DNA of 64,000 nucleotides. It comes from Hyphomicrobium sp. (GTDB lineage Bacteria; Pseudomonadota; Alphaproteobacteria; Rhizobiales; Hyphomicrobiaceae). Both the position numbers and the translations under genes were made by a program. Location: contig RXJH01000007.1 in the NCBI GenBank assembly GCA_003987725.1, positions 3,177 through 67,176 of the forward strand, written 5' to 3'. A model generated the notes under the pieces. The model was not told where the DNA came from. It did not search any database and saw only the letters and a list, made by a program, of their open reading frames with translations. The first letter of the stretch is position 1, and the number at the start of each line of letters is the position of its first letter. This document shows positions 1 to 64,000 of the stretch, in pieces.

Positions 1-210
1 TTCCTCGTCGACGCTTATGCTGTTGATGTAGGCGGTGCTCGACGCAAAAGGAATTGCCGCACCACTGACCCGCGCCCGCTCGACGACTTCTTCCAGTATG
101 TCGTCGGCCCGGTCCGTTCCGCCGTACGCGATGACGGACGATATCGAGTCCGTCCAATCACGGATTTCAGGATCTTCCGGCTTCAGAACTTTCCGTTCGT
201 CCTTGCCCAT
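1..210 (-). CDS. aceE: Pyruvate dehydrogenase E1 component, homodimeric type (N-terminal part, runs off window)
   Basis: This is an open frame from the ATG at 210 to the window edge, giving the first 70 residues. The reading (KPEDPEIRDWTDSISSVI, then RADDILEEVVERAR, then IPFAS and AYINSI) matches the conserved start of homodimeric pyruvate dehydrogenase E1, the thiamine-diphosphate subunit that decarboxylates pyruvate in the PDH complex. The start is supported by GAGGAACAAGGGA just upstream. Only the N-terminus is visible, so the ThDP site cannot be checked. A related 2-oxoacid dehydrogenase E1 is the main alternative. Confidence 0.72.
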   Translation of the reverse strand, partial: MGKDERKVLKPEDPEIRDWTDSISSVIAYGGTDRADDILEEVVERARVSGAAIPFASSTAYINSISVDEE

Positions 211-447
211 GGCGTCCCTTGTTCCTCGTTCGCGAGGAGACTCGTAAACACCGAGACCGCCGTCTCGGTTCGAATCGGCACGTGCCTGCAATGGTCTATC
301 ACAAACCTATAGGTGGAACTGTACCACCCAGAAATCAAATAAGATTTATGACTGCTATGTTTAGCGTCGAAAATCGCTTGAACAGAAACGCGCGCTTTTT
401 TGCGCACGCAAGCCTCGAACCGCGTTTCTTAGCGAGCTTCAGGAGGC

Positions 448-1068
448 CTACCGCATCCCGCCGATCAATTGTAACGCTGCCGCGAATGCCTGGTCCGCGT
501 CCAGCGCCGTCGTATCGAGATGAACCGCATCGTCGGCGGCATGCATCGGCGCCGCAGCACGGCCACTGTCGCGCGCATCACGCCGGCGAATATCAGCCAG
601 AAGATCGTCATATGTAACGCTCTCGCCGCGTGACTGATGTTCGAGAAACCGCCGCTTCGCCCGCGCTTCATCGGAAGCGGTAACGAATATTTTCACGTGC
701 GCGTCGGGACAGACGACCGTGCCGATGTCACGACCATCGAGAACGGCGCCATTGTCCTGCCGCGCGAATGCCCGTTGATACTCGAGCAGCGCCGCGCGCA
801 CCTCGGGAATCTTCGCGACAATAGAAGCTGCGTCGCCGGCGCGCGGACCGCGGAGCGCGGGATCATCCAGCGTCTCGGCGTTGACAGATTTCGCAGCCGC
901 CATCGCAGCCTGAACGTCCTCCAAATCGGAGCCGGACGCGAGAACATCTCGGGCGACGGCCCGATAGAGAAGACCGGTATCGAGCCAGGCCATGCCGAAG
1001 TGAACCGCAATCCGCTTTGCAAGCGTGCCTTTGCCTGACGCAGCCGGACCATCGATCGCAATGATCAA
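448..1068 (-). CDS. cmk: Cytidylate kinase
   Basis: Cytidylate kinase phosphorylates CMP and dCMP with ATP in the cytosol. The protein opens with IIAIDGPAASGKGT, the Cmk P-loop, and has the DGRDIGTVV nucleotide-binding segment and a C-terminal RRDARDSGRAAAP stretch typical of the family. I place the start at the TTG at 1068 (206 aa), because GGAGG lies 8 nt upstream and this gives the usual Cmk N-terminus. An upstream ATG at 1152 would add 28 unrelated residues. The gene follows aroA by 64 nt on the same strand, a common alphaproteobacterial order, so the two are probably co-transcribed. Confidence 0.93.
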   Translation of the reverse strand: MIIAIDGPAASGKGTLAKRIAVHFGMAWLDTGLLYRAVARDVLASGSDLEDVQAAMAAAKSVNAETLDDPALRGPRAGDAASIVAKIPEVRAALLEYQRAFARQDNGAVLDGRDIGTVVCPDAHVKIFVTASDEARAKRRFLEHQSRGESVTYDDLLADIRRRDARDSGRAAAPMHAADDAVHLDTTALDADQAFAAALQLIGGMR

Positions 1069-1132
1069 CTGCGCGCCCTCCGTTCCACAACAAGACCGAT
1101 CGCAAATCTCGGACGGACATGAAACATCGTTG

Positions 1133-2476
1133 TCACCGGCCCGCGGGCTCATCGTATTTCGCCCCGAGCGTTTCCATCAGCTCTCGGAACTCGGGGAAGC
1201 TTGTCGCGATCATGGTCGAGTCGTCCACCACGATAGGTTGCTCGCTCGCGAGACCCGCCGTCAAAAACGCCATCGCGATCCGGTGATCGAGATGGGTTGC
1301 AACGACGCCGCCGCCCTTGAGGCCGCCGTTCCCCGAAACGATCAGGCTGTCGCCCTCGACCCGCACCGTCGCGCCATTGGCCGCCAATCCCGCAGCTGTT
1401 GCCTGCAGCCGGTCGCTCTCCTTGACCTTGAGTTCGGCAAGGCCGTCCATCCGCGTATCACCTTCCGCGAAGGCCGAGATCGCCGCAAGGACAGGATACT
1501 CGTCGATCATCGACGGCGCACGCTCCGCCGGCACCCGCACACCCTTGAGACGCGACGCGCGGACGCGAATGTCAGCGACGGGCTCTCCGCCCTCCTCACG
1601 CTCATTGAGAAACGTAACATCGCCGCCCATTTCCTGCAGCGTCATATAAAGCCCGACACGCGTCGGATTGATCAGCACACCCTCGATCGTGACGTCGGAA
1701 CCGGGCACCAGCAATGCCGCCGCCGCCAGAAACGCCGCCGACGACGGATCGCCGGGAACGTGAACGTCCTTGCCAGTGAGTTCCGCATGTCCCCTCACGG
1801 TAATGTGCGTATCGGCGCCCTTCGTCTCGGTCCTGACGGTCGCCCCGAAATGGCGCAGCATCCGCTCGGTGTGATCGCGCGTGGGCTCGTGCTCGACGAC
1901 CGTCGTTTCTCCCGCCGCATGGAGACCGGCGATAAGGACGGCACTCTTCACCTGCGCCGAAGGCACGGGGAGCACGTAGACGATCGGAATCAATTCGCTC
2001 GTACCCTTGAGCGTCAGCGGCAACGTCTCTTTGCCGGGCTCGAGAATTTCGAGGCCCATGTCTATGAGAGGAGCCAAAACCCGCCGCATCGGCCGGCGCG
2101 ACAACGATGCATCACCCGCCATCGTGACCGTCATCGGATGCCCGGCGACGACGCCCATCATCAGCCGCGTCCCGGTGCCCGAATTGCCGAAATCGAGTGC
2201 CTGAGCCGGGGCGCTGAGCCCGCCGACGCTGCGGCCTTTGACCACCCAAGCGTCACCCTGCTTCTCCGCCATCGCGCCGAGTGCAACCACCGCCCGCGCG
2301 GTATTGATGACGTCCTCGGCCTCCAGAAGCCCCGTAATACGCGTTGTCCCGGTCGCCAGAGCACCGAAAATGAGAGCACGGTGGGAGATCGATTTGTCGC
2401 CCGGAACCCGCACCTTCCCTTTGAGCGGTGCGGAGCGGAGGGACGATAGCGGTTTCGGTGTGGATGTAGTGTGCAA
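1133..2476 (-). CDS. aroA: 3-phosphoshikimate 1-carboxyvinyltransferase (EPSP synthase)
   Basis: EPSP synthase joins PEP to shikimate 3-phosphate in aromatic amino acid synthesis. The 447-aa protein has the expected landmarks: [13 protein letters not shown] near residue 23, [15 protein letters not shown] near residue 93, [22 protein letters not shown], and VKESDRLQ followed by DHRIAMAF near the C-terminus. Segments such as [13 protein letters not shown] resemble alphaproteobacterial class II enzymes. The PEP-pocket position reads NSGTGTR, with Gly where CP4-type glyphosate-tolerant enzymes carry Ala, so tolerance is not predicted from this residue. It is transcribed towards cmk. Confidence 0.95.
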
Positions 2477-2710
2477 AATCGACCTTCCGAACCATTGAAA
2501 ATCTGGCTTGTCAGGCTCTTTTCCCTGACTTTAGGCCCGGATAGACACTGGACCGCGACGCCCTGTCAACGGCCCCATCGGAAGGGGGGCGAGACGCCAG
2601 CGGCCGGGGACCTTGACGCAGTCCCGCCAGCTCCCACCTTTTCGTTTTGACAGGGGACACCGCCTATGGCAGACGGGCTCCCTTGATTTCCGAACCCTGA
2701 GGCACGACCA

Positions 2711-3088
2711 ATGGCGACCAAGCAAGCGCGAGGGACAAAGCGCACCTGTCAGAACTGCGACGAGCGCTTCTATGATCTCGGTCACGATCCGATCATCTGC
2801 CCCTTCTGCAATAGCAAATATGTGATTGCTTCTTCACCGGCGGCACTGGCAGCCCTCCAGGCTGAGCAGCGGGATCTCGCCGCCAAGAAGGCGAAGAAGG
2901 TAGCGACCGCCGAGGAAGCCGACGGCGAATTGCCGGCGGTCGAGGGCGAAGAGGCTCTCGTCGACGTTGAAGCCGACGATACCGGTACCGAAGACGATGA
3001 AACCTTCCTCGAGGAAGAGGAAGAAGAAGGCGGCGACGTCTCGAACATTATCGGCGGCCCGGCAGGCGAGGGCGACGAAGAGCCTTGA
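2711..3088 (+). CDS. TIGR02300-family zinc-ribbon protein
   Basis: A small 125-aa protein of the alphaproteobacterial TIGR02300 family, function unknown. The N-terminus has a two-CxxC knuckle (CQNCDERFYDL, then CPFC), likely a zinc ribbon, with the family's FYDL signature. A Lys/Ala-rich linker follows, then a very acidic Glu/Asp tail. The gene diverges from aroA across about 230 bp. It starts at the ATG at 2711 after GAGGCACGACCA, and sits just upstream of tRNA-Ala. Confidence 0.85.
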   Translation: MATKQARGTKRTCQNCDERFYDLGHDPIICPFCNSKYVIASSPAALAALQAEQRDLAAKKAKKVATAEEADGELPAVEGEEALVDVEADDTGTEDDETFLEEEEEEGGDVSNIIGGPAGEGDEEP

Positions 3089-3186
3089 TAAAGCTCTGAA
3101 ACGTCCTTGCAGTTTCCGCCAAGACGACTTATCAGGCGGAACTTCGAACTTCGGCGGGATCCAGCCCCGCCGATTGGAATGGGTTT

Positions 3187-3262
<76 letters not shown>

Positions 3263-3408
3263 TCTCTTTCTTCTTAGGCCAATCTTCTTAGACCAATTTG
3301 GCGCAAAAGCCCGCGATTGCCAGCACGGCTGACCTCGCCCAGCTTTTTATGTAGTCTCCGCCGCGAAAACGATTTGCGAAGCATAATCGCGGACGACAGG
3401 GACGAAAC

Positions 3409-5460
3409 ATGCACAACTGGCGCTTGAACCTCACTTGGGTAGCCGTCGCCGCGCTCGGCGCCGTTTCGCTCTCAATTGTCGCACTATCGCGAGGCGAAAC
3501 CATCAACGCGATCTGGCTCGTCTCCGCCGCGATCTGCTCCTATTTGCTCGCCTACCGGTACTACAGCCGCTTCATCGCCGACCGCGTGCTCCAGCTCGAT
3601 AAAGCGCGCCTCACGCCCGCCCAGCGCTTCAATGACGGGCTCGACTACTGCCCCACCGACAAAACCGTTCTTTTCGGCCATCACTTCGCAGCCATCGCCG
3701 GAGCAGGCCCCCTCGTCGGCCCCGTGCTCGCGGCGCAGATGGGCTACCTGCCCGGAACGCTCTGGCTGATCGTCGGCGTCATCTTTGCGGGCGCGGTGCA
3801 GGATTTCGTCATGCTCTGGGCATCGACCCGGCGCGACGGGCGCTCCCTCGGCGAAATGATTCGCACCGAGCTCGGCGAGATTGCAGGCACCATCGCGATG
3901 ATCGGCGTCCTGCTCATCATGGTCATCCTGCTCGCGGTTCTGGCGCTTGTCGTCGTCAAGGCGCTGAAGCAAAGCCCGTGGGCAACGTTTACGGTCATGA
4001 TGACGATCCCCATCGCCGTCCTCATGGGCTTTTACGGACGGTTCATTCGACCAGGCCGCATTGGCGAGATGTCGGTGATCGGCCTCACCTTGTTGCTGCT
4101 ATCCCTGATCTTCGGTCGCCACGTCGCCGAGGATCCGACGCTCGGGCCGATGTTCAACTATTCCGGTGAACAGCTGTCGATGATGCTGATCGCCTACGGC
4201 TTCGTCGCTTCCGTGCTGCCGGTATGGACGCTGCTCGCACCCCGCGACTACCTGTCGACATTCCTGAAAATCGGTACCATCGCCGGTTTGGCGATCGGCA
4301 TCTTCTTCGTGCTGCCCGATCTCAGGATGCCGGCCGTCACGAAGTTCATCGACGGCAGCGGCCCGGTCTTCGCGGGCAACCTGTTCCCGTTCCTGTTCAT
4401 CACGATTGCCTGCGGCGCGATCTCAGGCTTCCACGCACTCGTTTCGTCCGGCACGACACCGAAGATGCTCGACAACGAAGTCAACGCCCGCCTCATCGGA
4501 TACGGCGCGATGCTGATGGAAAGCTTCGTCGCCATCATGGCCTTGGTCGCAGCGACGACGCTCGAGCCCGGGCTCTATTTCGCACTGAATAGCCCGGCAG
4601 CCCTCATCGGCACGACGCCGGAAAGCGCCGCGGCAGCAATCTCCGGCTGGGGCTTCGCCATCACGCCGGACATGCTGAAGGAAGCCGCGGCCAACGTTGG
4701 CGAGTCGACGATCCTGTCCCGCACCGGCGGCGCACCGACGCTCGCGGTGGGCATGGCTGAAATTCTCTCCAGCGCCATCGGCGGCAAAGGCTTGATGGCC
4801 TTCTGGTACCACTTCGCCATCCTCTTCGAAGCGCTCTTCATCCTGACGACCATCGATGCCGGAACGCGCGTCGCGCGCTTCATGATCCAGGACCTACTGG
4901 GCACGGTCCGTCCGTCCCTCAAGGAAACGCGCTCGTGGACGGCGAACATCGTCGCGACGTCGATCGCCGTCGGCGGCTGGGGCTATTTCCTCTATCAAGG
5001 TGTGGTCGATCCCCTGGGCGGCATCAATACGCTCTGGCCGCTGTTCGGCATCGCCAACCAGATGCTGGCCTGCATCGCGCTCACGCTCTGCACGGTCATC
5101 CTCTTCAAGATGAAACGGCAGCGCTACGCTTGGGTGACTCTCGCGCCGGCAACTTGGGTTGCGATCTGTACGCTCACCGCAGGCTGGCAGAAAATCTTCA
5201 GCGAAAATCCGGCGATCGGCTTCGTTTCGCACGCAACGAAATTCTCGAATGCGCTGGCGTCCGGTCAAGTTATCGCGCCTGCCAAATCCTTGGACGACAT
5301 GCAGCGCATCGTCTTCAACGATTACCTGAACGCTACGCTGACAGGCCTCCTGATCGCGCTCGTGGTCGCCATGGCCGGGTTTGGCGCGGCGGCTATCATG
5401 AAGGCGCTCGCCAACCCGGATGTCTCGGCGCGCGAAGCGGCCGTGGTTGCGGCGGAATGA
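3409..5460 (+). CDS. cstA: Carbon starvation protein CstA family (pyruvate/peptide transporter)
   Basis: A 683-aa polytopic inner-membrane protein. Recognisable CstA segments are DKTVLFGHHFAAIAGAGPLVGP near residue 85, GAVQDFVMLWASTRRDGRSLGEM, SGFHALVSSGTTPKML, and TTIDAGTRVARFMIQD near residue 485. CstA/BtsT proteins import pyruvate or peptides during carbon limitation. I cannot tell the substrate from sequence. The small YbdD-family gene follows after 3 nt, the usual pairing. Confidence 0.93.
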   Translation: MHNWRLNLTWVAVAALGAVSLSIVALSRGETINAIWLVSAAICSYLLAYRYYSRFIADRVLQLDKARLTPAQRFNDGLDYCPTDKTVLFGHHFAAIAGAGPLVGPVLAAQMGYLPGTLWLIVGVIFAGAVQDFVMLWASTRRDGRSLGEMIRTELGEIAGTIAMIGVLLIMVILLAVLALVVVKALKQSPWATFTVMMTIPIAVLMGFYGRFIRPGRIGEMSVIGLTLLLLSLIFGRHVAEDPTLGPMFNYSGEQLSMMLIAYGFVASVLPVWTLLAPRDYLSTFLKIGTIAGLAIGIFFVLPDLRMPAVTKFIDGSGPVFAGNLFPFLFITIACGAISGFHALVSSGTTPKMLDNEVNARLIGYGAMLMESFVAIMALVAATTLEPGLYFALNSPAALIGTTPESAAAAISGWGFAITPDMLKEAAANVGESTILSRTGGAPTLAVGMAEILSSAIGGKGLMAFWYHFAILFEALFILTTIDAGTRVARFMIQDLLGTVRPSLKETRSWTANIVATSIAVGGWGYFLYQGVVDPLGGINTLWPLFGIANQMLACIALTLCTVILFKMKRQRYAWVTLAPATWVAICTLTAGWQKIFSENPAIGFVSHATKFSNALASGQVIAPAKSLDDMQRIVFNDYLNATLTGLLIALVVAMAGFGAAAIMKALANPDVSAREAAVVAAE

Positions 5461-5463
5461 TGC

Positions 5464-5679
5464 ATGCAAAAAACCGGCACAAATCCCCTGTTCAAGTTTG
5501 CAGCCGGCGTCGCCAAGACGGCGCGGCTGATGGTCGGCGTGCCTGACTACGATGCTTACGTCGCGCACCGCCATCGCGCCCATCCGGGCGAGCCGGTGAT
5601 GAGCTACGAGGATTTCTTCCGTGAACGGCAGGCGAGCCGGTATGGCGAAGGCGGCGGCAAAATCAGCCGCTGTTGCTGA
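5464..5679 (+). CDS. YbdD/YjiX family small protein
   Basis: A 71-aa protein of the YbdD/YjiX (DUF466) family, which is regularly encoded directly after cstA-type transporters and in E. coli is linked to transporter function. Visible family features are RLMVGVPDYDAYVAH in the middle, PVMSYEDFFRER, and a Gly-rich tail ending in two cysteines. It begins 3 nt after the cstA stop, so the two are almost certainly one transcript. Confidence 0.88.
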   Translation: MQKTGTNPLFKFAAGVAKTARLMVGVPDYDAYVAHRHRAHPGEPVMSYEDFFRERQASRYGEGGGKISRCC

Positions 5680-5799
5680 CCGAATTTCGGCCCGCGTCAA
5701 AAAGGCAACCGCCTCCGTTTGTAGCTAGCGCCCGTCGCAGTCCCGAACAAATGTCACCGAGGATTGATCCGGCGCGCGTCCACGGCTACGAGGGGCCGC

Positions 5800-7620
5800 A
5801 TGGCACCTCCTCTCATTACGCTCAAAGACATCAACCTGACCTTCGGCGGAACTCCGCTGCTCGAAGGCGCCGAGCTGACCGTCGCCCCCGGCGACCGCGT
5901 CTGCCTCGTCGGCCGCAACGGCTCCGGAAAATCGACATTGCTGAAAATCGCAGCCGGTTTCGTCGAGCCGGATCGCGGCGAGCGCTTCGCCCATCCGAAC
6001 GCCAGCATCCGCTACCTTCGGCAAGAAGCCGACTTCACAGGCTTCGAAACGGTTCGCGCCTACGTCGAAGCCGGGCTCGGCCCGACCGACGACCCTTACC
6101 TGGCCGATTACCTTTTGATGGAACTCGGTCTCGACGGCGAAGCCGATCCGCGAACCCTTTCCGGCGGCGAGGCACGCCGCGCTGGTCTTGCACAGGCCAT
6201 CGTCGCCAAGCCCGATGTCCTTCTGCTCGACGAGCCGACGAACCATCTCGATCTCACCGCGATCGAATGGCTGGAATCGACCCTTCAGGCCTCACGCTCG
6301 GCCCTGCTGCTAATCAGCCATGACCGCCGGTTCCTCGAAACGCTGTCGCGCGCGACCGTCTGGCTCGACCGGGGCAAGACCCGCCGCCTCGAGCAGGGCT
6401 TTGCAGCGTTCGAAGACTGGCGTGACAAGGTGCTCGAAGAGGAAGAAATCGAGCGCCACAAGCTCGACCGCAAGATCGTCCGCGAAAACCAGTGGATGCA
6501 CGGCGGCGTCACCGGCCGGCGCAAGCGCAACGTGCGCCGCGTGCGCGAGCTGAAAGCCATGCGCCAGGAAGTGCGCGAACAGCGCCACTCCGTCGGACAG
6601 GTTCGCCTGGACGCTTCGGAAGGCAGCCTCTCCGGCAAGCTCGTCGTCGAGGCGACCGGCATCTCGAAGGCCTACGGCGAGACCGACATCGTCAAGGCCC
6701 TCGACCTGCGCGTCATGCGCGGCGACCGGCTTGGCATCGTCGGTCCGAACGGCGCGGGCAAGACTACGCTGATCAAGTTGCTGACCGGCCAGATTTCGCC
6801 GGACAGCGGCAATATACGACACGGTGCCAATCTCGAGATCGTCGCGCTCGACCAGAAACGCGATGAGCTCAATCCCAATTGGACGGTATCCGACGCGCTG
6901 ACGGGTGGACGTGGCGACCAGGTCATTATCAACGGCAAGCCGCGCCACGTCGCGAGCTACATGCAGGACTTCCTGTTTCTTCCCGAGCAGCGGCTGTCGC
7001 CGATCCGCGTTCTTTCGGGTGGAGAGCGGGCGCGTTTGATGCTTGCGCGCGCACTCGCGAAGCCATCGAACGTGCTGATCCTTGACGAGCCGACGAACGA
7101 TCTCGACCTCGAAACGCTCGATCTCTTGCAGGAACTTTTATCCGATTACGCCGGTACGATTTTGCTCGTCAGCCACGACCGCGATTTCCTCGATCGCATC
7201 GTAACGAGCGTATTGGCGCCGGAAGGCGATGGATATTGGACGGAATATGCCGGTGGCTATTCCGATATGCTGGCCCAGCGCAAGGGCGAAGGTCTGCAAA
7301 AGAAATCGCAATCGAATGCTGCAGCGGCATCTCGGAAAGGCGCGGCGGAATCGAGCGCCGCTTCTGCATCGGCAAAGCAGAAGCTGTCCTTCAAGGATAA
7401 GCACGCCCTGACGACGCTCCCGATCGAAATCGCAAAGCTCGAAACCGAAATCCAAAATCTCGCGGCAAAACTCGCCGATGCCGAGCTCTTCACCCGCGAT
7501 CGTGCGGCGTTCGATAAAACGAGCGAGCGCCTGGGCCAGGCCCAAATGCAGCTCGAAGCCGCTGAAACACGGTGGCTGGAACTTGAGGAAAAGCGCGAGG
7601 CCATCGAAAGCCTCGGCTAG
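5800..7620 (+). CDS. uup: ABC-F family ATPase, Uup type
   Basis: A soluble protein of 606 aa with two ATP-binding cassettes and no membrane segments. The first cassette has GRNGSGKST, LSGGEARRAGLAQAI and LLLDEPTNHLD. The second has GPNGAGKTT, LSGGERARLMLARAL and LILDEPTNDLD. An inter-domain helical linker rich in Arg/Lys/Glu sits between them. The C-terminus (about 535-606) is a predicted coiled coil, as in Uup, a ribosome-associated ABC-F protein also linked to transposon excision. I chose the ATG at 5800 because GAGGGG precedes it and the protein then starts at the cassette. A TTG at 5764 is in frame but adds nothing recognisable. Confidence 0.92.
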   Translation: MAPPLITLKDINLTFGGTPLLEGAELTVAPGDRVCLVGRNGSGKSTLLKIAAGFVEPDRGERFAHPNASIRYLRQEADFTGFETVRAYVEAGLGPTDDPYLADYLLMELGLDGEADPRTLSGGEARRAGLAQAIVAKPDVLLLDEPTNHLDLTAIEWLESTLQASRSALLLISHDRRFLETLSRATVWLDRGKTRRLEQGFAAFEDWRDKVLEEEEIERHKLDRKIVRENQWMHGGVTGRRKRNVRRVRELKAMRQEVREQRHSVGQVRLDASEGSLSGKLVVEATGISKAYGETDIVKALDLRVMRGDRLGIVGPNGAGKTTLIKLLTGQISPDSGNIRHGANLEIVALDQKRDELNPNWTVSDALTGGRGDQVIINGKPRHVASYMQDFLFLPEQRLSPIRVLSGGERARLMLARALAKPSNVLILDEPTNDLDLETLDLLQELLSDYAGTILLVSHDRDFLDRIVTSVLAPEGDGYWTEYAGGYSDMLAQRKGEGLQKKSQSNAAAASRKGAAESSAASASAKQKLSFKDKHALTTLPIEIAKLETEIQNLAAKLADAELFTRDRAAFDKTSERLGQAQMQLEAAETRWLELEEKREAIESLG

Positions 7621-7630
7621 GATAATAAAA

Positions 7631-7661
7631 AAGCGACGACCGGAAGACCCGGCCGCCGCTT
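7631..7661 (-). terminator. Rho-independent terminator after pqqA
   Basis: AAGCGACGACCGG (7631-7643) pairs with CCGGCCGCCGCTT (7649-7661) apart from one or two non-Watson-Crick positions. Read on the minus strand the hairpin is followed by TTTTTTATTAT. It lies just beyond the pqqA stop and faces the end of the ABC-F gene. Confidence 0.8.
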
Positions 7662-7693
7662 AAAGTCCGACCCTAAGGTCGACATCATCTGAA

Positions 7694-7783
7694 TTAGATG
7701 AGGTCGATCTCAGCCGGCAGATAGCTGGTCACTTCGAGACCAACTTCCTGCTCGCGAACTTCAGGCTTCGACCACGTCTTCAT
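7694..7783 (-). CDS. pqqA: PQQ precursor peptide PqqA
   Basis: A 29-residue gene. It encodes the peptide from which pyrroloquinoline quinone is cut. The peptide starts MKTWSKPEVREQEVGL and contains EVTSY, the conserved E-x3-Y pair whose glutamate and tyrosine side chains are cross-linked by PqqE to form PQQ. The start is fixed by TTGGAGG ending 5 nt upstream of the ATG at 7783. No pqqB-E genes are nearby, so the gene is free-standing, which is seen in other methylotrophs. PQQ is the cofactor of the XoxF enzyme encoded at 42.7-44.5 kb. An 18-bp palindrome lies 36 nt upstream of the start. Confidence 0.93.
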   Translation of the reverse strand: MKTWSKPEVREQEVGLEVTSYLPAEIDLI

Positions 7784-7818
7784 GGTTTCCTCCAAGAGTG
7801 GTTTGTCCACGCTTAACG

Positions 7819-7836
7819 CCAGCATACGTATGCTGG
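7819..7836. promoter_or_regulatory. Perfect 18-bp palindrome in the pqqA upstream region
   Basis: CCAGCATACGTATGCTGG is a perfect inverted repeat with no spacer. It lies 36 nt upstream of the pqqA start and inside the likely 5' leader or promoter. It could be an operator or a leader hairpin. There is no T-run, so it is not an obvious terminator. Confidence 0.55.
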
Positions 7837-7931
7837 AGCGGCAATAAGTGCCAATCGTATTTACAATAACAGCTCATAAGCCGGCCTAATAACAATATAA
7901 CACTTCGCAAATGCGAAGATGAATTTCGCGG

Positions 7932-8618
7932 CTATTGCTTCGCGGCCCACTGGTCTTTGACTTCGTCGCATCGCTTCGAAATGAATTCGTTGACCTCTTC
8001 GACGATGGAGCTCGATAGAATGTTCACGGTGTTGTCGGCAGCGGTCGCGGTCCAAAGCGCGCTTTTGATCAATGTCGGCGCTTCGATCTTGCCCCAATGA
8101 GCCTGCGCCTTGGTGGCCTTGCCGTTCTCGAATGTCACCTTCGGCGTGAGATCGAACGAGAAGTCCGTCGCGCCCTTCTTCTCACTCGCAATCGAGCACG
8201 TCACCGTGTGCTTGGCGAATTCCAACTCCGCCTTCGGCGCGGCCATCGCCTTCACCAATTCCGCGTGATTGACGGTCAGGTCGGTGGAGCAATGGGCACC
8301 ATCATAGGGCCAGGTCACCTTCAATTTGGCGACGAGCTTCACGAGTTGTTCCTTGCGCCAGCTTTTGATCACATGGCAGGCGATGTCCTTGCCCGTCGCT
8401 TCCTTGGAATGGAACGCCCGGCAGAGATCGACCTTGCAAGCCTGACGCGCTTCCTTCTCCGCCTTCTCTTCGGGTGTCAGCGGTCCATCCGGATCACCCA
8501 AGACCTTCCCGGAATCGTCCGCCGCTTTCGCAGGCTCCTCAGCGACGGCGGGCGGAATAGCAAATGCAACGATAGAAAGAGCGATGGCCGAAGCGAACGC
8601 TGCGGACGCGAACCTCAT
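7932..8618 (-). CDS. Secreted hypothetical protein
   Basis: A 228-aa protein that starts with a clear signal peptide (MRFASAAFASAIALSIVAFAIPPAVAEE, likely cut after AVA). I place the start at the ATG at 8618, with GAGGG 4 nt upstream, rather than the in-frame ATG at 8660. The mature part is charged and has at least six cysteines (for example ACKVDLCRAF, IACHVI, AHCSTD, VTCSIA), suggesting disulfides in the periplasm. I do not recognise a characterised family. The gene lies alone upstream of pqqA on the same strand. Confidence 0.75.
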   Translation of the reverse strand: MRFASAAFASAIALSIVAFAIPPAVAEEPAKAADDSGKVLGDPDGPLTPEEKAEKEARQACKVDLCRAFHSKEATGKDIACHVIKSWRKEQLVKLVAKLKVTWPYDGAHCSTDLTVNHAELVKAMAAPKAELEFAKHTVTCSIASEKKGATDFSFDLTPKVTFENGKATKAQAHWGKIEAPTLIKSALWTATAADNTVNILSSSIVEEVNEFISKRCDEVKDQWAAKQ

Positions 8619-8876
8619 GAAACCCTCACTTTGGAAAAAAGCTCGAAGAGCGGATCCCATGTCCGTGGACGCGGGCGGACTTAAGGCAGAAAACCGGTAT
8701 TACCGCGTTTTGAGCGCACCTGAGGCGTCCGCGACACTCCCCCTCCCATTACGCTTGAAGACTGGGCAGAGGCCCCCATATCTTGATTGAACCGCTGGCA
8801 GAGATGCGGCGGTCGGACGGCTCGAAAGGGCGTCCGGGAAATGGGGAAAGATGGTCGCTTAACCAAGGGCCTTCAG

Positions 8877-9320
8877 ATGACACGTTTAACCGCACTTTCG
8901 AACCCGCTGCTTTTGGGTTTCGAAGAAATCGAGCGGCTGGTCGATCGAGCCACCAAGGGTGGTGACGGCTATCCGCCTTATAACATCGAACGGGTCGCCC
9001 GGGACGGTGATGCCGGTGAGCTTCTCCGGATCACGTTGGCCGTGGCCGGGTTCACGCAAGACGAACTCGAAATTACGCTCGAAGACAAACAATTGACCGT
9101 TCGTGGCAAGCAACAAGACGATAAAGACCGTGATTATCTCTATCGGGGCATCGCGTCCCGGCAGTTTTCACGGACGTTCGTGCTGGCAGACGGCATCGAA
9201 GTGAAGAGTGCCGAGCTATCGAATGGGCTTTTGGCCGTTGATCTGCAGCGTCTGGAACCGGAGCGCCTTGTAAGGCGAATTGAGATAGGGACAGCGAAAC
9301 AGATCAAAAGCCGGACCTGA
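8877..9320 (+). CDS. Small heat-shock protein, Hsp20/IbpA family
   Basis: A 147-aa Hsp20-type chaperone, a holdase for unfolding proteins. The alpha-crystallin domain is visible from PPYNIER through ITLAVAGFTQDELEITLEDKQLTVRGKQ and ends in the NGLLAVDLQR segment. I use the ATG at 8877 (MTRLTALSNPLLLGFEEIERLV, the typical IbpA start) with AAGGG upstream. Longer in-frame starts at 8787 and 8841 are less likely. A DUF1150 gene follows 129 bp downstream, as in many alphaproteobacteria. Confidence 0.93.
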   Translation: MTRLTALSNPLLLGFEEIERLVDRATKGGDGYPPYNIERVARDGDAGELLRITLAVAGFTQDELEITLEDKQLTVRGKQQDDKDRDYLYRGIASRQFSRTFVLADGIEVKSAELSNGLLAVDLQRLEPERLVRRIEIGTAKQIKSRT

Positions 9321-9449
9321 GCTGAGTCTTTCACGTCACAGCGCCGGCGGCCGAATCGTCGGAGGATCGGAGCACACGCGCAGACCGGAAGGACATGATT
9401 TCGGACGCTGCGATGAGAGCCCGGCCTCGACACAAGGAGGAAGAGCGTC

Positions 9450-9737
9450 ATGAACACTAAGACCACCGTAAAAGCCACCGAAACCCACAATGTTGTAGTG
9501 CCCGTCATGAGCGAGCTGGAGCTTGCACGTCTTGGTGGCGGCGAGGTCGCTTACATCAAGACGCTGACCTCGGACGAAGCGATCGAGATGTTCCCGCAGA
9601 TCGAAGGACTGCCGAAAGGCATCCCCCTCTTTTCGCTCCACGCGGCCGACGGTACCCCGATCGCGCTGACGGACACCCTGCAGGCGGCAATCGGGCATGC
9701 TCAGGAAGACGAGCTGTCGATCGCACCGCTCCACTAA
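9450..9737 (+). CDS. DUF1150 family protein
   Basis: A 95-aa small protein with the DUF1150 core LARLGGGEVAYIKTL followed by a compact C-terminus ending in EDELSIAPLH. Its function is unknown. Members are usually encoded next to hsp20 genes in alphaproteobacteria, as here. A strong AAGGAGG lies 8 nt upstream of the ATG. Confidence 0.87.
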   Translation: MNTKTTVKATETHNVVVPVMSELELARLGGGEVAYIKTLTSDEAIEMFPQIEGLPKGIPLFSLHAADGTPIALTDTLQAAIGHAQEDELSIAPLH

Positions 9738-9767
9738 GCCGGCAGCCGAAACACCTTTTTATGACAA

Positions 9768-9809
9768 AGAGCCACCCAATCCGTTGGGTGGCTCTGCTTT
9801 TGCCGGGCA
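9768..9809. repeat. 42-nt hairpin repeat, copy 1 (terminator-like)
   Basis: AGAGCCACCCAA pairs perfectly with TTGGGTGGCTCT around the loop TCCG, then GCTTTTGCCGGGCA follows. It sits between the converging DUF1150 and acyltransferase genes and can serve as a terminator. A second copy differing at one base lies in the same orientation at 11321-11362, beyond the start of the acyltransferase gene. Confidence 0.8.
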
Positions 9810-9818
9810 AGCAAATCA

Positions 9819-10970
9819 TCAGGGGCCGCTCGAAATCTGGAAGCTCGCCTGGTAACGATTTAGAGCGACAGGGCCATAGGCTGTCATGGCGACGTTGGAT
9901 GCGCGGTTCACGACGTCAATCCAAAGATCATTCAACCAAGCAAATGGAATTGAGACGATCACCGACGCGATGACGGAGACTAAAGTCGCAATCGCGGGGT
10001 CGTAGGGGCTTCCCTGGAAAGTAATCAACGCAAACGATCCGAGCGTCGTGATCACAAGGATGTGGGCGAGATAAAGGGGAAACGACAGCCAGCCGATCCG
10101 GGCTGCCAGTTTCGATGAGAGGACGTGACGAACTGACTGAGGTGCCACGCAAACGGCAAGAATGATGAGCGTCGCCCCAACAATCAATTCGGAGTCCTCC
10201 AATCCCCATGCAAACAAATAGATCCCAATGAGAAGTGTGGGGGCAAACACCCACCACAGTGCCACGACGCGCTCTTGTGGAAGAAAGGCTGCAAGGGCCA
10301 TACCGAAGACGAAACCGGAAAGCGTCGGAGATTGCGCGAAGCAAAGAAAGCCGACCGTTCCCATCAAAGCGGCTGCGGTGAAGGGATTGAGGAGTAAGAG
10401 CGGTCTGACAAGAAGCGCCAATCCAAAAACGACGAAACTGCCAATAAATTCGACCCGCATCGTCCAAATGCTGCTGTCATAAGTCGCCTCGCCATAGAAG
10501 AAGGTATAGAACACACCTTCTTTAAACGCCTTTTTGAAATGCGGCGCGAAGCTGGCGATCTGGTCATCCGGGATGCCTCGGCCGTAGGTGGCAAGAAAAT
10601 GCGAACCAGAAATCGCCGAAGCGTCGTGGAAAAATTCCAGGTTGAGTTTGAACAGGCAGTAAGATGCCAAGACGGCCAAGAGCACCGGGCCAGCCAATCG
10701 CGGCCAGCGTTTCACCGCGCTGCGAACGACAACGAGCGCATCTCCTGACAAGAAATATGATCGGGTGAGAACATAACCCGAGAGCACAAAAAACAGCACC
10801 ACGGCTGAATGCCCAGCTAAGACACTTTGGATCAGTGTCGTCACGCCGGGGATACGTGACCACAAGGCGGCGTCTGGAAAAAACGCAAGATTGCAATGGC
10901 AAAAAAGGACGACGAAAGCCGCAAGTCCCCGCACCGCCTCTAGCGGAATGTCTTTGTGCGTTGATTGCAT
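9819..10970 (-). CDS. Acyltransferase 3 family membrane protein (OafA/YrhL-like)
   Basis: A 383-aa membrane protein of the acyltransferase-3 family, which moves acetyl or other acyl groups onto cell-surface sugars. The N-terminus IPLEAVRGLAAFVVLFCHCNLAFF carries the family's R-G-x-A and membrane His motif. VVLFFVLSGYVLTRSYF follows, then about ten hydrophobic helices. I use the ATG at 10970 with AGGGG upstream. The gene is isolated, and two 42-nt hairpin repeats bracket it, suggesting it arrived as a unit. Confidence 0.85.
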   Translation of the reverse strand: MQSTHKDIPLEAVRGLAAFVVLFCHCNLAFFPDAALWSRIPGVTTLIQSVLAGHSAVVLFFVLSGYVLTRSYFLSGDALVVVRSAVKRWPRLAGPVLLAVLASYCLFKLNLEFFHDASAISGSHFLATYGRGIPDDQIASFAPHFKKAFKEGVFYTFFYGEATYDSSIWTMRVEFIGSFVVFGLALLVRPLLLLNPFTAAALMGTVGFLCFAQSPTLSGFVFGMALAAFLPQERVVALWWVFAPTLLIGIYLFAWGLEDSELIVGATLIILAVCVAPQSVRHVLSSKLAARIGWLSFPLYLAHILVITTLGSFALITFQGSPYDPAIATLVSVIASVIVSIPFAWLNDLWIDVVNRASNVAMTAYGPVALNRYQASFQISSGP

Positions 10971-11381
10971 TGGATCCCCTAATTGCGATCCACACTGGGT
11001 AAGTATGCTCAAGTTTCGGCGCGCAGCAAAAAACACAAAAGCGCGCGTGTTCGAAAGGTGAAGATGACCCGCTCAAAAATTGAATTGGTGCCTTGCGCAG
11101 TGAAATTGCAATAAGCGGACGCAAAGCGTTACGAAGTTTCGAAGTTCAAAAGGATAAAATTCACGCGCCTTGATTTCGGTTTCTGTGAACAACATCCTCT
11201 GCGTTACACTCAATAACCGTCCTAGAATTGGTATCCGTCCATTGTTGCTCGACGAGAGCAGGCGCGATAATCCGCGTGCAGAGGTCGGCGGCGGCCCGGA
11301 AGCATGCGATTCCAAATCGAAGAGCCACCCAATCCGTCGGGTGGCTCTGCTTTTGCCGGGCATCGTGACCGCGAGCTTCGC
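10971..11381. other. Intergenic stretch upstream of the acyltransferase
   Basis: About 410 bp between the divergent-facing acyltransferase start and the end of the NDUFA9-like gene. It must hold the acyltransferase promoter. It also contains hairpin copy 2. I see no credible coding region. Confidence 0.5.
11321..11362. repeat. 42-nt hairpin repeat, copy 2 (terminator-like)
   Basis: This matches the copy at 9768-9809 at 41 of 42 positions (T to C at the loop edge, shortening the stem to AGAGCCACCC/GGGTGGCTCT). It has the same orientation and the same trailing GCTTTTGCCGGGCA. It lies just past the stop of the NDUFA9-like gene on the opposite side of the acyltransferase. Confidence 0.78.
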
Positions 11382-12356
11382 CTAGGAGTGATAATGCGCG
11401 TATTGGCCCTTCGGCTTGAAGCGTTCGAGGTACTCCGGAACGATCCCGTCGATTGAGGCCGGCTTGTCGATACCAAGCGCCGCAATCGTTCGCCCTTCTT
11501 TTTTCGCGGCTTCCGACACCACGTTATCCGACTGCAAGAGCCGCACCTGGTCGAGCGTCAGCGGCCGCATCGAATTCGGCAGCGGCGAACTCAGGATCGC
11601 CATCAGCTTCGCCACCCCGAACGGCAGAGGCAACAGCAGCCGCCGGCGATCGGCATATTGTAGAGTTGCCTTGAGGAGATCCCGGAAACTCAGAACCTCC
11701 GGGCCACCGAGTTCATAGATCGTCCCAGGTTTTCCGATCCCGTTCGCGGCGTTGGCCGCCGCCTGCCCGACGTCGCCGACAAAAACCGGCTGAAATTTCG
11801 TGCCACCGCCGCCGACGAGCGGCAGGAAGGGGCTGATCCGCGCCATGGCGGCAAAACGGTTGAAGAACTCGTCCTCTGGGCCGAACACGATGGACGGTCG
11901 GAGCACGAGCGCCGACGGGAATTCGGCGAACGTCGCCCGTTCGCCCTCAGCTTTCGTCCGCGCATACCGTGACGCCGAATCCTTGTTGGCGCCGATCGCC
12001 GAAATATGAACGAGACGGGTGGCGCCCGCCTCCTTTGCGGCCTTCGCAACACGCTCCGCACCCTTGGCGTGGACAGCTTCGAACGTCTGCGCGCCAGACG
12101 GCGACAAAATGCCGACGGCGTTGATGACGATTTCCGCGCCCTCTACGGCTCGCGCAATCGAATCGGCGAAGCGGAGATTGGCCTGAACGGCATGGATCTG
12201 CCCGACGACGCCCATGGGTTGCAGATGACCCGCAAGATCGGGCCTGCGAACGGCAGCGCGGACGCGGTAGCCCTTCCGAGCCAACGACCAAACGATGTGG
12301 CGCCCGACAAATCCGGAGCCTCCGAACACGGTCGCCAGCTTGCCGTTTTCTGCCAT
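11382..12356 (-). CDS. NDUFA9-like NAD(P)-binding protein (complex I-associated, atypical SDR)
   Basis: A 324-aa Rossmann-fold protein. The N-terminus ATVFGGSGFVGRHIVWSLARKGYRVRAAVRRPD gives the GxxGxxG nucleotide-binding motif. INAVGIL, VHISAIGA and YARTKAEGE follow. The sequence matches the atypical short-chain dehydrogenase group that includes the complex I accessory subunit NDUFA9, found in many alphaproteobacteria. The YxxxK pair is present as YARTK. The exact role in bacteria is unclear. Confidence 0.85.
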   Translation of the reverse strand: MAENGKLATVFGGSGFVGRHIVWSLARKGYRVRAAVRRPDLAGHLQPMGVVGQIHAVQANLRFADSIARAVEGAEIVINAVGILSPSGAQTFEAVHAKGAERVAKAAKEAGATRLVHISAIGANKDSASRYARTKAEGERATFAEFPSALVLRPSIVFGPEDEFFNRFAAMARISPFLPLVGGGGTKFQPVFVGDVGQAAANAANGIGKPGTIYELGGPEVLSFRDLLKATLQYADRRRLLLPLPFGVAKLMAILSSPLPNSMRPLTLDQVRLLQSDNVVSEAAKKEGRTIAALGIDKPASIDGIVPEYLERFKPKGQYAHYHS

Positions 12357-12631
12357 TCCGAAACCTCGATGCTGCGGCCACCCGGGGCCCTTATGCTGCC
12401 ATCAGCTCAAGCGGTAGCTCTAGACCTACGGATTGCCGCTGTGAAGTCCGCGCCGCACGATGTGAATGGCAGGATTCGGCCCAAGAAACCGTCCCGCGGC
12501 GAACGGACGCCCAATCGGCGCCGTGAAACCCTCCGGAGCGCCGCCTTGCGCACCAGCGATGCGTTGTCTCGCCTCGATTTGGTGTCACGCAATTGACTTC
12601 CGCGTCCGCACAATTTACCTGACACGTCGAT

Positions 12632-12717
12632 GCCCAGATGGCGGAATTGGTAGACGCACTGCTTTCAGGTAGCAGCGCTCACAAGGCGTGGAGGTTCGAG
12701 TCCTCTTCTGGGCACCA
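12632..12717 (+). tRNA. tRNA-Leu (CAG anticodon), island attachment site
   Basis: An 86-nt class II tRNA with acceptor arms GCCCAGA/TCTGGGC and encoded CCA. The anticodon stem CTGCT/AGCAG holds a loop with anticodon CAG, and there is a long variable arm. Its last 19 bases (12699-12717) recur at 26122-26140, marking it as the attachment site of the island that follows. The integrase gene starts about 100 bp downstream. Confidence 0.95.
12699..12717 (+). repeat. attL: tRNA-Leu 3' end
   Basis: AGTCCTCTTCTGGGCACCA is the 3' end of tRNA-Leu and is identical to 26122-26140. This is the left attachment repeat of the integrated element. The tRNA is kept intact. Confidence 0.88.
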
Positions 12718-12815
12718 AGGCTTTGCTAAGTCCTTGAGGCGTCGTAAGTATCAAGCATCATTGAAAGTTTGGCCGCACCAACTGTGATACAGAGGTGCGC
12801 TACGTGGTGCTTTTC

Positions 12816-14468
12816 ATGTCTCGTCCAACTCGGCGTTCTGGCTCGCGTCATGCGCAGTTTCAGAAGCGCGTTCCTGCTCCCGTTTTGAGGATCGCTCGCG
12901 GTAAGCAAGTTGCTCTTTCGCTCCCGCCTGAAACAGCCAACGGACCGCCGATCCAACTTACCGTCAAGCTCATCGACGTGCTGCGCTTCTCACTGCGAAC
13001 CAACGACAAGGGGCTGCGTGAACAGCGCCACGTGGCCGTCTTACAGCAGCTTGACCGAGCGTATCAGGCGATCCTGGAAGGGCCACGCAGTCTCTCGAAT
13101 AAGGAGCGTGTGGCGCTGTCCGGCGTTCTCTACGACACGCTCGCCTCGGGTTTTGAGGACGAGCCAGTTAGCGCCGAGTGGTGGAAGATCGTTGGCGAAG
13201 TCGCCCATCATGCACTCACCGCGCCGACGCTGACTATAAATACCTTTCCGAATGAAGGTCGGCTGCGCCAGCTTGAACGCTACGTCGGGCCTTTCCTAGA
13301 AGCGGTATTGCTTCGCGAAGGAGTAATCGCTGACGATGATAGCCGGTTAGGACTGCTCGAAGCCTTCGCAACCGCCCTCATCAAAGCGGCACGGAAGCTG
13401 AAACAGAACGCCGAAGGCGATTACACTCCCGACCCGGCCGCCGCCCGCTTCCCGAAGTGGGAAGGCATTAAACCCGTAGCGTCAGCATCTTCATCGCCTA
13501 CCTCTCTCACGTTCGACAATCTGCTAGATCGCTGGGAAAGAGAAAGTGCGAAGGCACCAAGCTCGCTCGTCGCCTTTAGGCAGCACGTCCGCGCATTCAA
13601 AGAGCACCTCAAACACAACGACGTGAAGAGCGTCACGCGAACAGACGTGATTGCCTGGAAGGATGCGCTTCAAAGCCAGGAGCTTGCTGCCAAGACTATC
13701 AACGGGAGCTACCTCGCGAGCATCCGCACCTTGTATCGCCTTGCTAAACGCAATGATCTAATCGCCACGGACCCAACGGAGGGCATTGGCGTTCAATCAA
13801 AGCAGAGAGCAGGTGAAGGAAGGCTGCCGTATGATGATGCCGAGGTCAGCGCGATACTGGCTCTTGCTGATGTTCAGACGGACACTCGTTTGCGTTGGAT
13901 ACCGTGGCTACTCGCCTTGACCGGAGCGCGAGTGGGCGAAATCGCCCAGCTCTGGGGCAACCGCGTCATGACAGTCAATGGCGTCCCCATCATCCGCATT
14001 GCCCCTGCAGACGATGGAGGCACGATAAAGAACGCCGGATCGGAACGCGACGTGCCGCTTCATCCTGAAATCGTCAGTCGCGACTTTTTAGAGTTCGTGA
14101 AAACACGCCCGAACGGAGGTCCATTGTTTTACGGCGGGAAGCAAGCGGAAGCGCGTCCCAGAAAGTCGAAAACGGCGGGTCATGCCTCAGACGGCGCAAT
14201 CAATCGCGTCCGTGAATGGATACGCGAGAGCGGCTTCGCTGATCCTCGCAAAGCGCCGAGCCACGCATTCCGTCATTGGTTCAAGACGAAGTGCGCCGAC
14301 CTCGACATCCCAGACAGTGTTGCAGACGCGATCCAAGGGCACTCCGATCAAAGCGCGGCCGCTAGTTATCGAAAAATCAGCCTCGCGAAAATGGCGGAGG
14401 CGATCCGCAAGATTGAGGTGTCCGCATCGCAAAAACAACCGGCGGGTGAGTCCCGAAGGCGGACCTAG
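12816..14468 (+). CDS. Tyrosine site-specific recombinase (island integrase)
   Basis: A 550-aa phage-type integrase. The N-terminal 'MSRPTRRSGSRHAQFQKRVP' resembles DUF6538-type integrases. A SAM-like core-binding region runs around 230-310. The catalytic domain has TGARVGEIAQL (Arg), GSERDVPLH, HAFRHWFKT (H-x-x-R), GHSDQS (His) and ASYRKIS (nucleophile Tyr). I chose the ATG at 12816 for the family N-terminus; an in-frame ATG exists at 12795. Its position next to tRNA-Leu and the matching 19-bp repeat at the far end identify it as the enzyme that inserted this island. Confidence 0.93.
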   Translation: MSRPTRRSGSRHAQFQKRVPAPVLRIARGKQVALSLPPETANGPPIQLTVKLIDVLRFSLRTNDKGLREQRHVAVLQQLDRAYQAILEGPRSLSNKERVALSGVLYDTLASGFEDEPVSAEWWKIVGEVAHHALTAPTLTINTFPNEGRLRQLERYVGPFLEAVLLREGVIADDDSRLGLLEAFATALIKAARKLKQNAEGDYTPDPAAARFPKWEGIKPVASASSSPTSLTFDNLLDRWERESAKAPSSLVAFRQHVRAFKEHLKHNDVKSVTRTDVIAWKDALQSQELAAKTINGSYLASIRTLYRLAKRNDLIATDPTEGIGVQSKQRAGEGRLPYDDAEVSAILALADVQTDTRLRWIPWLLALTGARVGEIAQLWGNRVMTVNGVPIIRIAPADDGGTIKNAGSERDVPLHPEIVSRDFLEFVKTRPNGGPLFYGGKQAEARPRKSKTAGHASDGAINRVREWIRESGFADPRKAPSHAFRHWFKTKCADLDIPDSVADAIQGHSDQSAAASYRKISLAKMAEAIRKIEVSASQKQPAGESRRRT

Positions 14469-14566
14469 AAGTACGTTTCCGCTCGCACCGCCCTTGCATT
14501 GTAAGCTTAAGCCCCAAAAAAGCTTTATGCGAGCGCGTCCGCTGTTGCCGGATCCGCAGCAATATT

Positions 14567-15106
14567 TCACCACCATTTATATTGGGAGTTGAGGCTGATC
14601 CACATCGTTCTGACGGCGGACGCTACCGGCAGAAGTGGGCCATCGGACCCATCGGAATTTAGGGCTTGAACACGTACTTCCCACTTCACTTTGCCGGGCG
14701 AAGTGCCTGAGCTGGCGCTGCCGCCTCCGATCGAGAAGCTGGCTACATTTGAACTGAAGTGAGGTGCTCCAAACTGTTTGCTTTTGTATTTGAGCAAAGT
14801 CTCGTGCTTTAAGGCGTTTGCCGTACAACGAATGATCTCAAAGTTTCCATCTTGGTCTCTCAACCAGTTCGCAAACCCTTCACTTGTCTCGACCGATATG
14901 GGTTTCTGTAACTTGTTTTGAAATGTCCAGCCTTGCGCTTTTATTGATGATTCGTGAGCGCGAAAGACCCAATCGTGCATGTGGTAGAGTGAAGTGGCGC
15001 AATGCATCGCCTTCCGCAAATCACCCCGATGCTGATCGAATTCATTGAAATCTACTTCCACGATATCGGTCCAGAAATCGCGAATACCCAACGCCTTTGT
15101 GCACAT
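14567..15106 (-). CDS. Small helical protein, possibly HEPN-like, last gene of the island operon
   Basis: A 179-aa protein I do not recognise with certainty. The N-terminal half is helical (DLRKAMHCATSLYHMHDWVF) and is followed by FEIIRCTANALKHETLL. That Arg and 'ANALKH' layout resembles HEPN-like proteins, though the spacing is R-x7-H rather than the usual R-x4-6-H. The C-terminal part looks like beta strands. I use the ATG at 15106 with GGGGTGG upstream. It lies 177 bp after the second methyltransferase on the same strand, so it is probably the last gene of that operon. If it is HEPN, it would be an RNase effector; this is inference. Confidence 0.55.
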   Translation of the reverse strand: MCTKALGIRDFWTDIVEVDFNEFDQHRGDLRKAMHCATSLYHMHDWVFRAHESSIKAQGWTFQNKLQKPISVETSEGFANWLRDQDGNFEIIRCTANALKHETLLKYKSKQFGAPHFSSNVASFSIGGGSASSGTSPGKVKWEVRVQALNSDGSDGPLLPVASAVRTMWISLNSQYKWW

Positions 15107-15283
15107 CGGCCACCCCAAACATAAAACGGTCAGTTTCGATACGCGATCGACAAACCAAGCGAAATTCGGGCCAATAGAAACACGCGAAGCTGATGCGAGC
15201 AGATAGGCGTGTCAAAAATCCCTCAAATCTTCCTTCGCGGAAATGACCGCCTACTGTTGAAGTCAGTAAGTTGGCCCCATATG

Positions 15284-16522
15284 TTAGCCGGAACGAGAGA
15301 ATGTAAGTATGAACTCCTCCGACATTGTTCGGATCAAACCTGAATCGCGTTTGGAAGTACATGAACTTCGAGCAAAGCGGTTGACATGCGAAGGGTGTCG
15401 TTTGCGCGTCAATTTTCGTACATCGTATCGAGTTAACTCAAAACCCAAGCTAGCGAATTGATCAATTGTGAATTGATCGAGCTTCACTCTGAACCCACCT
15501 GTTGACCTTTGCCCGACAATCAAAACTGCCGTACCTGAAGCTTTCAGAGATGAAGCTATTCCTCGGCACGCTATTGCGTAATCCGCGAGAAAGCTCTCGA
15601 CTTTTTTCGCGGTCGTTCCCTCGGCGCTTCCAGCCCAATATTGACGCGAAAGATGGCGGATTTCCCTCGATAGTCTGCCGCCGAGACATTGCGAGTCAAC
15701 GGAGGAAGAACAACTGAATGTTTCAAGCCCCTTCACCAGAGGGACGAAAGTTAGGCAAAGCTTCGACGCCGCTCCGTACTGAACGGTTGTCTTTGAATCC
15801 CCATAAGGTGGCGAAGTAAGGATCACATCAAATTTCCTGCCTCCCTCATCCACTCGCAATCTACGAGCATCCCCAATCCTTATAGATGTATTTTTAGAAT
15901 TGTATGGCTTCGTATCGCTCTGCGAAATGAAGTATTCTAATCTTCGCGCGAAATGAGCCCAAGCAGATGCAGCGAATGTAGAACGGGAAGCCTCGGACAT
16001 GCGGTGAAGTTTCCAGCCACTCTTCCGCGCGAAAGATGCGTCTCTCGTTGTGGCACTCAGAATAGCTCCCAATACCAGCAGGTCCGGCTGGGTAAGTTGC
16101 TTCATGTTCAACCAAGCAACAATCTGGCTTAGTTCTTCCATCGATTGTTCGTTGAACCATTGAACCGTTTTTACTTCGCTCGATGCGGCTATCCGCTTCC
16201 GATAACATGTGTCCGTTTCGATTTCGGCAAGCAACCTTCGTAGGACGCTGACATTGGGGTTAGCCAATCGCGCTCTTGTCAACAAGACAGCAAGTGGATT
16301 GATGTCTATTCCCACGATGCGATCGGCAGACATCGCTTCGGCAGCGGCAAGAAGCCTGCCCGATCCGCAGAAGGGATCCAAAATTGAATGGCCCTTCCGC
16401 ACATGTGTTCTGGCCAACTGAGCCGCGAGATCCTCATCCACCATCGCGGGATAAGGATGAAATCGAGCTAGTCTCGCCCGTGGACCCGAATTTGTATTAG
16501 ATCGCCGATTAGTTGTACGCAC
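15284..16522 (-). CDS. DNA methyltransferase B (FHPYP / TSPPY type)
   Basis: A 412-aa amino-methyltransferase. Motifs in order are FHPYPAMV at 21-28, the SAM-binding loop DPFCGSG at 49-55 with GIDINPLAV after it, and catalytic TSPPY at 236-240. TSPPY marks enzymes that methylate N6 of adenine or N4 of cytosine. It starts at a GTG at 16522, overlapping the kinase-like gene by 55 nt. A later start would cut off FHPYP. No endonuclease gene is adjacent, so it is either a solitary modifier or part of a multi-protein system with methyltransferase A. Confidence 0.83.
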   Translation of the reverse strand: MRTTNRRSNTNSGPRARLARFHPYPAMVDEDLAAQLARTHVRKGHSILDPFCGSGRLLAAAEAMSADRIVGIDINPLAVLLTRARLANPNVSVLRRLLAEIETDTCYRKRIAASSEVKTVQWFNEQSMEELSQIVAWLNMKQLTQPDLLVLGAILSATTRDASFARKSGWKLHRMSEASRSTFAASAWAHFARRLEYFISQSDTKPYNSKNTSIRIGDARRLRVDEGGRKFDVILTSPPYGDSKTTVQYGAASKLCLTFVPLVKGLETFSCSSSVDSQCLGGRLSREIRHLSRQYWAGSAEGTTAKKVESFLADYAIACRGIASSLKASGTAVLIVGQRSTGGFRVKLDQFTIDQFASLGFELTRYDVRKLTRKRHPSHVNRFARSSCTSKRDSGLIRTMSEEFILTFSRSG

Positions 16523-16971
16523 TCAGCCACCGACAGCCCAGAAGTATTCAACGTCAGAGTAGGGACACTACGCGCGAGAGGATACTGTGTATCGCAGAAT
16601 GCGTCTTCGGCAGCGTCCGCCTCGCCTAAATTGATTACCGTTCCATGGCGGGCTTGCCAACGTGCTATTCGATCATTTTCAGAAGCTTCGAGCCGCACAA
16701 ATAAGACGCCAGACCGTCCCAAGAGTACTGAGGCCAAATATCGACCCTCAACGATACAGTGATCCTGTAGGCCAACCCAAGCTCGGGTCACCACGTCGAT
16801 AGACTGGTGGTCCGACGCGGTGAGGTCGTCTATCTTAAGCCCCTTCTGTTTCGCCAATAATCGCGTTTCTTCTCCACAGTGTCGAATCGGCATGTCTGGG
16901 AAGCGTTGCGCCAACGAACGGACAATCGTCGTCTTGCCTGTCGATGAGCGACCGAAAATCGCGATGATCAT
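16468..16971 (-). CDS. Nucleotide-kinase-like P-loop protein
   Basis: A 167-aa P-loop protein. It begins IIAIFGRSSTGKTT (Walker A at 7-14). It also has EGRYLASVLLG, which lines up with the DGRDIGTVV segment of cytidylate kinases, and LFVRLEASENDRIARWQARHG, which resembles their LID region. A (deoxy)nucleoside monophosphate kinase is the most likely fold; the substrate is unknown. The start ATG at 16971 overlaps the methyltransferase A stop by ATGA, so the genes are translationally coupled. Its placement between two DNA methyltransferases is unusual. Confidence 0.72.
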   Translation of the reverse strand: MIIAIFGRSSTGKTTIVRSLAQRFPDMPIRHCGEETRLLAKQKGLKIDDLTASDHQSIDVVTRAWVGLQDHCIVEGRYLASVLLGRSGVLFVRLEASENDRIARWQARHGTVINLGEADAAEDAFCDTQYPLARSVPTLTLNTSGLSVAECVQLIGDLIQIRVHGRD

Positions 16972-18110
16972 GACTTTTGAAAAACATATAGTGTTTCGAC
17001 TGACGGGTTGGATGCCCGGTCGGAAACTCTTCGACGAGAAGGCACTCGATGTCGCGGCCCCCATACTCGAGGCATCATACTTTCTAGATCAGCAACCGTC
17101 TGATCCACAGTTCCCGGATATTTCCGAGATTCGCCTATGACGAGGGCGCAATATGCTCCCACTTTCATCACGCGGTGAATTTCGGTCCAACACGCTTTCA
17201 TTTGCATTACATAATCGCTCGCTGCGTTCCGACGCTGCCGCTTGTAGCGAGCTCCAATCTCTTGCTCGCGCTGTTCGTCGATATTCCAACCCATCCACGT
17301 ATAAAATAGCCGGTTCGCACGAGTATAGTCGATCATGCTCACGTATGGGGGAGAGGTAACAATCATATCTACGCAGCTTGATGGTTGTGCCAGCGTCCTC
17401 GCATCCTGACAAAGAACAAATGCGCGACCACCCCTTTTCATGAGATTGGCTGCGGCCAGCTCTAAGAGACGAGTCTCAAACATGGCCACTGCATCATGTT
17501 CCACCAGCTGCTTCGGTTTTACGTTGTCGGCAACCCATCCCCAATGATGGCGTCTCTTGTTTCCACTGGCCGTAGTGGCGTGACCCGGTGATGAACACGC
17601 ATACAACGTATCTGAAAACACGAGCGACAACGCCGCTTTGGATAGCCCTATTTCTTTCTCTACCAATTGCCAGAGAAAACGGAGTTGCGCCAAGGTTGAT
17701 GGTGCGAACCAAGATTCTAGTTCAGGAGACGCACCCTCATTCCGTCGCCCCACTGCATCGGTTGCACATAGATTACGCCAAACAAGCTGCTCAAGAAGCC
17801 TCTCCACCAGACTTTTGCTAAGGGCCCCGTTCTGTAGTGCAACCTTTCCGGCGCTGATCATCACACAGGCAAGAATGCGATCCGAAGCTATCACATTGCG
17901 GTCAAGCCGTAGAGCTTCGACAGCCGTTGTTCCGCTTCCGCTAAAGGGGTCCATTATGAGATCGCCGGGCGCGGACAGGGCCTGAATAAGAGACGAAGGT
18001 ATCTGGCCGATGTAATTCCCGGGAAACCAGTGTGACGACTGAATTGCGTCGCCGGTGCCAGTCGCTCTCGGGAAATCCCAATCGATGTGATTTAGAGCGT
18101 CAATGCTCAT
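16968..18110 (-). CDS. DNA methyltransferase A (DPFSGSG / TSPPY type)
   Basis: A 380-aa amino-methyltransferase. WFPGNYI at 28-34 is followed by the SAM-binding loop DPFSGSGTT at 54-62 and catalytic TSPPY at 252-256, then helical DYTRANRLFYTWMGW. The order SAM loop first, then TSPPY, and about 190 residues between them, resembles methyltransferase B, so the two may act as a pair. The target is N6-adenine or N4-cytosine. It starts with ATGA overlapping the HD gene's stop. Confidence 0.83.
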   Translation of the reverse strand: MSIDALNHIDWDFPRATGTGDAIQSSHWFPGNYIGQIPSSLIQALSAPGDLIMDPFSGSGTTAVEALRLDRNVIASDRILACVMISAGKVALQNGALSKSLVERLLEQLVWRNLCATDAVGRRNEGASPELESWFAPSTLAQLRFLWQLVEKEIGLSKAALSLVFSDTLYACSSPGHATTASGNKRRHHWGWVADNVKPKQLVEHDAVAMFETRLLELAAANLMKRGGRAFVLCQDARTLAQPSSCVDMIVTSPPYVSMIDYTRANRLFYTWMGWNIDEQREQEIGARYKRQRRNAASDYVMQMKACWTEIHRVMKVGAYCALVIGESRKYPGTVDQTVADLESMMPRVWGPRHRVPSRRRVSDRASNPSVETLYVFQKS

Positions 18111-19372
18111 ATCAAAGATAGTTGTGGATCTGACGAAGCCACGCCGATGGGTCGAGTATCAAACGATGAAAAGGCTAGTCTAAACGTTGTACCTATTTCA
18201 TCTGCAGAGAATGGACGCCGGTCAGGAGATCCTACTCCGAACAACCACTGACGTGAGTTCGAGCCCAAAGTCTTCGTGCTCCCGTCATCGAACCTGACAC
18301 TCAAGCAGCGATCACGCTTATCCTTTATCGCGTATGCAAAGCAGGTTCGATTTAATTTAGAACTGAGTTGATTTGAAAAAAGGCGTAGGTCGGCATAGTC
18401 CGGCCGGTTGCCTGACATCCATTCGAGTGGCGAGCAGTTCCAGAGTTCACCAGCCAACCACCGCAAAGAAGAATCTTTCACCGCAGCAGTAGGCGACGCC
18501 GTAAGGCGATGAATCAGCTCGGTATCAGTGAGCGACCATTCGGACTTAGCAATCTCGCCGTTTTCATATGCCGTTGTAACAGCGAACAGCATCATAAGTT
18601 TGCCCGCAAAATCGTGGGGTGCGAGCATTAGGTTTTGGTAGACCATTGCTCGCGTTTCTCGCCACCTTTGAAGATTGGTCTCTGCATCCTTGCGAAATAT
18701 CGGATCACCCGTATCGCGGCAAAAATCCACGATAGCTTTCGCAAGTCGTTGAGGCTCTTGCCGGTCCACGTTTAAACCTAGGTGGTAGGCCATCCGATAG
18801 ACATTATCGATGTTATCCAAGTCTATGTCGCCGGATATAACGCGGCCAAACAATCCCCGCCCCTTGATGTGATCACTTATTTCTTCGACGAGGCGAGTAG
18901 CCTCTCGTGGTCCAACGACTGCTCTCGCCCATTTAACCAGCCCAGTCTCGCGGCCAGCCAATATCTGCATCCCTACGCCTCCGATTTGATCCGGAGCGAG
19001 ATTGGAAGCAAGCTCGTGTAAGCGTTCTTCATGGTCGAAGCCAGTACCCACGTACTGCAATGCTTCTTCGACTAAATGGCCGTACGCTGTAATCGCCCAG
19101 TCATGCAAAAGCGCCGACGCGAGCAGAAGAACATTATCGAACTTCGACAACTTCGAGCGGAAGGGCACGAGCTCAGCAAGGCGGGCGACCCCAAGGACAT
19201 GTTCATAGCGAGAGATGTTCGCAATACCTGGCATGTCGAGCGAATCGATGTTGGAAAGTCTCACGTGTCGCAGTCGCTGAACCATCGGAATCTGGATCAG
19301 GCTCGCGAGAGGCTCGCTCCAATCTACGAGGCCGTAAAGCGCGTCCATCGTAGCTAAGTTTGCAGAAGTCAT
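18107..19372 (-). CDS. HD-domain phosphohydrolase, SAMHD1/dGTPase-like
   Basis: A 421-aa protein with an HD metal site: RYEHVLGVARLAE (His58), ALLHDWAITAYGH (His90-Asp91, His99) and GDIDLDNIDNVYRMAYHLGL at 181-200. That last segment matches the D-x-D-x3-D-x3-R stretch of dNTP triphosphohydrolases of the SAMHD1/dGTPase branch. Such enzymes hydrolyse dNTPs; bacterial relatives limit phage by depleting them. It starts at an ATG overlapping the previous stop (ATGA). The C-terminal 200 residues are not recognised. The function here is inferred only from the fold. Confidence 0.75.
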   Translation of the reverse strand: MTSANLATMDALYGLVDWSEPLASLIQIPMVQRLRHVRLSNIDSLDMPGIANISRYEHVLGVARLAELVPFRSKLSKFDNVLLLASALLHDWAITAYGHLVEEALQYVGTGFDHEERLHELASNLAPDQIGGVGMQILAGRETGLVKWARAVVGPREATRLVEEISDHIKGRGLFGRVISGDIDLDNIDNVYRMAYHLGLNVDRQEPQRLAKAIVDFCRDTGDPIFRKDAETNLQRWRETRAMVYQNLMLAPHDFAGKLMMLFAVTTAYENGEIAKSEWSLTDTELIHRLTASPTAAVKDSSLRWLAGELWNCSPLEWMSGNRPDYADLRLFSNQLSSKLNRTCFAYAIKDKRDRCLSVRFDDGSTKTLGSNSRQWLFGVGSPDRRPFSADEIGTTFRLAFSSFDTRPIGVASSDPQLSLI

Positions 19373-20514
19373 GTTGGAGCCTTCCCCCTCCGGTTATCAG
19401 CCCGTGAAGCAGTCTTGACCACTTCCTCTGGTGCGGCCGATTTCACACGAAGGTCAAGTTTCATGCTCGCATAAGAGTGCAGCAAACTCCAGTCGGCGTC
19501 CGCTTGAGCGGCTTCTATGAAGACGCTGAACATTGCATCCCACATACGTTCTGAAGGTAAGACGTGTCGGACGAACACCCGATACTGTTCAATGGATTCT
19601 ACATCTACGAGCGCATAGCAGTCTTCGTACACCACTAGCGTCGGCTTTCGAGTATCGTCGAACTTACGAGATTCTATTTTTTTAAACGCTTTGGACGTTG
19701 CCGTGTGCATCCCAGCGTACGTTCGGCTTGACCAAACATACTGTACGCCCAGCGTTTCGAGCTGCTTCGTTTTTTTTGCGTAAATTGAATCTGCGAAGCC
19801 GAAATGAGGCGTGTAAGCATCTATGACCACCAACAGCTTCGCCGCCGTTCGCCACTCGATTCCGTCATCTTTCGCAAGCTTTTCGAGGAAACTGACGAAC
19901 TCGATCGGGTGTCGAGACGCTGTCAGATACTGTACTGTTAGCCCCTCCTTGAAAAAGGCCATTGCTAACTTGCCAACCAACTTATTAGCTTGAGCCTGGT
20001 GCTCTGTTGCTACCGCCAAAGAGCGAGGTGCGAGCGCCTCCCGAACGTCTAGCTCTCCGAAAGATGACAGGATCTCCGTCAATTCCTTTCGGAGGTCATC
20101 ATCGATTGGCAAGGGATCATGAGCATACGTCGGACGATGATTTTGCGACTGCTTCCAATGGCGGAAGTGTCGGATGATAGGCAAATATTTTGGACGCCAA
20201 TCATCAACGAAATAAAGAAACCTAATGGAAAAGCGGTACAAGACATAACATGTTGCAAGTAGGTTGACGAGCAACAAAGCTGCGGAGGCATGTCCCGCGT
20301 ACCAATCCCAATCTTTTGGAACAAGCGCGGCGCAAAGCGCGAGTGTCGCACTTGTCAGTCCCAATAAGAACAAGCCGAAGACAGAATTGATGACGTATGG
20401 CGCTTTACGCTCTCTTCCCACCAACGTGTAAAGACTAACCTGAAATGCCATGAGTGTTGCCACGGCTGCGAGTAGCGACCAAGTCGAGAGTTCGCTCGCT
20501 ACTGAGTTAGTCAT
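19369..20514 (-). CDS. Membrane-anchored protein with a RecA/KaiC-like domain lacking a clear Walker A
   Basis: A 381-aa protein not assigned to a characterised family. Three to four hydrophobic helices lie at about 10-120, ending in FLYFVDDWRPKYLP. The soluble C-terminal part has LVVIDAYTPHFGFADSIYAKKTKQLETLGVQYVWSSRTY, which resembles the Walker B and following strands of KaiC/RAD55-type ATPases. I find no G-x4-GK[ST]. The start is the ATG at 20514 with TTGGAG 6 nt upstream, overlapping the QueC-like gene by 8 nt. It could tether the system to the membrane or act as its effector. Confidence 0.6.
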   Translation of the reverse strand: MTNSVASELSTWSLLAAVATLMAFQVSLYTLVGRERKAPYVINSVFGLFLLGLTSATLALCAALVPKDWDWYAGHASAALLLVNLLATCYVLYRFSIRFLYFVDDWRPKYLPIIRHFRHWKQSQNHRPTYAHDPLPIDDDLRKELTEILSSFGELDVREALAPRSLAVATEHQAQANKLVGKLAMAFFKEGLTVQYLTASRHPIEFVSFLEKLAKDDGIEWRTAAKLLVVIDAYTPHFGFADSIYAKKTKQLETLGVQYVWSSRTYAGMHTATSKAFKKIESRKFDDTRKPTLVVYEDCYALVDVESIEQYRVFVRHVLPSERMWDAMFSVFIEAAQADADWSLLHSYASMKLDLRVKSAAPEEVVKTASRADNRRGKAPT

Positions 20515-21247
20515 TGAATGCTCCAAGTCGGGCTACTTCGAGGACCTCAATAGCGATCTGATCCAGTGCGGCAAGCGATTTGCCGATGGCAGACTCCCAT
20601 AGCTCGACCTGACTACGCAATCGATCGGGGTCAAGTTCAACGTTTGTGACTTGACGAATGCACTTCTGCTCAAGAGATCCGCTATGGATGCCCAGGCGGT
20701 CAAGAGCAGCAATCGCGTCGTCTCGCGAGGCGATGTCCTGTACGGGGAGTGCTAACTCAATACCGTATTTCTCCAAGACGTTTCTCAAAGAATTAATCGC
20801 AAGCGGTGTCTGCTCGGGCCAAACGTTCTGATAACCGACATACCCAAACGTCAGCGTTCTTGCTTTCACAGCTGCCGCTACAGCCGATCCGACAACCACA
20901 TACGCATGGTGACAAGGGAGGCACGTCTGCTCGTAAAAGCTGGTATCCGTCGCCAGCTCGTTTGGCTGCCGGACAACTATCCATAATGTGGTGGACGGCA
21001 AAATTTGGGAAAGCTCTCCCAACCTTCGGCGAACCAGGTCCAGACCGATCAAGTGAGGCGCTGCAATGGTCACCAGCACGAGCGGATCTGTTTGGTGGCT
21101 GCGCAATGCTGCAAGAGTAGAATCTCTCCCGCCGGAAAACATGATCACATTGCAACCCTTCGGCACTTGCTCGCGATCGGCTGCCTCGCTCAATGACAAT
21201 TTGTGCATGTGCTGTGTCGCCCTTCGGAGGGAATACCCCATTAACAT
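20507..21247 (-). CDS. QueC/ExsB-like PP-loop ATP pyrophosphatase
   Basis: A 246-aa PP-loop enzyme. VIMFSGGRDSTLAALRSH gives the SGGxDS signature at 38-43. CLPCHHAY (Cys109, Cys112, His113) and a later Cys196 could bind zinc, as in QueC. FGYVGYQNVWPEQTPLAINSL also resembles the QueC middle region. QueC makes preQ0, but related proteins occur in defence systems such as Qat and type IV CBASS. No other queuosine genes are nearby, so a specialised role in the island operon is more likely. It is the first gene of the operon. The start is uncertain, with ATGs at 21247, 21241 and 21208. Confidence 0.75.
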   Translation of the reverse strand: MLMGYSLRRATQHMHKLSLSEAADREQVPKGCNVIMFSGGRDSTLAALRSHQTDPLVLVTIAAPHLIGLDLVRRRLGELSQILPSTTLWIVVRQPNELATDTSFYEQTCLPCHHAYVVVGSAVAAAVKARTLTFGYVGYQNVWPEQTPLAINSLRNVLEKYGIELALPVQDIASRDDAIAALDRLGIHSGSLEQKCIRQVTNVELDPDRLRSQVELWESAIGKSLAALDQIAIEVLEVARLGAFND

Positions 21248-21604
21248 GACGCTCTAATCCGCAACGGCGGCCGGTGTTTTTGTCGATCTATTTGAACCGC
21301 AATAGTTTCAATATGACCACTTCGTAAATGCAAGGAGATCCAGGCAGCGATTCGGCAACATGATCAATCAAGTCGAGAGTGAAACAGTCTCACAACGGGG
21401 GATGACTTTCGGTGACTTCACGCATTTTCGTCAGTCCCGGCCAAGCAGGGCCCAATATCGCGAAAAACACCGAGCTCCGATCCGAGATGCTCCACTCTCA
21501 ATTATAAGCAATCTGAATTTTAGTGCCACATACCATCCTTTGTGACACCGCGCCATTGACAGTGCCACAAATTCGGATGTAAGGTGCCATGAGTTGGTGC
21601 CAAC
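21248..21604. other. Intergenic region between operon and resolvase (possible res site)
   Basis: About 357 bp with the promoters of the divergent QueC-like operon and resolvase. GTGCCA occurs four times near the resolvase end, at 21523, 21562, 21584 and 21597. Repeats like these may be resolvase binding subsites. I see no coding region. Confidence 0.45.
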
Positions 21605-22213
21605 ATGAGAGTGCAAAAAGTGGCCAAGACGCTATTCTATGCGCGGGTGTCATCCCGCGAACAAAAGCTCGATCTCCAACGTGACGCTGCCCGAAAGCTG
21701 AGCGTCAAGACAGCAGACATCTTCATCGAGAAGGCATCGGGTGTTCGCCACGACAGACCAGTGCTCGCAAAGGTGTTGTCCGAACTGCGACCCGGGGACA
21801 CTTTGGCTTGCTATAAGCTTGACCGCATCGGTCGCAGCCTCGTGCATATCACTAAGCTGATTGCCGACTTGGAAGAGCGAGGCATTCACTTTCGCACTGT
21901 GGAAGACGGCCTCAGCACTCAAGGCTCAACTGGAAAGTTGATTTTGCATGTTCTCGGGGCCGTGGCCCAATTCGAGCGTGACCTTATCTTAGATCGCACG
22001 AGAGCGGGATTGGCTGCGGCAAGGAAGCGTGGCACCCGGCTCGGGCCACCGATCAAATGGTCACCCGATATGGCAGCGAAGGCTCGTAACCTAATGACCA
22101 AGGATGGCCTCAACGCAAACGATGCGGCGAAGGTTTTGGGCGTGAGCCGTCGAACTATGTTTCGGGGCTTGAAAGCGGCTCGCGACCATGACGAATTGCT
22201 CCGCACGGAATAG
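21605..22213 (+). CDS. Serine recombinase, Tn3-type resolvase/invertase
   Basis: A 202-aa serine recombinase. The N-terminal catalytic domain has FYARVSSREQKLDLQRD (catalytic Ser in RVSS), then KLDRIGRSL and FERDLILDRTRAGLAAARKRG. The C-terminal helix-turn-helix is NANDAAKVLGVSRRTMFRGLK. Length and order fit Tn3-family resolvases and DNA invertases. It may be left from a transposon nested in the island. Repeated GTGCCA motifs lie directly upstream and may be its target. Confidence 0.92.
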   Translation: MRVQKVAKTLFYARVSSREQKLDLQRDAARKLSVKTADIFIEKASGVRHDRPVLAKVLSELRPGDTLACYKLDRIGRSLVHITKLIADLEERGIHFRTVEDGLSTQGSTGKLILHVLGAVAQFERDLILDRTRAGLAAARKRGTRLGPPIKWSPDMAAKARNLMTKDGLNANDAAKVLGVSRRTMFRGLKAARDHDELLRTE

Positions 22214-22252
22214 CGCATGTTAGGAACGCCTGATAATGCAGGTGCCGTTTAG

Positions 22253-22798
22253 TCAAAAGGGTCCGAGCAAGTGAGCTGGCCGAAATCTATAAGGCTGGCT
22301 ACAGTTGCCATGGCGTTGCCAAGCACCGATCACCCTCCCAGTCAAAATTAGTTCACGCGCCTTCGCGAAGGCCTGCTCCCTTAGCCCATTATCGCCGCGC
22401 CATATACAATGAGCGACCTTTTCTTCCGCCTCCATTCGACGAATGATCCAGCCCGGGTCGCTGGTATTTCCTATGCCGAGCGGGGTCTGAAGTAGGCACA
22501 TTTCCTCGAAGACTGGGCTGGTCACATAACGCTGGACAGGGTCAATGATCGGCCACTGCCAGAAGCGACAAGCCTCTGACACCCATGTAACGGTTCGGCG
22601 GTCAGTCAGAACTGCCTCGAAGGATGCTTCTATGACCGGCCCATCTGGAGACGAACGCAGCCACGGCTCATTGTATATTGGAGTAGTCAGCCCAAACGGT
22701 TGCCAAACCTGCTTGATCAGCAGGAACCGACATCTGACCCGCTGCCCAACATAATAGGACGGCCAAGGCGACTGACTGCGAAGAGTTCTTGGCGGCAT
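22253..22798 (-). CDS. Hypothetical protein in island
   Basis: A 181-aa protein that I do not recognise. It is rich in Trp, Arg and Pro (YYVGQRVRCRFLL, EACRFWQWPIIDPVQRY) and has no signal or membrane segments. The start ATG at 22798 follows AGGAAAG. It converges with the resolvase, and lies downstream of the RepA-like gene on the same strand. Confidence 0.55.
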   Translation of the reverse strand: MPPRTLRSQSPWPSYYVGQRVRCRFLLIKQVWQPFGLTTPIYNEPWLRSSPDGPVIEASFEAVLTDRRTVTWVSEACRFWQWPIIDPVQRYVTSPVFEEMCLLQTPLGIGNTSDPGWIIRRMEAEEKVAHCIWRGDNGLREQAFAKARELILTGRVIGAWQRHGNCSQPYRFRPAHLLGPF

Positions 22799-22956
22799 TC
22801 TTTCCTATACGAGCGTTATGAGATGGAATCCATTTGGTTCGGCTTAGTTAGTGCGATCAAGTCCGCCAATCCCCACGGGGGGGTATCGGCCGCTCGAATT
22901 TGTCTAATGTCTCTTCAAACGACTACAGCATACATTCGGAACCTCTCAATTTCCGG

Positions 22957-23226
22957 TTAGAACACCAGGCAAGGAGTTGTTACGCGAAGATTGGGACCGA
23001 GAAAGAATGGCCTATCAGACGGCGGCCCTGCACGGGGGGGCACCGTCCATGTTTCATTGAATAAGTCTTCAAACGAAAAATATCCGGAACATTCCTTTGA
23101 AGGGACGACAACGTGAAAGGTATCCCCGCCGCCCCCGATGATCCTCCTATGGGCAATCGAATGCGGCGGGTAGTCCGGGAGAGCCCAGCGCCCGAACGGG
23201 GCGCAGACCTTCTTGCGGTCTGCCAA
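22957..23226 (-). CDS. Possible small hypothetical protein
   Basis: An 89-aa frame starting at a TTG with no good ribosome site. The middle (FHVVVPSKECSGYFSFEDLFNETWTV) reads like a real protein and it follows the RepA-like gene on the same strand. A second frame overlaps it, so this call is weak. Confidence 0.33.
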   Translation of the reverse strand: MADRKKVCAPFGRWALPDYPPHSIAHRRIIGGGGDTFHVVVPSKECSGYFSFEDLFNETWTVPPRAGPPSDRPFFLGPNLRVTTPCLVF

Positions 23227-23295
23227 CTAGTCCAGGTCACGCGCGGGAAGGAGAGTGGCCTTCCCTTCCAAAATCGACGAAAGGAATGCTTCTAA

Positions 23296-24387
23296 TCAGA
23301 AGTCACTTGTTTCTCCCTCGTCATCGTCCCGGGCGTTTTGCAGAGCATTTCGGATTTGCTCTCGCGTTACGATGCCCGCGTCGTATGCCTTGTTGAGCAT
23401 CCTCGTTACTTCGACTGACGAAATGCCGAGGGTCGTCGCTGCATCCTTTTGACGCCCGAACTCCCCATCTAAGATACGCCGAACGAGGTCCGCCACGTCG
23501 GGATCAACAAGAGTATCCCAACGCCAGGTGCCACATTCAAACTTGACGGTGAATACTTGCCCAGCATCCGGCGACTGCATTCGTAGCTTTGTGAAATCAA
23601 GCTTGAACGAAGCGCCGCCCGTTCCGCCAATGCTGTCGTGTGGTTTGAGCCTTACGAGGCTATCAAACATGACTGGTATCTTCGACGAGCCGTGGTAGTT
23701 CTCTCCTCCTTTGTTTGCGTGGTGGATGACGAGCACCGCAGCGCCGGTCTCTCGGATACGGTGCAGCATTTTCAAGAACGGGTCCCACGCTTCCGAAGCG
23801 TTGGCATCGTCCACTGTTGCGAGAGTGCTCAGATTGTCGAGGACGACGAGATTAGGGCGCACTGAACGGATGCGTTCCAAGATGCGCCGTTCGTGCTCCT
23901 CGTTGCCGAAGTCAGGGAACGATGTGTCGCCAACCGGCTGATCGTGACGGGCATAGACGTGAATGTTGCCGATCACTTTCTGTTTGTCTCCGCCCGTCGC
24001 GGCGTCAACGATAAGCTGAAACCGGCCTCTGAGGTCGGAAGGGTCCATCTCGCCGTCAATGAGCAGCACCCGTCGAGGGGCGGGAGCTTTCCAGTGTCCG
24101 AACGTGCCACCACCCGCAACGGCAGCAGCTATACCCAGCGCGAACAAGCTTTTGCCTACGCCAGTCGGAGCGAATACCATTGAAAAACCGCGCTCCAAGA
24201 GCCAAGGGCCGCAGAGTTGCTGACGGGGTTGAATAGTGTCGTCATTGAGGAGATTGCCCAGCGAACGGATACGCGGCCCTTTGACTTGCTTTTGAACGGG
24301 CGATTTGCGGGAAGGGTTTGAAGAGCGGCGGCCGGATTGGCCCCCGTTTATAGTCCGAGATTTGGCAGTCGCAGTTTGAGGCTGCAT
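23296..24387 (-). CDS. RepA-like AAA/RecA-fold ATPase of a mobile element
   Basis: A 363-aa ATPase. After a basic N-terminus comes VFAPTGVGKSLFALGIA (Walker A at 73-80), RRVLLIDGEMDP, NLVVLDNLSTLA (Walker B) and VLVIHHANKGGENYHGSS. This fits the AAA_25/RepA-like hexameric ATPases of plasmids and integrated elements. The C-terminus (about 310-350) has a helix-turn-helix: KDAATTLGISSVEVTRMLNK. The ATG at 24387 follows AAGGAG. It probably served in replication or transfer of the element. Confidence 0.8.
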   Translation of the reverse strand: MQPQTATAKSRTINGGQSGRRSSNPSRKSPVQKQVKGPRIRSLGNLLNDDTIQPRQQLCGPWLLERGFSMVFAPTGVGKSLFALGIAAAVAGGGTFGHWKAPAPRRVLLIDGEMDPSDLRGRFQLIVDAATGGDKQKVIGNIHVYARHDQPVGDTSFPDFGNEEHERRILERIRSVRPNLVVLDNLSTLATVDDANASEAWDPFLKMLHRIRETGAAVLVIHHANKGGENYHGSSKIPVMFDSLVRLKPHDSIGGTGGASFKLDFTKLRMQSPDAGQVFTVKFECGTWRWDTLVDPDVADLVRRILDGEFGRQKDAATTLGISSVEVTRMLNKAYDAGIVTREQIRNALQNARDDDEGETSDF

Positions 24388-24914
24388 GGTCTCCTTAGAT
24401 GTAGTTTAGGGTTAGCGACTAAGGTAATGCCTCGCCAGAAGCGGGTTTTCTCCGGACCATCGAGAAGCAGCGTGGAAGCCGGTGAAATTCCGCCGAAATC
24501 ATCTCTGTCGATTTCGCGCTCAAATGATTGATTTTGAAGAATATTTCACGGCTTCAGCCCACTATAAGAACAAGAAATTGGAAACTCTCGTTCCTAGGAG
24601 AGGGGCAAACCCTCCCCTCGACTGTTCGACTGCCACCTTCCTAAAGGCGGCCGTTCGGTCGTGTTTGGCAACTCGATCATTGCGGGTGCTCTAACTGCGA
24701 TCCGCATTGGCGGGGATGTTGGTCGTATTAGGGCCGTTAATGCGGTCGGGCCACGGACTCAACGTATCGATGATGATCTCTCATAGAAAGCTACTCAATC
24801 GGGCCAGGCGGCGAACCGTATGCTGTGGTCACTTAGGCGCGGCGGAAAGCGCCTAGCGTTCTCCTCTCAAATCAGAAATCAAAAGCGCCTCGTGACAGGA
24901 ATGGGGGACTACGA
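24388..24914. other. Island stretch without a clear gene
   Basis: About 527 bp containing the RepA-like gene's promoter and no convincing coding region. Short open frames here lack ribosome sites and codon bias. It may be degraded element DNA. Confidence 0.45.
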
Positions 24915-25451
24915 GTGTTTGGTTGGCTCAAAAAGAAAAACGCATCGCGGGAGGAACGGGCAGCTTTTGCGAGGGGTGCAGATTTTGCGCTCTCACACAT
25001 TTTCGCTCGTGGGCGCCCAGACAATTCCTTTTGGGTCGAGAGAGGTCGGATAGACTGCACTGATCCACAAGAGCGCGGTGAGGTGTCGTCAAATTTCAAA
25101 ACGCTATGGGATCAACTCTCCAAGAACAGGGAGAATTGGATCAGTCAATTGGAAGGATACGCCGAGCTTTTGTCTGATCCGAAGGCGACGAAGTTTCAGG
25201 AAGCCGCTGCTGAGCTCATGTTGGGCATCGTTAAGACCGATATGCTTTGCCGCATGGCTCTACAATTTCCCGACGACACCGAGCTAAGTGATGTGGCGTT
25301 TAAAGTCCTGGGCGGTAATTTCGGCACCTTCGACGCGGTGATCATGGGCCCGCGTTCGGCGGCTTCGGTTTTGGAGCCGTCACCGTCAGCAGGGCTACTA
25401 GATGAGCTGCCCTTTGCAAAAGCTCTATTCGAGAAGCGAACTGGATGGTAG
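24915..25451 (+). CDS. Hypothetical protein in island
   Basis: A 178-aa soluble, helical protein that starts at a GTG (FGWLKKKNASREERAAFARGADFALSHIF) after GGGGGACTACGA. It has no signal peptide or membrane helix; the segment AAELMLGIVKTDMLCRMAL is amphipathic. I do not recognise the family. It is the only plus-strand gene between the RepA-like gene and the right attachment site. Confidence 0.55.
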   Translation: MFGWLKKKNASREERAAFARGADFALSHIFARGRPDNSFWVERGRIDCTDPQERGEVSSNFKTLWDQLSKNRENWISQLEGYAELLSDPKATKFQEAAAELMLGIVKTDMLCRMALQFPDDTELSDVAFKVLGGNFGTFDAVIMGPRSAASVLEPSPSAGLLDELPFAKALFEKRTGW

Positions 25452-26121
25452 CAGCGGTGAAACGGCCAGCGGCTGCGGCGGCCCCTATCATGAGGCAGAC
25501 GGTGTTGGACGACATGCAGCCTCATCAGTTGAGCACACGCCAGACGCGGGGATCCACCGTTCCTTCATGTTAGGCACCTTTTGACCTGGCAGACTGGCAA
25601 CGACTGGGACCTGCCCTAGCTCTCCTTCGATTCAAAGCTCCGCGCAACGGTGCCTTTCTGACCTTTCTAGGGGCATGTGAAAGACGGCGGTCTGCGGATG
25701 CCGGAGTTCGCCCTCAGGGTTCCCACAATATGGTGGACTTTTTGAGCGGTGACCCTGCTCCGGCGACGCGATGCGCTTATCGTTCGGTCATATTGGGGGC
25801 CCCAAATTCCCCCTATATCACTCATCGCCCACCGCCTGACTGACCTGCGCCTCATTGCCAGTTCTTTCGCGACGAGCCGCCTAAGGTCTCCTCGAGTGAG
25901 AATTGCCAGTCATAATGGGAAACTTAATTGCCGCGCGGTGAGCCGAAATAGGGGAATCGGTGACGGGGGTTCTTCCAGTGTGGGGGTGTTAATCGACAGC
26001 GCCCAGTGAGAAACGGATCGCGATGGCCACACTTGTTTTTGCGCTACACGAGTGGCATACATCGCGCAGTGGCGGTCAAATTTTTGCTTGATATCTCAAA
26101 GGCATAGAGGGCCGATTTTGC
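25452..26121. other. Right end of the island without a clear gene
   Basis: About 670 bp between the last island gene and attR. Only short frames without ribosome sites are seen. It is likely decayed element DNA. Confidence 0.45.
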
Positions 26122-26140
26122 AGTCCTCTTCTGGGCACCA
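26122..26140 (+). repeat. attR: copy of the tRNA-Leu 3' end
   Basis: AGTCCTCTTCTGGGCACCA is identical to the last 19 bases of tRNA-Leu at 12699-12717. No tRNA body precedes it. It marks the right end of a 13.4-kb island. Confidence 0.88.
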
Positions 26141-26793
26141 CACCATTTAACCACAATGGCTAGCTCGGTCGTGTTATCGACGGACTAGTTAGGCTTAGCA
26201 ATTCGCGAAGCGCGCGCTCGCTGAAACTCCTTCTCTGTTGCTCACACGCTATCGGCGCATATTGGCTGATCGCACTTTGTCGGCAAGTGGGGTTTTGACG
26301 AATTGCGGACCGGACACGGTTATCCAGGGTGACTACGTCCGCTCCTAGTGGTGATGCCGCCGTCGGATGTCGATCTTCTCAGCGATTTCGATCGCGTCAG
26401 CGAACTCGATCCCGAGATAGCGCATGGTGCTCGATCTTCGAATGACCCAGTGGCAGCTGAACAGCGCGAAGGATCCCGGTTCGGCGGCAGATCGGCACCG
26501 CTTCAGTTCGGCGCAGAGAGTGTGTGCCGAACTTCGCTGGGTGGATACCGATACTGGCCATCCACGTCCGTACGAACCGGGCGTACTGGCTAGTGGCTAG
26601 TCGCCGGTCTGTATCGCCCCTTCCGGCAAACAGAAACTGTCCTGCCTTTTTTGCCCAATCTCAAATTGGTCGATTGCGTTCGTGTCTGGTCGGACAGATC
26701 GATTTATCCCATCGGGATTTTTTCCTGGGCCAATTGCAAACAAAATTCGCAGTCTCTAGGCTTAAGGTGCGGCCTGAGCGGGGATTTTCGCAA
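26141..26793. other. Stretch between attR and the glycan cassette
   Basis: About 650 bp. Open frames are present (including upstream extension of the DegT-like gene to 26524) but translation there looks arbitrary. It must hold the promoter of the glycan cassette. Confidence 0.4.
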
Positions 26794-27864
26794 GTGACAC
26801 CCATTGCGTTTATCGAGCCCAAGAAGCCAGACTTCAACCGCATCCAAGAGCTTCTCTCTCAGTCCGACCTGGAAAACCACTGGTCGAACTTCGGTCCGGT
26901 ATGGCAACGCCTCAAGTCATTCATTGAAATTCGACTAAAACTCCCGTCGTCCAGGGTTGCAATCCCGTGCGCGAGCGGTACGCAGGCGCTGACTGCGGCC
27001 GCCGCGATCACAGCTCGCAATCCGGCAGACAAGCCGTGGCTCGTTTCGGCTTTCGGCTTCCGTTCGACAATCATCGGTCCCTTTGCCGATGCCAGGATCG
27101 TTGACTGCGATACAGGGGGCGTGCTGTCGATCGAGGAGGTAACGCGTCTTGATCCGTCTACATTCGGCGGTATCGTTGTGACGAACCCATTCGGACTGTG
27201 TTCCGATTTTTCCGGGCATCTTCGCCTGGCAAGATGCCTCGAAAAACCCTTGATACTCGATAATGCGGCCGGTTTCGATTCGATTGATCGTTCCGATCAC
27301 GCCGGCGTACTCGAGTGTCTCAGTCTTCACCACACGAAGCCTTTTGGTTTTGGAGAAGGTGGGTGTCTCATTGTTGACGCCGAACTCGAGACGAGGGCGC
27401 GCGCCGCAATAAATCTAGGCTACGGTCAATTCACCACGGAAAGTGCACGCTACTGCGGCAACGGCAAGCTCTCTGAGCCGGCAGCGGCCTTCATACTTAG
27501 CCGGCTTGAAAGCGAAAACTCATGGGTGCCGTCTTACCGGACCGAGCTGATGCGACTGTCGCGCTTGGCATCCCAGTTGGACATTCCCCAGCTTCAAGAA
27601 CCTCCACATCCCTCGACAAGCGTTTACGGTCAGCTGGCTCTTCTCGCGGATTGCGACGTCACCTCCGATGAGCTGTCGTCCAATGTTGTAACGCTGCGGA
27701 AGTACTATCCACCCTTGTCGGCGAATGCGCCCGTCGCCAACGCAATATACCGGCGTATCGTCAACCTCCCTGCACATCCCGGCATGGCGTCTATTTCAGA
27801 TCGTGAAATAGAGGAGTTGCTCTTGCGATTTTGCTGCAGTGCCAAGACGCGAGCTCTCGTATGA
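26794..27864 (+). CDS. DegT/DnrJ/EryC1-family PLP-dependent protein
   Basis: About 356 aa from the GTG at 26794 (GGGGA upstream); another GTG at 26767 and an ATG at 26524 are in frame, and the start is uncertain. DegT features are VAIPCASGTQALTAAA (phosphate-binding Ser/Thr), LILDNAAGFDS, and SLHHTKPFGFGEGGCLIV, where the Lys would hold PLP. These proteins usually transaminate nucleotide-linked keto sugars. The usual 'EDxAQ' is LDNAA here. It is followed by a glycosyltransferase and an acetyltransferase-like gene, so surface sugar modification is likely. Confidence 0.78.
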   Translation: MTPIAFIEPKKPDFNRIQELLSQSDLENHWSNFGPVWQRLKSFIEIRLKLPSSRVAIPCASGTQALTAAAAITARNPADKPWLVSAFGFRSTIIGPFADARIVDCDTGGVLSIEEVTRLDPSTFGGIVVTNPFGLCSDFSGHLRLARCLEKPLILDNAAGFDSIDRSDHAGVLECLSLHHTKPFGFGEGGCLIVDAELETRARAAINLGYGQFTTESARYCGNGKLSEPAAAFILSRLESENSWVPSYRTELMRLSRLASQLDIPQLQEPPHPSTSVYGQLALLADCDVTSDELSSNVVTLRKYYPPLSANAPVANAIYRRIVNLPAHPGMASISDREIEELLLRFCCSAKTRALV

Positions 27865-27889
27865 GCTTGATTGCGTAATCAATGATCCC

Positions 27890-28894
27890 ATGCGACCCGA
27901 CATCAGCATTGTGATTCAGACCTATAATCATGCTCCATTTATCCGGGAGTGCCTGCAATCTGTCGTCGATCAGGAAACGGATTATCGAATTGAGATCCTG
28001 GTCGGCGAGGACGGTTCAACTGATGGAACGGCAAAGATCGTCGATGATTTCGCGTGCCTCCATCCCGATATCGTGCGCGTCTTCCACCGCGACAGGGGAG
28101 ATGTCATCTACGCAATGGGACGACCAACAGGACGCTCTAACCTGTTGAAGACGATAGCCGCGGCCTCTGGTCGGTATCTCGCGATCCTCGATGGTGATGA
28201 CTTCTACACAGATCCTCGCAAGCTCGAGCTGCAGGGGCGTATGCTTGATGCAGATCCGACGTTGTCGGCATGCTGCCACGCCTTACTTTCTGTTGACGAG
28301 GCTGGGAACGTGAAAGGGAGTGAGTGGACCCGCCCGACGCTGCCGATGGAATACGCCATTGATATCGCCGCGGGCAGGCACTCTCACGTTGCGACGTTTC
28401 TCTCCCGCAACAACTTCGGAGTTGTTCCGCATTGGTTCAGGGAACTGCCGTACGCTGACTGGCCGCTTCTGGTGCTGCGGGCTGGAACGGGCCGAATTGG
28501 GTATTTAGCTGGCACCTTCACGGCGTATCGTGTGCATCCTGGCGGTATGTATTCAGGAGCGACCAGGATTCGACGTGTTGAGGCGAGCAGGCGGACGGCC
28601 GCGGTCTTCCGGCGCAATTGGCCCGATAAGGCCGTGGCGCAAGCAGCTGTCGACCGGGAGTTCCGAGCACTACTTAGGTTGGCTCCTCGGCGTCGGGCTG
28701 CGGGCCAGCATCGGGCATCGCAGATGGCTCTAGCGAGAGCATGGGCGATCATTAAAGCCAACGAACACCGTCCGTCGGGCAAGCAGTGGGTACGTTTTCT
28801 TGCCGAGGGAGCAAAACAACGCTTCTGGTACGGGCCATTCCCAACTGCTCAATCACACAAACAGAAGAATTTTCGTTGCGAGGACCGCTCATGA
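27890..28894 (+). CDS. Glycosyltransferase family 2 protein
   Basis: A 334-aa GT-A enzyme. DISIVIQTYNHAPFIRECLQSV is the nucleotide-binding start, then ILVGEDGSTDGT and ILDGDDFYTDPRK (the D-x-D metal site). The start is the ATG at 27890; a GTG at 27839 would overlap the upstream gene. It probably adds a sugar to a surface glycan. It overlaps the next gene by ATGA. Confidence 0.87.
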   Translation: MRPDISIVIQTYNHAPFIRECLQSVVDQETDYRIEILVGEDGSTDGTAKIVDDFACLHPDIVRVFHRDRGDVIYAMGRPTGRSNLLKTIAAASGRYLAILDGDDFYTDPRKLELQGRMLDADPTLSACCHALLSVDEAGNVKGSEWTRPTLPMEYAIDIAAGRHSHVATFLSRNNFGVVPHWFRELPYADWPLLVLRAGTGRIGYLAGTFTAYRVHPGGMYSGATRIRRVEASRRTAAVFRRNWPDKAVAQAAVDREFRALLRLAPRRRAAGQHRASQMALARAWAIIKANEHRPSGKQWVRFLAEGAKQRFWYGPFPTAQSHKQKNFRCEDRS

Positions 28895-29550
28895 AAGTCG
28901 TTTTGTTCGGCAACCGCGAATTCGCGAGCCTCGCTTGGTACGTACTCTCGCACGACAGCCCCCATGAGGTGGTAGGCTTCACTGTCGATGAAGCTTATCT
29001 TACCGACGCAACCCACCACGGCTTGCCCGTTGTGCCGTTCGAGCAGGTCGAACAATTTTTCTCACCGCTGGAGACGCGCATGTTGCTGCCAATCGGCCCA
29101 CATGACGCCAATAGAGTTCGCCAGCGTAAGTATCTCCAAGCCAAGAGCAAGGGCTATGAGTTCATCAGCTATGTTTCAAGCCGCGCGATAACCTGTCCAG
29201 ATCTCGATGTTGGCGAATGCTCCATGATCTTCGACGGGGCAATCATCCAGCCCTTCGCCAAGATCGGTACGGGAGTGATCATCCGCAGCGGGTGTCACGT
29301 TTCTCATCATGTCGAGATAGGTGATTTCAGTTTTCTTGCGGCTCAGGCCGTAACTGGCGGCATGACCAAGATAGGGTCTCATTGCTTTCTCGGCTTGAAC
29401 AGCATCGTCATTGATAACATTAATGTGGCCGAGCTTTGCACTATTGGAGCAGGTGCGGTCGTGACGGCGGACACTTCGGAAAACGGCATATACGTCGGCG
29501 CGCCAGCGCGGCGTCGGCCCCGGCCGACTGATGAGGTCAGTTCTCCTTGA
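28891..29550 (+). CDS. NeuD-like left-handed beta-helix acyltransferase
   Basis: About 219 aa. The N-terminal part (MKVVLFGNREFASLAWYVLSHDS) is the Rossmann-like PglD/NeuD domain. The C-terminal hexapeptide repeats (GTGVIIRSGCHVSHHVEIGDFSFLAAQAVTGG..IGSHCFLGLNSIVID) form a left-handed beta helix with the likely catalytic His in HHVEIGD. Such proteins O- or N-acetylate sugars. The ATG at 28891 overlaps the glycosyltransferase stop (ATGA). Confidence 0.85.
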   Translation: MKVVLFGNREFASLAWYVLSHDSPHEVVGFTVDEAYLTDATHHGLPVVPFEQVEQFFSPLETRMLLPIGPHDANRVRQRKYLQAKSKGYEFISYVSSRAITCPDLDVGECSMIFDGAIIQPFAKIGTGVIIRSGCHVSHHVEIGDFSFLAAQAVTGGMTKIGSHCFLGLNSIVIDNINVAELCTIGAGAVVTADTSENGIYVGAPARRRPRPTDEVSSP

Positions 29551-29657
29551 GCTGGCCGAGGCTCTGGTATTCCTGAGTTCGGCGCCTTCCACTCCGGCCG
29601 CGCTCGTATTTCGCGTAAAATTTCGTTTGCGTTAAACAGACAAAGGTTTCTAGCCTG

Positions 29658-29945
29658 CTATCGAAACAGCGAGCCGAACCACGACGGCGGCTGCGCACAT
29701 TCGATACGATAGAGAAGTCCCGGCTTCAGGATGAATTCTCCGGTCCGAAGGGCGTCAACGTCGAAATCTCCATTCTGTCGGCGAGGCGCGATGCCGGCAA
29801 AGACATAACTCCGACCAAAATCGTCGACGACAGACTCCGGAATTTGCCGGTTCGCGTAGAGCCCGACAGATTGGCCGGTCGGCTTCACGTCATACAGCAT
29901 GAAATATTCGATGGGCCGACCCTGCTGCCGCGGCGCGAACGGCAT
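29658..29945 (-). CDS. Conserved hypothetical protein
   Basis: A 95-aa protein (IEYFMLYDVKPTGQSVGLYANRQIPESVVDDFGR, ending PPSWFGSLFR) with no signal peptide. I do not recognise a characterised function. It converges with the NeuD-like gene and is divergent from the two-component system. Confidence 0.55.
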   Translation of the reverse strand: MPFAPRQQGRPIEYFMLYDVKPTGQSVGLYANRQIPESVVDDFGRSYVFAGIAPRRQNGDFDVDALRTGEFILKPGLLYRIECAQPPSWFGSLFR

Positions 29946-30270
29946 GGCTTTTCCTCCTACGTCACTAGCGCGCTCGTGCGCTTTTTCTTAGTCCACCGCC
30001 GGCGCCGCGTACGAAGCGGACAACGGGCGCGGCGTATGTTCTTGAACTCTCCGCAAAGCCATCCGATCAATCGATCGCGCGATCCGGGCATGGTGCACTG
30101 CACCGTTAGGGTTTGGGCCTTCTGGCGGCGAGCACCCATGCGCAGCAACGACACATCATTCGGCAGCCTGGCGCAATTCTGGGCAAGTGCCCGAGTAGTG
30201 AATCGAGGGCAATGGAACTAGAGTAGAAGTACGGGAGCTTTTATCGCCACATCTCCTCGGGGACCGTGCC
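29946..30270. other. Region upstream of the MASE1 kinase
   Basis: About 325 bp without a gene. It includes CTAGAGTAG (30218-30226), the same half-site found upstream of the permease at 32558-32575. Confidence 0.5.
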
Positions 30271-31905
30271 ATGCTTCAGGCGCTTGCGCGAAACAGCGCA
30301 CGAGAAATGCCCGCCCTGAGATACTTGGCGCTCGGCTTCATTTATCTTGCAGTCTACGTCGTCCTCGATTGGCTCAGCTTTGTCGATCCACTCGGCGCCT
30401 TCGGAGTGACGCCTTGGAATCCCACGACCGGCGCCAGCATCGCTTTGGTCTTGGCATTCGGTCGTGCCTTTATCCCGTGGCTGTTTATCGCGCCGTTGTT
30501 GGCCGATGGACTGTTGCGGCACTTCCCCTTGCCGATCCACACCGAGATCGGAGTCGTTGTGACGTTGGGAGGAACCTACACCGCAGCGACTTGGCTTCTC
30601 ACTCGTGCCGGCGCCGAGTTTTCGCGGGGGCTGCAGTCAAAGCGTGATTTGATATGGCTGTTGGGAACGGCGGCCGTCGCGGCGCTGGTGGCGGCCACAG
30701 GTTGCGTACTTCTGCTCGCTCTAACGTCGATCATCGGCATCGAGCAGATCACGAGAGGGATACTGGAGTGGTGGGTCGGCGACATGATCGGCATCACAGT
30801 GATGACGCCCTTTCTTCTGATCCTTCTTTCGGGGCGGCGTATTTTTCCTCCGACCCCCGAATTGGCACTACCGTTCGTGCTGATGCTCGGTTCGCTGGTG
30901 CTGATCTTCGGCTCGGCCGACAGCAACCGGTCCCAACTGTTTTACCTCCTGTTTCTTCCTGTTATTTGGATCGCGGTTCGCTTCGGGCTTGAAGCCGTGA
31001 CCGGCGCCCTCGTGACAGCTCAGGTATTGCTGATAATAGCGATCCAACTCTCAGCCCACAGCGATCTAAGCATCACAGCGCTGCAAATTCTGATGCTCGT
31101 TCTTGCACTGACTGGACTGATCGTCGGCATGCTCGTGACCGAGCAGCGCAACACTCAGCGCGAGCTATGGCTATATCGGGAAGCGCTCGCCCGCGTGTCG
31201 CGTGTCGGGACGCTCGGCGCACTAACCGCAGCGATCGCCCATGAGATCAACCAGCCACTGGCAGCGATCGGAAACTATGCCCGTGTCGGGCGGCAAGCTC
31301 TAAAGCGTGAACCCTTCGATCACGCTGCGGTAGCGCGCACAACCGAGCAAATCATCGAGCAAGTCGACCGCGCAGCATCAGTAATACACTGGCTCCGGGA
31401 ATTCATCGGCTCAGGAGCATCCCGGCCGGAGGTGGTTTCGGTCAATGAGCTTATCCGACGTCCGGAATCCGCATGCCGAGCCGATCTCGATGAGCACGGC
31501 ATCCGGCTCGAAACTCTTATTTCCCGCGACCTGCCAAGTGTGATGGTCGATCGCTTGCAAATAGAACAGGTCATTACCAACATCGTGAAAAATGCCGCGG
31601 AGGCAATCGCCGGAGTGGGCGCTGGCGATGGGCTCATTCAAATAGAAGCCGACATGGAAGGGGATAAGTTCATCGTAATATCGATCATCGACAATGGGCC
31701 TGGATTCGAGCCTATCCTCCTTGAGCGTCCGATTTCGCCGTTCACGACGACGAAGACCGAAGGCATGGGGTTGGGATTATCGCTCAGCCGCTCGATCATC
31801 GAGTCGCACGGCGGCCGAATGACATTGGGCGGCAATGGAGCGGGCGCGCGCGTCTCTTTCACCTTGCCGGCCGCTCGAACGTTACCGTCAGGTGCGATAA
31901 TATGA
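30271..31905 (+). CDS. Sensor histidine kinase with MASE1-type membrane domain
   Basis: A 544-aa kinase. Eight or so hydrophobic helices (about 10-295), typical of MASE1, sense an unknown signal. The kinase core starts with LGALTAAIAHEINQPLAAIGNYA (phospho-acceptor His), then NIVKNAAEAIAG (N box), IDNGPGFEP and GMGLGLSLSRSIIESHGG (G boxes). It ends overlapping the response regulator by ATGA. There is no PAS domain. An alternative start is the ATG at 30307. Confidence 0.9.
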   Translation: MLQALARNSAREMPALRYLALGFIYLAVYVVLDWLSFVDPLGAFGVTPWNPTTGASIALVLAFGRAFIPWLFIAPLLADGLLRHFPLPIHTEIGVVVTLGGTYTAATWLLTRAGAEFSRGLQSKRDLIWLLGTAAVAALVAATGCVLLLALTSIIGIEQITRGILEWWVGDMIGITVMTPFLLILLSGRRIFPPTPELALPFVLMLGSLVLIFGSADSNRSQLFYLLFLPVIWIAVRFGLEAVTGALVTAQVLLIIAIQLSAHSDLSITALQILMLVLALTGLIVGMLVTEQRNTQRELWLYREALARVSRVGTLGALTAAIAHEINQPLAAIGNYARVGRQALKREPFDHAAVARTTEQIIEQVDRAASVIHWLREFIGSGASRPEVVSVNELIRRPESACRADLDEHGIRLETLISRDLPSVMVDRLQIEQVITNIVKNAAEAIAGVGAGDGLIQIEADMEGDKFIVISIIDNGPGFEPILLERPISPFTTTKTEGMGLGLSLSRSIIESHGGRMTLGGNGAGARVSFTLPAARTLPSGAII

Positions 31906-32507
31906 AAATCGCCATCATTGATGATGATTTTGCCGTTCTAGATTCCTTGGGGCAGCTCCTCGCTGGAGCTGGACTCGATGTCTGCTCTTTTCAGTCTGCC
32001 GAGGCGTTCATGTCGGCTGCGGTCGAGAGCGATGTCAGTTGCGTCGTCTCGGACGTCCGGCTCCCCAACATGACGGGCATCGAATTGCATCATGAGATCT
32101 CTCAACGCTTCCCCAGCCTGCCGGTTATCTTGATTACCGGCCATGGCGATATCGCGATGGCCGTCGCCGCTGTGAAGAGTGGCGCGGTGGATTTCATCGA
32201 AAAGCCGTTCACGGACGAGAGGATCGTGACGAGCATCCAAAACGCTGTAGATATCGGAGCGCGCAAGAAGATCGACGCCGACATGCGCGCCGAATTTCGG
32301 GCCCGCCTCGCTGAGCTGTCTCCGCGCCAGAAGCAGGTGATGGATCATCTGCTGATGGGTCTTTCCAATAAGGAGATCGCTCTCCGGCTTGGGCTCAGCA
32401 CGCGCACGGTCGAGAACTACCGGGCTTGGGTGATGGAGAGAATGCGAACGCGGAACCTCGCTGAGCTTGTCAGGCTCGCGACATGGCTCGACGGATCGCG
32501 CAATTAG
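31902..32507 (+). CDS. FixJ/NarL-type response regulator
   Basis: A 201-aa regulator. The receiver has IAIIDDDFAVLDSL, VVSDVRLPNMTG (phospho-acceptor Asp) and FIEKPF. The C-terminal LuxR-type helix-turn-helix is LSPRQKQVMDHLLMGLSNKEIALRLGLSTRTVENYRAWVMERM. It is coupled to the MASE1 kinase by ATGA. The likely target is the downstream ethanolamine-type permease, since an AGAGTAG repeat is found before both transcription units. Confidence 0.92.
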   Translation: MKIAIIDDDFAVLDSLGQLLAGAGLDVCSFQSAEAFMSAAVESDVSCVVSDVRLPNMTGIELHHEISQRFPSLPVILITGHGDIAMAVAAVKSGAVDFIEKPFTDERIVTSIQNAVDIGARKKIDADMRAEFRARLAELSPRQKQVMDHLLMGLSNKEIALRLGLSTRTVENYRAWVMERMRTRNLAELVRLATWLDGSRN

Positions 32508-32837
32508 AATTCACGAGTGCTCGATGTCTTGAAGCTTGCGGCGTCGGGCCAGGCATCAGAGTAGTTCTACTCTAGTATCCGCTCCCTTCTATCGTTGTCA
32601 TTTGTCTGATGCAAAGCTGGCAATCTGCCGATGTTCAGTTTCGAATACTGAGCGGACGCACGAGATGGCATGCAGGGGGGAGCGCATGCACACAGGCCTT
32701 GACCGGCGCGAGCCCAGAAATTCCGCACTCTCTGCAATCTTCAACGCATTGCGGACCACGCCCTCCGGCGCGGGGTTTCATCCCATTTTGCTCCCGTCCA
32801 CGTCGCGGCCCGGCAAGTCTTACGATGGGAGAATGTC
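32508..32837. other. Region between response regulator and permease
   Basis: About 330 bp without a convincing gene, containing the inverted repeat at 32558-32573. Confidence 0.45.
32558..32573. promoter_or_regulatory. Inverted repeat, candidate response-regulator site
   Basis: AGAGTAG-TT-CTACTCT is an inverted repeat with 7-bp arms. The adjoining 9-mer CTACTCTAG occurs reversed as CTAGAGTAG at 30218-30226, upstream of the kinase. Confidence 0.5.
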
Positions 32838-34328
32838 ATGGAAGAGCAGGGCAGTTCTGGCGTCAGCTACGAAAAAGTAGGTGATGACTACTTCAAAGCC
32901 CGCGGCCTGCAACGCTACGCAGGTATCTGGTCGCTGTGGGCGCTCGGCGTCGGGGCGGTGATCTCCGGCCATTTCTCGGGCTGGAACTTCGGTTTCGGCA
33001 CCGGCGGCTGGGGCGGCATGCTGGTAGCGGGCGGCATTATCGGCGTCATGTATCTCGGTCTGGTGTTCAGCATCGCCGAGATGAGCCCGGCCTTACCGCA
33101 CACGGGCGCCGCCTATTCCTTCGCCCGCTCGTCGATGGGACCGTGGGGCGGCTTCATCACGGGGCTCTGCGAGAACGTCGAATATGTCGTGACGCCCGCC
33201 GTCGTCTGCTTCTTCATCAGCACCTACCTCAACGGCATTCTAGAAACCGCCGGCGTGGGCCACGTCTGGCCGCCGTTCCTATGGATAGGAACCTACATCG
33301 TGTTCCTGTTTCTCAATATCTTCGGCGTCGAGCTGTCGTTTCGGGTGACGCTGATCATCACGATCCTGTCGCTCGCGATCCTGGTCGTCTTCTGGTTCAG
33401 CGCCATTCCGCACATGGACTTCAACCGCTGGGCGCTCAACATCGGTCCCGATGGCAAGGAGCTTCCCGACGGCAACGGGCCGCTGTTCCCGTTTGGCTGG
33501 GAAGGCGTTCTCAAGACGCTTCCCTTCGCCGTGTGGCTGTTCCTCGCCATCGAGCAGCTGCCGCTGGCGGCGGAAGAATCGGTCGATCCCAAGCGCGACA
33601 TGCCAAAGGGCATCATCCTCGGCATATGCACGCTCATCGTCTCGGCCTTCATGATCGTGCTGCTCAACCCGTCCGTCGCCGGCGTCGGCACATTCAAACT
33701 GTCGACCTCGGGAGAGCCGCTGCTCGACGGCTTCCGCGCCATCTACGGCAGCAGCGCTGTGGTTCTGCTCGGCATCATCGCTCTGACCGGCCTGATCGCG
33801 AGCTTCCACACCATTCTCTACGCGATGGGGCGGCAAGTGTACTCGCTGAGCCGTGCAGGATACTTCCCGACGGCGCTTTCGGTCACCGGCCACAAGCTCA
33901 AGACGCCGTACGTGGCGATGATCTCCGGCGCGATCCTAGGCCTTGCCATCATGTTCATCGTCTTCATGACGGTCGGTGATGAGGCCATCGGCACGACGCT
34001 GCTCAACATGGCGGTGTTCGGCGCCATGTGCTCCTACATCCTGCAGGCGGTATCCTTCATCCTCCTACGGGTGAGAATGCCCCACATCGAGCGGCCGTAT
34101 CGCAGCCCGCTCGGCATTCCCGGCGCGGTTCTGACGATCATCATCGGTTCCGTGACGCTCTACTACCAGCTCGGCGACAGCACCTATCAGCAGGGCATCT
34201 ACTGGGTGCTTGCCTGGTTCGCGGTCGGCATCCTCTACTTCGCAGTCATCGGCCGGCACAAACTCATACTTTCGCCGGAAGAAGAGTTCGCCTTGTCGAA
34301 AGGGCAGTCCGAGTACAAGACCCACTGA
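32838..34328 (+). CDS. Ethanolamine-type amino acid/amine permease (APC family)
   Basis: A 496-aa membrane protein with about 12 helices. GIWSLWALGVGAVISGHFSGWNFGF and FAVWLFLAIEQLPLAAEESVDPKRDMPKG match ethanolamine permeases of the APC superfamily. It may import ethanolamine or a related amine. The start ATG follows ATGGGAGAATGTC. It follows the two-component pair and may be its target. Confidence 0.85.
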   Translation: MEEQGSSGVSYEKVGDDYFKARGLQRYAGIWSLWALGVGAVISGHFSGWNFGFGTGGWGGMLVAGGIIGVMYLGLVFSIAEMSPALPHTGAAYSFARSSMGPWGGFITGLCENVEYVVTPAVVCFFISTYLNGILETAGVGHVWPPFLWIGTYIVFLFLNIFGVELSFRVTLIITILSLAILVVFWFSAIPHMDFNRWALNIGPDGKELPDGNGPLFPFGWEGVLKTLPFAVWLFLAIEQLPLAAEESVDPKRDMPKGIILGICTLIVSAFMIVLLNPSVAGVGTFKLSTSGEPLLDGFRAIYGSSAVVLLGIIALTGLIASFHTILYAMGRQVYSLSRAGYFPTALSVTGHKLKTPYVAMISGAILGLAIMFIVFMTVGDEAIGTTLLNMAVFGAMCSYILQAVSFILLRVRMPHIERPYRSPLGIPGAVLTIIIGSVTLYYQLGDSTYQQGIYWVLAWFAVGILYFAVIGRHKLILSPEEEFALSKGQSEYKTH

Positions 34329-34367
34329 CGCAAACGAGACTCGTCTCGCTCAACCGCAACGAATGTT

Positions 34368-34401
34368 TCGGAACTCCGGCACTGGATCGCCGGGGTTCCG
34401 A
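34368..34401. terminator. Hairpin downstream of permease
   Basis: TCGGAACTCCGGC pairs with GCCGGGGTTCCGA (one G-T) around ACTGGATC. It has no T-run, so termination is only suggested. Confidence 0.45.
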
Positions 34402-34563
34402 GCATAGATTCTAGGAATGGCAGCGGACCCGCGGGACCGGCGTTCGAAGGGAAAGCGATATCAAGTGAGAGGCCTGAAACGTCGGATTCTTGCTCTTCAC
34501 AGACGTTAATCGTCGGCTGATCCCATAAGACCACCGCATCTCACGCGGGATAGATGAGCAGCG

Positions 34564-35145
34564 TCATCCCGAGGCAGCTAGCCGTTTAAGCAGCGGCTTG
34601 ACGACGACACCGAAAACCTTGGGATCGCCATAGGCTCGCGCCGAGAGCATCGCGCCATGAACGGTCGCCATGAAGGCTTCAGCTTCGACGCGCGGAGAAC
34701 CCGTGAGATGGAGACGGCCTCGCTGCGCTCCTCGCTCGAAGATCGACGTGAGCCAGGCCGACAGCGACCGAAAATGCGCCCTAACCTCGAGCGCAATCTC
34801 TTCGGGCAGCACGGGAAGCTCATTGGCAAGAAGGGCGCAAACGCAGAAGGGCAGGCTCGCGTCTTTGATGCAGGTCTCCCAGAAGCCCGCGTATTTGCGC
34901 AGGATGTCGGCCGGATCGGAGCTGTGGCGTTCCAATTCCGCGATGCCTGCTTCGACTTCCTCGCGGTAACGGGACACAAGGGTCCGAACGAGATCGACCT
35001 TGCTCGGAAAGTGATGGTGGATGCTCGCCTTACGAATGCCCACCACGTCGGCGATGTCCGCGTAGCTGAAGCCGTTGTAGCCCCCCGCAATCACGAGATT
35101 GCGAGCGCACGCCAAGATTTCGTCGGCGGTGGACAAGTCAGTCAT
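34564..35145 (-). CDS. TetR/AcrR-family regulator
   Basis: A 193-aa regulator. The N-terminal helix-turn-helix is YADIADVVGIRKASIHHHFPSKVDLVRTLV, the TetR signature. The C-terminal ligand domain is typical. It lies 139 bp downstream of a membrane gene on the same strand, which has a 24-bp palindrome upstream. Confidence 0.9.
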   Translation of the reverse strand: MTDLSTADEILACARNLVIAGGYNGFSYADIADVVGIRKASIHHHFPSKVDLVRTLVSRYREEVEAGIAELERHSSDPADILRKYAGFWETCIKDASLPFCVCALLANELPVLPEEIALEVRAHFRSLSAWLTSIFERGAQRGRLHLTGSPRVEAEAFMATVHGAMLSARAYGDPKVFGVVVKPLLKRLAASG

Positions 35146-35284
35146 AAGGAAGATCCACCTTCTAGTACCTGGCGATGATCTCGCCGATGCCCTTGCTGCT
35201 GTCTGTCGCCAAGGCTGTCATGGGCAAATCGCGATTCATTTCGATCACTCATTTCTTTCGCAGATCACGCCGTCCGTGTCGCTA

Positions 35285-35794
35285 TCAGGTTGCCCCACGA
35301 TTGGTGCCATATCGTTGCAGACGTGCTTGCCTGCGCAGGTAGATGATTTGGGCCGTCAGGCCGACGATGAGAAATGCAAGCAGGGCGCCCTGAGCTCCGA
35401 GAAGGATAGGTGATTTAAGGTCTGTCACGAGCGGATGACCGTCCGGCACGCGACGCAGAATCTCGGTGATAGTCGGCAGCATCAGCAGAAATGCAGTCAG
35501 TGTCAGACTGCTCGTCTCAACGTAGCTCTTTGCACCGCTGCGCCCGGGTAGCCACGCGACTCCATAGCCAACAAGCAGCAGCACGAGCGTGACACCGGCA
35601 ATGCCGTAACTGATCGGCTCATGCGCTATGAGACCAACGCTGGCGGCCCCGATCAGCATCGACGCAAAGTAGACACCACCTGCCGTCGAGCTCGGCACGA
35701 TCCGACCATGACGGGCAAACATATAAACTGCGGCTGGAATGGCCGGCAGGCTGCCGAGTGTGTGTACCCAGCCAAGAGGGGAGATTCCAAACAT
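35285..35794 (-). CDS. DUF2306-like membrane protein
   Basis: A 169-aa protein with four to five hydrophobic helices. LGWVHTLGSLPAIPAAVYMFARHGRI near the N-terminus and GGVYFASMLIGAA resemble DUF2306-type membrane proteins, function unknown. A palindrome at 35871-35894 upstream suggests TetR control. Confidence 0.6.
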   Translation of the reverse strand: MFGISPLGWVHTLGSLPAIPAAVYMFARHGRIVPSSTAGGVYFASMLIGAASVGLIAHEPISYGIAGVTLVLLLVGYGVAWLPGRSGAKSYVETSSLTLTAFLLMLPTITEILRRVPDGHPLVTDLKSPILLGAQGALLAFLIVGLTAQIIYLRRQARLQRYGTNRGAT

Positions 35795-35870
35795 GCCGAG
35801 TTCCTTTCCAAAATGTTCAAAACCAAGAGCGGTCTGGCGGCGGTTAGTTGCGGAAGGGCATTATGGGTTT

Positions 35871-35894
35871 TGTCTACCTTCTAATAGGTAGACA
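35871..35894. promoter_or_regulatory. 24-bp palindrome, candidate TetR operator
   Basis: TGTCTACCT-TCTAAT-AGGTAGACA: perfect 9-bp arms with a 6-nt spacer, located 77 nt before the membrane gene start. A weak half-match, ACCTTCTAGTACCT, lies next to the TetR start (35157-35170). Confidence 0.65.
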
Positions 35895-35948
35895 GTCAAG
35901 TCGCTTTAACTCCGCCAAAGTTCACGCGGCATCCAGACGGATACCGAG

Positions 35949-37445
35949 TTACGTAGGTGGCACGGGCTTCCTTGCGAACCTCACCTGCTTGATAGCTTCC
36001 GCCAGGAGTTGAATTCCTCTCTCGATTCGCCTCGCGTCGAGAGCGGCATAGCCCATGACCAAGCCAATCCGATCAGTGCGAACTCCGTGGGCGCCCTGAT
36101 CATAAAGTCGCGATATGGTATGCACCCCCACACCAGCGCGATGAGCCTTTTCAAGCAGAGCGGCTTCCAGCGATCCCGGCAAATCCTTGAACCAAACAAC
36201 GATATGCAATCCCGCATCCGCGCCCTCGATCGCAACCTTGTCTCCAAACCGGTGGCGGAGAGCGTTCAGCAATATCTCGCGTCGTTCGTGATTGAGGCGT
36301 CGGACGCGGCGTAGGTGGCTCTCATACGCCCCGCTCTCGATGAGGGCGGCCAACGCCTCCTGTTCCGCGACAGGAGAGTGCCGGTCCGCAAGCTCCTTAG
36401 CGGTGGCAAACACGTCCTGCAATCCAGGCGGAACAACTAAGTAGCCGATGCGCAGCGTCGGCGAGAGCGTCTTGGAAATCGTGCCAAGATAAATGACGTT
36501 ATCGCTGTTTTCTAAACCGTGCAGCGGCGCCACCGGATTGATGTCGTAACGATACTCACTGTCGTAGTCGTCCTCAATCACATTGGCGTTGCGGCGCGTG
36601 GCCCATCGGAGCAACTGATGCCGCCGGGAAATTGGCATCACACCGCCAAGCGGGAACTGATGGGACGGCGTAACATATGCGAGCCGTGCATCAATTTCAG
36701 CGAGGAGGTCCGTATTCAACCCGTCATCATCGACGGGAATGGACACTGGCGACGCTCCCGTGCCGGAGAAAATCTGACGAGCCATGGCGTAGCATGGGTT
36801 TTCGATCACGAACCTGTCCGTGGCATCCAGGAGCAGCCTCGCACACAAGTCCAACCCCTGCTGCGAGCCGTTGACGATAATGATCTGGTCCAGGTCGCAT
36901 CTGATCGTCCGTGCGCGCCAGAGATAACCTTGCAACGCCATGCGCAGGCGTCGCGATCCGCGAGGATCGTCATAGGACAAACGTTCTGGGCGCCGGTCCA
37001 TCGCCTTATTCATCAGACGTTTCCAGAGCGTGACCGGGAAATCCGAAGAGGCGAGGTCGCCATGGCGAAAGTCGACGACCAGCCTGCCGAGTTCTTTATC
37101 GGACCATGGCGGAATCTTGCGAACGTGCTCGCCATAGGCTGAGAGTCGAGTCCGGACGGAGCGTTTCGACCCCGTCTTGTTCCGCGATGGGCCGACCACA
37201 GCACATGCCACACGCGGCCGTGCCCCCTGCTGAACTTCGATAAATCCTTCCGCCAGCAGTTGCTCATAGGCGGCTGTCACCGTCGTGCGCGATACACCGA
37301 GTTCATGTGCCAAGGCACGGGATGATGGCAGTTGCCCCGCAGACCCAAAGACCCCGCCAAGGATTTGCCGCTTGATCTCCTCGTAAATCTGTAACGCACC
37401 CATCCCCTGCGAGCGCGCGGCATTATTCTTGCTCAACTGGACCAC
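35949..37445 (-). CDS. pdxR: MocR/PdxR-family transcriptional regulator
   Basis: A 498-aa fusion of a GntR helix-turn-helix (LPSSRALAHELGVSRTTVTAAYEQL) and an aminotransferase-like domain. VIEDDYDSEYRY and LGTISKTLSPTLRIGYL give the PLP site, with the Lys in SKTL. Proteins of this type sense PLP and control vitamin B6 genes; PdxR is one. It diverges from yggS, another PLP protein, which supports that role. The start is uncertain: GTG at 37445 or ATG at 37403. Confidence 0.83.
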   Translation of the reverse strand: MVQLSKNNAARSQGMGALQIYEEIKRQILGGVFGSAGQLPSSRALAHELGVSRTTVTAAYEQLLAEGFIEVQQGARPRVACAVVGPSRNKTGSKRSVRTRLSAYGEHVRKIPPWSDKELGRLVVDFRHGDLASSDFPVTLWKRLMNKAMDRRPERLSYDDPRGSRRLRMALQGYLWRARTIRCDLDQIIIVNGSQQGLDLCARLLLDATDRFVIENPCYAMARQIFSGTGASPVSIPVDDDGLNTDLLAEIDARLAYVTPSHQFPLGGVMPISRRHQLLRWATRRNANVIEDDYDSEYRYDINPVAPLHGLENSDNVIYLGTISKTLSPTLRIGYLVVPPGLQDVFATAKELADRHSPVAEQEALAALIESGAYESHLRRVRRLNHERREILLNALRHRFGDKVAIEGADAGLHIVVWFKDLPGSLEAALLEKAHRAGVGVHTISRLYDQGAHGVRTDRIGLVMGYAALDARRIERGIQLLAEAIKQVRFARKPVPPT

Positions 37446-37485
37446 CTCAATATGCGCAAACTGGACGTTCTATATAAGCCAGTTT
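37435..37485. promoter_or_regulatory. Candidate MocR operator cluster
   Basis: AACTGGAC occurs twice in direct orientation at 37435-37442 and 37459-37466 (24 bp apart), and its inverted form GCCAGTTT lies at 37478-37485. This lies between the divergent regulator and yggS. Confidence 0.5.
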
Positions 37486-37590
37486 GGCGATATTCCCGAC
37501 GGAATCCAAGCGAATCCGTCGGGCACCATTGCGTACGACGGGAAACGCCACATCGCGCCGGCCAGGATAGGAAGCGGAAGTATTCGAGTG

Positions 37591-38379
37591 ATGATGGACC
37601 ATGAGGGTATCCGGCTATCAGTCGCGGACACGGAGCGCTTCGGCCGCAATCCGGTCTCCAGGTTCCGCGCCAATCTCGCTTCCGTGGAGGAACGTATCGA
37701 CAGCGCCTGCGCGCGCGTAGGGCGCGACCGAGGCTCGGTTCGATTGTTGCCTGTCACCAAAACGGTGCCGGCGCATATTTTGCGGTTTGCCTATGAGGCA
37801 GGTATCCGCTCGTTCGCCGAGAACAAGATTCAGGAAGCGACCGCGAAGCATGACGCGCTTGCAGAGCTCGGCGTCGACTGGAGTATTGTCGGACATCTCC
37901 AAACCAATAAGGTGAAATACCTCGCGCGCTTCGCCTGTGAGTTCCATGCACTCGACAGCCTGCGACTCGCCGATCTCCTCAACAACAGGCTGGAGCGGGA
38001 AGACCGCTTCCTCGACGTCTATGTCCAGGTCAACACCTCGGGCGAGGAAAGCAAGTTCGGTCTGCACCCGGATGCCCTGATTCCGTTCGTCGACACGCTC
38101 GGCCAGTTTCCGCGCCTGAAGCCGCGCGGGCTGATGACGTTGGCGCTGTTCAGCGCCGATATGGCGAAGGTGCGGCCCTGTTTCGCGATGCTGCGCCGTC
38201 TTCGCGATGAAGCCGTCAAGCGCAATGCCGCGCTCAGCGAGCTATCGATGGGCATGTCCGGCGACTTCGAGGAAGCGATAGAGGAAGGCGCCGACGTCGT
38301 GCGCGTCGGTCAGGCGATTTTCGGCAAGCGCCCCACCCCGGACAGCCACTATTGGCCGGGATTGGCGGAGACCGCATGA
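37591..38379 (+). CDS. yggS: YggS/PROSC-family PLP homeostasis protein
   Basis: A 262-aa PLP-binding protein that buffers PLP supply. LLPVTKTVPAHI has the PLP lysine. IQEATAKH and VDWSIVGHLQTNKVKYL are family marks, and LSMGMSGDFEEAIEEGADVVRVGQAIFG closes the barrel. The ATG at 37591 is chosen over an upstream in-frame start at 37429 that would lie in the promoter region. It diverges from the PdxR-type regulator. Confidence 0.9.
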   Translation: MMDHEGIRLSVADTERFGRNPVSRFRANLASVEERIDSACARVGRDRGSVRLLPVTKTVPAHILRFAYEAGIRSFAENKIQEATAKHDALAELGVDWSIVGHLQTNKVKYLARFACEFHALDSLRLADLLNNRLEREDRFLDVYVQVNTSGEESKFGLHPDALIPFVDTLGQFPRLKPRGLMTLALFSADMAKVRPCFAMLRRLRDEAVKRNAALSELSMGMSGDFEEAIEEGADVVRVGQAIFGKRPTPDSHYWPGLAETA

Positions 38380-38482
38380 CGCGTGTCATCTCAATCCCCT
38401 CACGCGAACACAGGCCGAAGCGTCCCTGGAGATGAGAACATCGGCTGTCCCTTCGCCATCCTCTGATTACAGGAACAGTACC

Positions 38483-39385
38483 ATGTCGTTTCTGAGCGGT
38501 TTATCCGCCTTTCCGATTACCCCGAACGACCGCAATGGCCGCGTCGACACCGCCGCAGTGCGCAGCCTGGTGGCTCGCCTCTGCACAGCCCGGGTCGATT
38601 CCATTGGCCTTCTCGGCAGTACCGGCACCTATATGTATTTAACGCGCGAGGAACGATGCCGGGCGCTCGAGGCCGCGGTGGAAGAATCGGCCAACCGCAC
38701 GCCCATCATTGCTGGCGTCGGTGCGCTCAGAACAGACGAAGCGGTCAAGCTTGCGCAAGATGCCAAGAGTATTGGTGCAAGTGCTGGACTGCTCGCAGCC
38801 GTATCCTACGCGCCGCTCACAGAAGAGGAAGTGTTCGAGCATTTCTCGGTGGTGGCGAAGGAAAGCGGTCTGCCAATCGTCATCTACGACAATCCCGGCA
38901 CCACCCATTTCCGGTTCACGCCGGCTCTGGTCGGTCGCCTTGCGAACGTGCCCGGGATCATCGCCATCAAGAACCCGGCCGAAGCGCGTGAGGAGACGCT
39001 GCACCATCTGGCGGAGCTGCGCGCCATCGTGCCAGCCGACTTTCTGCTCGGCTATAGCGGCGACGGGAACTCGACCGAGGCGCTGATCGGCGGAGGTCAC
39101 ACTTGGTACAGCGTGTTGGGCGGACTGTTTCCGATCGTCTGCCTGAAGATCGTCAGGGCGATCCAGCAGGGAAATATATCGGAAGCGCGCAGACTCGACG
39201 CCGACCTCGCACCGCTCTGGCAATTGTTCAAACAGTTCTCGAGCCTGCGCGTTGTCTACGCACTGGCAGATATGTTGCACATCGCTCGTGTCGAGCCTCC
39301 CCTCCCAATCCTGCCCTTGCCTCCTTCAGCCAGGAGGCTTGTCGAGGTGACGTTCGCGCGATTGCCTGCTGAAGTCACTCGCTAG
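38483..39385 (+). CDS. DapA-family dihydrodipicolinate synthase/N-acetylneuraminate lyase protein
   Basis: A 300-aa TIM-barrel aldolase. LGSTGTYMYLTREER, LPIVIYDNPGTTHF (catalytic Tyr) and IIAIKNPAEARE (Schiff-base Lys) are visible. The ATG at 38483 follows AGGAACAGTACC. It is about 100 bp after yggS, probably co-transcribed. The true substrate is unknown: DapA-like proteins include many 2-keto acid aldolases. Confidence 0.85.
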   Translation: MSFLSGLSAFPITPNDRNGRVDTAAVRSLVARLCTARVDSIGLLGSTGTYMYLTREERCRALEAAVEESANRTPIIAGVGALRTDEAVKLAQDAKSIGASAGLLAAVSYAPLTEEEVFEHFSVVAKESGLPIVIYDNPGTTHFRFTPALVGRLANVPGIIAIKNPAEAREETLHHLAELRAIVPADFLLGYSGDGNSTEALIGGGHTWYSVLGGLFPIVCLKIVRAIQQGNISEARRLDADLAPLWQLFKQFSSLRVVYALADMLHIARVEPPLPILPLPPSARRLVEVTFARLPAEVTR

Positions 39386-39452
39386 AATGGAGCGTGGGCG
39401 ATGAAGAAAACGTGCGACCACTGGCCGTCACATCCATCTCGCCGCGCTAAAG

Positions 39453-39880
39453 AACAAGGCGAAGCCACGTAATGGCAAGCAATCGTAGAGATAAGTTGCC
39501 GTCGCTCACTATGGTCCGCCGGATAGAGTCATCGGCGCCGGACGTCTTTCAGGCTTGGACGCAGCCGGACCTTATCGCTCAGTGGCTCGCTCCCGGTTCC
39601 TGCGTTGTAAATGCCGTCTCCATCGATCTGCGCGAAGGCGGACAGTACTGCATTGATGGCAATGACCTGATGGGCGCCCCTTATCAAATCTCGGGATGTT
39701 ATTGCGAGATCGTTGCGAGCCGGCGCATCGTCATGACATGGTCGTACAGCGGTGCCGCCAAAGGTCTAAAGGGTCCACCGTCGCTTGTCGTAGCCGACAT
39801 GCGCCCTCTCGGGGACACTGCGACAGAGCTCACGGTCACCCATGAGAAAATCGGCACTCCATTCGCGTCCGATCTCGATC
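39453..39880 (+). repeat. Segmental duplication, copy 1 (ArsR 3' end + SRPBCC gene)
   Basis: This segment is closely similar to 40732-41159. It includes remnant bases of the end of an ArsR gene (ACAAGGCGAAGCCACGTAAT) and most of the SRPBCC domain. Similarity stops within the last part of the domain. Confidence 0.75.
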
Positions 39881-39999
39881 GTTATTGGAATGTGCAACGG
39901 GCAAGTCACAGCAGCGCCGTGCACGATCTCTTGGCTCAGCAGACCGCCTTCTTGAGGCCTTTACGGCAGTCGCGTTCAAAGAGGCTGATGGCGAGATAG
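39472..39999 (+). CDS. SRPBCC (AHSA1-like) protein, truncated duplicate
   Basis: A 175-aa protein whose first ~140 residues nearly match the SRPBCC domain at 40751 (IESSAPDVFQAWTQPDLIAQWLAPGSC). After GTPFASDLD it diverges and ends in unrelated sequence. It is a truncated copy lacking the second domain and its own intact ArsR partner. It overlaps the ArsR gene at 39976 by 24 nt at their 3' ends. It may be expressed or decaying. Confidence 0.6.
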   Translation: MASNRRDKLPSLTMVRRIESSAPDVFQAWTQPDLIAQWLAPGSCVVNAVSIDLREGGQYCIDGNDLMGAPYQISGCYCEIVASRRIVMTWSYSGAAKGLKGPPSLVVADMRPLGDTATELTVTHEKIGTPFASDLDRYWNVQRASHSSAVHDLLAQQTAFLRPLRQSRSKRLMAR

Positions 40000-40257
40000 C
40001 CAAGTGTGCGTGAAAGCGAGCACCTTGACATCAATCTTGGCAACACGTGTTCGGCCTCGAATCTCGCGCTCAATCAGCCCGGCACGTTCGAGAACCTGAA
40101 CATGTTTCGAGGTTGCAGCAAAAGAAATGTGAAAATGCTGCGCGAGCTCGCTCACGCTGTGCGGCCGCTGAAGCAGCAGCTCGACAATAGACCGGCGAGT
40201 CTGGTGAGAAAGCGCCCGGAATAAACCATCCAGGCGCGGCCGCGAATATTCAACCAT
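39976..40257 (-). CDS. ArsR-type HTH regulator
   Basis: A 93-aa ArsR-like protein: LDGLFRALSHQTRRSIVELLLQRPHSVSELAQHFHISFAATSKHVQVLERAGLIERE. The start is the ATG at 40257. It belongs to the group paired with SRPBCC proteins (sdpR-like). It lacks the metal-binding cysteines. Confidence 0.85.
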   Translation of the reverse strand: MVEYSRPRLDGLFRALSHQTRRSIVELLLQRPHSVSELAQHFHISFAATSKHVQVLERAGLIEREIRGRTRVAKIDVKVLAFTHTWLSRHQPL

Positions 40258-40413
40258 TTGGATTATTATTAGGCGTTTGCACTCAAAGTCAATGCGCCGG
40301 CGAATTCCTGGAAATTCAGCGAGAAGCTCGATTGATATCGTCGATATACTCATCGGCCGAGCGCCGATGTTGCTGCTTTGACACTTGTTGGCGGATCACA
40401 TATATTCAAGCAT

Positions 40414-40767
40414 ATGGTTGAACATCGCAGCAAACATCTCGACGACGTTTTTCAGGCTCTATCGGATCCCACCCGGCGCGCCATTATCGGCATGCTCGCG
40501 CAGCGGCCGCACACCGTGACGGAATTGATGAAGCCGTTTCCCTTTACGTTGAACGCGATCTCGAAGCACATCAAAGCATTGGAGAAAGCGGGCCTGATTG
40601 ATCGCGAAATCCAGGGTCGCATCCATCTTTGCTCCCTCAATACGCAGCCCATGAATGAGGCGTATGACTGGCTCGGAAGCTATGAAAAGTTTTGGGCCGG
40701 AAGTCTCGATAAGCTTGAGAAGCTGCTGAAAAACAAGGCGAAGCCACGTAATGGCAAGCGATCGTAG
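40414..40767 (+). CDS. ArsR-type HTH regulator paired with SRPBCC fusion
   Basis: A 117-aa ArsR-like protein: LDDVFQALSDPTRRAIIGMLAQRPHTVTELMKPFPFTLNAISKHIKALEKAGLIDRE. It overlaps the SRPBCC fusion by 17 nt, the usual ArsR-AHSA1 pairing. Its start at 40414 lies in TTCAAGCATATGGTTGAA, an inverted repeat that could be an auto-operator. Confidence 0.87.
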   Translation: MVEHRSKHLDDVFQALSDPTRRAIIGMLAQRPHTVTELMKPFPFTLNAISKHIKALEKAGLIDREIQGRIHLCSLNTQPMNEAYDWLGSYEKFWAGSLDKLEKLLKNKAKPRNGKRS

Positions 40768-41878
40768 AGGTAAGTTGCCGTCACTCGCGATGGTCCGAAG
40801 AATAGAGTCACCGGCTGCTGACGTCTTTCGGGCCTGGACGCAGCCGGATCTCATCGCCCAGTGGCTCGCCCCCGGTTCCTGCGTTGTAAATGCTGTCTCC
40901 ATCGATCTACGCGAAGGCGGACAGTACAGCGTTGATGGTAACGACCCGATGGGCGAGCCTTACCAAATCTCGGGACATTATTGCGAGATTGTTGAGAGCC
41001 GGCGCATCGTCATGACTTGGTGCTACAGCGGCGCCGCCAAGGGGCTCAAAGGCCCGCCGTCGCTGGTCATCGCCGACCTCCGCCCGCTCGGAGACACTAC
41101 GACGGAGCTCACTGTCACCCATGAAAAAATCGGCACGCCGTACGCCTCCGATCTTTACAAGCGTGACTGGCTCACGTGCTTAGAAAACCTCTCATCGATC
41201 CTGCAGCCTCACGTGCGCCAGGAAGGGCCTTCCAAACTTGCAGCCGTAAATAACTTTTATACCGACGGGCATCGAAAATGGCAGGATGAATTTGGGATTC
41301 GCGCTTTGGCGGATCGCCTGCGTGATAGCAACGTCAAGCCCGCCCTCACCGCGTCCGACGCTGCATTCATCGCCCACCAGAATATGTTCTTTTTGGCAAC
41401 GGTCGATGCACAGGGTCGGCCGAGTTGTTCCTATAAAGGTGGTGCACGCGGTTTTGTCGGCGTACTCAACGAGACGACGCTGGTTTTTCCGAGTTACGAC
41501 GGCAGTGGCATGTATCTGTCGGTCGGCAATCTCACCGAAAATCCGAATGTGGCTCTCTTGTTCATCGATTTCGAAAGGCAAGCACGCCTGAGAGTCTCAG
41601 GGATGGCAGAGGCCGTCACTTCGAGTCGCCTGCTCAAACGCTATCCCGGCGCCGAGTTGCTCATTCGCGTGCATATTCGCACTGTCTTCGCCAACTGCCC
41701 GCGTTACATCCACAAAATGGAACTCAAGGAAGAATCGGGCTTTGTTCCGGACAAAAATTATCCGCAGCCCGTCGCTGAGTGGAAGCGGCTCGCGGAATTT
41801 GCCGACGTGCTTCCCGAAAAGGACTCGAACGTGGCTGGAGAGGAAACAGATGTCGACAGGGCGATGAATCGTGATTGA
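40751..41878 (+). CDS. SRPBCC (AHSA1) + pyridoxamine-phosphate-oxidase-like fusion
   Basis: A 375-aa fusion. Residues ~1-150 are an AHSA1-type SRPBCC domain (PAADVFRAWTQPDLIAQWLAPGSC). Residues ~160-345 are a split-barrel flavin domain of the pyridoxamine-5'-phosphate-oxidase type (FFLATVDAQGRPSCSYKGGARGFV, NLTENPNVALLFIDFERQARLRVSG). The pairing in one protein is uncommon to my knowledge. It is co-transcribed with an upstream ArsR gene. Function unknown. Confidence 0.8.
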   Translation: MASDRRGKLPSLAMVRRIESPAADVFRAWTQPDLIAQWLAPGSCVVNAVSIDLREGGQYSVDGNDPMGEPYQISGHYCEIVESRRIVMTWCYSGAAKGLKGPPSLVIADLRPLGDTTTELTVTHEKIGTPYASDLYKRDWLTCLENLSSILQPHVRQEGPSKLAAVNNFYTDGHRKWQDEFGIRALADRLRDSNVKPALTASDAAFIAHQNMFFLATVDAQGRPSCSYKGGARGFVGVLNETTLVFPSYDGSGMYLSVGNLTENPNVALLFIDFERQARLRVSGMAEAVTSSRLLKRYPGAELLIRVHIRTVFANCPRYIHKMELKEESGFVPDKNYPQPVAEWKRLAEFADVLPEKDSNVAGEETDVDRAMNRD

Positions 41879-41901
41879 TCCATCGCCTTTAGGATAGAGA
41901 A

Positions 41902-42603
41902 TTATCCCGTACAGTCGTCCGCGGCTTTTTTGGCCTCCGGTGAGATGTCTTCGCGACCGTTTGGGCGCCCCGGCGGCAGGATGTCGAGCGAGCGCGCTTT
42001 GATGTAAGTGTAGATGTCGTCGATGTAGCACATGATATTCTTGTCTTCGCCGAACGACGGCATGACGAACTCCGTGCCACCCCTGCTTTCCTGTTTACCG
42101 CTCGAGACGGTGGTGAGAAACGTCTCGTAGTCCATTGTCTTCAACGAGTCGGCAAGCGAGGGCGCAAACGTACTGCCAAGCGCGTTCGGACCGTGGCAGA
42201 CGTGGCAGGCGTCATGGTAGCGGCGAAAGCCGTTCCAAGAGCCCCAGTCGACCATGTAATCCTTTGTCACGACCGACTGCGGATCGCCATCCTTGTTTCG
42301 ATAGCGGCCATCCTCGAACTTGTAGCCATCCTTCTTCGCCAGCTCGCTGATCGGATTGGGGTAGACCGCGTCGCCGTCTTTCTGGCGAGAGCCAGGTGAC
42401 GGCGCGTTCGCATCGTCGGACTTCGAAACTCCGTCCGGCGAAGCATGGGATGAAGCATCGGCCATTTGCAGAAGTTCAGTATGTTTCTGCGGAAACCGCC
42501 GAGATGCATCGGCTTGTTCAAACCACTCTGCACGCGCAATTCCTGCGGGACAAATTCCGACAACGCAGATGATTGCTGCGGCAGCCTTAGTGTAAGAACT
42601 CAC
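41902..42603 (-). CDS. xoxG: Cytochrome c XoxG-like (electron acceptor of XoxF)
   Basis: A 233-aa periplasmic cytochrome from a GTG start at 42603 (AAGGAC upstream; a longer ATG frame at 42657 exists). The signal peptide is SYTKAAAAIICVVGICPAGIARA. The heme site is CHVCH at 133-137, followed by APSLADSLKTMDYETFLTTVSSGK, typical of methanol-dehydrogenase-linked cytochromes. A Met ligand is likely in VMPSFGEDKNI. It lies 105 bp after xoxF, which ends in a hairpin, so the cytochrome may be less expressed. No xoxJ is seen. Confidence 0.87.
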   Translation of the reverse strand: MSSYTKAAAAIICVVGICPAGIARAEWFEQADASRRFPQKHTELLQMADASSHASPDGVSKSDDANAPSPGSRQKDGDAVYPNPISELAKKDGYKFEDGRYRNKDGDPQSVVTKDYMVDWGSWNGFRRYHDACHVCHGPNALGSTFAPSLADSLKTMDYETFLTTVSSGKQESRGGTEFVMPSFGEDKNIMCYIDDIYTYIKARSLDILPPGRPNGREDISPEAKKAADDCTG

Positions 42604-42629
42604 GAGGTTCTGTCCTTCGTTATCTAGAA

Positions 42630-42663
42630 AAAATGGCCGGCAAGTGCGTGTTCTCACCGGCCA
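42630..42663 (-). terminator. Hairpin between xoxF and xoxG
   Basis: TGGCCGG (42634-42640) pairs with CCGGCCA (42657-42663). On the minus strand a TTTTTT run follows, so it can terminate or attenuate xoxF transcription before xoxG. Confidence 0.75.
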
Positions 42664-42708
42664 AGTGTCTCGTTTCCTTAGCTTATGCGTGACTTCTTGG
42701 AGGAAGCG

Positions 42709-44529
42709 CTATGGCAACGAGAAGACTGTGAGGGAGCCACCAAGGTTGGTGTACTGCTTGAGGCCGGCGTAGCCACCAACGGCACCAAGACCGTCGTTGG
42801 GATTCGTCAAGCCGGCTGCCAGACCTATACCAGCCCAACCGCCAACGCCCGAGTATACCGCCACGTATTGCTTGCCTTCGTGGATGTACGTCATCGCGTT
42901 GCCGATGATGCCGGACGGTGTCTTGAACTTGAAGAGTTCCTTGCCATCCTTTTGATCGACGGCTTTGAAGTAACCCTCAAGCGTACCGTAGAAGGCAATG
43001 CCGCCCGCGGTGGTCAAAGCGCCCGACCAAACGGAAAACTGTTCCGGCTTCGACCAGATGATTTTGCCTTTTGCAGCGTCCCAAGCGATGAAGTTACCCA
43101 TGTGCTCCGGCTTATCCGGCCCAGCAAACATGGACAGCGTGGCACCAACGTAGGGTTGGCCAGCCGTATACGAAACCTTGAACGGTTCGTAGTCCATGCA
43201 GACGTGGTTGGTCGGAACATAGAACAGACCGGTCAGCTCCGAATACGACGCCGGCTGTCTGTCCTTTGTGCCCAATGCAGCGGGGCAAACCCCCTTCGTA
43301 TTGAAGTCCGGGCCGTTAGCGAACGTCGAGTACTTCTTCACACGGATTGGGCGACCGTAGTTCGGGCTCGACTTGTCGAGATCGACACCGGTTGCCCAGT
43401 TTACAGCCGGATCGAAATGCTGGGCGACCAGCAGCTCACCGTCCTTACGATTAAGCGTATAGGCAAAACCGTTGCGGTCGAAGTGCACCAGTGCCGGCAC
43501 TTTTTTTCCGTCGATGTCGATGTCGGCCAGAATGTTTTCGTTGACGCCGTCGTAATCCCATTCGTCAAAAGGCGTCATCTGATAGGCCCATTTCGCGACA
43601 CCGGTATCGGGGTTGCGAGCGATGATGGCCATCGTCCATTTCTGATCGATCGGCTTACCGTCAGGCCCTGCGCGCTGAGCCGGATTCCAGGTCGAGGGGT
43701 TGGCCGAACCATAGTAAAAGAGGTCAGCTTCCGGATCGTAAGAGAACCAGCCCCAGACAGTACCGCCGCCAATCTTCCACTGATCGCCGTTCCACGTCTT
43801 GAGAGACGAGTCCTTGCCGACCGGCTTCCCGAGTGACGTCGTCTTTTCCGGGTCAAAAAGCATCTCGTTGTCGGGCCCGAGATTGTAAGCGCGCCAGACT
43901 CGCTTGCCGGTGTTGATATCATAAGCCGTGACGTGCCCGCGGACACCAAACTCGGCGCCGGAGATACCGACGATGACCTTATCCTTGATGATGATCGGCG
44001 CCGCAGTGCCTGTCTCACCCTTCTTCGGATCGCCGTTCACCGATTTCCAAAGCTCTTTTCCTGTTTTGGCATCGATGGCGACGACTGCGGTATCGGCTTG
44101 GTAGAGAAAGATTTTGCCTTCTGCATATGACACGCCGAGATTGACGGTGTCGCAGCACATGACGGGCACGACGGACGGATCTTGCTTCGGCGAATACTGC
44201 CAAAGAATCTTCTGCTCGTCGTTGAGATCAAGAGCGATAACGTTGTTCGGGAAAGGCGTCGTCAGGTACATAACATTACCGACAACGAGCGGCGAACCTT
44301 CGTGTCCACGCAAGACGCCGGTCGAGAAGGTCCAGGCGACTTTTAGCTGACCGACGTTTTCGGTCGTAATTTGATTAAGCGGTGAATAGCGGGTGGCAGC
44401 GTAGTTGCCCTCCGGCTTTGCCCATTGGTTCGAATCCGAGGTCTGCTTTAGCACATCGTCGTTAGCTGATGCCGGCAGCGCCATGGCGCTGAGCATCAAC
44501 AACGCCGCGCCGGAAACGCGAAGTTTCAT
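42709..44529 (-). CDS. xoxF: Lanthanide-dependent PQQ methanol dehydrogenase XoxF
   Basis: A 606-aa periplasmic PQQ enzyme that oxidises methanol to formaldehyde or formate and passes electrons to XoxG. A signal peptide ends at PASAND. Vicinal Cys125-Cys126 (MCCDTVN) form the disulfide over PQQ. Likely metal ligands are Glu193, Asn277, Asp325 and Asp327 in [10 protein letters not shown]. The extra Asp two residues after the catalytic Asp marks lanthanide use; MxaF has Ala there. The ATG at 44529 follows GGAGG. PQQ may derive from pqqA at 7.7 kb. Confidence 0.96.
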
Positions 44530-44970
44530 AATTTCCTCCGATTATTATTGAGTGCCGTTTTTGGACGCGGCTTTGTGCTGCTCGTCGGTTGCCACACTTC
44601 CTACCGAAGACTATCAACATTCAACCGCAAGGTGGACAATAGTTCCTCACGAAGATTTGTCAACCGTTTGGTTGATTTTATTCGTCAAGGTATTTTTTGG
44701 ATAGTGTCGGCCTGATTTGCAGGCGATCTTCATCGTCAGCGAAGGATCGTCATTGATCGCATGCCGGATCGGGATTTCTTTCCACCCGAACCCTCGGATC
44801 ACACGGCACGATTGGCTGTGATGCGAATGTAAATGCCGCGGGCCTGCACTCCTGGCGGCGCGCGCACTATTCGGACTCTTGCAAGCGTCACGTCAGCGAC
44901 GAAACGCAACTCCATCTCGGTGCGTGACAGCCGATCAGCAGCGAGGATTCGCTTTGATGCCTCGTGCAAT
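44530..44970. other. Region upstream of xoxF
   Basis: About 441 bp holding the xoxF promoter. An inverted repeat TCAACC-GTTT-GGTTGA lies at 44660-44675, about 130 bp before the start. No convincing gene is seen. Confidence 0.55.
44660..44675. promoter_or_regulatory. Inverted repeat upstream of xoxF
   Basis: TCAACC, spacer GTTT, GGTTGA, in an AT-rich stretch. A candidate operator or upstream activating site. Confidence 0.45.
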
Positions 44971-45426
44971 TTAGCCGTAAAGCACACCCGGCTTGCTTTG
45001 CCCAACTTCTATAATGTAGCCATCGGGATCACGAATGTAACAGCGTATCTCGCCGTATTTGTCTTTTGGCTCTGTGATAAACTCGGCTCCGCGACTTCGC
45101 CATTGCTCATAGCACGCCTGAATATCTGCAACGCGGATATTCAAAAAGCTGCTGAGTGAATTGGGATCAGGGGGCACGCTGAGAGTTACCGATGGTTTGT
45201 CCGGTGTGGGCCCGCCCCCGACGTTTACAAGGAGCCACATGTTCCCGATCTGGATGTATCCCGGCGCGCCCTTCTCGTCGCCTCTGCTTAGAATGCGGCC
45301 TCCGAAGACCGTTTCATAAAATCGAGCGGATCGATCGATATCAGCGACTGTGAGAAAGTATGCGACGCTAAAGCCTTCCTGCGGCGGCATCTGAAAGCTT
45401 TTCTGCTCGACTTGTACTTGGGTCAT
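44971..45426 (-). CDS. VOC-family (glyoxalase-like) protein
   Basis: A 151-aa VOC-fold protein: VAYFLTVADIDRSARFYETVFGG, LSSFLNIRVADIQACYEQWRSRGAEF and IRCYIRDPDGYIIEVGQS. The ATG at 45426 follows GGAGTCGTCC. A dioxygenase, a glyoxalase-like enzyme or an antibiotic-binding protein are all possible. It neighbours xoxF but faces the same way after a 441-bp gap. Confidence 0.82.
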   Translation of the reverse strand: MTQVQVEQKSFQMPPQEGFSVAYFLTVADIDRSARFYETVFGGRILSRGDEKGAPGYIQIGNMWLLVNVGGGPTPDKPSVTLSVPPDPNSLSSFLNIRVADIQACYEQWRSRGAEFITEPKDKYGEIRCYIRDPDGYIIEVGQSKPGVLYG

Positions 45427-45735
45427 GGACGACTCCAATTCGGATCGCATTCCCCCTGCCCTCAAACTATGTCGAGCAGTCCGCGTTAGCAAGGAGCCTG
45501 CACCGGGTTCGTCCCATGCTTCCGAACGGCATAACTTTTTGAAAATTTGTTCGGATTTTGCGCATCCGTACAAAGGGGCATGACCTCTGCCGGTCAAGGC
45601 TGTTACCAGCGCGACAGTCCGATTTAAAAATTCCAAGCAAGATTTTCCTAACAGACGTGCAGACAATGCCATAGCTTTCCAGCATGCATTCACGCACGCG
45701 GGCAACATCAGAACTACGGCTGTAGCGAGGGTCCC
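45427..45735. other. Intergenic region between VOC and ClpP-like genes
   Basis: About 309 bp shared by divergent promoters. No gene is supported. Confidence 0.4.
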
Positions 45736-46596
45736 TTGTCGAATTTCATCTTTCGGAATTGGCGTGGCGAAAGTCCATTTTGGCTTAGCTTCATTGCTTG
45801 GACGATCATTCTTCCTTTGCTCACTTTTCTTATCGTGACCCTCTGGTTGACCCAATGGTCGATGCAAGACACGCCGGTTTCAAGGATGATTCAGGGAACC
45901 GTTGGATTCCTACTCATCGGGGCCGTCAGCATCTGGCAGCTTGTCGGCATGTGGCGCGCGAGCGCGCCGGATAGAAGCGGCGGCAGGTGGTGGATGACTC
46001 GCTGGTTTGCACGTGCTGTCTCGGTCATCGTGGGAACAATAGGCCTGCTTCTGCTCACGCCTTTTTCGAGTGGCATGGTGTCCCTCTATCAAGAGGCAAC
46101 AGACCAGGATTGGATCGGCCAGCAAGGCCACACCGTCTCGGTGGACGACACGAACCTCCAGATCAACGGTTACTTGGCCTGGGGCGTTCTCGGAGAGGTT
46201 TCGCGTGCGCTTGCGGACAATCCAGGCATTCAAACGGTTGTTCTGAACAGTCCCGGCGGTCATGTCGGTGTTGGTACGCGCCTATATGACGAAATCAGAT
46301 CGCGTGGTCTTGATACCTACGCTGAGGAAATGTGTGCAAGTGCCTGCACGCTTGCCTTTCTAGGTGGCACGCATCGCTACGTGCGTGTTGGCGCCAGGCT
46401 TGGCTTTCACGCGGTCGGCGGCGAGGGTGCCAATTCCATCGGCGCCGGGACCAATAAAATCCGATCGCTATTCCAGGAGGTCGAGGTCCCGGAGACATTC
46501 GTGCAGCGCGTATTCGCGACGCCGTCCGACAGCGCCTGGTACCCCAGCAGAAAGGAACTGCTTGGTGCAAATATCGTAACGGACGTCATTGATTGA
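45736..46596 (+). CDS. Membrane-anchored ClpP/SppA-like serine protease
   Basis: A 286-aa protein starting at a TTG with GAGGG upstream. Three hydrophobic helices (about 14-110) precede a ClpP-fold domain: VVLNSPGGHVGVGTRLYDEI, MCASACTLAFLGGTHRYV (catalytic Ser in SAC) and LGFHAVGG (His). It is likely a membrane protease with its active site in the periplasm. It is not next to a known partner such as NfeD. Confidence 0.8.
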   Translation: MSNFIFRNWRGESPFWLSFIAWTIILPLLTFLIVTLWLTQWSMQDTPVSRMIQGTVGFLLIGAVSIWQLVGMWRASAPDRSGGRWWMTRWFARAVSVIVGTIGLLLLTPFSSGMVSLYQEATDQDWIGQQGHTVSVDDTNLQINGYLAWGVLGEVSRALADNPGIQTVVLNSPGGHVGVGTRLYDEIRSRGLDTYAEEMCASACTLAFLGGTHRYVRVGARLGFHAVGGEGANSIGAGTNKIRSLFQEVEVPETFVQRVFATPSDSAWYPSRKELLGANIVTDVID

Positions 46597-46669
46597 AGAG
46601 CGACGTATGCCGTGGTCGATCTGCAGTTTGAGCCGGATCGACCAGCGGTGACTGCTAACGCATCATCAC

Positions 46670-47077
46670 TCAAATAATCCTCGCGAAGGCGGCCGCTCCA
46701 AGGGAAGCCTCCACAGTCTGAGCCTGAGCTTTGACGGCACGTCGGCTCGGCTGAACCTGTTCCCCTGCCGGCCGGATCTCATCACCGCCAAACATCGCTT
46801 CCAGCGTACGCACGCAAAGGATCACGTTATCGCTCGCGAGACGATAATAGACCAGCTTGGCTTCGCGGCGCGTAACGACGAGATCGGCACGGCGAAGCTC
46901 TGCAAGTTGCTGACTGAGCGTTGGCTGACCAATGCCTGTTGCTCTCTCGATCTCGGCTACGCCTCGCTCGCCGCCGAAGAGATAAGACAGGATCATTAGA
47001 CGCTGCGGCTGCGCGAAGACACGAATTTTTTCCGCCGCCGCATCGGCGAGTTCGCGAGACTGGAAAAGGGCGCTCAT
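46670..47077 (-). CDS. ArsR-family regulator of the sulfide cluster (BigR/SqrR-like)
   Basis: A 135-aa ArsR protein. The helix-turn-helix is GVAEIERATGIGQPTLSQQLAELRRADLV. It overlaps the peroxiredoxin by ATGA, which fixes the start at 47077. BigR/SqrR relatives sense persulfides with two cysteines. Here only one Cys is seen (VILCVRTLE); the usual first site reads RLMILSYL with Ser. It likely represses the cluster. Confidence 0.83.
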   Translation of the reverse strand: MSALFQSRELADAAAEKIRVFAQPQRLMILSYLFGGERGVAEIERATGIGQPTLSQQLAELRRADLVVTRREAKLVYYRLASDNVILCVRTLEAMFGGDEIRPAGEQVQPSRRAVKAQAQTVEASLGAAAFARII

Positions 47078-47712
47078 CTGTCTGCTTTCAAACGATAGAA
47101 CCAGTCTTGAGGTAGAGCCGCCGTCAAGCGGCCCTGCGGGACGACCGGTGGAACAAGAACATCGTCGCCGGGCTGCCAATCGGCTGGCGTAAGCGCGTCT
47201 CCGTTCTCCGATCGTCGAAGCGCCGCCACCATGCGCAGCATTTCTTCGACCGATCTTCCGACGTTCATCGGGTACCAGTTCATGGCGCGGATGATCCCCT
47301 TGGGATCGATGAAATAGACGGCGCGAACGGCGGACGAATCCGCCGATTTTTCATCGAGCATCCCGTAGGCACGCCCGATCGCCATCGAGGGATCCTCGAC
47401 GACGGGAAACGGTACCTCGACTCCCGATAGCTCCCTAATCGCATTCAACCACGCGACGTGTGAAAACAGGCTGTCGACGGACAATCCAAGCAAGGCGCAG
47501 TCCATCTCGGCAAACCGCGGCGCCGCCTTGGCCAAGGCGACGAATTCGCTGGTGCAGACCGGCGTGAAATCGGCCGGGTGCGAGAAGAACACCAGCCATT
47601 TTCCGCGAAACTGATCGAAGCTCACGTCGCCCTGCGTCGTGCGAGCCCGGAAATTGGGCGCCAGATCTCCAATTCGGAGCGGCCGATCGCCCGTCATCAC
47701 TGTGTTTTCCAT
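47074..47712 (-). CDS. Peroxiredoxin (Prx6/1-Cys type)
   Basis: A 212-aa peroxidase. IGDLAPNFRARTTQGDVSFDQF and FFSHPADFTPVCTSEF (peroxidatic Cys) are typical, as is AVYFIDPKGIIRAMNWYPMNVGR. The ATG at 47712 follows AAGGAGG. It could remove peroxides or persulfides. It diverges from the persulfide dioxygenase gene. Confidence 0.9.
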   Translation of the reverse strand: MENTVMTGDRPLRIGDLAPNFRARTTQGDVSFDQFRGKWLVFFSHPADFTPVCTSEFVALAKAAPRFAEMDCALLGLSVDSLFSHVAWLNAIRELSGVEVPFPVVEDPSMAIGRAYGMLDEKSADSSAVRAVYFIDPKGIIRAMNWYPMNVGRSVEEMLRMVAALRRSENGDALTPADWQPGDDVLVPPVVPQGRLTAALPQDWFYRLKADR

Positions 47713-47764
47713 AGCGCCTCCTTGCCACACCAAGGCCGCTTGACGCAACTAAAATACACAATTA

Positions 47765-47775
47765 CATAAATTATG
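47765..47775. promoter_or_regulatory. 11-bp palindrome in the divergent promoter
   Basis: CATAAATTATG lies in an AT-rich region 20 bp before the persulfide dioxygenase start and 52 bp before the peroxiredoxin start. It is a likely ArsR operator. Confidence 0.5.
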
Positions 47776-47795
47776 AAATAAAAGGAAGGTAACCC

Positions 47796-48716
47796 ATGGA
47801 CCCCGTTGTCAGCCAAGCCGACGCCTTGATCCGCAAATCGCGCGAATCTGGAGCGAAGCCCGCTATCCAAGCCTTCTTCGATGAACCGACCAACACGGTG
47901 AGCTACGTCGTGCATGATCCTGCCACCCGGGCGGCAGCGATCATCGACAGCGTATTGGATTTCGACCAAGCGGCTGGCCGCACGAACACGAAGTCGGCGG
48001 ACGCGATCATTGCTTACGTCCGCGCCACTGGATTGAAGGTCGAATGGCTGCTGGAAACGCACGCGCACGCCGATCACCTCTCGGCCGCGCCGTATCTGCA
48101 GAATGTGCTCGGTGGCAAACTGGCGATCGGACGCGAGATCATTCGTGTCCAAAACGTCTTCGGCAAAATCTTCAACGTCGGCACTGAGTTCGAACGCGAC
48201 GGATCGGAGTTCGATCAGCTGTTCGCCGACGGCGACTGTTTTCAGATCGGAGAAATCGAGGCCATTACACTGCACGTACCGGGGCACACGCCGGCTGACA
48301 TGGCGTATGTCATCGGAGACGCGGTCTTCACGGGCGACACGCTGTTCATGCCCGATTACGGCACCGCCCGTGCGGATTTCCCCGGCGGCGACGCACGCGA
48401 GCTTTATCACTCGATACGCCGTCTCTTGCAGCTGCCGGAAGAGACGCGTCTCTTCCTCTGTCACGACTACAAAGCCGTCGGGCGTGATGAATACGCCTGG
48501 GAAACGACGGTCGGCGCCGAGAAGGCTCACAACATCCACGTGCACGAAGGCGTGAGCGAAGACGAATTCGTGACCATGCGAACGCGCCGGGACGCGACGC
48601 TCGCGATGCCCAAGCTCATTCTACCTTCGGTCCAAGTCAACATGCGCGGCGGACGTCTCCCCGAGGCTGAAGACAATGGAACGCGCTATCTGAAACTTCC
48701 GCTGAACGTGCTGTGA
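47796..48716 (+). CDS. MBL-fold persulfide dioxygenase-like protein (ETHE1/Blh type)
   Basis: A 306-aa metallo-beta-lactamase fold. LLETHAHADHLSAAPYL gives the HxHxDH metal site, then HVPGHTPADMAYVIGDAVFTGDTLF and CHDYKA. ETHE1-type enzymes oxidise glutathione persulfide to sulfite. It heads an operon with sulfur transporters and SQR. Confidence 0.88.
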   Translation: MDPVVSQADALIRKSRESGAKPAIQAFFDEPTNTVSYVVHDPATRAAAIIDSVLDFDQAAGRTNTKSADAIIAYVRATGLKVEWLLETHAHADHLSAAPYLQNVLGGKLAIGREIIRVQNVFGKIFNVGTEFERDGSEFDQLFADGDCFQIGEIEAITLHVPGHTPADMAYVIGDAVFTGDTLFMPDYGTARADFPGGDARELYHSIRRLLQLPEETRLFLCHDYKAVGRDEYAWETTVGAEKAHNIHVHEGVSEDEFVTMRTRRDATLAMPKLILPSVQVNMRGGRLPEAEDNGTRYLKLPLNVL

Positions 48717-49150
48717 TGCCGGGCTTTCCTCAGGCAGCTCCGATAGAAGGCCTCATTGGCGGCCTTCTCATCGGCTTGGCCGCAGCAATCATATTGCTTG
48801 GTAACGGGCGCATCGCTGGCGTCAGCGGGCTGTTCGCGCGGGCATTCGGGATATCGTCCGGTGACACGCCACGGCAGCTGGCGTGGGCCTTTATCGCCGG
48901 CTTGCCCATCGGCGCCGGACTGGTCGAGCTTGTCGTCGGCGTGAACGCCAACTTCCCCACTCCGCCCATACTGATCATCGCAGGCGCGATCGTCGGGTTC
49001 GGCACGCAGCTCGGATCGGGCTGCACGAGCGGCCATGGCATTTGCGGCCTTTCCCGGCTTTCCAAACGTTCCGTCTTCGCGACGCTCACCTTCATGACCG
49101 CAGGCGTGATCACGATCACGATGATGCGACTGCTGGGATTGTCCCCATGA
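48716..49150 (+). CDS. YeeE/YedE-family half transporter (A)
   Basis: A 144-aa membrane protein with about four helices and GFGTQLGSGCTSGHGICGLSRLS, the Cys-containing motif of YeeE-type thiosulfate/sulfur carriers. The ATG at 48716 overlaps the upstream stop. It overlaps the next gene by ATGA. Confidence 0.87.
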   Translation: MPGFPQAAPIEGLIGGLLIGLAAAIILLGNGRIAGVSGLFARAFGISSGDTPRQLAWAFIAGLPIGAGLVELVVGVNANFPTPPILIIAGAIVGFGTQLGSGCTSGHGICGLSRLSKRSVFATLTFMTAGVITITMMRLLGLSP

Positions 49151-49581
49151 CGAGAGAGAACGTTCTTGCCCTGCTCAGCGGCATATTCTTTGGCTCCGGC
49201 CTCGCCATATCCGGAATGATCGATCCGGCGAGGGTACGCGCATTTCTCGACGTCACCGGCAATTGGGATCCGACCTTGGCATTCGTCATGGGCGGTGCGC
49301 TGCTGCCGATGGCCGTTGCTTGGCAGGTCGAGAAGCGCCTCCGAAAGCCGCTTGCGTCGAATTACTTTCATCTTCCTCCGACGAGCGACATCGATTGGCG
49401 ATTGATCAGCGGTGCGGCGATTTTCGGAATCGGTTGGGGTCTTGCCGGAATTTGTCCTGGTCCCGGCATAGCAGCCCTCGCGGTCGAGCCGATATCGGCG
49501 CTGCTATTCGTACTGGCGATGGGCGCAGGCATGGGCCTGCACAGACTCATTTTTAAAACGCGAAGCTTCGCTCGCGCGTAA
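49147..49581 (+). CDS. YeeE/YedE-family (DUF6691) half transporter (B)
   Basis: A 144-aa membrane protein starting at the ATG at 49147 (ATGA overlap). LLSGIFFGSGLAISGMIDPARVRAFLD and GWGLAGICPGPGIAALA resemble the DUF6691 half of YeeE/YedE pairs, with Cys in GICPGP. With copy A it likely forms a sulfur-compound carrier. An in-frame start at 48883 is a shadow of copy A. Confidence 0.87.
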   Translation: MTRENVLALLSGIFFGSGLAISGMIDPARVRAFLDVTGNWDPTLAFVMGGALLPMAVAWQVEKRLRKPLASNYFHLPPTSDIDWRLISGAAIFGIGWGLAGICPGPGIAALAVEPISALLFVLAMGAGMGLHRLIFKTRSFARA

Positions 49582-49597
49582 CCCAGGAGATTTTTAG

Positions 49598-51265
49598 ATG
49601 TCATTTAAGGCACTCAGCCCGACATTTTCGGTCGCGCCTCAATTGACGGAAGCAGACGTTGCCGAAGCCGCAAAAATGGGCTTCAGGTCGATCGTATCCA
49701 ATCGGCCCGACGGCGAAGAGATGGGGCAGCCAACGGCGGCGGACATTTCCAGCGTTGCTAAGCGCAACGGGCTGGCGTTCGCTCATGTGCCGGTCGTCGC
49801 GGGGAAGATCACGAGCGACGATGCCAACGCGATGCGGGAAGCACTCGCCCATCTCCCCCGCCCGATATTGGCATTCTGCCGAAGCGGAACGCGCTCGGCG
49901 ACTCTGTGGGCGCTTGCCGATTCAGACGCAAAAGATCCTGCAGCCGCGGTCGAAACCGCGAAGCGCGCAGGTTACGACCTGAGCTCCATCATGCCGGCAC
50001 TCGAGCGACGCGCAAAAGCAACGCGTCAAACGACCTACGACATTCTCATCGTCGGCGGCGGATCGGCTGGGATTTCGACGGCGGCAAGCCTGCGCAAGCG
50101 CAACCGAAAAATCTCCATTGCCGTCATCGATCCCGCAGAGACTCATTACTATCAGCCGGGCTGGACGCTGGTTGGCGCCGGTGTGTTCTCGCCCGAGCAG
50201 ACGCGGCACAGCGAAGCCAGCGTCATTCCGAACGGCGTCGAATGGATTCAGGCGGCCGTCACTGACTTCCTGCCTGAACAGAACCAGGTCCAGCTCGCTG
50301 ATGGACGCGTCGTGAAATATCACGTGCTGGTCGCAGCACCGGGCATCAAGCTGGCCTGGGATGCCATCCCGGGTCTTGCTGAAGCGCTCGGCTCCAACGG
50401 CGTGACGTCCAATTATCGCTACGATCTGGCGCCCTACACCTATCGGCTGGTACGAGAATTCCGTCGTGGCCGCGCGCTCTTCACTCAGCCACCGATGCCG
50501 ATCAAATGCGCCGGCGCTCCGCAGAAGGCGATGTACCTGTCTTGCGACATCTGGAGCGATGCCCGCGTGCTTCAGAACATCGACGTCGAATTTCACAACG
50601 CCGGCGCAGTTCTTTTCGGAGTTCCAGCCTATGTGCCGGCACTCGAAAGCTACATCAAGCGATACGGCATCGACCTTCGCCTGGAATCAAAGCTGGTCGC
50701 GGTCGATGGCCAAAAGAAAATTGCCACCCTCGAACGCAAAACCACCAATGGCTCCGTTGAACGGATCGAGCAGTCATTCGATCTGCTTCATGCCGTGCCG
50801 CCCCAAGTGGCGCCCGAGTTCGTTGCCCGCAGCGTGCTCGCCGGCCCCAGTGGCTTCATTGAGGTCGACCCGGCGACGCTGCAGCACGTGCGCTATCAAA
50901 ATGTCTTCGCCCTGGGCGACGTGGCTGGAACGAGCAATGCAAAGACGGCCGCCGCGGCCCGAAAACAAGCGCCCGTCGTCGCGGTCAACGCGCTGGCTGT
51001 CCTGGAGGGCAAACGACCAGCCGCAGATTACAATGGCTATGGCTCCTGCCCTCTCACCGTCGAACGCGGCAAGATCGTGCTCGCGGAATTTGGCTACGGC
51101 GGCAAGCTGCTTCCAAGCTTCCCGACTTGGCTGATCGACGGCACGCGCCCGAGCCGCACCGCCTGGTTCCTCAAAGAGAGACTGCTACCGCCGATCTATT
51201 GGCGGGGAATGCTCAAGGGGCGCGAATGGATGGTTCATCCGCACCTCATCGAGAAGCCGGCGTGA
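49598..51265 (+). CDS. DUF442 (TIGR01244) sulfurtransferase-SQR fusion
   Basis: A 555-aa fusion. Residues 1-~130 are a DUF442/PTP-like domain with CRSGTRSATLWA (Cys94), a persulfide-handling loop. Residues ~145-555 are a sulfide:quinone oxidoreductase of the eukaryote-like type, with FAD motif VGGGSAGIS at 152-160, PMPIKCAGAPQK (Cys), ALGDVAGTSNAKTAAAARKQ and SCPLTVERGK (Cys). It would oxidise sulfide to persulfide and pass electrons to quinone. It ends with GTGA overlapping the next start. Confidence 0.9.
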   Translation: MSFKALSPTFSVAPQLTEADVAEAAKMGFRSIVSNRPDGEEMGQPTAADISSVAKRNGLAFAHVPVVAGKITSDDANAMREALAHLPRPILAFCRSGTRSATLWALADSDAKDPAAAVETAKRAGYDLSSIMPALERRAKATRQTTYDILIVGGGSAGISTAASLRKRNRKISIAVIDPAETHYYQPGWTLVGAGVFSPEQTRHSEASVIPNGVEWIQAAVTDFLPEQNQVQLADGRVVKYHVLVAAPGIKLAWDAIPGLAEALGSNGVTSNYRYDLAPYTYRLVREFRRGRALFTQPPMPIKCAGAPQKAMYLSCDIWSDARVLQNIDVEFHNAGAVLFGVPAYVPALESYIKRYGIDLRLESKLVAVDGQKKIATLERKTTNGSVERIEQSFDLLHAVPPQVAPEFVARSVLAGPSGFIEVDPATLQHVRYQNVFALGDVAGTSNAKTAAAARKQAPVVAVNALAVLEGKRPAADYNGYGSCPLTVERGKIVLAEFGYGGKLLPSFPTWLIDGTRPSRTAWFLKERLLPPIYWRGMLKGREWMVHPHLIEKPA

Positions 51266-52050
51266 CGCTGGAGCCTCTTCAATATTGCCTCGGCGCCGTT
51301 TCGGGATCACTGGTCGGCTTCACGCTTGCCCTTGTCGGTGGCGGAGGGTCCATACTCGCCGTACCGCTGATGGTGTACCTCGTAGGCATCACCAACCCGC
51401 ACGTTGCCATTGGAACAAGCGCGTTCGCCGTTGCCATAAATGCTGTGACGGGGCTCGTTGGCCACGCCCGAGCGCACACAGTGAAATGGCGCTGCGGCGG
51501 AATGTATGCGGCCTCCGGCGTGATCGGCGCTCTGCTCGGTTCGACCATGGGCAAGGCGATTGACGGCCACAAGCTCCTCATTCTGTTTGCGATAGTCATG
51601 GTGCTCATCGGTGTTCTGATGCTGAAAGGGCGAGGCAATCCGGGCAACCCCGGCGCCGAATGCAATCGCGATAAAGCTCCGAAAGTTCTCACCTATGGCC
51701 TTGGCACCGGACTCTTTTCCGGGTTCTTCGGCATCGGCGGCGGGTTTCTCATCGTGCCGGGTCTCGTTGGCTCGACGGGGATGCCGATCCTCAATGCGAT
51801 AGGCACGTCGCTGATTGCCGTAACCGCGTTCGGCCTCACGACCGCGTTAAACTATGCCTATTCCGGTCTCATAGACTGGTCGCTCGCGCTCGTATTCATC
51901 GCGGGTGGCATCGCCGGAGGATGGGCCGGCACCCGTGTCGCCAGGCACCTAGCCAAAGAACGAGGCATGCTCACGACTGTGTTTGCGGCGCTCATCTTCG
52001 TCGTCGCCGCGTATATGATCTGGAAAAGCCTTGCCGCGATTGGGATGTAG
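51262..52050 (+). CDS. TauE/SafE-family sulfite exporter
   Basis: A 262-aa membrane protein with about eight helices, starting at a GTG (GTGA overlap with SQR). LALVGGGGSILAVPLMVYLVGI and GFFGIGGGFLIVPGLV are the TauE/SafE repeats. It probably exports sulfite or another sulfur anion made by the cluster. Confidence 0.9.
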   Translation: MTLEPLQYCLGAVSGSLVGFTLALVGGGGSILAVPLMVYLVGITNPHVAIGTSAFAVAINAVTGLVGHARAHTVKWRCGGMYAASGVIGALLGSTMGKAIDGHKLLILFAIVMVLIGVLMLKGRGNPGNPGAECNRDKAPKVLTYGLGTGLFSGFFGIGGGFLIVPGLVGSTGMPILNAIGTSLIAVTAFGLTTALNYAYSGLIDWSLALVFIAGGIAGGWAGTRVARHLAKERGMLTTVFAALIFVVAAYMIWKSLAAIGM

Positions 52051-52614
52051 CACGCGCGACTTCACGATTCCCCTCACCGATTCCGAAGAACTGGTGACGC
52101 AGGAGCATCCGACGCATGTCGCCACAGTTATGCTCTCGAGACGCAACACTAGAAATGGGATTTAGGCGGAGTGATTTTTTCCAACGCGAATCCCAGCTAC
52201 AAGGTCCTACGCGACTGAAGGGCCGATCCTATCGATCCCGACGGTATCGTATTGAGTGCAGACAAACACGAGCGGACCTCGTGCACGAGCGACTCATGCA
52301 AAGATGCAGAGGTTCCTCGTACACCGACTCTGTCTTCCTGAGCATCGCGTCGTAGTTGGTTGACTACAGACACGCCTTTGTTGAGGCGCCAGCAGAATGG
52401 ATCCATGTCGAATAAAACAGGTCCGCATGATCGCCGCGGATTTGCGCTCACCCAAACTGCTAGTCTGGCCGCACTAGGCGATCCAGCCGAGTTGTTTACG
52501 CTCACTGTACACATAATGACTTGCGTAGGGGGCGTCTGGCCTAGTTGGTCACGCTAAGTGCTAGCTAACGACTACGTTTCTTGGTCGGCGGTGTCTTGGG
52601 GGGCACGGGGACGA
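52051..52614. other. Intergenic region upstream of the porin
   Basis: About 564 bp with short frames only. I see no supported gene. It must hold the porin promoter. Confidence 0.4.
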
Positions 52615-54009
52615 ATGTCAGTTATTCTTTTCACGAACGGTCGGTTCGTGAACAAGTGTAGACGTGCTTGGACCTCCTGCTTTGCGCTTATCGCGATTTG
52701 TCTGCCGGTATTGCCGGCGGTTGCGGACGATGCGGGCCCGGACGCTAACGGCATAACAGCTCCCTCTATCGCGAGCAGCTTGCCTAATCATGGCGATCCG
52801 TTCGGCGCCCGGAAAGAACTTGCGGGATATGGCATTACGGCTGTCTTCAACTACACAAATGACGGTCTTGCGAATGTCGACGGCGGCATAAAAAGAGGCA
52901 TGATCGACCAGGGTTTGCTTGAAACGCGGTTGACGATCGATCTGGAAAAGGCGATCGGCTGGCATGGCGCAAGTATCTTCGCAAACACCTTTCAGATTCA
53001 CAACACGGGTCAAATCCTGCGCGATTATGTTGGCGGCATAAACACCATTGCCGCTATCGAGGCGTTGTCAACAACGCGGCTTTCAGAGCTTTGGCTCGAA
53101 CAGACATTCGATAAGGGCAAAGGAAGCGTTCGAATTGGTCAATTGGCAGCCGACGAAGAATTCTTCTTCAGTGATCTAAGCACGATGTTCCTGCAAAGTG
53201 ACTGGGCAACCATCGTCGCAGAAGACTTGCCCAGTGGTGGCGCAGCCTACCCTCTCTCCACACCTGGTGTACGGATAAAGTATGCACCAGACTCAAAGAC
53301 AACTTATCTTTTAGCCGTGCTCAACGGAGACCCCGCGGGCCCCGGGCCTGGTGACCCGCAGAATCGCGATCGCTACGGACTAAATTTCCGCGTTACTGAC
53401 CCTGCGTTTGTCATCGCTGAACTTCAGCTGCGCAGCGACCCTTCCGATAAGGGACTAAGCCACACTTATAAGTTTGGAGCGTGGGGACATTTTGGTTCGT
53501 TCAATGATCAACGTTTCGCGAACGATGGCACGCTGTTAGCCAACCCCGCCGGATCGGGCGAGGCAGAAAGGCATAGAGGCGACGGAGGTATCTACGCCGT
53601 CATCGATCAGCAAATTTATCGCCCCTCGCACGGCCCGAAAGACAGCGGAATCGGCGTTTACACCCGTATTTCGGGTAGTCCATCAGACCGCAATCTGATC
53701 GACTTCTATGTCGACGGCGGTGTTGTTGTAAGCGGAATGGTGCCGCACCGCCCTGATGACAAATTCGGCGTGGGATTTATTTATTCCAAGTACTCTGATG
53801 GGCGCGCGGACTTCGATCGAGATCTCGGGGCGTTCACCGGCACATCAGTCCCCGTGCAGGATTTCGAGGCGAACGTAGAACTCAGTTATGTCTACCAGAT
53901 CGTACCTGGGTGGACGTTGCAGCCGGACCTACAATATGTCTGGCATCCGAGTGGCGACCCAGAGCTTCACGCCATCGTCGTTGGTGCACGTACCGCGCTT
54001 CATTATTAA
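52615..54009 (+). CDS. OprB-family carbohydrate porin
   Basis: A 464-aa outer-membrane protein. The signal peptide ends near AVADD. The OprB domain has HGDPFGARKELAGYGITAVFNYTNDGLANVDGG and LYQ-like aromatic strands ending in HAIVVGARTALHY, a typical beta-barrel C-terminus. The ATG at 52615 is chosen over 52558 for the signal peptide and the GGGGACGA site. Probably sugar uptake. Confidence 0.87.
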   Translation: MSVILFTNGRFVNKCRRAWTSCFALIAICLPVLPAVADDAGPDANGITAPSIASSLPNHGDPFGARKELAGYGITAVFNYTNDGLANVDGGIKRGMIDQGLLETRLTIDLEKAIGWHGASIFANTFQIHNTGQILRDYVGGINTIAAIEALSTTRLSELWLEQTFDKGKGSVRIGQLAADEEFFFSDLSTMFLQSDWATIVAEDLPSGGAAYPLSTPGVRIKYAPDSKTTYLLAVLNGDPAGPGPGDPQNRDRYGLNFRVTDPAFVIAELQLRSDPSDKGLSHTYKFGAWGHFGSFNDQRFANDGTLLANPAGSGEAERHRGDGGIYAVIDQQIYRPSHGPKDSGIGVYTRISGSPSDRNLIDFYVDGGVVVSGMVPHRPDDKFGVGFIYSKYSDGRADFDRDLGAFTGTSVPVQDFEANVELSYVYQIVPGWTLQPDLQYVWHPSGDPELHAIVVGARTALHY

Positions 54010-54114
54010 AAATATGTGCCCCGAGGATATTCCCTCGTTCTTAGGCGCCGAACCGGATGGGAAACGCCCGAATATTCGCTGCTCAACTTCGAGTTATCCC
54101 ACGAACAAAACTTT

Positions 54115-55674
54115 TCAAATAGCCGCCTGCAGATCGGCTCCGAGAACCTTCGGAAGATCCACGATAACTTTCGTCCCCACGCCGACGCCGCTTTCCACTT
54201 CGATGCTGCCACCGTGGCGATCCACGACCATTTTGACGAGATATAGACCGACGCCGGTGCCAACGATGCCAGAGACATTGCTTCCGCGATGATAGCGTTC
54301 GAATAACCGCTCTTGATCCGGCTCCGGAATCCCGATGCCCTCATCCGCTACGATGATTTGCACGTGATCATTAAGGTCTTTCGCGGCAACGCTGACAGCC
54401 GAGCCATCCGGAGAATACTTCACTGAATTGGAGAGGATGTTGCTGAACACCTGATGCAACAATCGTTCGTCTCCAGTAATTTTGACGTGAGAAACCGCAA
54501 AACTTTCTCTAATGGGTGTGTATGGACTCACCTCTCGATGGATTTGGCAGACGTCGTGAAGCAGCGAGATGATATCGAATTCGCTGGGCTCCAATGTGGG
54601 TGACGCCTCGGCCAGCCGCGCGGACTCGAGCAAATTTTGAGTGACGTAAGACATCCTCCGCACCGCCGATCGAATCTTCGAAAGTCGGTCGATCAGCTCT
54701 TCCCCCGAAATCCTGTCCTTCAACTTCTCCATTCGGCGCGCATGACCGTCAATGATCGTCAACGGCGTTCTGAATTCGTGCGACGCCATTGAGACGAAAT
54801 TTCTTTGCGAAAGGGCAAGTCGTTGCTCGTAGGCCAACTGCTCCTCGAGCTTGCTCGCTTGGTTGGCGAGCAGGGCTTTACTGCGCATGAGATCGACGGC
54901 GTTGTTTTGGAAAACGACCGCTGCACGCGCCATTTTACTGATTTCGGTTCGCTGCGAAATGTTGCCGATCTCCACGTCGACGTCGTTGGCCGCGAGGCGG
55001 AGCATGCTATCCGTCAATTGCGCGAGAGGCTTGGAGACGGAGTGTCTGATATACGCGAGCGCCACCGCCACAAGCAGGCCGGCTATCAATATCGCACCAC
55101 AGATGAGCCAGAACGCATTTCTGTATGCATCGGCCAAACGGTCTTTTGCGGCTTGGGCACTCGAGACGACCTGGTCGGTCAGCGCTCCGAGCGTGTCGCT
55201 CGCGGCATCATAGGAAATTCGCGAGCTATTTTTGTAATTGGCGACAGCAGTACCGGTGTCGCCACGTTCAACCAACCCCATCTGGCGGTCGACAATCTCC
55301 CGATACCGAACCCATTGCCGTTTGAAGTCGGCATAGAGCCCTGCCTCTTTGGAGTTATGACGTATGGCCTCGAACCGCGTTTCGGCCTCAGAAATCGAGC
55401 GGTCCAGCCCTTCCATCTCCTTGAGGATAGGGTCGATCTCGGAAGAATTGGTCGCAAGCAGATAACTGCCTTCGATTGCTCGGAAATCTGAAGTAAAGTT
55501 GCTTAGGTCGCCAATCACGCGCGTGCTTGGCAGCCAAACTTCAGAAACGTCAGCGGAAAGATCATTGAAGCCGCTGAGCCGCCAAATGCTGAACGAACCG
55601 ACAAGCACGACAAGGAACAGTATGCATAGAAAAATGAAGGTGAGCTGAAAACGAATGGAGTCTCGCCAATGCAT
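54115..55674 (-). CDS. Sensor histidine kinase (4HB, HAMP)
   Basis: A 519-aa kinase. A membrane helix (about 10-30), a helical periplasmic domain, a second helix (~187-208) and HAMP precede FVSMASHEFRTPLTIIDGHARRME (phospho-acceptor His), SNILSNSVKYSP, VADEGIGIPEPDQERLFERYHRG and GTGVGLYLVKMVVDRHGG. It faces the divergent response regulator 83 bp away. Confidence 0.92.
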   Translation of the reverse strand: MHWRDSIRFQLTFIFLCILFLVVLVGSFSIWRLSGFNDLSADVSEVWLPSTRVIGDLSNFTSDFRAIEGSYLLATNSSEIDPILKEMEGLDRSISEAETRFEAIRHNSKEAGLYADFKRQWVRYREIVDRQMGLVERGDTGTAVANYKNSSRISYDAASDTLGALTDQVVSSAQAAKDRLADAYRNAFWLICGAILIAGLLVAVALAYIRHSVSKPLAQLTDSMLRLAANDVDVEIGNISQRTEISKMARAAVVFQNNAVDLMRSKALLANQASKLEEQLAYEQRLALSQRNFVSMASHEFRTPLTIIDGHARRMEKLKDRISGEELIDRLSKIRSAVRRMSYVTQNLLESARLAEASPTLEPSEFDIISLLHDVCQIHREVSPYTPIRESFAVSHVKITGDERLLHQVFSNILSNSVKYSPDGSAVSVAAKDLNDHVQIIVADEGIGIPEPDQERLFERYHRGSNVSGIVGTGVGLYLVKMVVDRHGGSIEVESGVGVGTKVIVDLPKVLGADLQAAI

Positions 55675-55757
55675 CAGTGAGCCGCCACGCAGAGGTTTTG
55701 CCGCATTTCCATCGACTTATCGTTGGTAGCAATCGCTGAGAGCAGTATAATCCGTCA

Positions 55758-56363
55758 ATGTCGGATACCCGCAAGAGAATCCTCTGTGTCGAAGATGATC
55801 GCGAAACAGCTGCGCTGATCGCCGAGGAACTTCGCGATTTGGGCTACGAGGTCGAACTGGCCTACGACGGTCATCAGGCCTTCGCGTCTATCTTGCGAGA
55901 CCCTCCCGATCTCGTCTTATCCGATATCAACATGCCCGTAATGTCGGGCTTTGAGCTATTGGAGAAGCTCGTCGGCCTGACGTCTAGATTTGCCGAAATG
56001 CCGGTTATCTTTCTTACGGCCCTTGCAGACCGCGCGAACGAACTCAAAGGACGTCAGCTCGGCGCAGACGACTATGTCACCAAACCCATCGACTATGAAA
56101 TGCTTCAGACGATCTTGACTGCCCGTCTCGCGGGCGTCGCGCGCAGGGCCTACTGGCCTCAGAACATCGTCTTGAGCGACCGGGAAAGCGAGATCCTGAC
56201 GTGGATCGCGCGAGGCAAGACATCGGCAGAAATCGCCTCCATTCTCGGCCTCACGAAACGCACAATTGATTTTCACGCGGATAGCGCGCGAACGAAACTC
56301 GGCGTTGCTACACGGACCGAAGCGGTCGTCAAGGCGGTTGCTGAAAGGCTCATAAAGACGTGA
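55758..56363 (+). CDS. Response regulator with LuxR-type HTH
   Basis: A 201-aa regulator. ILCVEDDRETAALIAEEL, LVLSDINMPVMSG (Asp), FLTALADR and DDYVTKPID give the receiver. LSDRESEILTWIARGKTSAEIASILGLTKRTIDFHADSARTKLG is the DNA-binding domain. It diverges from its likely kinase. Confidence 0.92.
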   Translation: MSDTRKRILCVEDDRETAALIAEELRDLGYEVELAYDGHQAFASILRDPPDLVLSDINMPVMSGFELLEKLVGLTSRFAEMPVIFLTALADRANELKGRQLGADDYVTKPIDYEMLQTILTARLAGVARRAYWPQNIVLSDRESEILTWIARGKTSAEIASILGLTKRTIDFHADSARTKLGVATRTEAVVKAVAERLIKT

Positions 56364-56408
56364 GCCACTGGCTCGACGCTTCGGTAAACGTTGGAAACGA
56401 TCGTAGCC

Positions 56409-56744
56409 CTACCACACAGCTAGGATGCATATGATTGTAAACGGAAGGACGATCATTCCCAAATAAGCCCAAGTCCGGCTTGCCTCATGGTTCGACAATC
56501 CCACGAACATGCGGGTGCCGATAAAAACGCATACGGACGCTCCCAGAACGAGTCGCAGAAGATCCAACGGCGCTTCATAGACAGACCAGAGTGTCTTGCT
56601 TTGAGGAGCGCTTACCCGGGCTGTAAGGACGACCAGCGCCAAAATAATCAGCAAACGCAATGCGGCCCCCACGATCCGTAGACCCGGAGAAACTGGTGGG
56701 GAAGCCGGTCTGTTTACCTCATTTGCCTCGCGGAAGAGAGCCAT
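56409..56744 (-). CDS. Small membrane hypothetical protein
   Basis: A 111-aa protein with three hydrophobic helices and a short soluble N-terminus (MALFREANEVNRPASPPVSPGLR). No family recognised. Confidence 0.55.
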   Translation of the reverse strand: MALFREANEVNRPASPPVSPGLRIVGAALRLLIILALVVLTARVSAPQSKTLWSVYEAPLDLLRLVLGASVCVFIGTRMFVGLSNHEASRTWAYLGMIVLPFTIICILAVW

Positions 56745-56847
56745 ACTCCCGACCTCAGAGCCAAGAACACACTGCTAAAAATAATCTCGACGACGCGATC
56801 CGGCAATACTGGCGCGCCGAAAACGGGACGATTTAAATCCTAAAATT

Positions 56848-57531
56848 TTATCGGTATTTGCGTCGGATCTGCGTTCCGTTGATCGCAGCCTGTGTGTGCG
56901 GAACGGCTCCGCTAACGATTGCCGGACCCCGTCCGAGTTCTTTCTGTCTGGAAATCAACGGATTTGGGGTGCTTGGCTTTGTCGCCGGACGAAGTAGATT
57001 GTGCTGGGGAGCAGCAGATCCACCTGGAATGCGAACGCCAATGGCGTTCCTGGTGCCATCGATGGAAGGCCGGCGAAGAGCGCGCGATGTCGATGAATTG
57101 TCGACCGCCGGACTTTTGGATCGGCCGATCGCACCAGCGAGACTTTCGATGCGCTTTCGGATGAGCATCTCATCCGTCTTCAACACGTGATCGACTTGTG
57201 GCGACCCGTCCCCTTGCCGCGACTGGGAACCAGCGTTCATGTCATTGCCCGCTTTCCCTTTTTCGAGAGGCGGCGTCTCCGCCGTGCCGGTCGGGTTAGT
57301 GCCCCCACGACGATCCCAAGGCTGCGCGGGCTTTGTGCGGCCGGATTTATCGGTAGCAACTGGAGTCTGAGTTCCTGGCCGGCCCTTCGATCGCGGTGCC
57401 GCCTTGCCGATATCGGACGGCTTATCGGACGATTTCGCGTGCGATCCATGCGATCCCTCCTGCGGCCAAGCCGCATGCAAGGGAAAGGTCGCGAGCAACA
57501 GGAACATCGAAAGGCGGCGTCTGAACATCAT
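56848..57531 (-). CDS. Secreted low-complexity hypothetical protein
   Basis: A 227-aa protein with a signal peptide (MFRRRLSMFLLLATFPLHAAWPQ) and a Ser/Gly/Pro/Lys-rich mature part. Function unknown. It lies 15 bp upstream of the RND gene's 3' end on the same strand. Confidence 0.5.
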   Translation of the reverse strand: MMFRRRLSMFLLLATFPLHAAWPQEGSHGSHAKSSDKPSDIGKAAPRSKGRPGTQTPVATDKSGRTKPAQPWDRRGGTNPTGTAETPPLEKGKAGNDMNAGSQSRQGDGSPQVDHVLKTDEMLIRKRIESLAGAIGRSKSPAVDNSSTSRALRRPSIDGTRNAIGVRIPGGSAAPQHNLLRPATKPSTPNPLISRQKELGRGPAIVSGAVPHTQAAINGTQIRRKYR

Positions 57532-57546
57532 CAGATCCTCCCATCG

Positions 57547-60500
57547 TCACGTTGAGCCTTCGCCCGTAGCCGGCGGCTCATCCCTCTCGAGGAAGAATGT
57601 CAGAACGGCCGGCACCGCAATGAGCAGAACGATGGGCCCTATGAACATTCCACCCACGACGACCGTCGCGAGAGGACGCTGGACCTGGCTGCCGATGCCG
57701 GTCGAAATGGCGGCGGGCAGAAGGCCAATGCAGGCGGAAAGGGCCGTCATCAACATCGGACGCATGCGCTGCTCAGCGGCATGGAACATCGCGTCGATAG
57801 TCCTCATACCGCTCGCTCTTACTTCATGGAAGTAAGTCATGATCAATATTCCGTTCATCACCGACACGCCGAAAAGCGATACGAACCCGACCGCGGCTGA
57901 AACGCTAAAAGCGAGTCCGCTGAAATAGAGCGCGAGGATGCCGCCGCAAGCCGCGAAGGGGATTCCGGCGAGCACCAAAAGGCTGTCTCTGAGAGAATTG
58001 AACAAACCGTAGAGGAGAACCAAGATCAGCAAGACGCTGATTGGAACGATGATTTCGAGACGCCGCTTGGCGACTTGAAGTTCCTCGAACTCGCCCGCCC
58101 AAACGACACGATAACCTTGTGGAAGTTTAACGTGCTCTGCGATCCGTTGTTGAGCCTCCGCGACCGTGCTGCCGAGATCTCTTCCACGAATACTGAATTT
58201 GACTGGGATGTATCGCTGTGTAGCCTCGCGATAAATGAATGAAGCCCCGTTCTCGATTTTAACATCGGCAAGCTCGCTCAACGGAACGTAGGCGTTCCTG
58301 CCCGAGGGAGTCATGTAGCCGACTTTGATCCTCTTGATCGCCTCCAAATCGCTCCGGTCAGCCCGGGCGAGACGAACGACAACGCCGAATTGACGATCCG
58401 CTTCGAGAAGCGTCGTAGCTTGGGTGCCGCCCAACGCCGCCTGCACGACGGTATTGACGTCGCCGACGTTCAGGCCATAACGCGCAGCGCGTTGCCGATC
58501 GATTTTGATATTCAGGTTAGGCTGCCCAAGAACCCAGAAGACCGCGAGGTCTTCAATCCCTGGGACCTGCTCCAATTCATGCTGCACTTGTCTTGCGAGC
58601 GTCTCCAGCACCTGCTGGTCACGGCCAATAATCTTGACGGAATTTTCGCCTTTCACACCCGACAGCGCTTCTTCGACGTTGTCTTGGATGTATTGCGAAA
58701 AATTGAATGTCACACCAGGCATCACAGCAGTGAATTCCTGCTGAATTTGATTGACGAGCGTATCCTTCGTCAGGCCGGCAGGCCACTGGTCGAACGGCTT
58801 AAGCGGCGCGAAAAGTTCGACGTTGGAAAACGGCGAAGCGTCGCTTCCGTCATCGGGGCGACCGTGCTGCGAGACCACGGTTATGATTTCAGGGTGCCGA
58901 AGCAGAATTTCGCGCATTTTGCGCACCGTTGGCTCACCGGCTTCGAGCGCTATCGTCGGAGGCATTGAGGCGCGGATCCACAGATTGCCCTCCTCGAGAT
59001 GAGGCAAAAACTCACTTCCCAGTCTTGATGCAATGAACCCGCTTCCGGCGAGGAATGCGAACGCTACTGCAGCCATTAGTCGGCGGTGGCGAAGCGACCA
59101 TCCCAACATGGGACTATAGATTCTGCGAAGAACGCGAACGGTGACGGTCTCGACTTCCTGGACTCTCTCGGGCAACAGGTAAGATGCGAGGGCCGGCGTA
59201 ACCGTGAACGTTGCTATCAATGCACCCAAAAGGGCGTAGCCATAAGTTCGGGCCATAGGCCCGAAAATCTGTCCCTCCACGCCTTGCATCGTAAACAACG
59301 GAACGAACGCAGCAACCGTGATGGCTGCCGAGAAGAACACGGGCTCACCGACTTGCAAGCCGCTTGCAAGGATGATCCGCAAGCGATCCGTCCAAACGCC
59401 CGCGCCTCTAACCGGGTGTGTGGGATCGGTTCCGAAACGTCCTTCCGTCAGTTGATCGATGACGTGTTGTCGGCTCTCGGCACTGGCCTGAAGATTTCTG
59501 AAGATATTCTCGACGAGGATCACGGCAGAGTCGACGATTATGCCAAAATCGACCGCACCGACAGACAATAGGTTCGCGTCTTCCCCCGTAAGAACCAGAA
59601 TAATGACGCTGAAAAATAGTGCGAAGGGAATATTCGTTCCGACAATAATCGCACTCCGCAGGTCACCCAAAAAAACCCACTGAATTAAAAAAACCAGAAG
59701 GCACCCGAAAACGAGGTTATGAAGAACCGTGTGGGTGGTGACCGCAACAAGCGTTATGCGATCATAATAAGGAACAAGCTTGACGCCGGCCGGCAGGCTT
59801 CCGTCGGTGTTTAATTTTTCGACTTCAGCTTTGATGAGAGGCACAACTTCGTTGGTGTGGTAGGTGCGCCCCATGACGACAATGGCCAATGCCGCGTCAT
59901 CGTCGAGATCGCGCCCTGCGATGCCCAGGCGCGGCCGATAACCCACCGCAACCTTCGCTACATCCTTGACTTGAACCGGAACGCCATTGACTTGCGACAG
60001 CACGACATTTTCGATGTCGCTGACCTTGATGCCTTCGGTTAAATTCTTTTCACCGCCGCTATCGAACAATCCTATCCCGCGGATATTCACGGACTGTTGG
60101 CCAATGGCAATTTCGCGGCCGCCGACATTGATATTTGCGTTGCCAAGTGCGGTGATAATTTGCGGAATCGTCACGTCGTAAGCATCGAGCTTGTTGAGGT
60201 TCACCTCGACGTCGAATTCCTTTGTCGTACCGCCCCAGGAGTTGATCGCGACGACGCCGGGGATTGTTGAGAGACGGCGGCTCACGATCCAATCCTGAAC
60301 CGTTCGTAGATTCGTGAGCCCGAAATTCGGAGGACCGACGAGCTGATACCGATAGACCTCACCCACCAAACTCGAGCCTTGAATGGTAGGAACGACGCTG
60401 TTCGGCAGGCTCACATTTTGCTGAAGATTGAGAGCCGCCCGCGTGTAGGCTGTATAATAGTCGACCCCCCAGGCGAACGTGACGCGCACGAACGACAATC

Positions 60501-60765
60501 CGTAGAAAGACGTCGATCGGATGTTGACGACCCCGGGTGTCGAATAGAGACCGACTTCCATCGGTATCGTGTAATAGCGCTCCATCTCTTCAGCCGAAAG
60601 ACCGGGTGCTTGAGCGGTGATCTCAAGGATCACAGGAGCCGGATTCGGATAGGCTTCAATATTGAGCCTCGAAAAAGCGAAAAGGCCCGCGGCAAGAAAA
60701 ACGAACAAGCCCAAGAGAACGATTGGCCGGCGAACAAGCGCAAAGGCAAGGATGTCTTTAAGCAT
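57547..60765 (-). CDS. CzcA-type heavy-metal efflux RND transporter
   Basis: A 1072-aa inner-membrane RND pump. The membrane motif VDFGIIVDSAVILVEN carries D, D(+6) and E(+13), as in CzcA-type divalent-metal pumps; CusA differs there. Four or more helices flank two large periplasmic loops. It likely exports Co/Zn/Cd/Ni-like metals, but metal choice is not certain. It is preceded by its adaptor gene at 60804. Confidence 0.88.
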   Translation of the reverse strand: MLKDILAFALVRRPIVLLGLFVFLAAGLFAFSRLNIEAYPNPAPVILEITAQAPGLSAEEMERYYTIPMEVGLYSTPGVVNIRSTSFYGLSFVRVTFAWGVDYYTAYTRAALNLQQNVSLPNSVVPTIQGSSLVGEVYRYQLVGPPNFGLTNLRTVQDWIVSRRLSTIPGVVAINSWGGTTKEFDVEVNLNKLDAYDVTIPQIITALGNANINVGGREIAIGQQSVNIRGIGLFDSGGEKNLTEGIKVSDIENVVLSQVNGVPVQVKDVAKVAVGYRPRLGIAGRDLDDDAALAIVVMGRTYHTNEVVPLIKAEVEKLNTDGSLPAGVKLVPYYDRITLVAVTTHTVLHNLVFGCLLVFLIQWVFLGDLRSAIIVGTNIPFALFFSVIILVLTGEDANLLSVGAVDFGIIVDSAVILVENIFRNLQASAESRQHVIDQLTEGRFGTDPTHPVRGAGVWTDRLRIILASGLQVGEPVFFSAAITVAAFVPLFTMQGVEGQIFGPMARTYGYALLGALIATFTVTPALASYLLPERVQEVETVTVRVLRRIYSPMLGWSLRHRRLMAAVAFAFLAGSGFIASRLGSEFLPHLEEGNLWIRASMPPTIALEAGEPTVRKMREILLRHPEIITVVSQHGRPDDGSDASPFSNVELFAPLKPFDQWPAGLTKDTLVNQIQQEFTAVMPGVTFNFSQYIQDNVEEALSGVKGENSVKIIGRDQQVLETLARQVQHELEQVPGIEDLAVFWVLGQPNLNIKIDRQRAARYGLNVGDVNTVVQAALGGTQATTLLEADRQFGVVVRLARADRSDLEAIKRIKVGYMTPSGRNAYVPLSELADVKIENGASFIYREATQRYIPVKFSIRGRDLGSTVAEAQQRIAEHVKLPQGYRVVWAGEFEELQVAKRRLEIIVPISVLLILVLLYGLFNSLRDSLLVLAGIPFAACGGILALYFSGLAFSVSAAVGFVSLFGVSVMNGILIMTYFHEVRASGMRTIDAMFHAAEQRMRPMLMTALSACIGLLPAAISTGIGSQVQRPLATVVVGGMFIGPIVLLIAVPAVLTFFLERDEPPATGEGST

Positions 60766-60803
60766 GCCCCGCTCCCGCTACGCCTCTTTGCGATGCGTTC
60801 CGG

Positions 60804-62012
60804 TCAGTCGGCATGACCGGCTATCAACATATTGCTCAGAAAGATCGCGCCTTCGGTAGCGATGAGCTCCCCGGCTTCTACACCCGATAAAATCTGCCAA
60901 TAGCCTTTGTGTTCGAGTCCGATCTCCACCGTACGCTTCGTAAAACGCCGGCGATCCGAAGTGACCCAGACGCTCGTCGTTCCATCGCCCTCACGAACCA
61001 CGCCGCCGAGCGGCACGGCGAGAGAATGAATCGGGTCGCCAATTTGAATGTTGAAGTCCGCGAACATTCCGGAAAGAAGTTCATGTGTCGGATTTCTGAT
61101 GTCGGATCTGACGAGAACGCGTCGCGTATTTGGATCGACAACCGGCGTGATCGCGGTGATCTTGCCTTCGAACGTTCGATTGGGAAAAGCGGCGATGGTG
61201 ACAGTGACGGCTTGTCCGACATGAAACGCCGGACTATCGGCCTCCGACACATTGGCCAGCATCCACATCGTATCGATGTTCGCTACGGAGTATGGAGCCG
61301 GCACACTACCGGGCTGCACGAAGAGGCCTGGCGCCGCGTTCCGCGCTGTAATTTGACCATCTATAGGACTCGGTACGACAAGAATGGGATCGGCTGCGCG
61401 CTGAGAGATAATGCGATCGATATCAGCTTCGCTCTTGCCGAAAAGCCGAACGGTATCGCGTGCCGCACGCAACACACCCTCGGCAGCTTGCTGATCCGAA
61501 GTAGCTTGCTCAAGGTCTCTTTGCGCAATCGCGTGAGATTTAAAAAGCTCTTTGAGGCGATTCAAATTGCGATTCGTGAGGTCCAGAACTCCCGCCGCTG
61601 AAATCAGGTTGGACTCTGATTGCAGAAGATCGGGACTATCGATCGTAAATAGGGTCTGCCCCTTCCGAACGTTATCGCCCAACTTGCCGTAGAGATTGAC
61701 GATACGTCCTGAGTACGGCGAAAAAACCTGCACCGATAATTCCTCATTGAAGTCGATGCTGCCAATTGCCTCCTTTTCTTGGGGGAAATCCCGCGTTTGG
61801 ACTGCGGCAACTTTCACGGCATTCAATTGCGAGACTTCAAGGTCAACGGTATTGGCTTCGCCTTTTGGTATGGCTGCACGTTCTTCTGCTGCCGCGTTGG
61901 CGGCAATCGTCAAACCGACGTCCTGTCCTGGAGTCAAAAATCGATAGCCGGATTCAACGACGACAATTAACGCCGATATAGCTAGAACTCTTTTTAGCTT
62001 CCATTGGCTCAT
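60804..62012 (-). CDS. RND periplasmic adaptor (HlyD/CusB-like)
   Basis: A 402-aa membrane-fusion protein with an N-terminal anchor (ATG at 62012). VQVFSPYSGRIVNLYGKLGDNVRKGQTLFTIDSPDL is the lipoyl half. A coiled-coil hairpin follows (LQSESNLIS..ATSDQQAAE), then IPSPIDGQITARNAAPG and beta-barrel domains. It works with the RND gene 38 bp downstream. Confidence 0.9.
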   Translation of the reverse strand: MSQWKLKRVLAISALIVVVESGYRFLTPGQDVGLTIAANAAAEERAAIPKGEANTVDLEVSQLNAVKVAAVQTRDFPQEKEAIGSIDFNEELSVQVFSPYSGRIVNLYGKLGDNVRKGQTLFTIDSPDLLQSESNLISAAGVLDLTNRNLNRLKELFKSHAIAQRDLEQATSDQQAAEGVLRAARDTVRLFGKSEADIDRIISQRAADPILVVPSPIDGQITARNAAPGLFVQPGSVPAPYSVANIDTMWMLANVSEADSPAFHVGQAVTVTIAAFPNRTFEGKITAITPVVDPNTRRVLVRSDIRNPTHELLSGMFADFNIQIGDPIHSLAVPLGGVVREGDGTTSVWVTSDRRRFTKRTVEIGLEHKGYWQILSGVEAGELIATEGAIFLSNMLIAGHAD

Positions 62013-62169
62013 GCGAAATCTAACGAATAATTCGCAGGCCCCGGTCAACTGTTACAAATCCCAGTTTCGCCCCGCACCGCGCTGATTAATAAACAGTAAA
62101 GGTTTAACTATCGGGCTTTCGGGGAGGGGGCGTCCAACGCATCGCGCGCAAGCGCGGGCATACTCCCTA

Positions 62170-62544
62170 TTACGGGCAGTGAATCCAGAACTTTCGGAAA
62201 CAGGTTATCGGCCTCGAAGGAGGCAAGTCCCATTCGCTCGCAATCTGCGAGCACTGGATGTCGATGTTGTACGGGTAGACATCGATCTGCTTGACGAGGC
62301 GGCCGGCGCGAAAAGCAATTAACGCTCCCTCGCGCACGAAGAGAATGTTGGGTAGGCGTTCCGGATGTGGCTCATAACCAAAGCACTGAACACCGTTGCG
62401 TTCCAACCGAACAACATCAGCTGGGCCAGTTATTCGCTCGACCTCTCGCCGCGTCATCCCGAGTTCAAGTTCGCGCCCGTCGTTCGCGAGCGCAGACGGC
62501 GCCGTAAAAAGCAGTGCAGCGATCAAGCAAGCGATTCGGCGCAT
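62170..62544 (-). CDS. Small secreted BamE/OmlA-like hypothetical protein
   Basis: A 124-aa protein with a signal peptide (MRRIACLIAALLFTAPSALAND). LELGMTRREVERITGPADVV resembles the SmpA/OmlA/BamE fold. Function unknown. Confidence 0.6.
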   Translation of the reverse strand: MRRIACLIAALLFTAPSALANDGRELELGMTRREVERITGPADVVRLERNGVQCFGYEPHPERLPNILFVREGALIAFRAGRLVKQIDVYPYNIDIQCSQIASEWDLPPSRPITCFRKFWIHCP

Positions 62545-62760
62545 GACCGTACCCCTAACCCAATTGGCGACATTTTACGAAAGATTCGCCGTCAAAAACC
62601 TCGCCAAACGTGCGGGCCCGAAAAATACGCAGAGCGCGTGGCAGATATCCCGCGTCATCGACCTTTCGATGCCGCAGCATTGCCGACTAATGCCGAATCT
62701 GGCCAATTCGACATTTGTCGTTTGACCGTGCCGGGCGGTGAACAGGGAAGCGTTGCTCCG

Positions 62761-64000
62761 ATGCGCATGCCTCGCGATTGCAGCGGCCTCGTGAAACGAT
62801 CTTTCGGAACGCTGGCATTGACGCCAATCGCGCTCGCGTCGATGTTAGTGGGCTTCTCGGGATGCGCCGTAGGCCCCAATTTCCAGCCGGCCCAACCGCC
62901 TCCAGTCAGTTCCGTGACCTCGCAGGCGTTGAAGACGCCCGGGACCGCCGCGGGAGAACATCAAACATTTAGCCACGGCGCGGATATCCCTGCCGACTGG
63001 TGGACCTTATATCGTTCCCCACCACTCAATAGCCTGATCGTAAGAGCCTTAAGCGATAACAGCGATCTTGCTGCGGCGCAGGCAGCGTTACGTGCCGCCA
63101 ACGCCACGGTTCAAGCGCAAAGGGGTTTTTTCTTTCCGACGATCGACGCCAACTATTCGCCGACTCGGCAAAAAGTCAGCAGCAGCGTACTCGTCCCGTC
63201 CACACCAACACAGACGCCATACTTCACTCTACAAACAGCACAGCTCACGGTCACATATGCACCAGACGTTTTCGGCGGCAACCGGCGCCAGGTGGAAGCG
63301 TTGCAGGCTCAGGCTGACGTTCAGAGATTTCAACTCGAAGCAACCTATCTGACGCTCACGTCCAATATCGTCCTCGGCGCAATTCAAGAGGCGTCGCTGC
63401 GCGAGCAGATCGCGGCCACACACAAGATCATCAAGATTGAACGGGAACTTTTGGAACTCGTCCAACGCCGTTACAATGCCGGTCAGGTCGGACTGCTCGA
63501 TCTGGCCGCACAAAAGGCGGCGTTGGCACAATCCGAGCAAACGCTCCCGCCGCTCGAAACTGCCTTGGCGCGCCAGCGCGATGCACTCATCGCCCTCTCC
63601 GGCCATTTTTCGGGTGAAGGGCTACCTGAGCGTTTCGAGTTCAGCTCGCTTCGGCTGCCCGCAAAACTCCCCGTGAGTTTGCCGTCGGCCATAATTCAGC
63701 AACGCCCCGACGTACGTGCGGCAGAAGCCAACTGGCACGCTGCAACAGCCCATGTCGGAGTGGCTATTGCAAACCGGCTGCCTCAATTCAACATCAACGG
63801 CACAAATGTCGGCAGGCAATCAGCCTCTTTCGTCGATTTCTTCGTATGCGGTCCTACCTGCACGTTCTGGACCATAGCTGGCAGCGCCACGGAACGGATA
63901 TTCGACGGGTTCACTCTTGAGCAACAACAGCGCGCTGCCGAGGCAGGTCTTGACCAAGCCGCCGCTCAATATCGAAGCACTGCCATTGGCGCATTTCAGA
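62761..64000 (+). CDS. NodT-type RND outer-membrane lipoprotein (partial, runs off window)
   Basis: An open frame from the ATG at 62761 to the window end (413 codons). A lipobox FSGC follows the signal helix, then VGPNFQPAQPP, DWWTLYRSPPLNSLIVRALSDNSDLAAAQAALRAANA and LLELVQRRYNAGQVGLLDLAAQKAAL. These are TolC-like outer-membrane factor features (NodT family). It diverges from the metal RND genes, so it may serve them or a pump beyond the window. Confidence 0.9.
   Translation, partial: MRMPRDCSGLVKRSFGTLALTPIALASMLVGFSGCAVGPNFQPAQPPPVSSVTSQALKTPGTAAGEHQTFSHGADIPADWWTLYRSPPLNSLIVRALSDNSDLAAAQAALRAANATVQAQRGFFFPTIDANYSPTRQKVSSSVLVPSTPTQTPYFTLQTAQLTVTYAPDVFGGNRRQVEALQAQADVQRFQLEATYLTLTSNIVLGAIQEASLREQIAATHKIIKIERELLELVQRRYNAGQVGLLDLAAQKAALAQSEQTLPPLETALARQRDALIALSGHFSGEGLPERFEFSSLRLPAKLPVSLPSAIIQQRPDVRAAEANWHAATAHVGVAIANRLPQFNINGTNVGRQSASFVDFFVCGPTCTFWTIAGSATERIFDGFTLEQQQRAAEAGLDQAAAQYRSTAIGAFQ

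What the first reader, a model, noticed from the sequence alone, without database searches (positions are those of the whole stretch)
14567..21247. Seven-gene island operon combining QueC-like, membrane, HD, nucleotide-kinase-like and two DNA methyltransferase genes
Seen: seven minus-strand genes in a row. Overlaps are 8 nt (QueC-like/membrane), three of the ATGA type (membrane/HD, HD/methyltransferase A, methyltransferase A/kinase-like) and 55 nt (kinase-like/methyltransferase B); the small helical gene follows after 177 bp. Known: QueC-like proteins occur in Qat and type IV CBASS; SAMHD1-like HD enzymes deplete dNTPs in phage defence. Inference: this is a phage-defence or DNA-modification system that I do not recognise as a named one. 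No endonuclease or TGT-like gene is seen.
Basis: partly seen in the sequence, partly recalled or inferred. Interest (0 to 1): 0.92.

Follow-up and report, generated by a model that had tools for sequence, protein, structure and literature searches.

The report
Mobile defence-like nucleotide-modifying gene cluster
A small mobile DNA element carries a six-gene set, seen again in a phage-like contig and in another bacterium, whose HD-hydrolase and DNA-methyltransferase pair turns up from bacteria to archaea with changing nucleotide-modifying partners; it looks like an unnamed defence system, though what it does has not been tested.

Summary
The seven overlapping minus-strand genes exist as described, on a 13.4-kb element at tRNA-Leu (19-nt repeats at 12699 and 26122). 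Six of them recur in the same order in a phage contig (L061) and a Bradyrhizobium-family genome (L088); the seventh (14567-15118) is missing after the operon in L061. The HD gene followed at once by methyltransferase A is a core found in 15 loci of bacteria, archaea, phage contigs and a plasmid, against 0 of 62 other HD loci. Accessory genes fall into five types that largely match the HD and methyltransferase trees: thiolase-like, FAD enzyme, radical SAM, AIRS enzyme or SAM methyltransferase, with a nucleotide kinase in 11 of 15. Five of nine loci scanned have defence genes nearby (RADAR, PD-Lambda-1 and others). The 'QueC-like' protein is better read as a [4Fe-4S] sulfurtransferase: nearest solved structure YcfA (6-thioguanine synthesis), SGGRDS plus CXXC-C, no QueC zinc motif. 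The HD protein keeps catalytic residues but has DxDNxDN for the usual DxDRxDY. No PADLOC-2023 system was matched. Best guess: defence by nucleotide or base modification (here thiolation) coupled to DNA methylation. Function is inferred, not shown.

The parts
12699..12717 (+). 3' end of tRNA-Leu (tRNA 12632-12717), left attachment repeat
   Evidence: 19-nt direct repeat AGTCCTCTTCTGGGCACCA found again at 26122; tRNA by ARAGORN
26122..26140 (+). right attachment repeat; element = about 12.7-26.14 kb
   Evidence: exact 19-nt copy of the tRNA 3' end; the only match of 14 nt or more to 12661-12790 elsewhere in the window
12795..14468 (+). tyrosine recombinase / integrase of the element
   Evidence: Pfam Phage_integrase 1.7e-7, SAM-like 8.7e-7; XerD-type 5e-13, below its cutoff
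20507..21247 (-). gene 1: PP-loop ATP pyrophosphatase, predicted [4Fe-4S] sulfurtransferase (SGGRDS at 38; C109xxC112; C196)
19369..20526 (-). gene 2: membrane protein, three N-terminal hydrophobic segments and a C-terminal domain of unknown fold
   Evidence: three segments in 3 of 3 members; no significant Pfam/PADLOC/NCBIfam/PHROGs family; model pLDDT 55, only weak KaiC-like matches
18107..19372 (-). gene 3 (core): HD phosphohydrolase of the SAMHD1/COG1078 fold family, with DxDNxDN in place of DxDRxDY
   Evidence: profile matches 2hek E 5e-26 and SAMHD1 E 2e-20; H58, H90, D91, H99, H114, D184, D186 in 15 of 15
16968..18110 (-). gene 4 (core): DNA amino-methyltransferase A (motif I DPFSGSGT, motif IV TSPPY)
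   Evidence: Pfam N6_N4_Mtase 4e-17; PDB N4-cytosine and N6-adenine methyltransferases; adjacent to HD in 15 of 15 loci
16468..16971 (-). gene 5: P-loop nucleotide kinase, (d)CMP-kinase-like (ATG at 16971)
   Evidence: NCBIfam cyt_kin_arch 1.3e-6, below its cutoff; profile hits PDB cytidylate kinases at 7e-5; relatives in L061 and L088
15284..16522 (-). gene 6: DNA amino-methyltransferase B (TSPPYGDSxTTVQYG)
   Evidence: PADLOC MTase_II PDLC03322 2e-40; relatives 38-43% identical in L061 and L088
14567..15118 (-). seventh ORF; probably not part of the unit
   Evidence: no significant family match; no relative after the operon in L061; L088 contig ends too soon to tell
21605..22213 (+). serine resolvase of the element
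   Evidence: Pfam Resolvase 7e-40
23296..24387 (-). AAA_25 ATPase of the element (RepA-like by recall)
   Evidence: Pfam AAA_25 8e-30

Best explanation
This is one type (A) of a mobile, modular system that most likely protects its carrier against phages or other mobile elements through nucleotide or base chemistry. Shown: a core of two adjacent, often overlapping genes, an HD phosphohydrolase and a TSPPY-type DNA methyltransferase, joined to interchangeable modifying enzymes and usually a nucleotide kinase. Inferred for type A: the PP-loop protein binds a [4Fe-4S] cluster through three cysteines, activates a base with ATP and inserts sulfur, on a guanine- or cytosine-type nucleotide or on that base in nucleic acid. 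The CMP-kinase-like protein phosphorylates the product. The HD enzyme removes a non-standard or competing nucleotide, or is the effector. The methyltransferases mark host DNA or recognise the target. The three-TM protein senses or executes at the membrane.
For: Same six-gene order in a phage contig and in another genome. HD-MTase adjacency in 15 of 15 loci with a gap of -140 to +8 nt and 0 of 62 other HD loci. Accessory types follow both gene trees, type D only in the MTase tree. A nucleotide kinase is nearby in 11 of 15 loci, from four families: CMP-kinase-like 3; guanylate-kinase-like 4, two by Pfam and two by similarity to those, three of them fused to a dCTP-deaminase-like domain; thymidylate kinase 1; deoxynucleotide monophosphate kinase 3, two by profile and one by similarity. 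Thiolase reading: YcfA as best solved match by sequence and fold and CXXC-C with the third Cys exactly 87 residues after the first in 3 of 3, as in [4Fe-4S] NcsA (C142/C145/C233, PMC10067955) and LarE (C92/C95/C172, PMC9283937). Defence context: RdrA/RdrB in L020, PD-Lambda-1 (4e-154) in L022, PN-superfamily effector in L018, OLD/AriA-like in L024, Mrr_cat in L063. Mobility: tRNA-Leu repeat and integrase, phage contigs, plasmid.
Against: No activity was tested. YcfA itself lacks the CXXC in the alignment, and the NUDIX partner of 6-thioguanine clusters is absent. The kinase resembles CMP, not GMP, kinases and scores below curated cutoffs, so the base is uncertain. In the archaeal type C no kinase was seen (0 of 2), and in type D only in 1 of 3. 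TSPPY methyltransferases act on DNA, not on free nucleotides (recalled), so the link between the core and nucleotide chemistry is inferred. Defence genes were found in the flanks of 5 of 9 loci scanned, only 2 of them strong named systems, and not among the three other element genes scanned in the window. Phage carriage fits phage self-protection equally well. HD and MTase identities correlate mainly within types (Pearson 0.86, Spearman only 0.28).
Confidence: 0.4

Rival explanations
1. DNA-modification self/non-self system: the methyltransferases (and perhaps the thiolase) mark host DNA at a fixed target, and the HD and membrane proteins act on unmarked invading DNA or kill the cell, like BREX or phosphorothioation systems in logic.
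For: Two predicted DNA amino-methyltransferases with intact motifs; invariant MTase A residues also outside the catalytic motifs (W134, D195, P199 in 15 of 15), as expected of a fixed target; defence genes in flanks.
Against: No endonuclease, PglZ or other known effector recognised in the operon. Does not explain why nucleotide kinases of four families and a dCTP-deaminase-like domain keep joining the core.
Confidence: 0.27
2. Phage or mobile-element DNA hypermodification (anti-restriction): a modified nucleotide is made, kinased and built into or onto the element's own DNA, and the HD enzyme removes the unmodified competitor.
For: Four of 15 loci lie in IMG/VR contigs; L061 lies between replication and terminase genes, L062 and L063 beside tail or lysis genes. 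Phage-type deoxynucleotide monophosphate kinase in type E.
Against: Eleven of 15 loci come from genomes or a plasmid, including archaea (phage structural genes were not looked for systematically there); no dedicated polymerase or dUMP/dCMP hydroxymethylase was seen in the operon.
Confidence: 0.18
3. Nucleotide depletion: the HD protein is a SAMHD1-type dNTPase switched on by infection, and the other proteins sense and regulate.
For: HD catalytic residues intact in 15 of 15 and the SAMHD1/COG1078 fold family; dCTP-deaminase-like domain in three type-B loci.
Against: The signature DxD[RK]xD[YF] seen in 51 of 61 related HD proteins is DxDNxDN in 15 of 15 members, so the nucleotide-binding side has probably changed. 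Does not explain the methyltransferases.
Confidence: 0.1
4. Unrelated cargo genes that happen to lie in one operon of one island.
For: The seventh gene may be such a passenger: it is missing after the operon in L061.
Against: The order of the other six recurs in two distant loci at 29-54% identity.
Confidence: 0.02

Closest known systems
6-thioguanine biosynthesis (YcfA of Erwinia amylovora; TgsB of staphylococci)
   Same: PP-loop enzyme of the same fold and the only significant sequence match among solved structures; YcfA is needed for 6-thioguanine synthesis (PMC7994395, passages)
   Different: Those clusters have NUDIX hydrolases and, in staphylococci, a desulfurase and an efflux protein; YcfA lacks the CXXC; no HD protein or DNA methyltransferase is described there
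[4Fe-4S] sulfurtransferases TtuA/NcsA/LarE
   Same: SGGxDS plus CXXC-C with similar spacing
   Different: Act on tRNA or the nickel-pincer cofactor; no shared operon
qatABCD and type IV CBASS (QatC, Cap9)
   Same: ATP-dependent PP-loop enzyme in a defence-like operon
SAMHD1 / COG1078 and dGTPase defence proteins
   Same: HD fold and catalytic HD residues
   Different: DxDNxDN in place of DxDRxDY; paired with a DNA methyltransferase in 15 of 15 loci
Type II restriction-modification and BREX/DISARM/MADS
   Same: DNA amino-methyltransferases (PADLOC MTase_II hits; weaker PglX and mad2)
   Different: No endonuclease, PglZ, helicase or other Mad partner recognised in the operon (only a weak mad8 hit for the kinase, 8e-5)

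Membership tests
QueC family (PF06508) | SGGxDS pyrophosphate loop | tested here: met
   SGGRDS at residue 38 of the window protein; present in 3 of 3 members
QueC family (PF06508) | C(x)8CxxCxxC zinc motif (as given in PMC13329287, passages) | tested here: not met
   Only C32, C109, C112, C196 in the window protein; conserved cysteines are CxxC and one more
QueC family (PF06508) | Pfam PF06508 score above gathering cutoff | tested here: not met
   Not listed for the window protein at E up to 1; L061 relative 13.9 bits against cutoff 22
qatABCD | QatA, QatB, QatD partners | tested here: not met
   No PADLOC match to Qat proteins among the operon proteins (for the two methyltransferases only the best 25 rows are shown)
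Type IV CBASS | CD-NTase with Cap9/Cap10 | tested here: not met
   No nucleotidyltransferase or TGT-like hit among the seven proteins
[4Fe-4S] PP-loop sulfurtransferases | SGGxDS plus CXXC-C pattern | tested here: met
   3 of 3 members, equal spacing; motif as in PMC9283937 and PMC10067955
[4Fe-4S] PP-loop sulfurtransferases | bound cluster and sulfur-transfer activity | not testable with these tools
   needs anaerobic biochemistry
YcfA / 6-thioguanine cluster | YcfA-type fold as best solved match | tested here: met
YcfA / 6-thioguanine cluster | NUDIX partner (YcfB/TgsC) | tested here: not met
   No NUDIX family in the seven window proteins
SAMHD1/COG1078 dNTPases | catalytic His/HD/Asp residues | tested here: met
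   15 of 15; alignment to 2hek and SAMHD1
SAMHD1/COG1078 dNTPases | DxD[RK]xD[YF] signature | tested here: not met
   DxDNxDN in 15 of 15 members; the usual form in 51 of 61 control HD proteins, the pattern did not match in 10
Type II restriction-modification | DNA amino-methyltransferase with motifs I and IV | tested here: met
   DPFSGSGT/TSPPY and DPFCGSGR/TSPPYG
Type II restriction-modification | cognate restriction endonuclease | tested here: inconclusive
   No endonuclease family in the seven proteins, but the C-terminal domain of gene 2 is unidentified
Any PADLOC-2023 named system | system-specific proteins | tested here: not met
   Generic MTase_II, PglX and mad2 hits for the methyltransferases (best 25 of 53 and of 72 rows shown) and weak hits otherwise: mad8, dGTPase

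The most novel reading that the evidence does not exclude
A cross-domain, modular immune system in which a fixed HD-methyltransferase core works with exchangeable base-modifying enzymes (thiolase, FAD enzyme plus dCTP-deaminase-like kinase, radical SAM, AIRS enzyme, SAM methyltransferase) to make a different modified nucleotide or base mark in each type. Type A would be the first immunity known to me that rests on [4Fe-4S]-dependent thiolation of a nucleotide or DNA base.
Probability: 0.25. Interest if true: 0.93.

Novelty: categorically new. Interest (0 to 1): 0.8.

Why it matters
If true, bacteria and archaea share an unnamed immune (or DNA-marking) system built on nucleotide chemistry, with a constant two-enzyme core and five kinds of exchangeable chemistry. 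That would extend nucleotide-based antiviral defence beyond depletion and chain terminators to thiolation, would give a source of new base-modifying enzymes, and gives a clear test set: mutate three cysteines, one HD pair and two SPPY motifs and look at phage plating and at the nucleotide pool. Even if it proves to be phage self-protection, the recurring HD-methyltransferase pair is an unassigned module.

Tried and rejected
QueC membership: rejected on motif, Pfam score and structural rank. Seventh gene as a member: unlikely (cannot tell). Other HD proteins from the same searches (ORFs around L057-L059 listed; 62 loci): HD paralogues without the methyltransferase. HD search hits below the members: one search gave 15 of 397 genomes at E 0.001, only the window at full length; one search gave 79 of 398 at 1e-8, only the window and G478 at full length (those without a fetched locus were not checked for neighbours). 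Archaeal HD hits at E 1e-31 to 1e-43 (158 of 199 genomes, one of them the starting genome) were taken as background; 19 of them were fetched and none has the methyltransferase. Methyltransferase-only hits: L065, L102, L103, L105 (L104 not examined; L101 is the L061 contig again), Priestia H25 and Rhizobium H26 (H27-H32 and 5 unlisted rows not examined), phage H23-H24 (not examined): no HD gene seen where examined.

Empty-site test: the left flank of tRNA-Leu is conserved in 11 of 12 other genomes of the genus searched (G1587 matched only tRNA-like stretches), but the right flank beyond 26.1 kb matched none of the seven stretches fetched, so an empty site was not shown; two relatives carry a second copy of the tRNA-Leu end 24-32 kb away, that is, other islands at this tRNA.

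Membrane protein fold: model too weak, no match at E 0.001 or better. Type E membrane proteins show no similarity to gene 2. Type D upstream proteins (220-260 aa with CFLC, and about 400 aa) were grouped by size and place only: phmmer found no similarity between L024 and L056 or L064 for them. Viral-contig scans with the HD alone, A1 and A3 found nothing, and those with A5, A6 and A11 only the L061 contig again, so the four viral members came only through the methyltransferase. The genome-contig scan used two short peptide patterns, so the 15 loci give no estimate of prevalence. Plasmid/phage tblastn with HD or PP-loop queries gave one record covering at least 80% of an HD query, Rhizobium etli; partial HD hits (Listeria, Priestia, Natrinema, Klebsiella phages and others) were not examined. 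Literature: nine searches on combinations of these terms listed no paper on this gene set; the reviews that they listed (PMC11084316, PMC12926258, PMC10732462) were not opened. A tenth search was on [4Fe-4S] thiolases. bioRxiv as such is not held.

Full report
OBSERVATION. The region is poorer in GC (0.50-0.53 at 14-22 kb, against 0.61-0.63 at 1-7 kb).

THE ELEMENT. A tRNA-Leu gene (12632-12717) is followed by a tyrosine integrase (12795-14468). The last 19 nt of the tRNA recur exactly at 26122-26140, so the operon lies in a 13.4-kb element that also has a serine resolvase and an AAA_25 ATPase. Of 12 other genomes of the genus, 11 keep the left flank; in two of them a second copy of the tRNA end lies 24 or 32 kb away, so this tRNA is a hotspot. 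An empty site was not shown. The three other element proteins scanned gave no named defence system.

THE GENE SET RECURS. The HD protein has a nearly full-length relative on a Rhizobium etli plasmid (28% identity, 97% covered), followed by a methyltransferase and an unannotated P-loop kinase. An alignment of the two found seven more loci among 116 pattern matches in genome contigs: Methanothrix, Treponema, Verrucomicrobiota, Bradyrhizobium, Heimdallarchaeota, Mesorhizobium, Pseudomonadales. Whole-genome searches added G478 (L056, 398 genomes) and G1289 (L088, 198 genomes, two members with the starting one). In 194, 250 and 199 further genomes only the starting genome scored like a member, and in 397 of the own order only the window; weaker HD paralogues were many. 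A methyltransferase alignment found five viral-contig loci, of which four (L061-L064) have the HD gene beside it. Total: 15 loci including the window. L061 and L088 carry the full order PP-loop, membrane, HD, MTase A, kinase, MTase B, 29-54% identical per protein. The seventh gene is missing after the operon in L061; the L088 contig ends about 340 bp after MTase B, so it cannot tell.

THE CORE. HD and MTase A are neighbours with a gap of -140 to +8 nt (longest-ORF starts) in 15 of 15 loci; six of them show the 4-nt overlap. Ten of the 14 other loci were found through the HD gene and four through the methyltransferase, so neither set assumed the partner. Control: of 62 other HD loci from the same searches (61 with an HD profile hit, up to 1.5 kb of flank, some cut by contig ends) none has the methyltransferase, against 14 of 14 members besides the window. 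Members score at least 427 bits on the HD profile, controls at most 153, but the profile was built from the members. HD and MTase identities agree (Mantel r 0.86, 0 of 5000 permutations), though mainly through pairs within types: Spearman is only 0.28. L062 and L063 are near-copies.

FIVE TYPES. A: PP-loop, membrane, HD, MTase, CMP-kinase-like, MTase B (window, L061, L088). B: FAD enzyme and guanylate-kinase-like protein, fused to a dCTP-deaminase-like domain in three of four (L018, L020, L021, L022). In L018 the FAD gene is split in two ORFs. C: radical SAM enzyme, and DUF4062-NACHT protein (L019, L023). D: AIRS enzyme in 3 of 3 (L024, L056, L064); upstream also a 220-260-aa protein with CFLC and a protein of about 400 aa, grouped by size and place only, since phmmer found no similarity between L024 and the other two; a convergent thymidylate kinase in L024 only. 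E: SAM methyltransferase and a convergent deoxynucleotide monophosphate kinase (L025, L062, L063). In maximum-likelihood trees of HD and of MTase, types A, B, C and E each lie on one side of a strongly supported branch (bootstrap 100); D does so in the MTase tree (83/83) but not in the HD tree. So the accessory genes largely travel with the core. Kinases were seen in 11 of 15 loci.

HD PROTEIN. It belongs to the SAMHD1/COG1078 fold family (2hek 5e-26, SAMHD1 2e-20). H58, H90-D91, H99, H114, D184 and D186 are in 15 of 15. The helix that reads DxDRxDY in relatives and DVDKWDYFARD in SAMHD1 reads DxDNxDN in 15 of 15; 51 of 61 control HD proteins have the usual form, and in 10 the pattern did not match. 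From recalled SAMHD1 structures this helix contacts the nucleotide, so the substrate has probably changed.

METHYLTRANSFERASES. Both have motif I and TSPPY (SPPY is typical of m4C enzymes, recalled). Matches: N6_N4_Mtase and MTase_II, PDB N4-cytosine and N6-adenine methyltransferases for MTase A.

MEMBRANE PROTEIN. Three N-terminal hydrophobic segments in 3 of 3; C-terminal part of unknown fold.

CONTEXT. Flanking or upstream proteins were scanned selectively in nine loci (L018-L020, L022-L025, L056, L063). Five have defence-type genes: L020 lies near RdrA/RdrB (1e-29, 3e-19; RdrB cut by the contig end), L022 near PD-Lambda-1 (4e-154), L018 begins with a PN-superfamily effector (1e-13), L024 has an AriA/OLD-type ATPase, L063 an Mrr-type nuclease. 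L061 lies between replication/excisionase genes and a ParB-methyltransferase and terminase; L062 and L063 lie beside tail or lysis genes. There was no random-gene control for these flanks.

MECHANISM. See Best explanation. Shown: the unit, its recurrence, motifs, modularity and mobile context. Inferred: thiolation, substrate, order of steps, defence. The non-orthologous kinases and the nucleotide- or base-modifying partners are the main reason to favour nucleotide chemistry over plain DNA methylation.

NOVELTY. No PADLOC-2023 system fits and nine literature searches listed no description; preprints and later defence lists could not be checked. I rate the system as categorically new in architecture, with function open.

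Noticed in passing
L106:5462-8789 (G1710): YcfA-like PP-loop gene near LOG-family-like, PfkB-like and RdgB-like genes (names by eye, not by profile): perhaps another thiopurine or nucleotide-salvage cluster.
   Followed up: no
L018:8796-9999: FAD gene of the Rhizobium etli plasmid operon is split into two ORFs; may be decayed or a sequencing error.
   Followed up: no
L019:7988-10441 and L023:6095-8509: DUF4062-NACHT proteins next to the HD-methyltransferase pair in two archaea; no PADLOC match.
   Followed up: partly
L109:382-12884: Rhizobium anhuiense plasmid: two DNA methyltransferases, a very large ATP-binding protein, phospholipase D family protein and UvrD helicase in a row, possibly another defence locus.
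   Followed up: no
tRNA-Leu hotspot in G1586 (C1:320547-344700) and G1585 (C5:339661-371605): Other islands of about 24 and 32 kb between two copies of the same tRNA-Leu end in relatives of the window's genome.
   Followed up: partly
window 22253-22798 and 24915-25451: Two further genes of the element; the first has no PADLOC or NCBIfam match, the second was not searched.
   Followed up: partly
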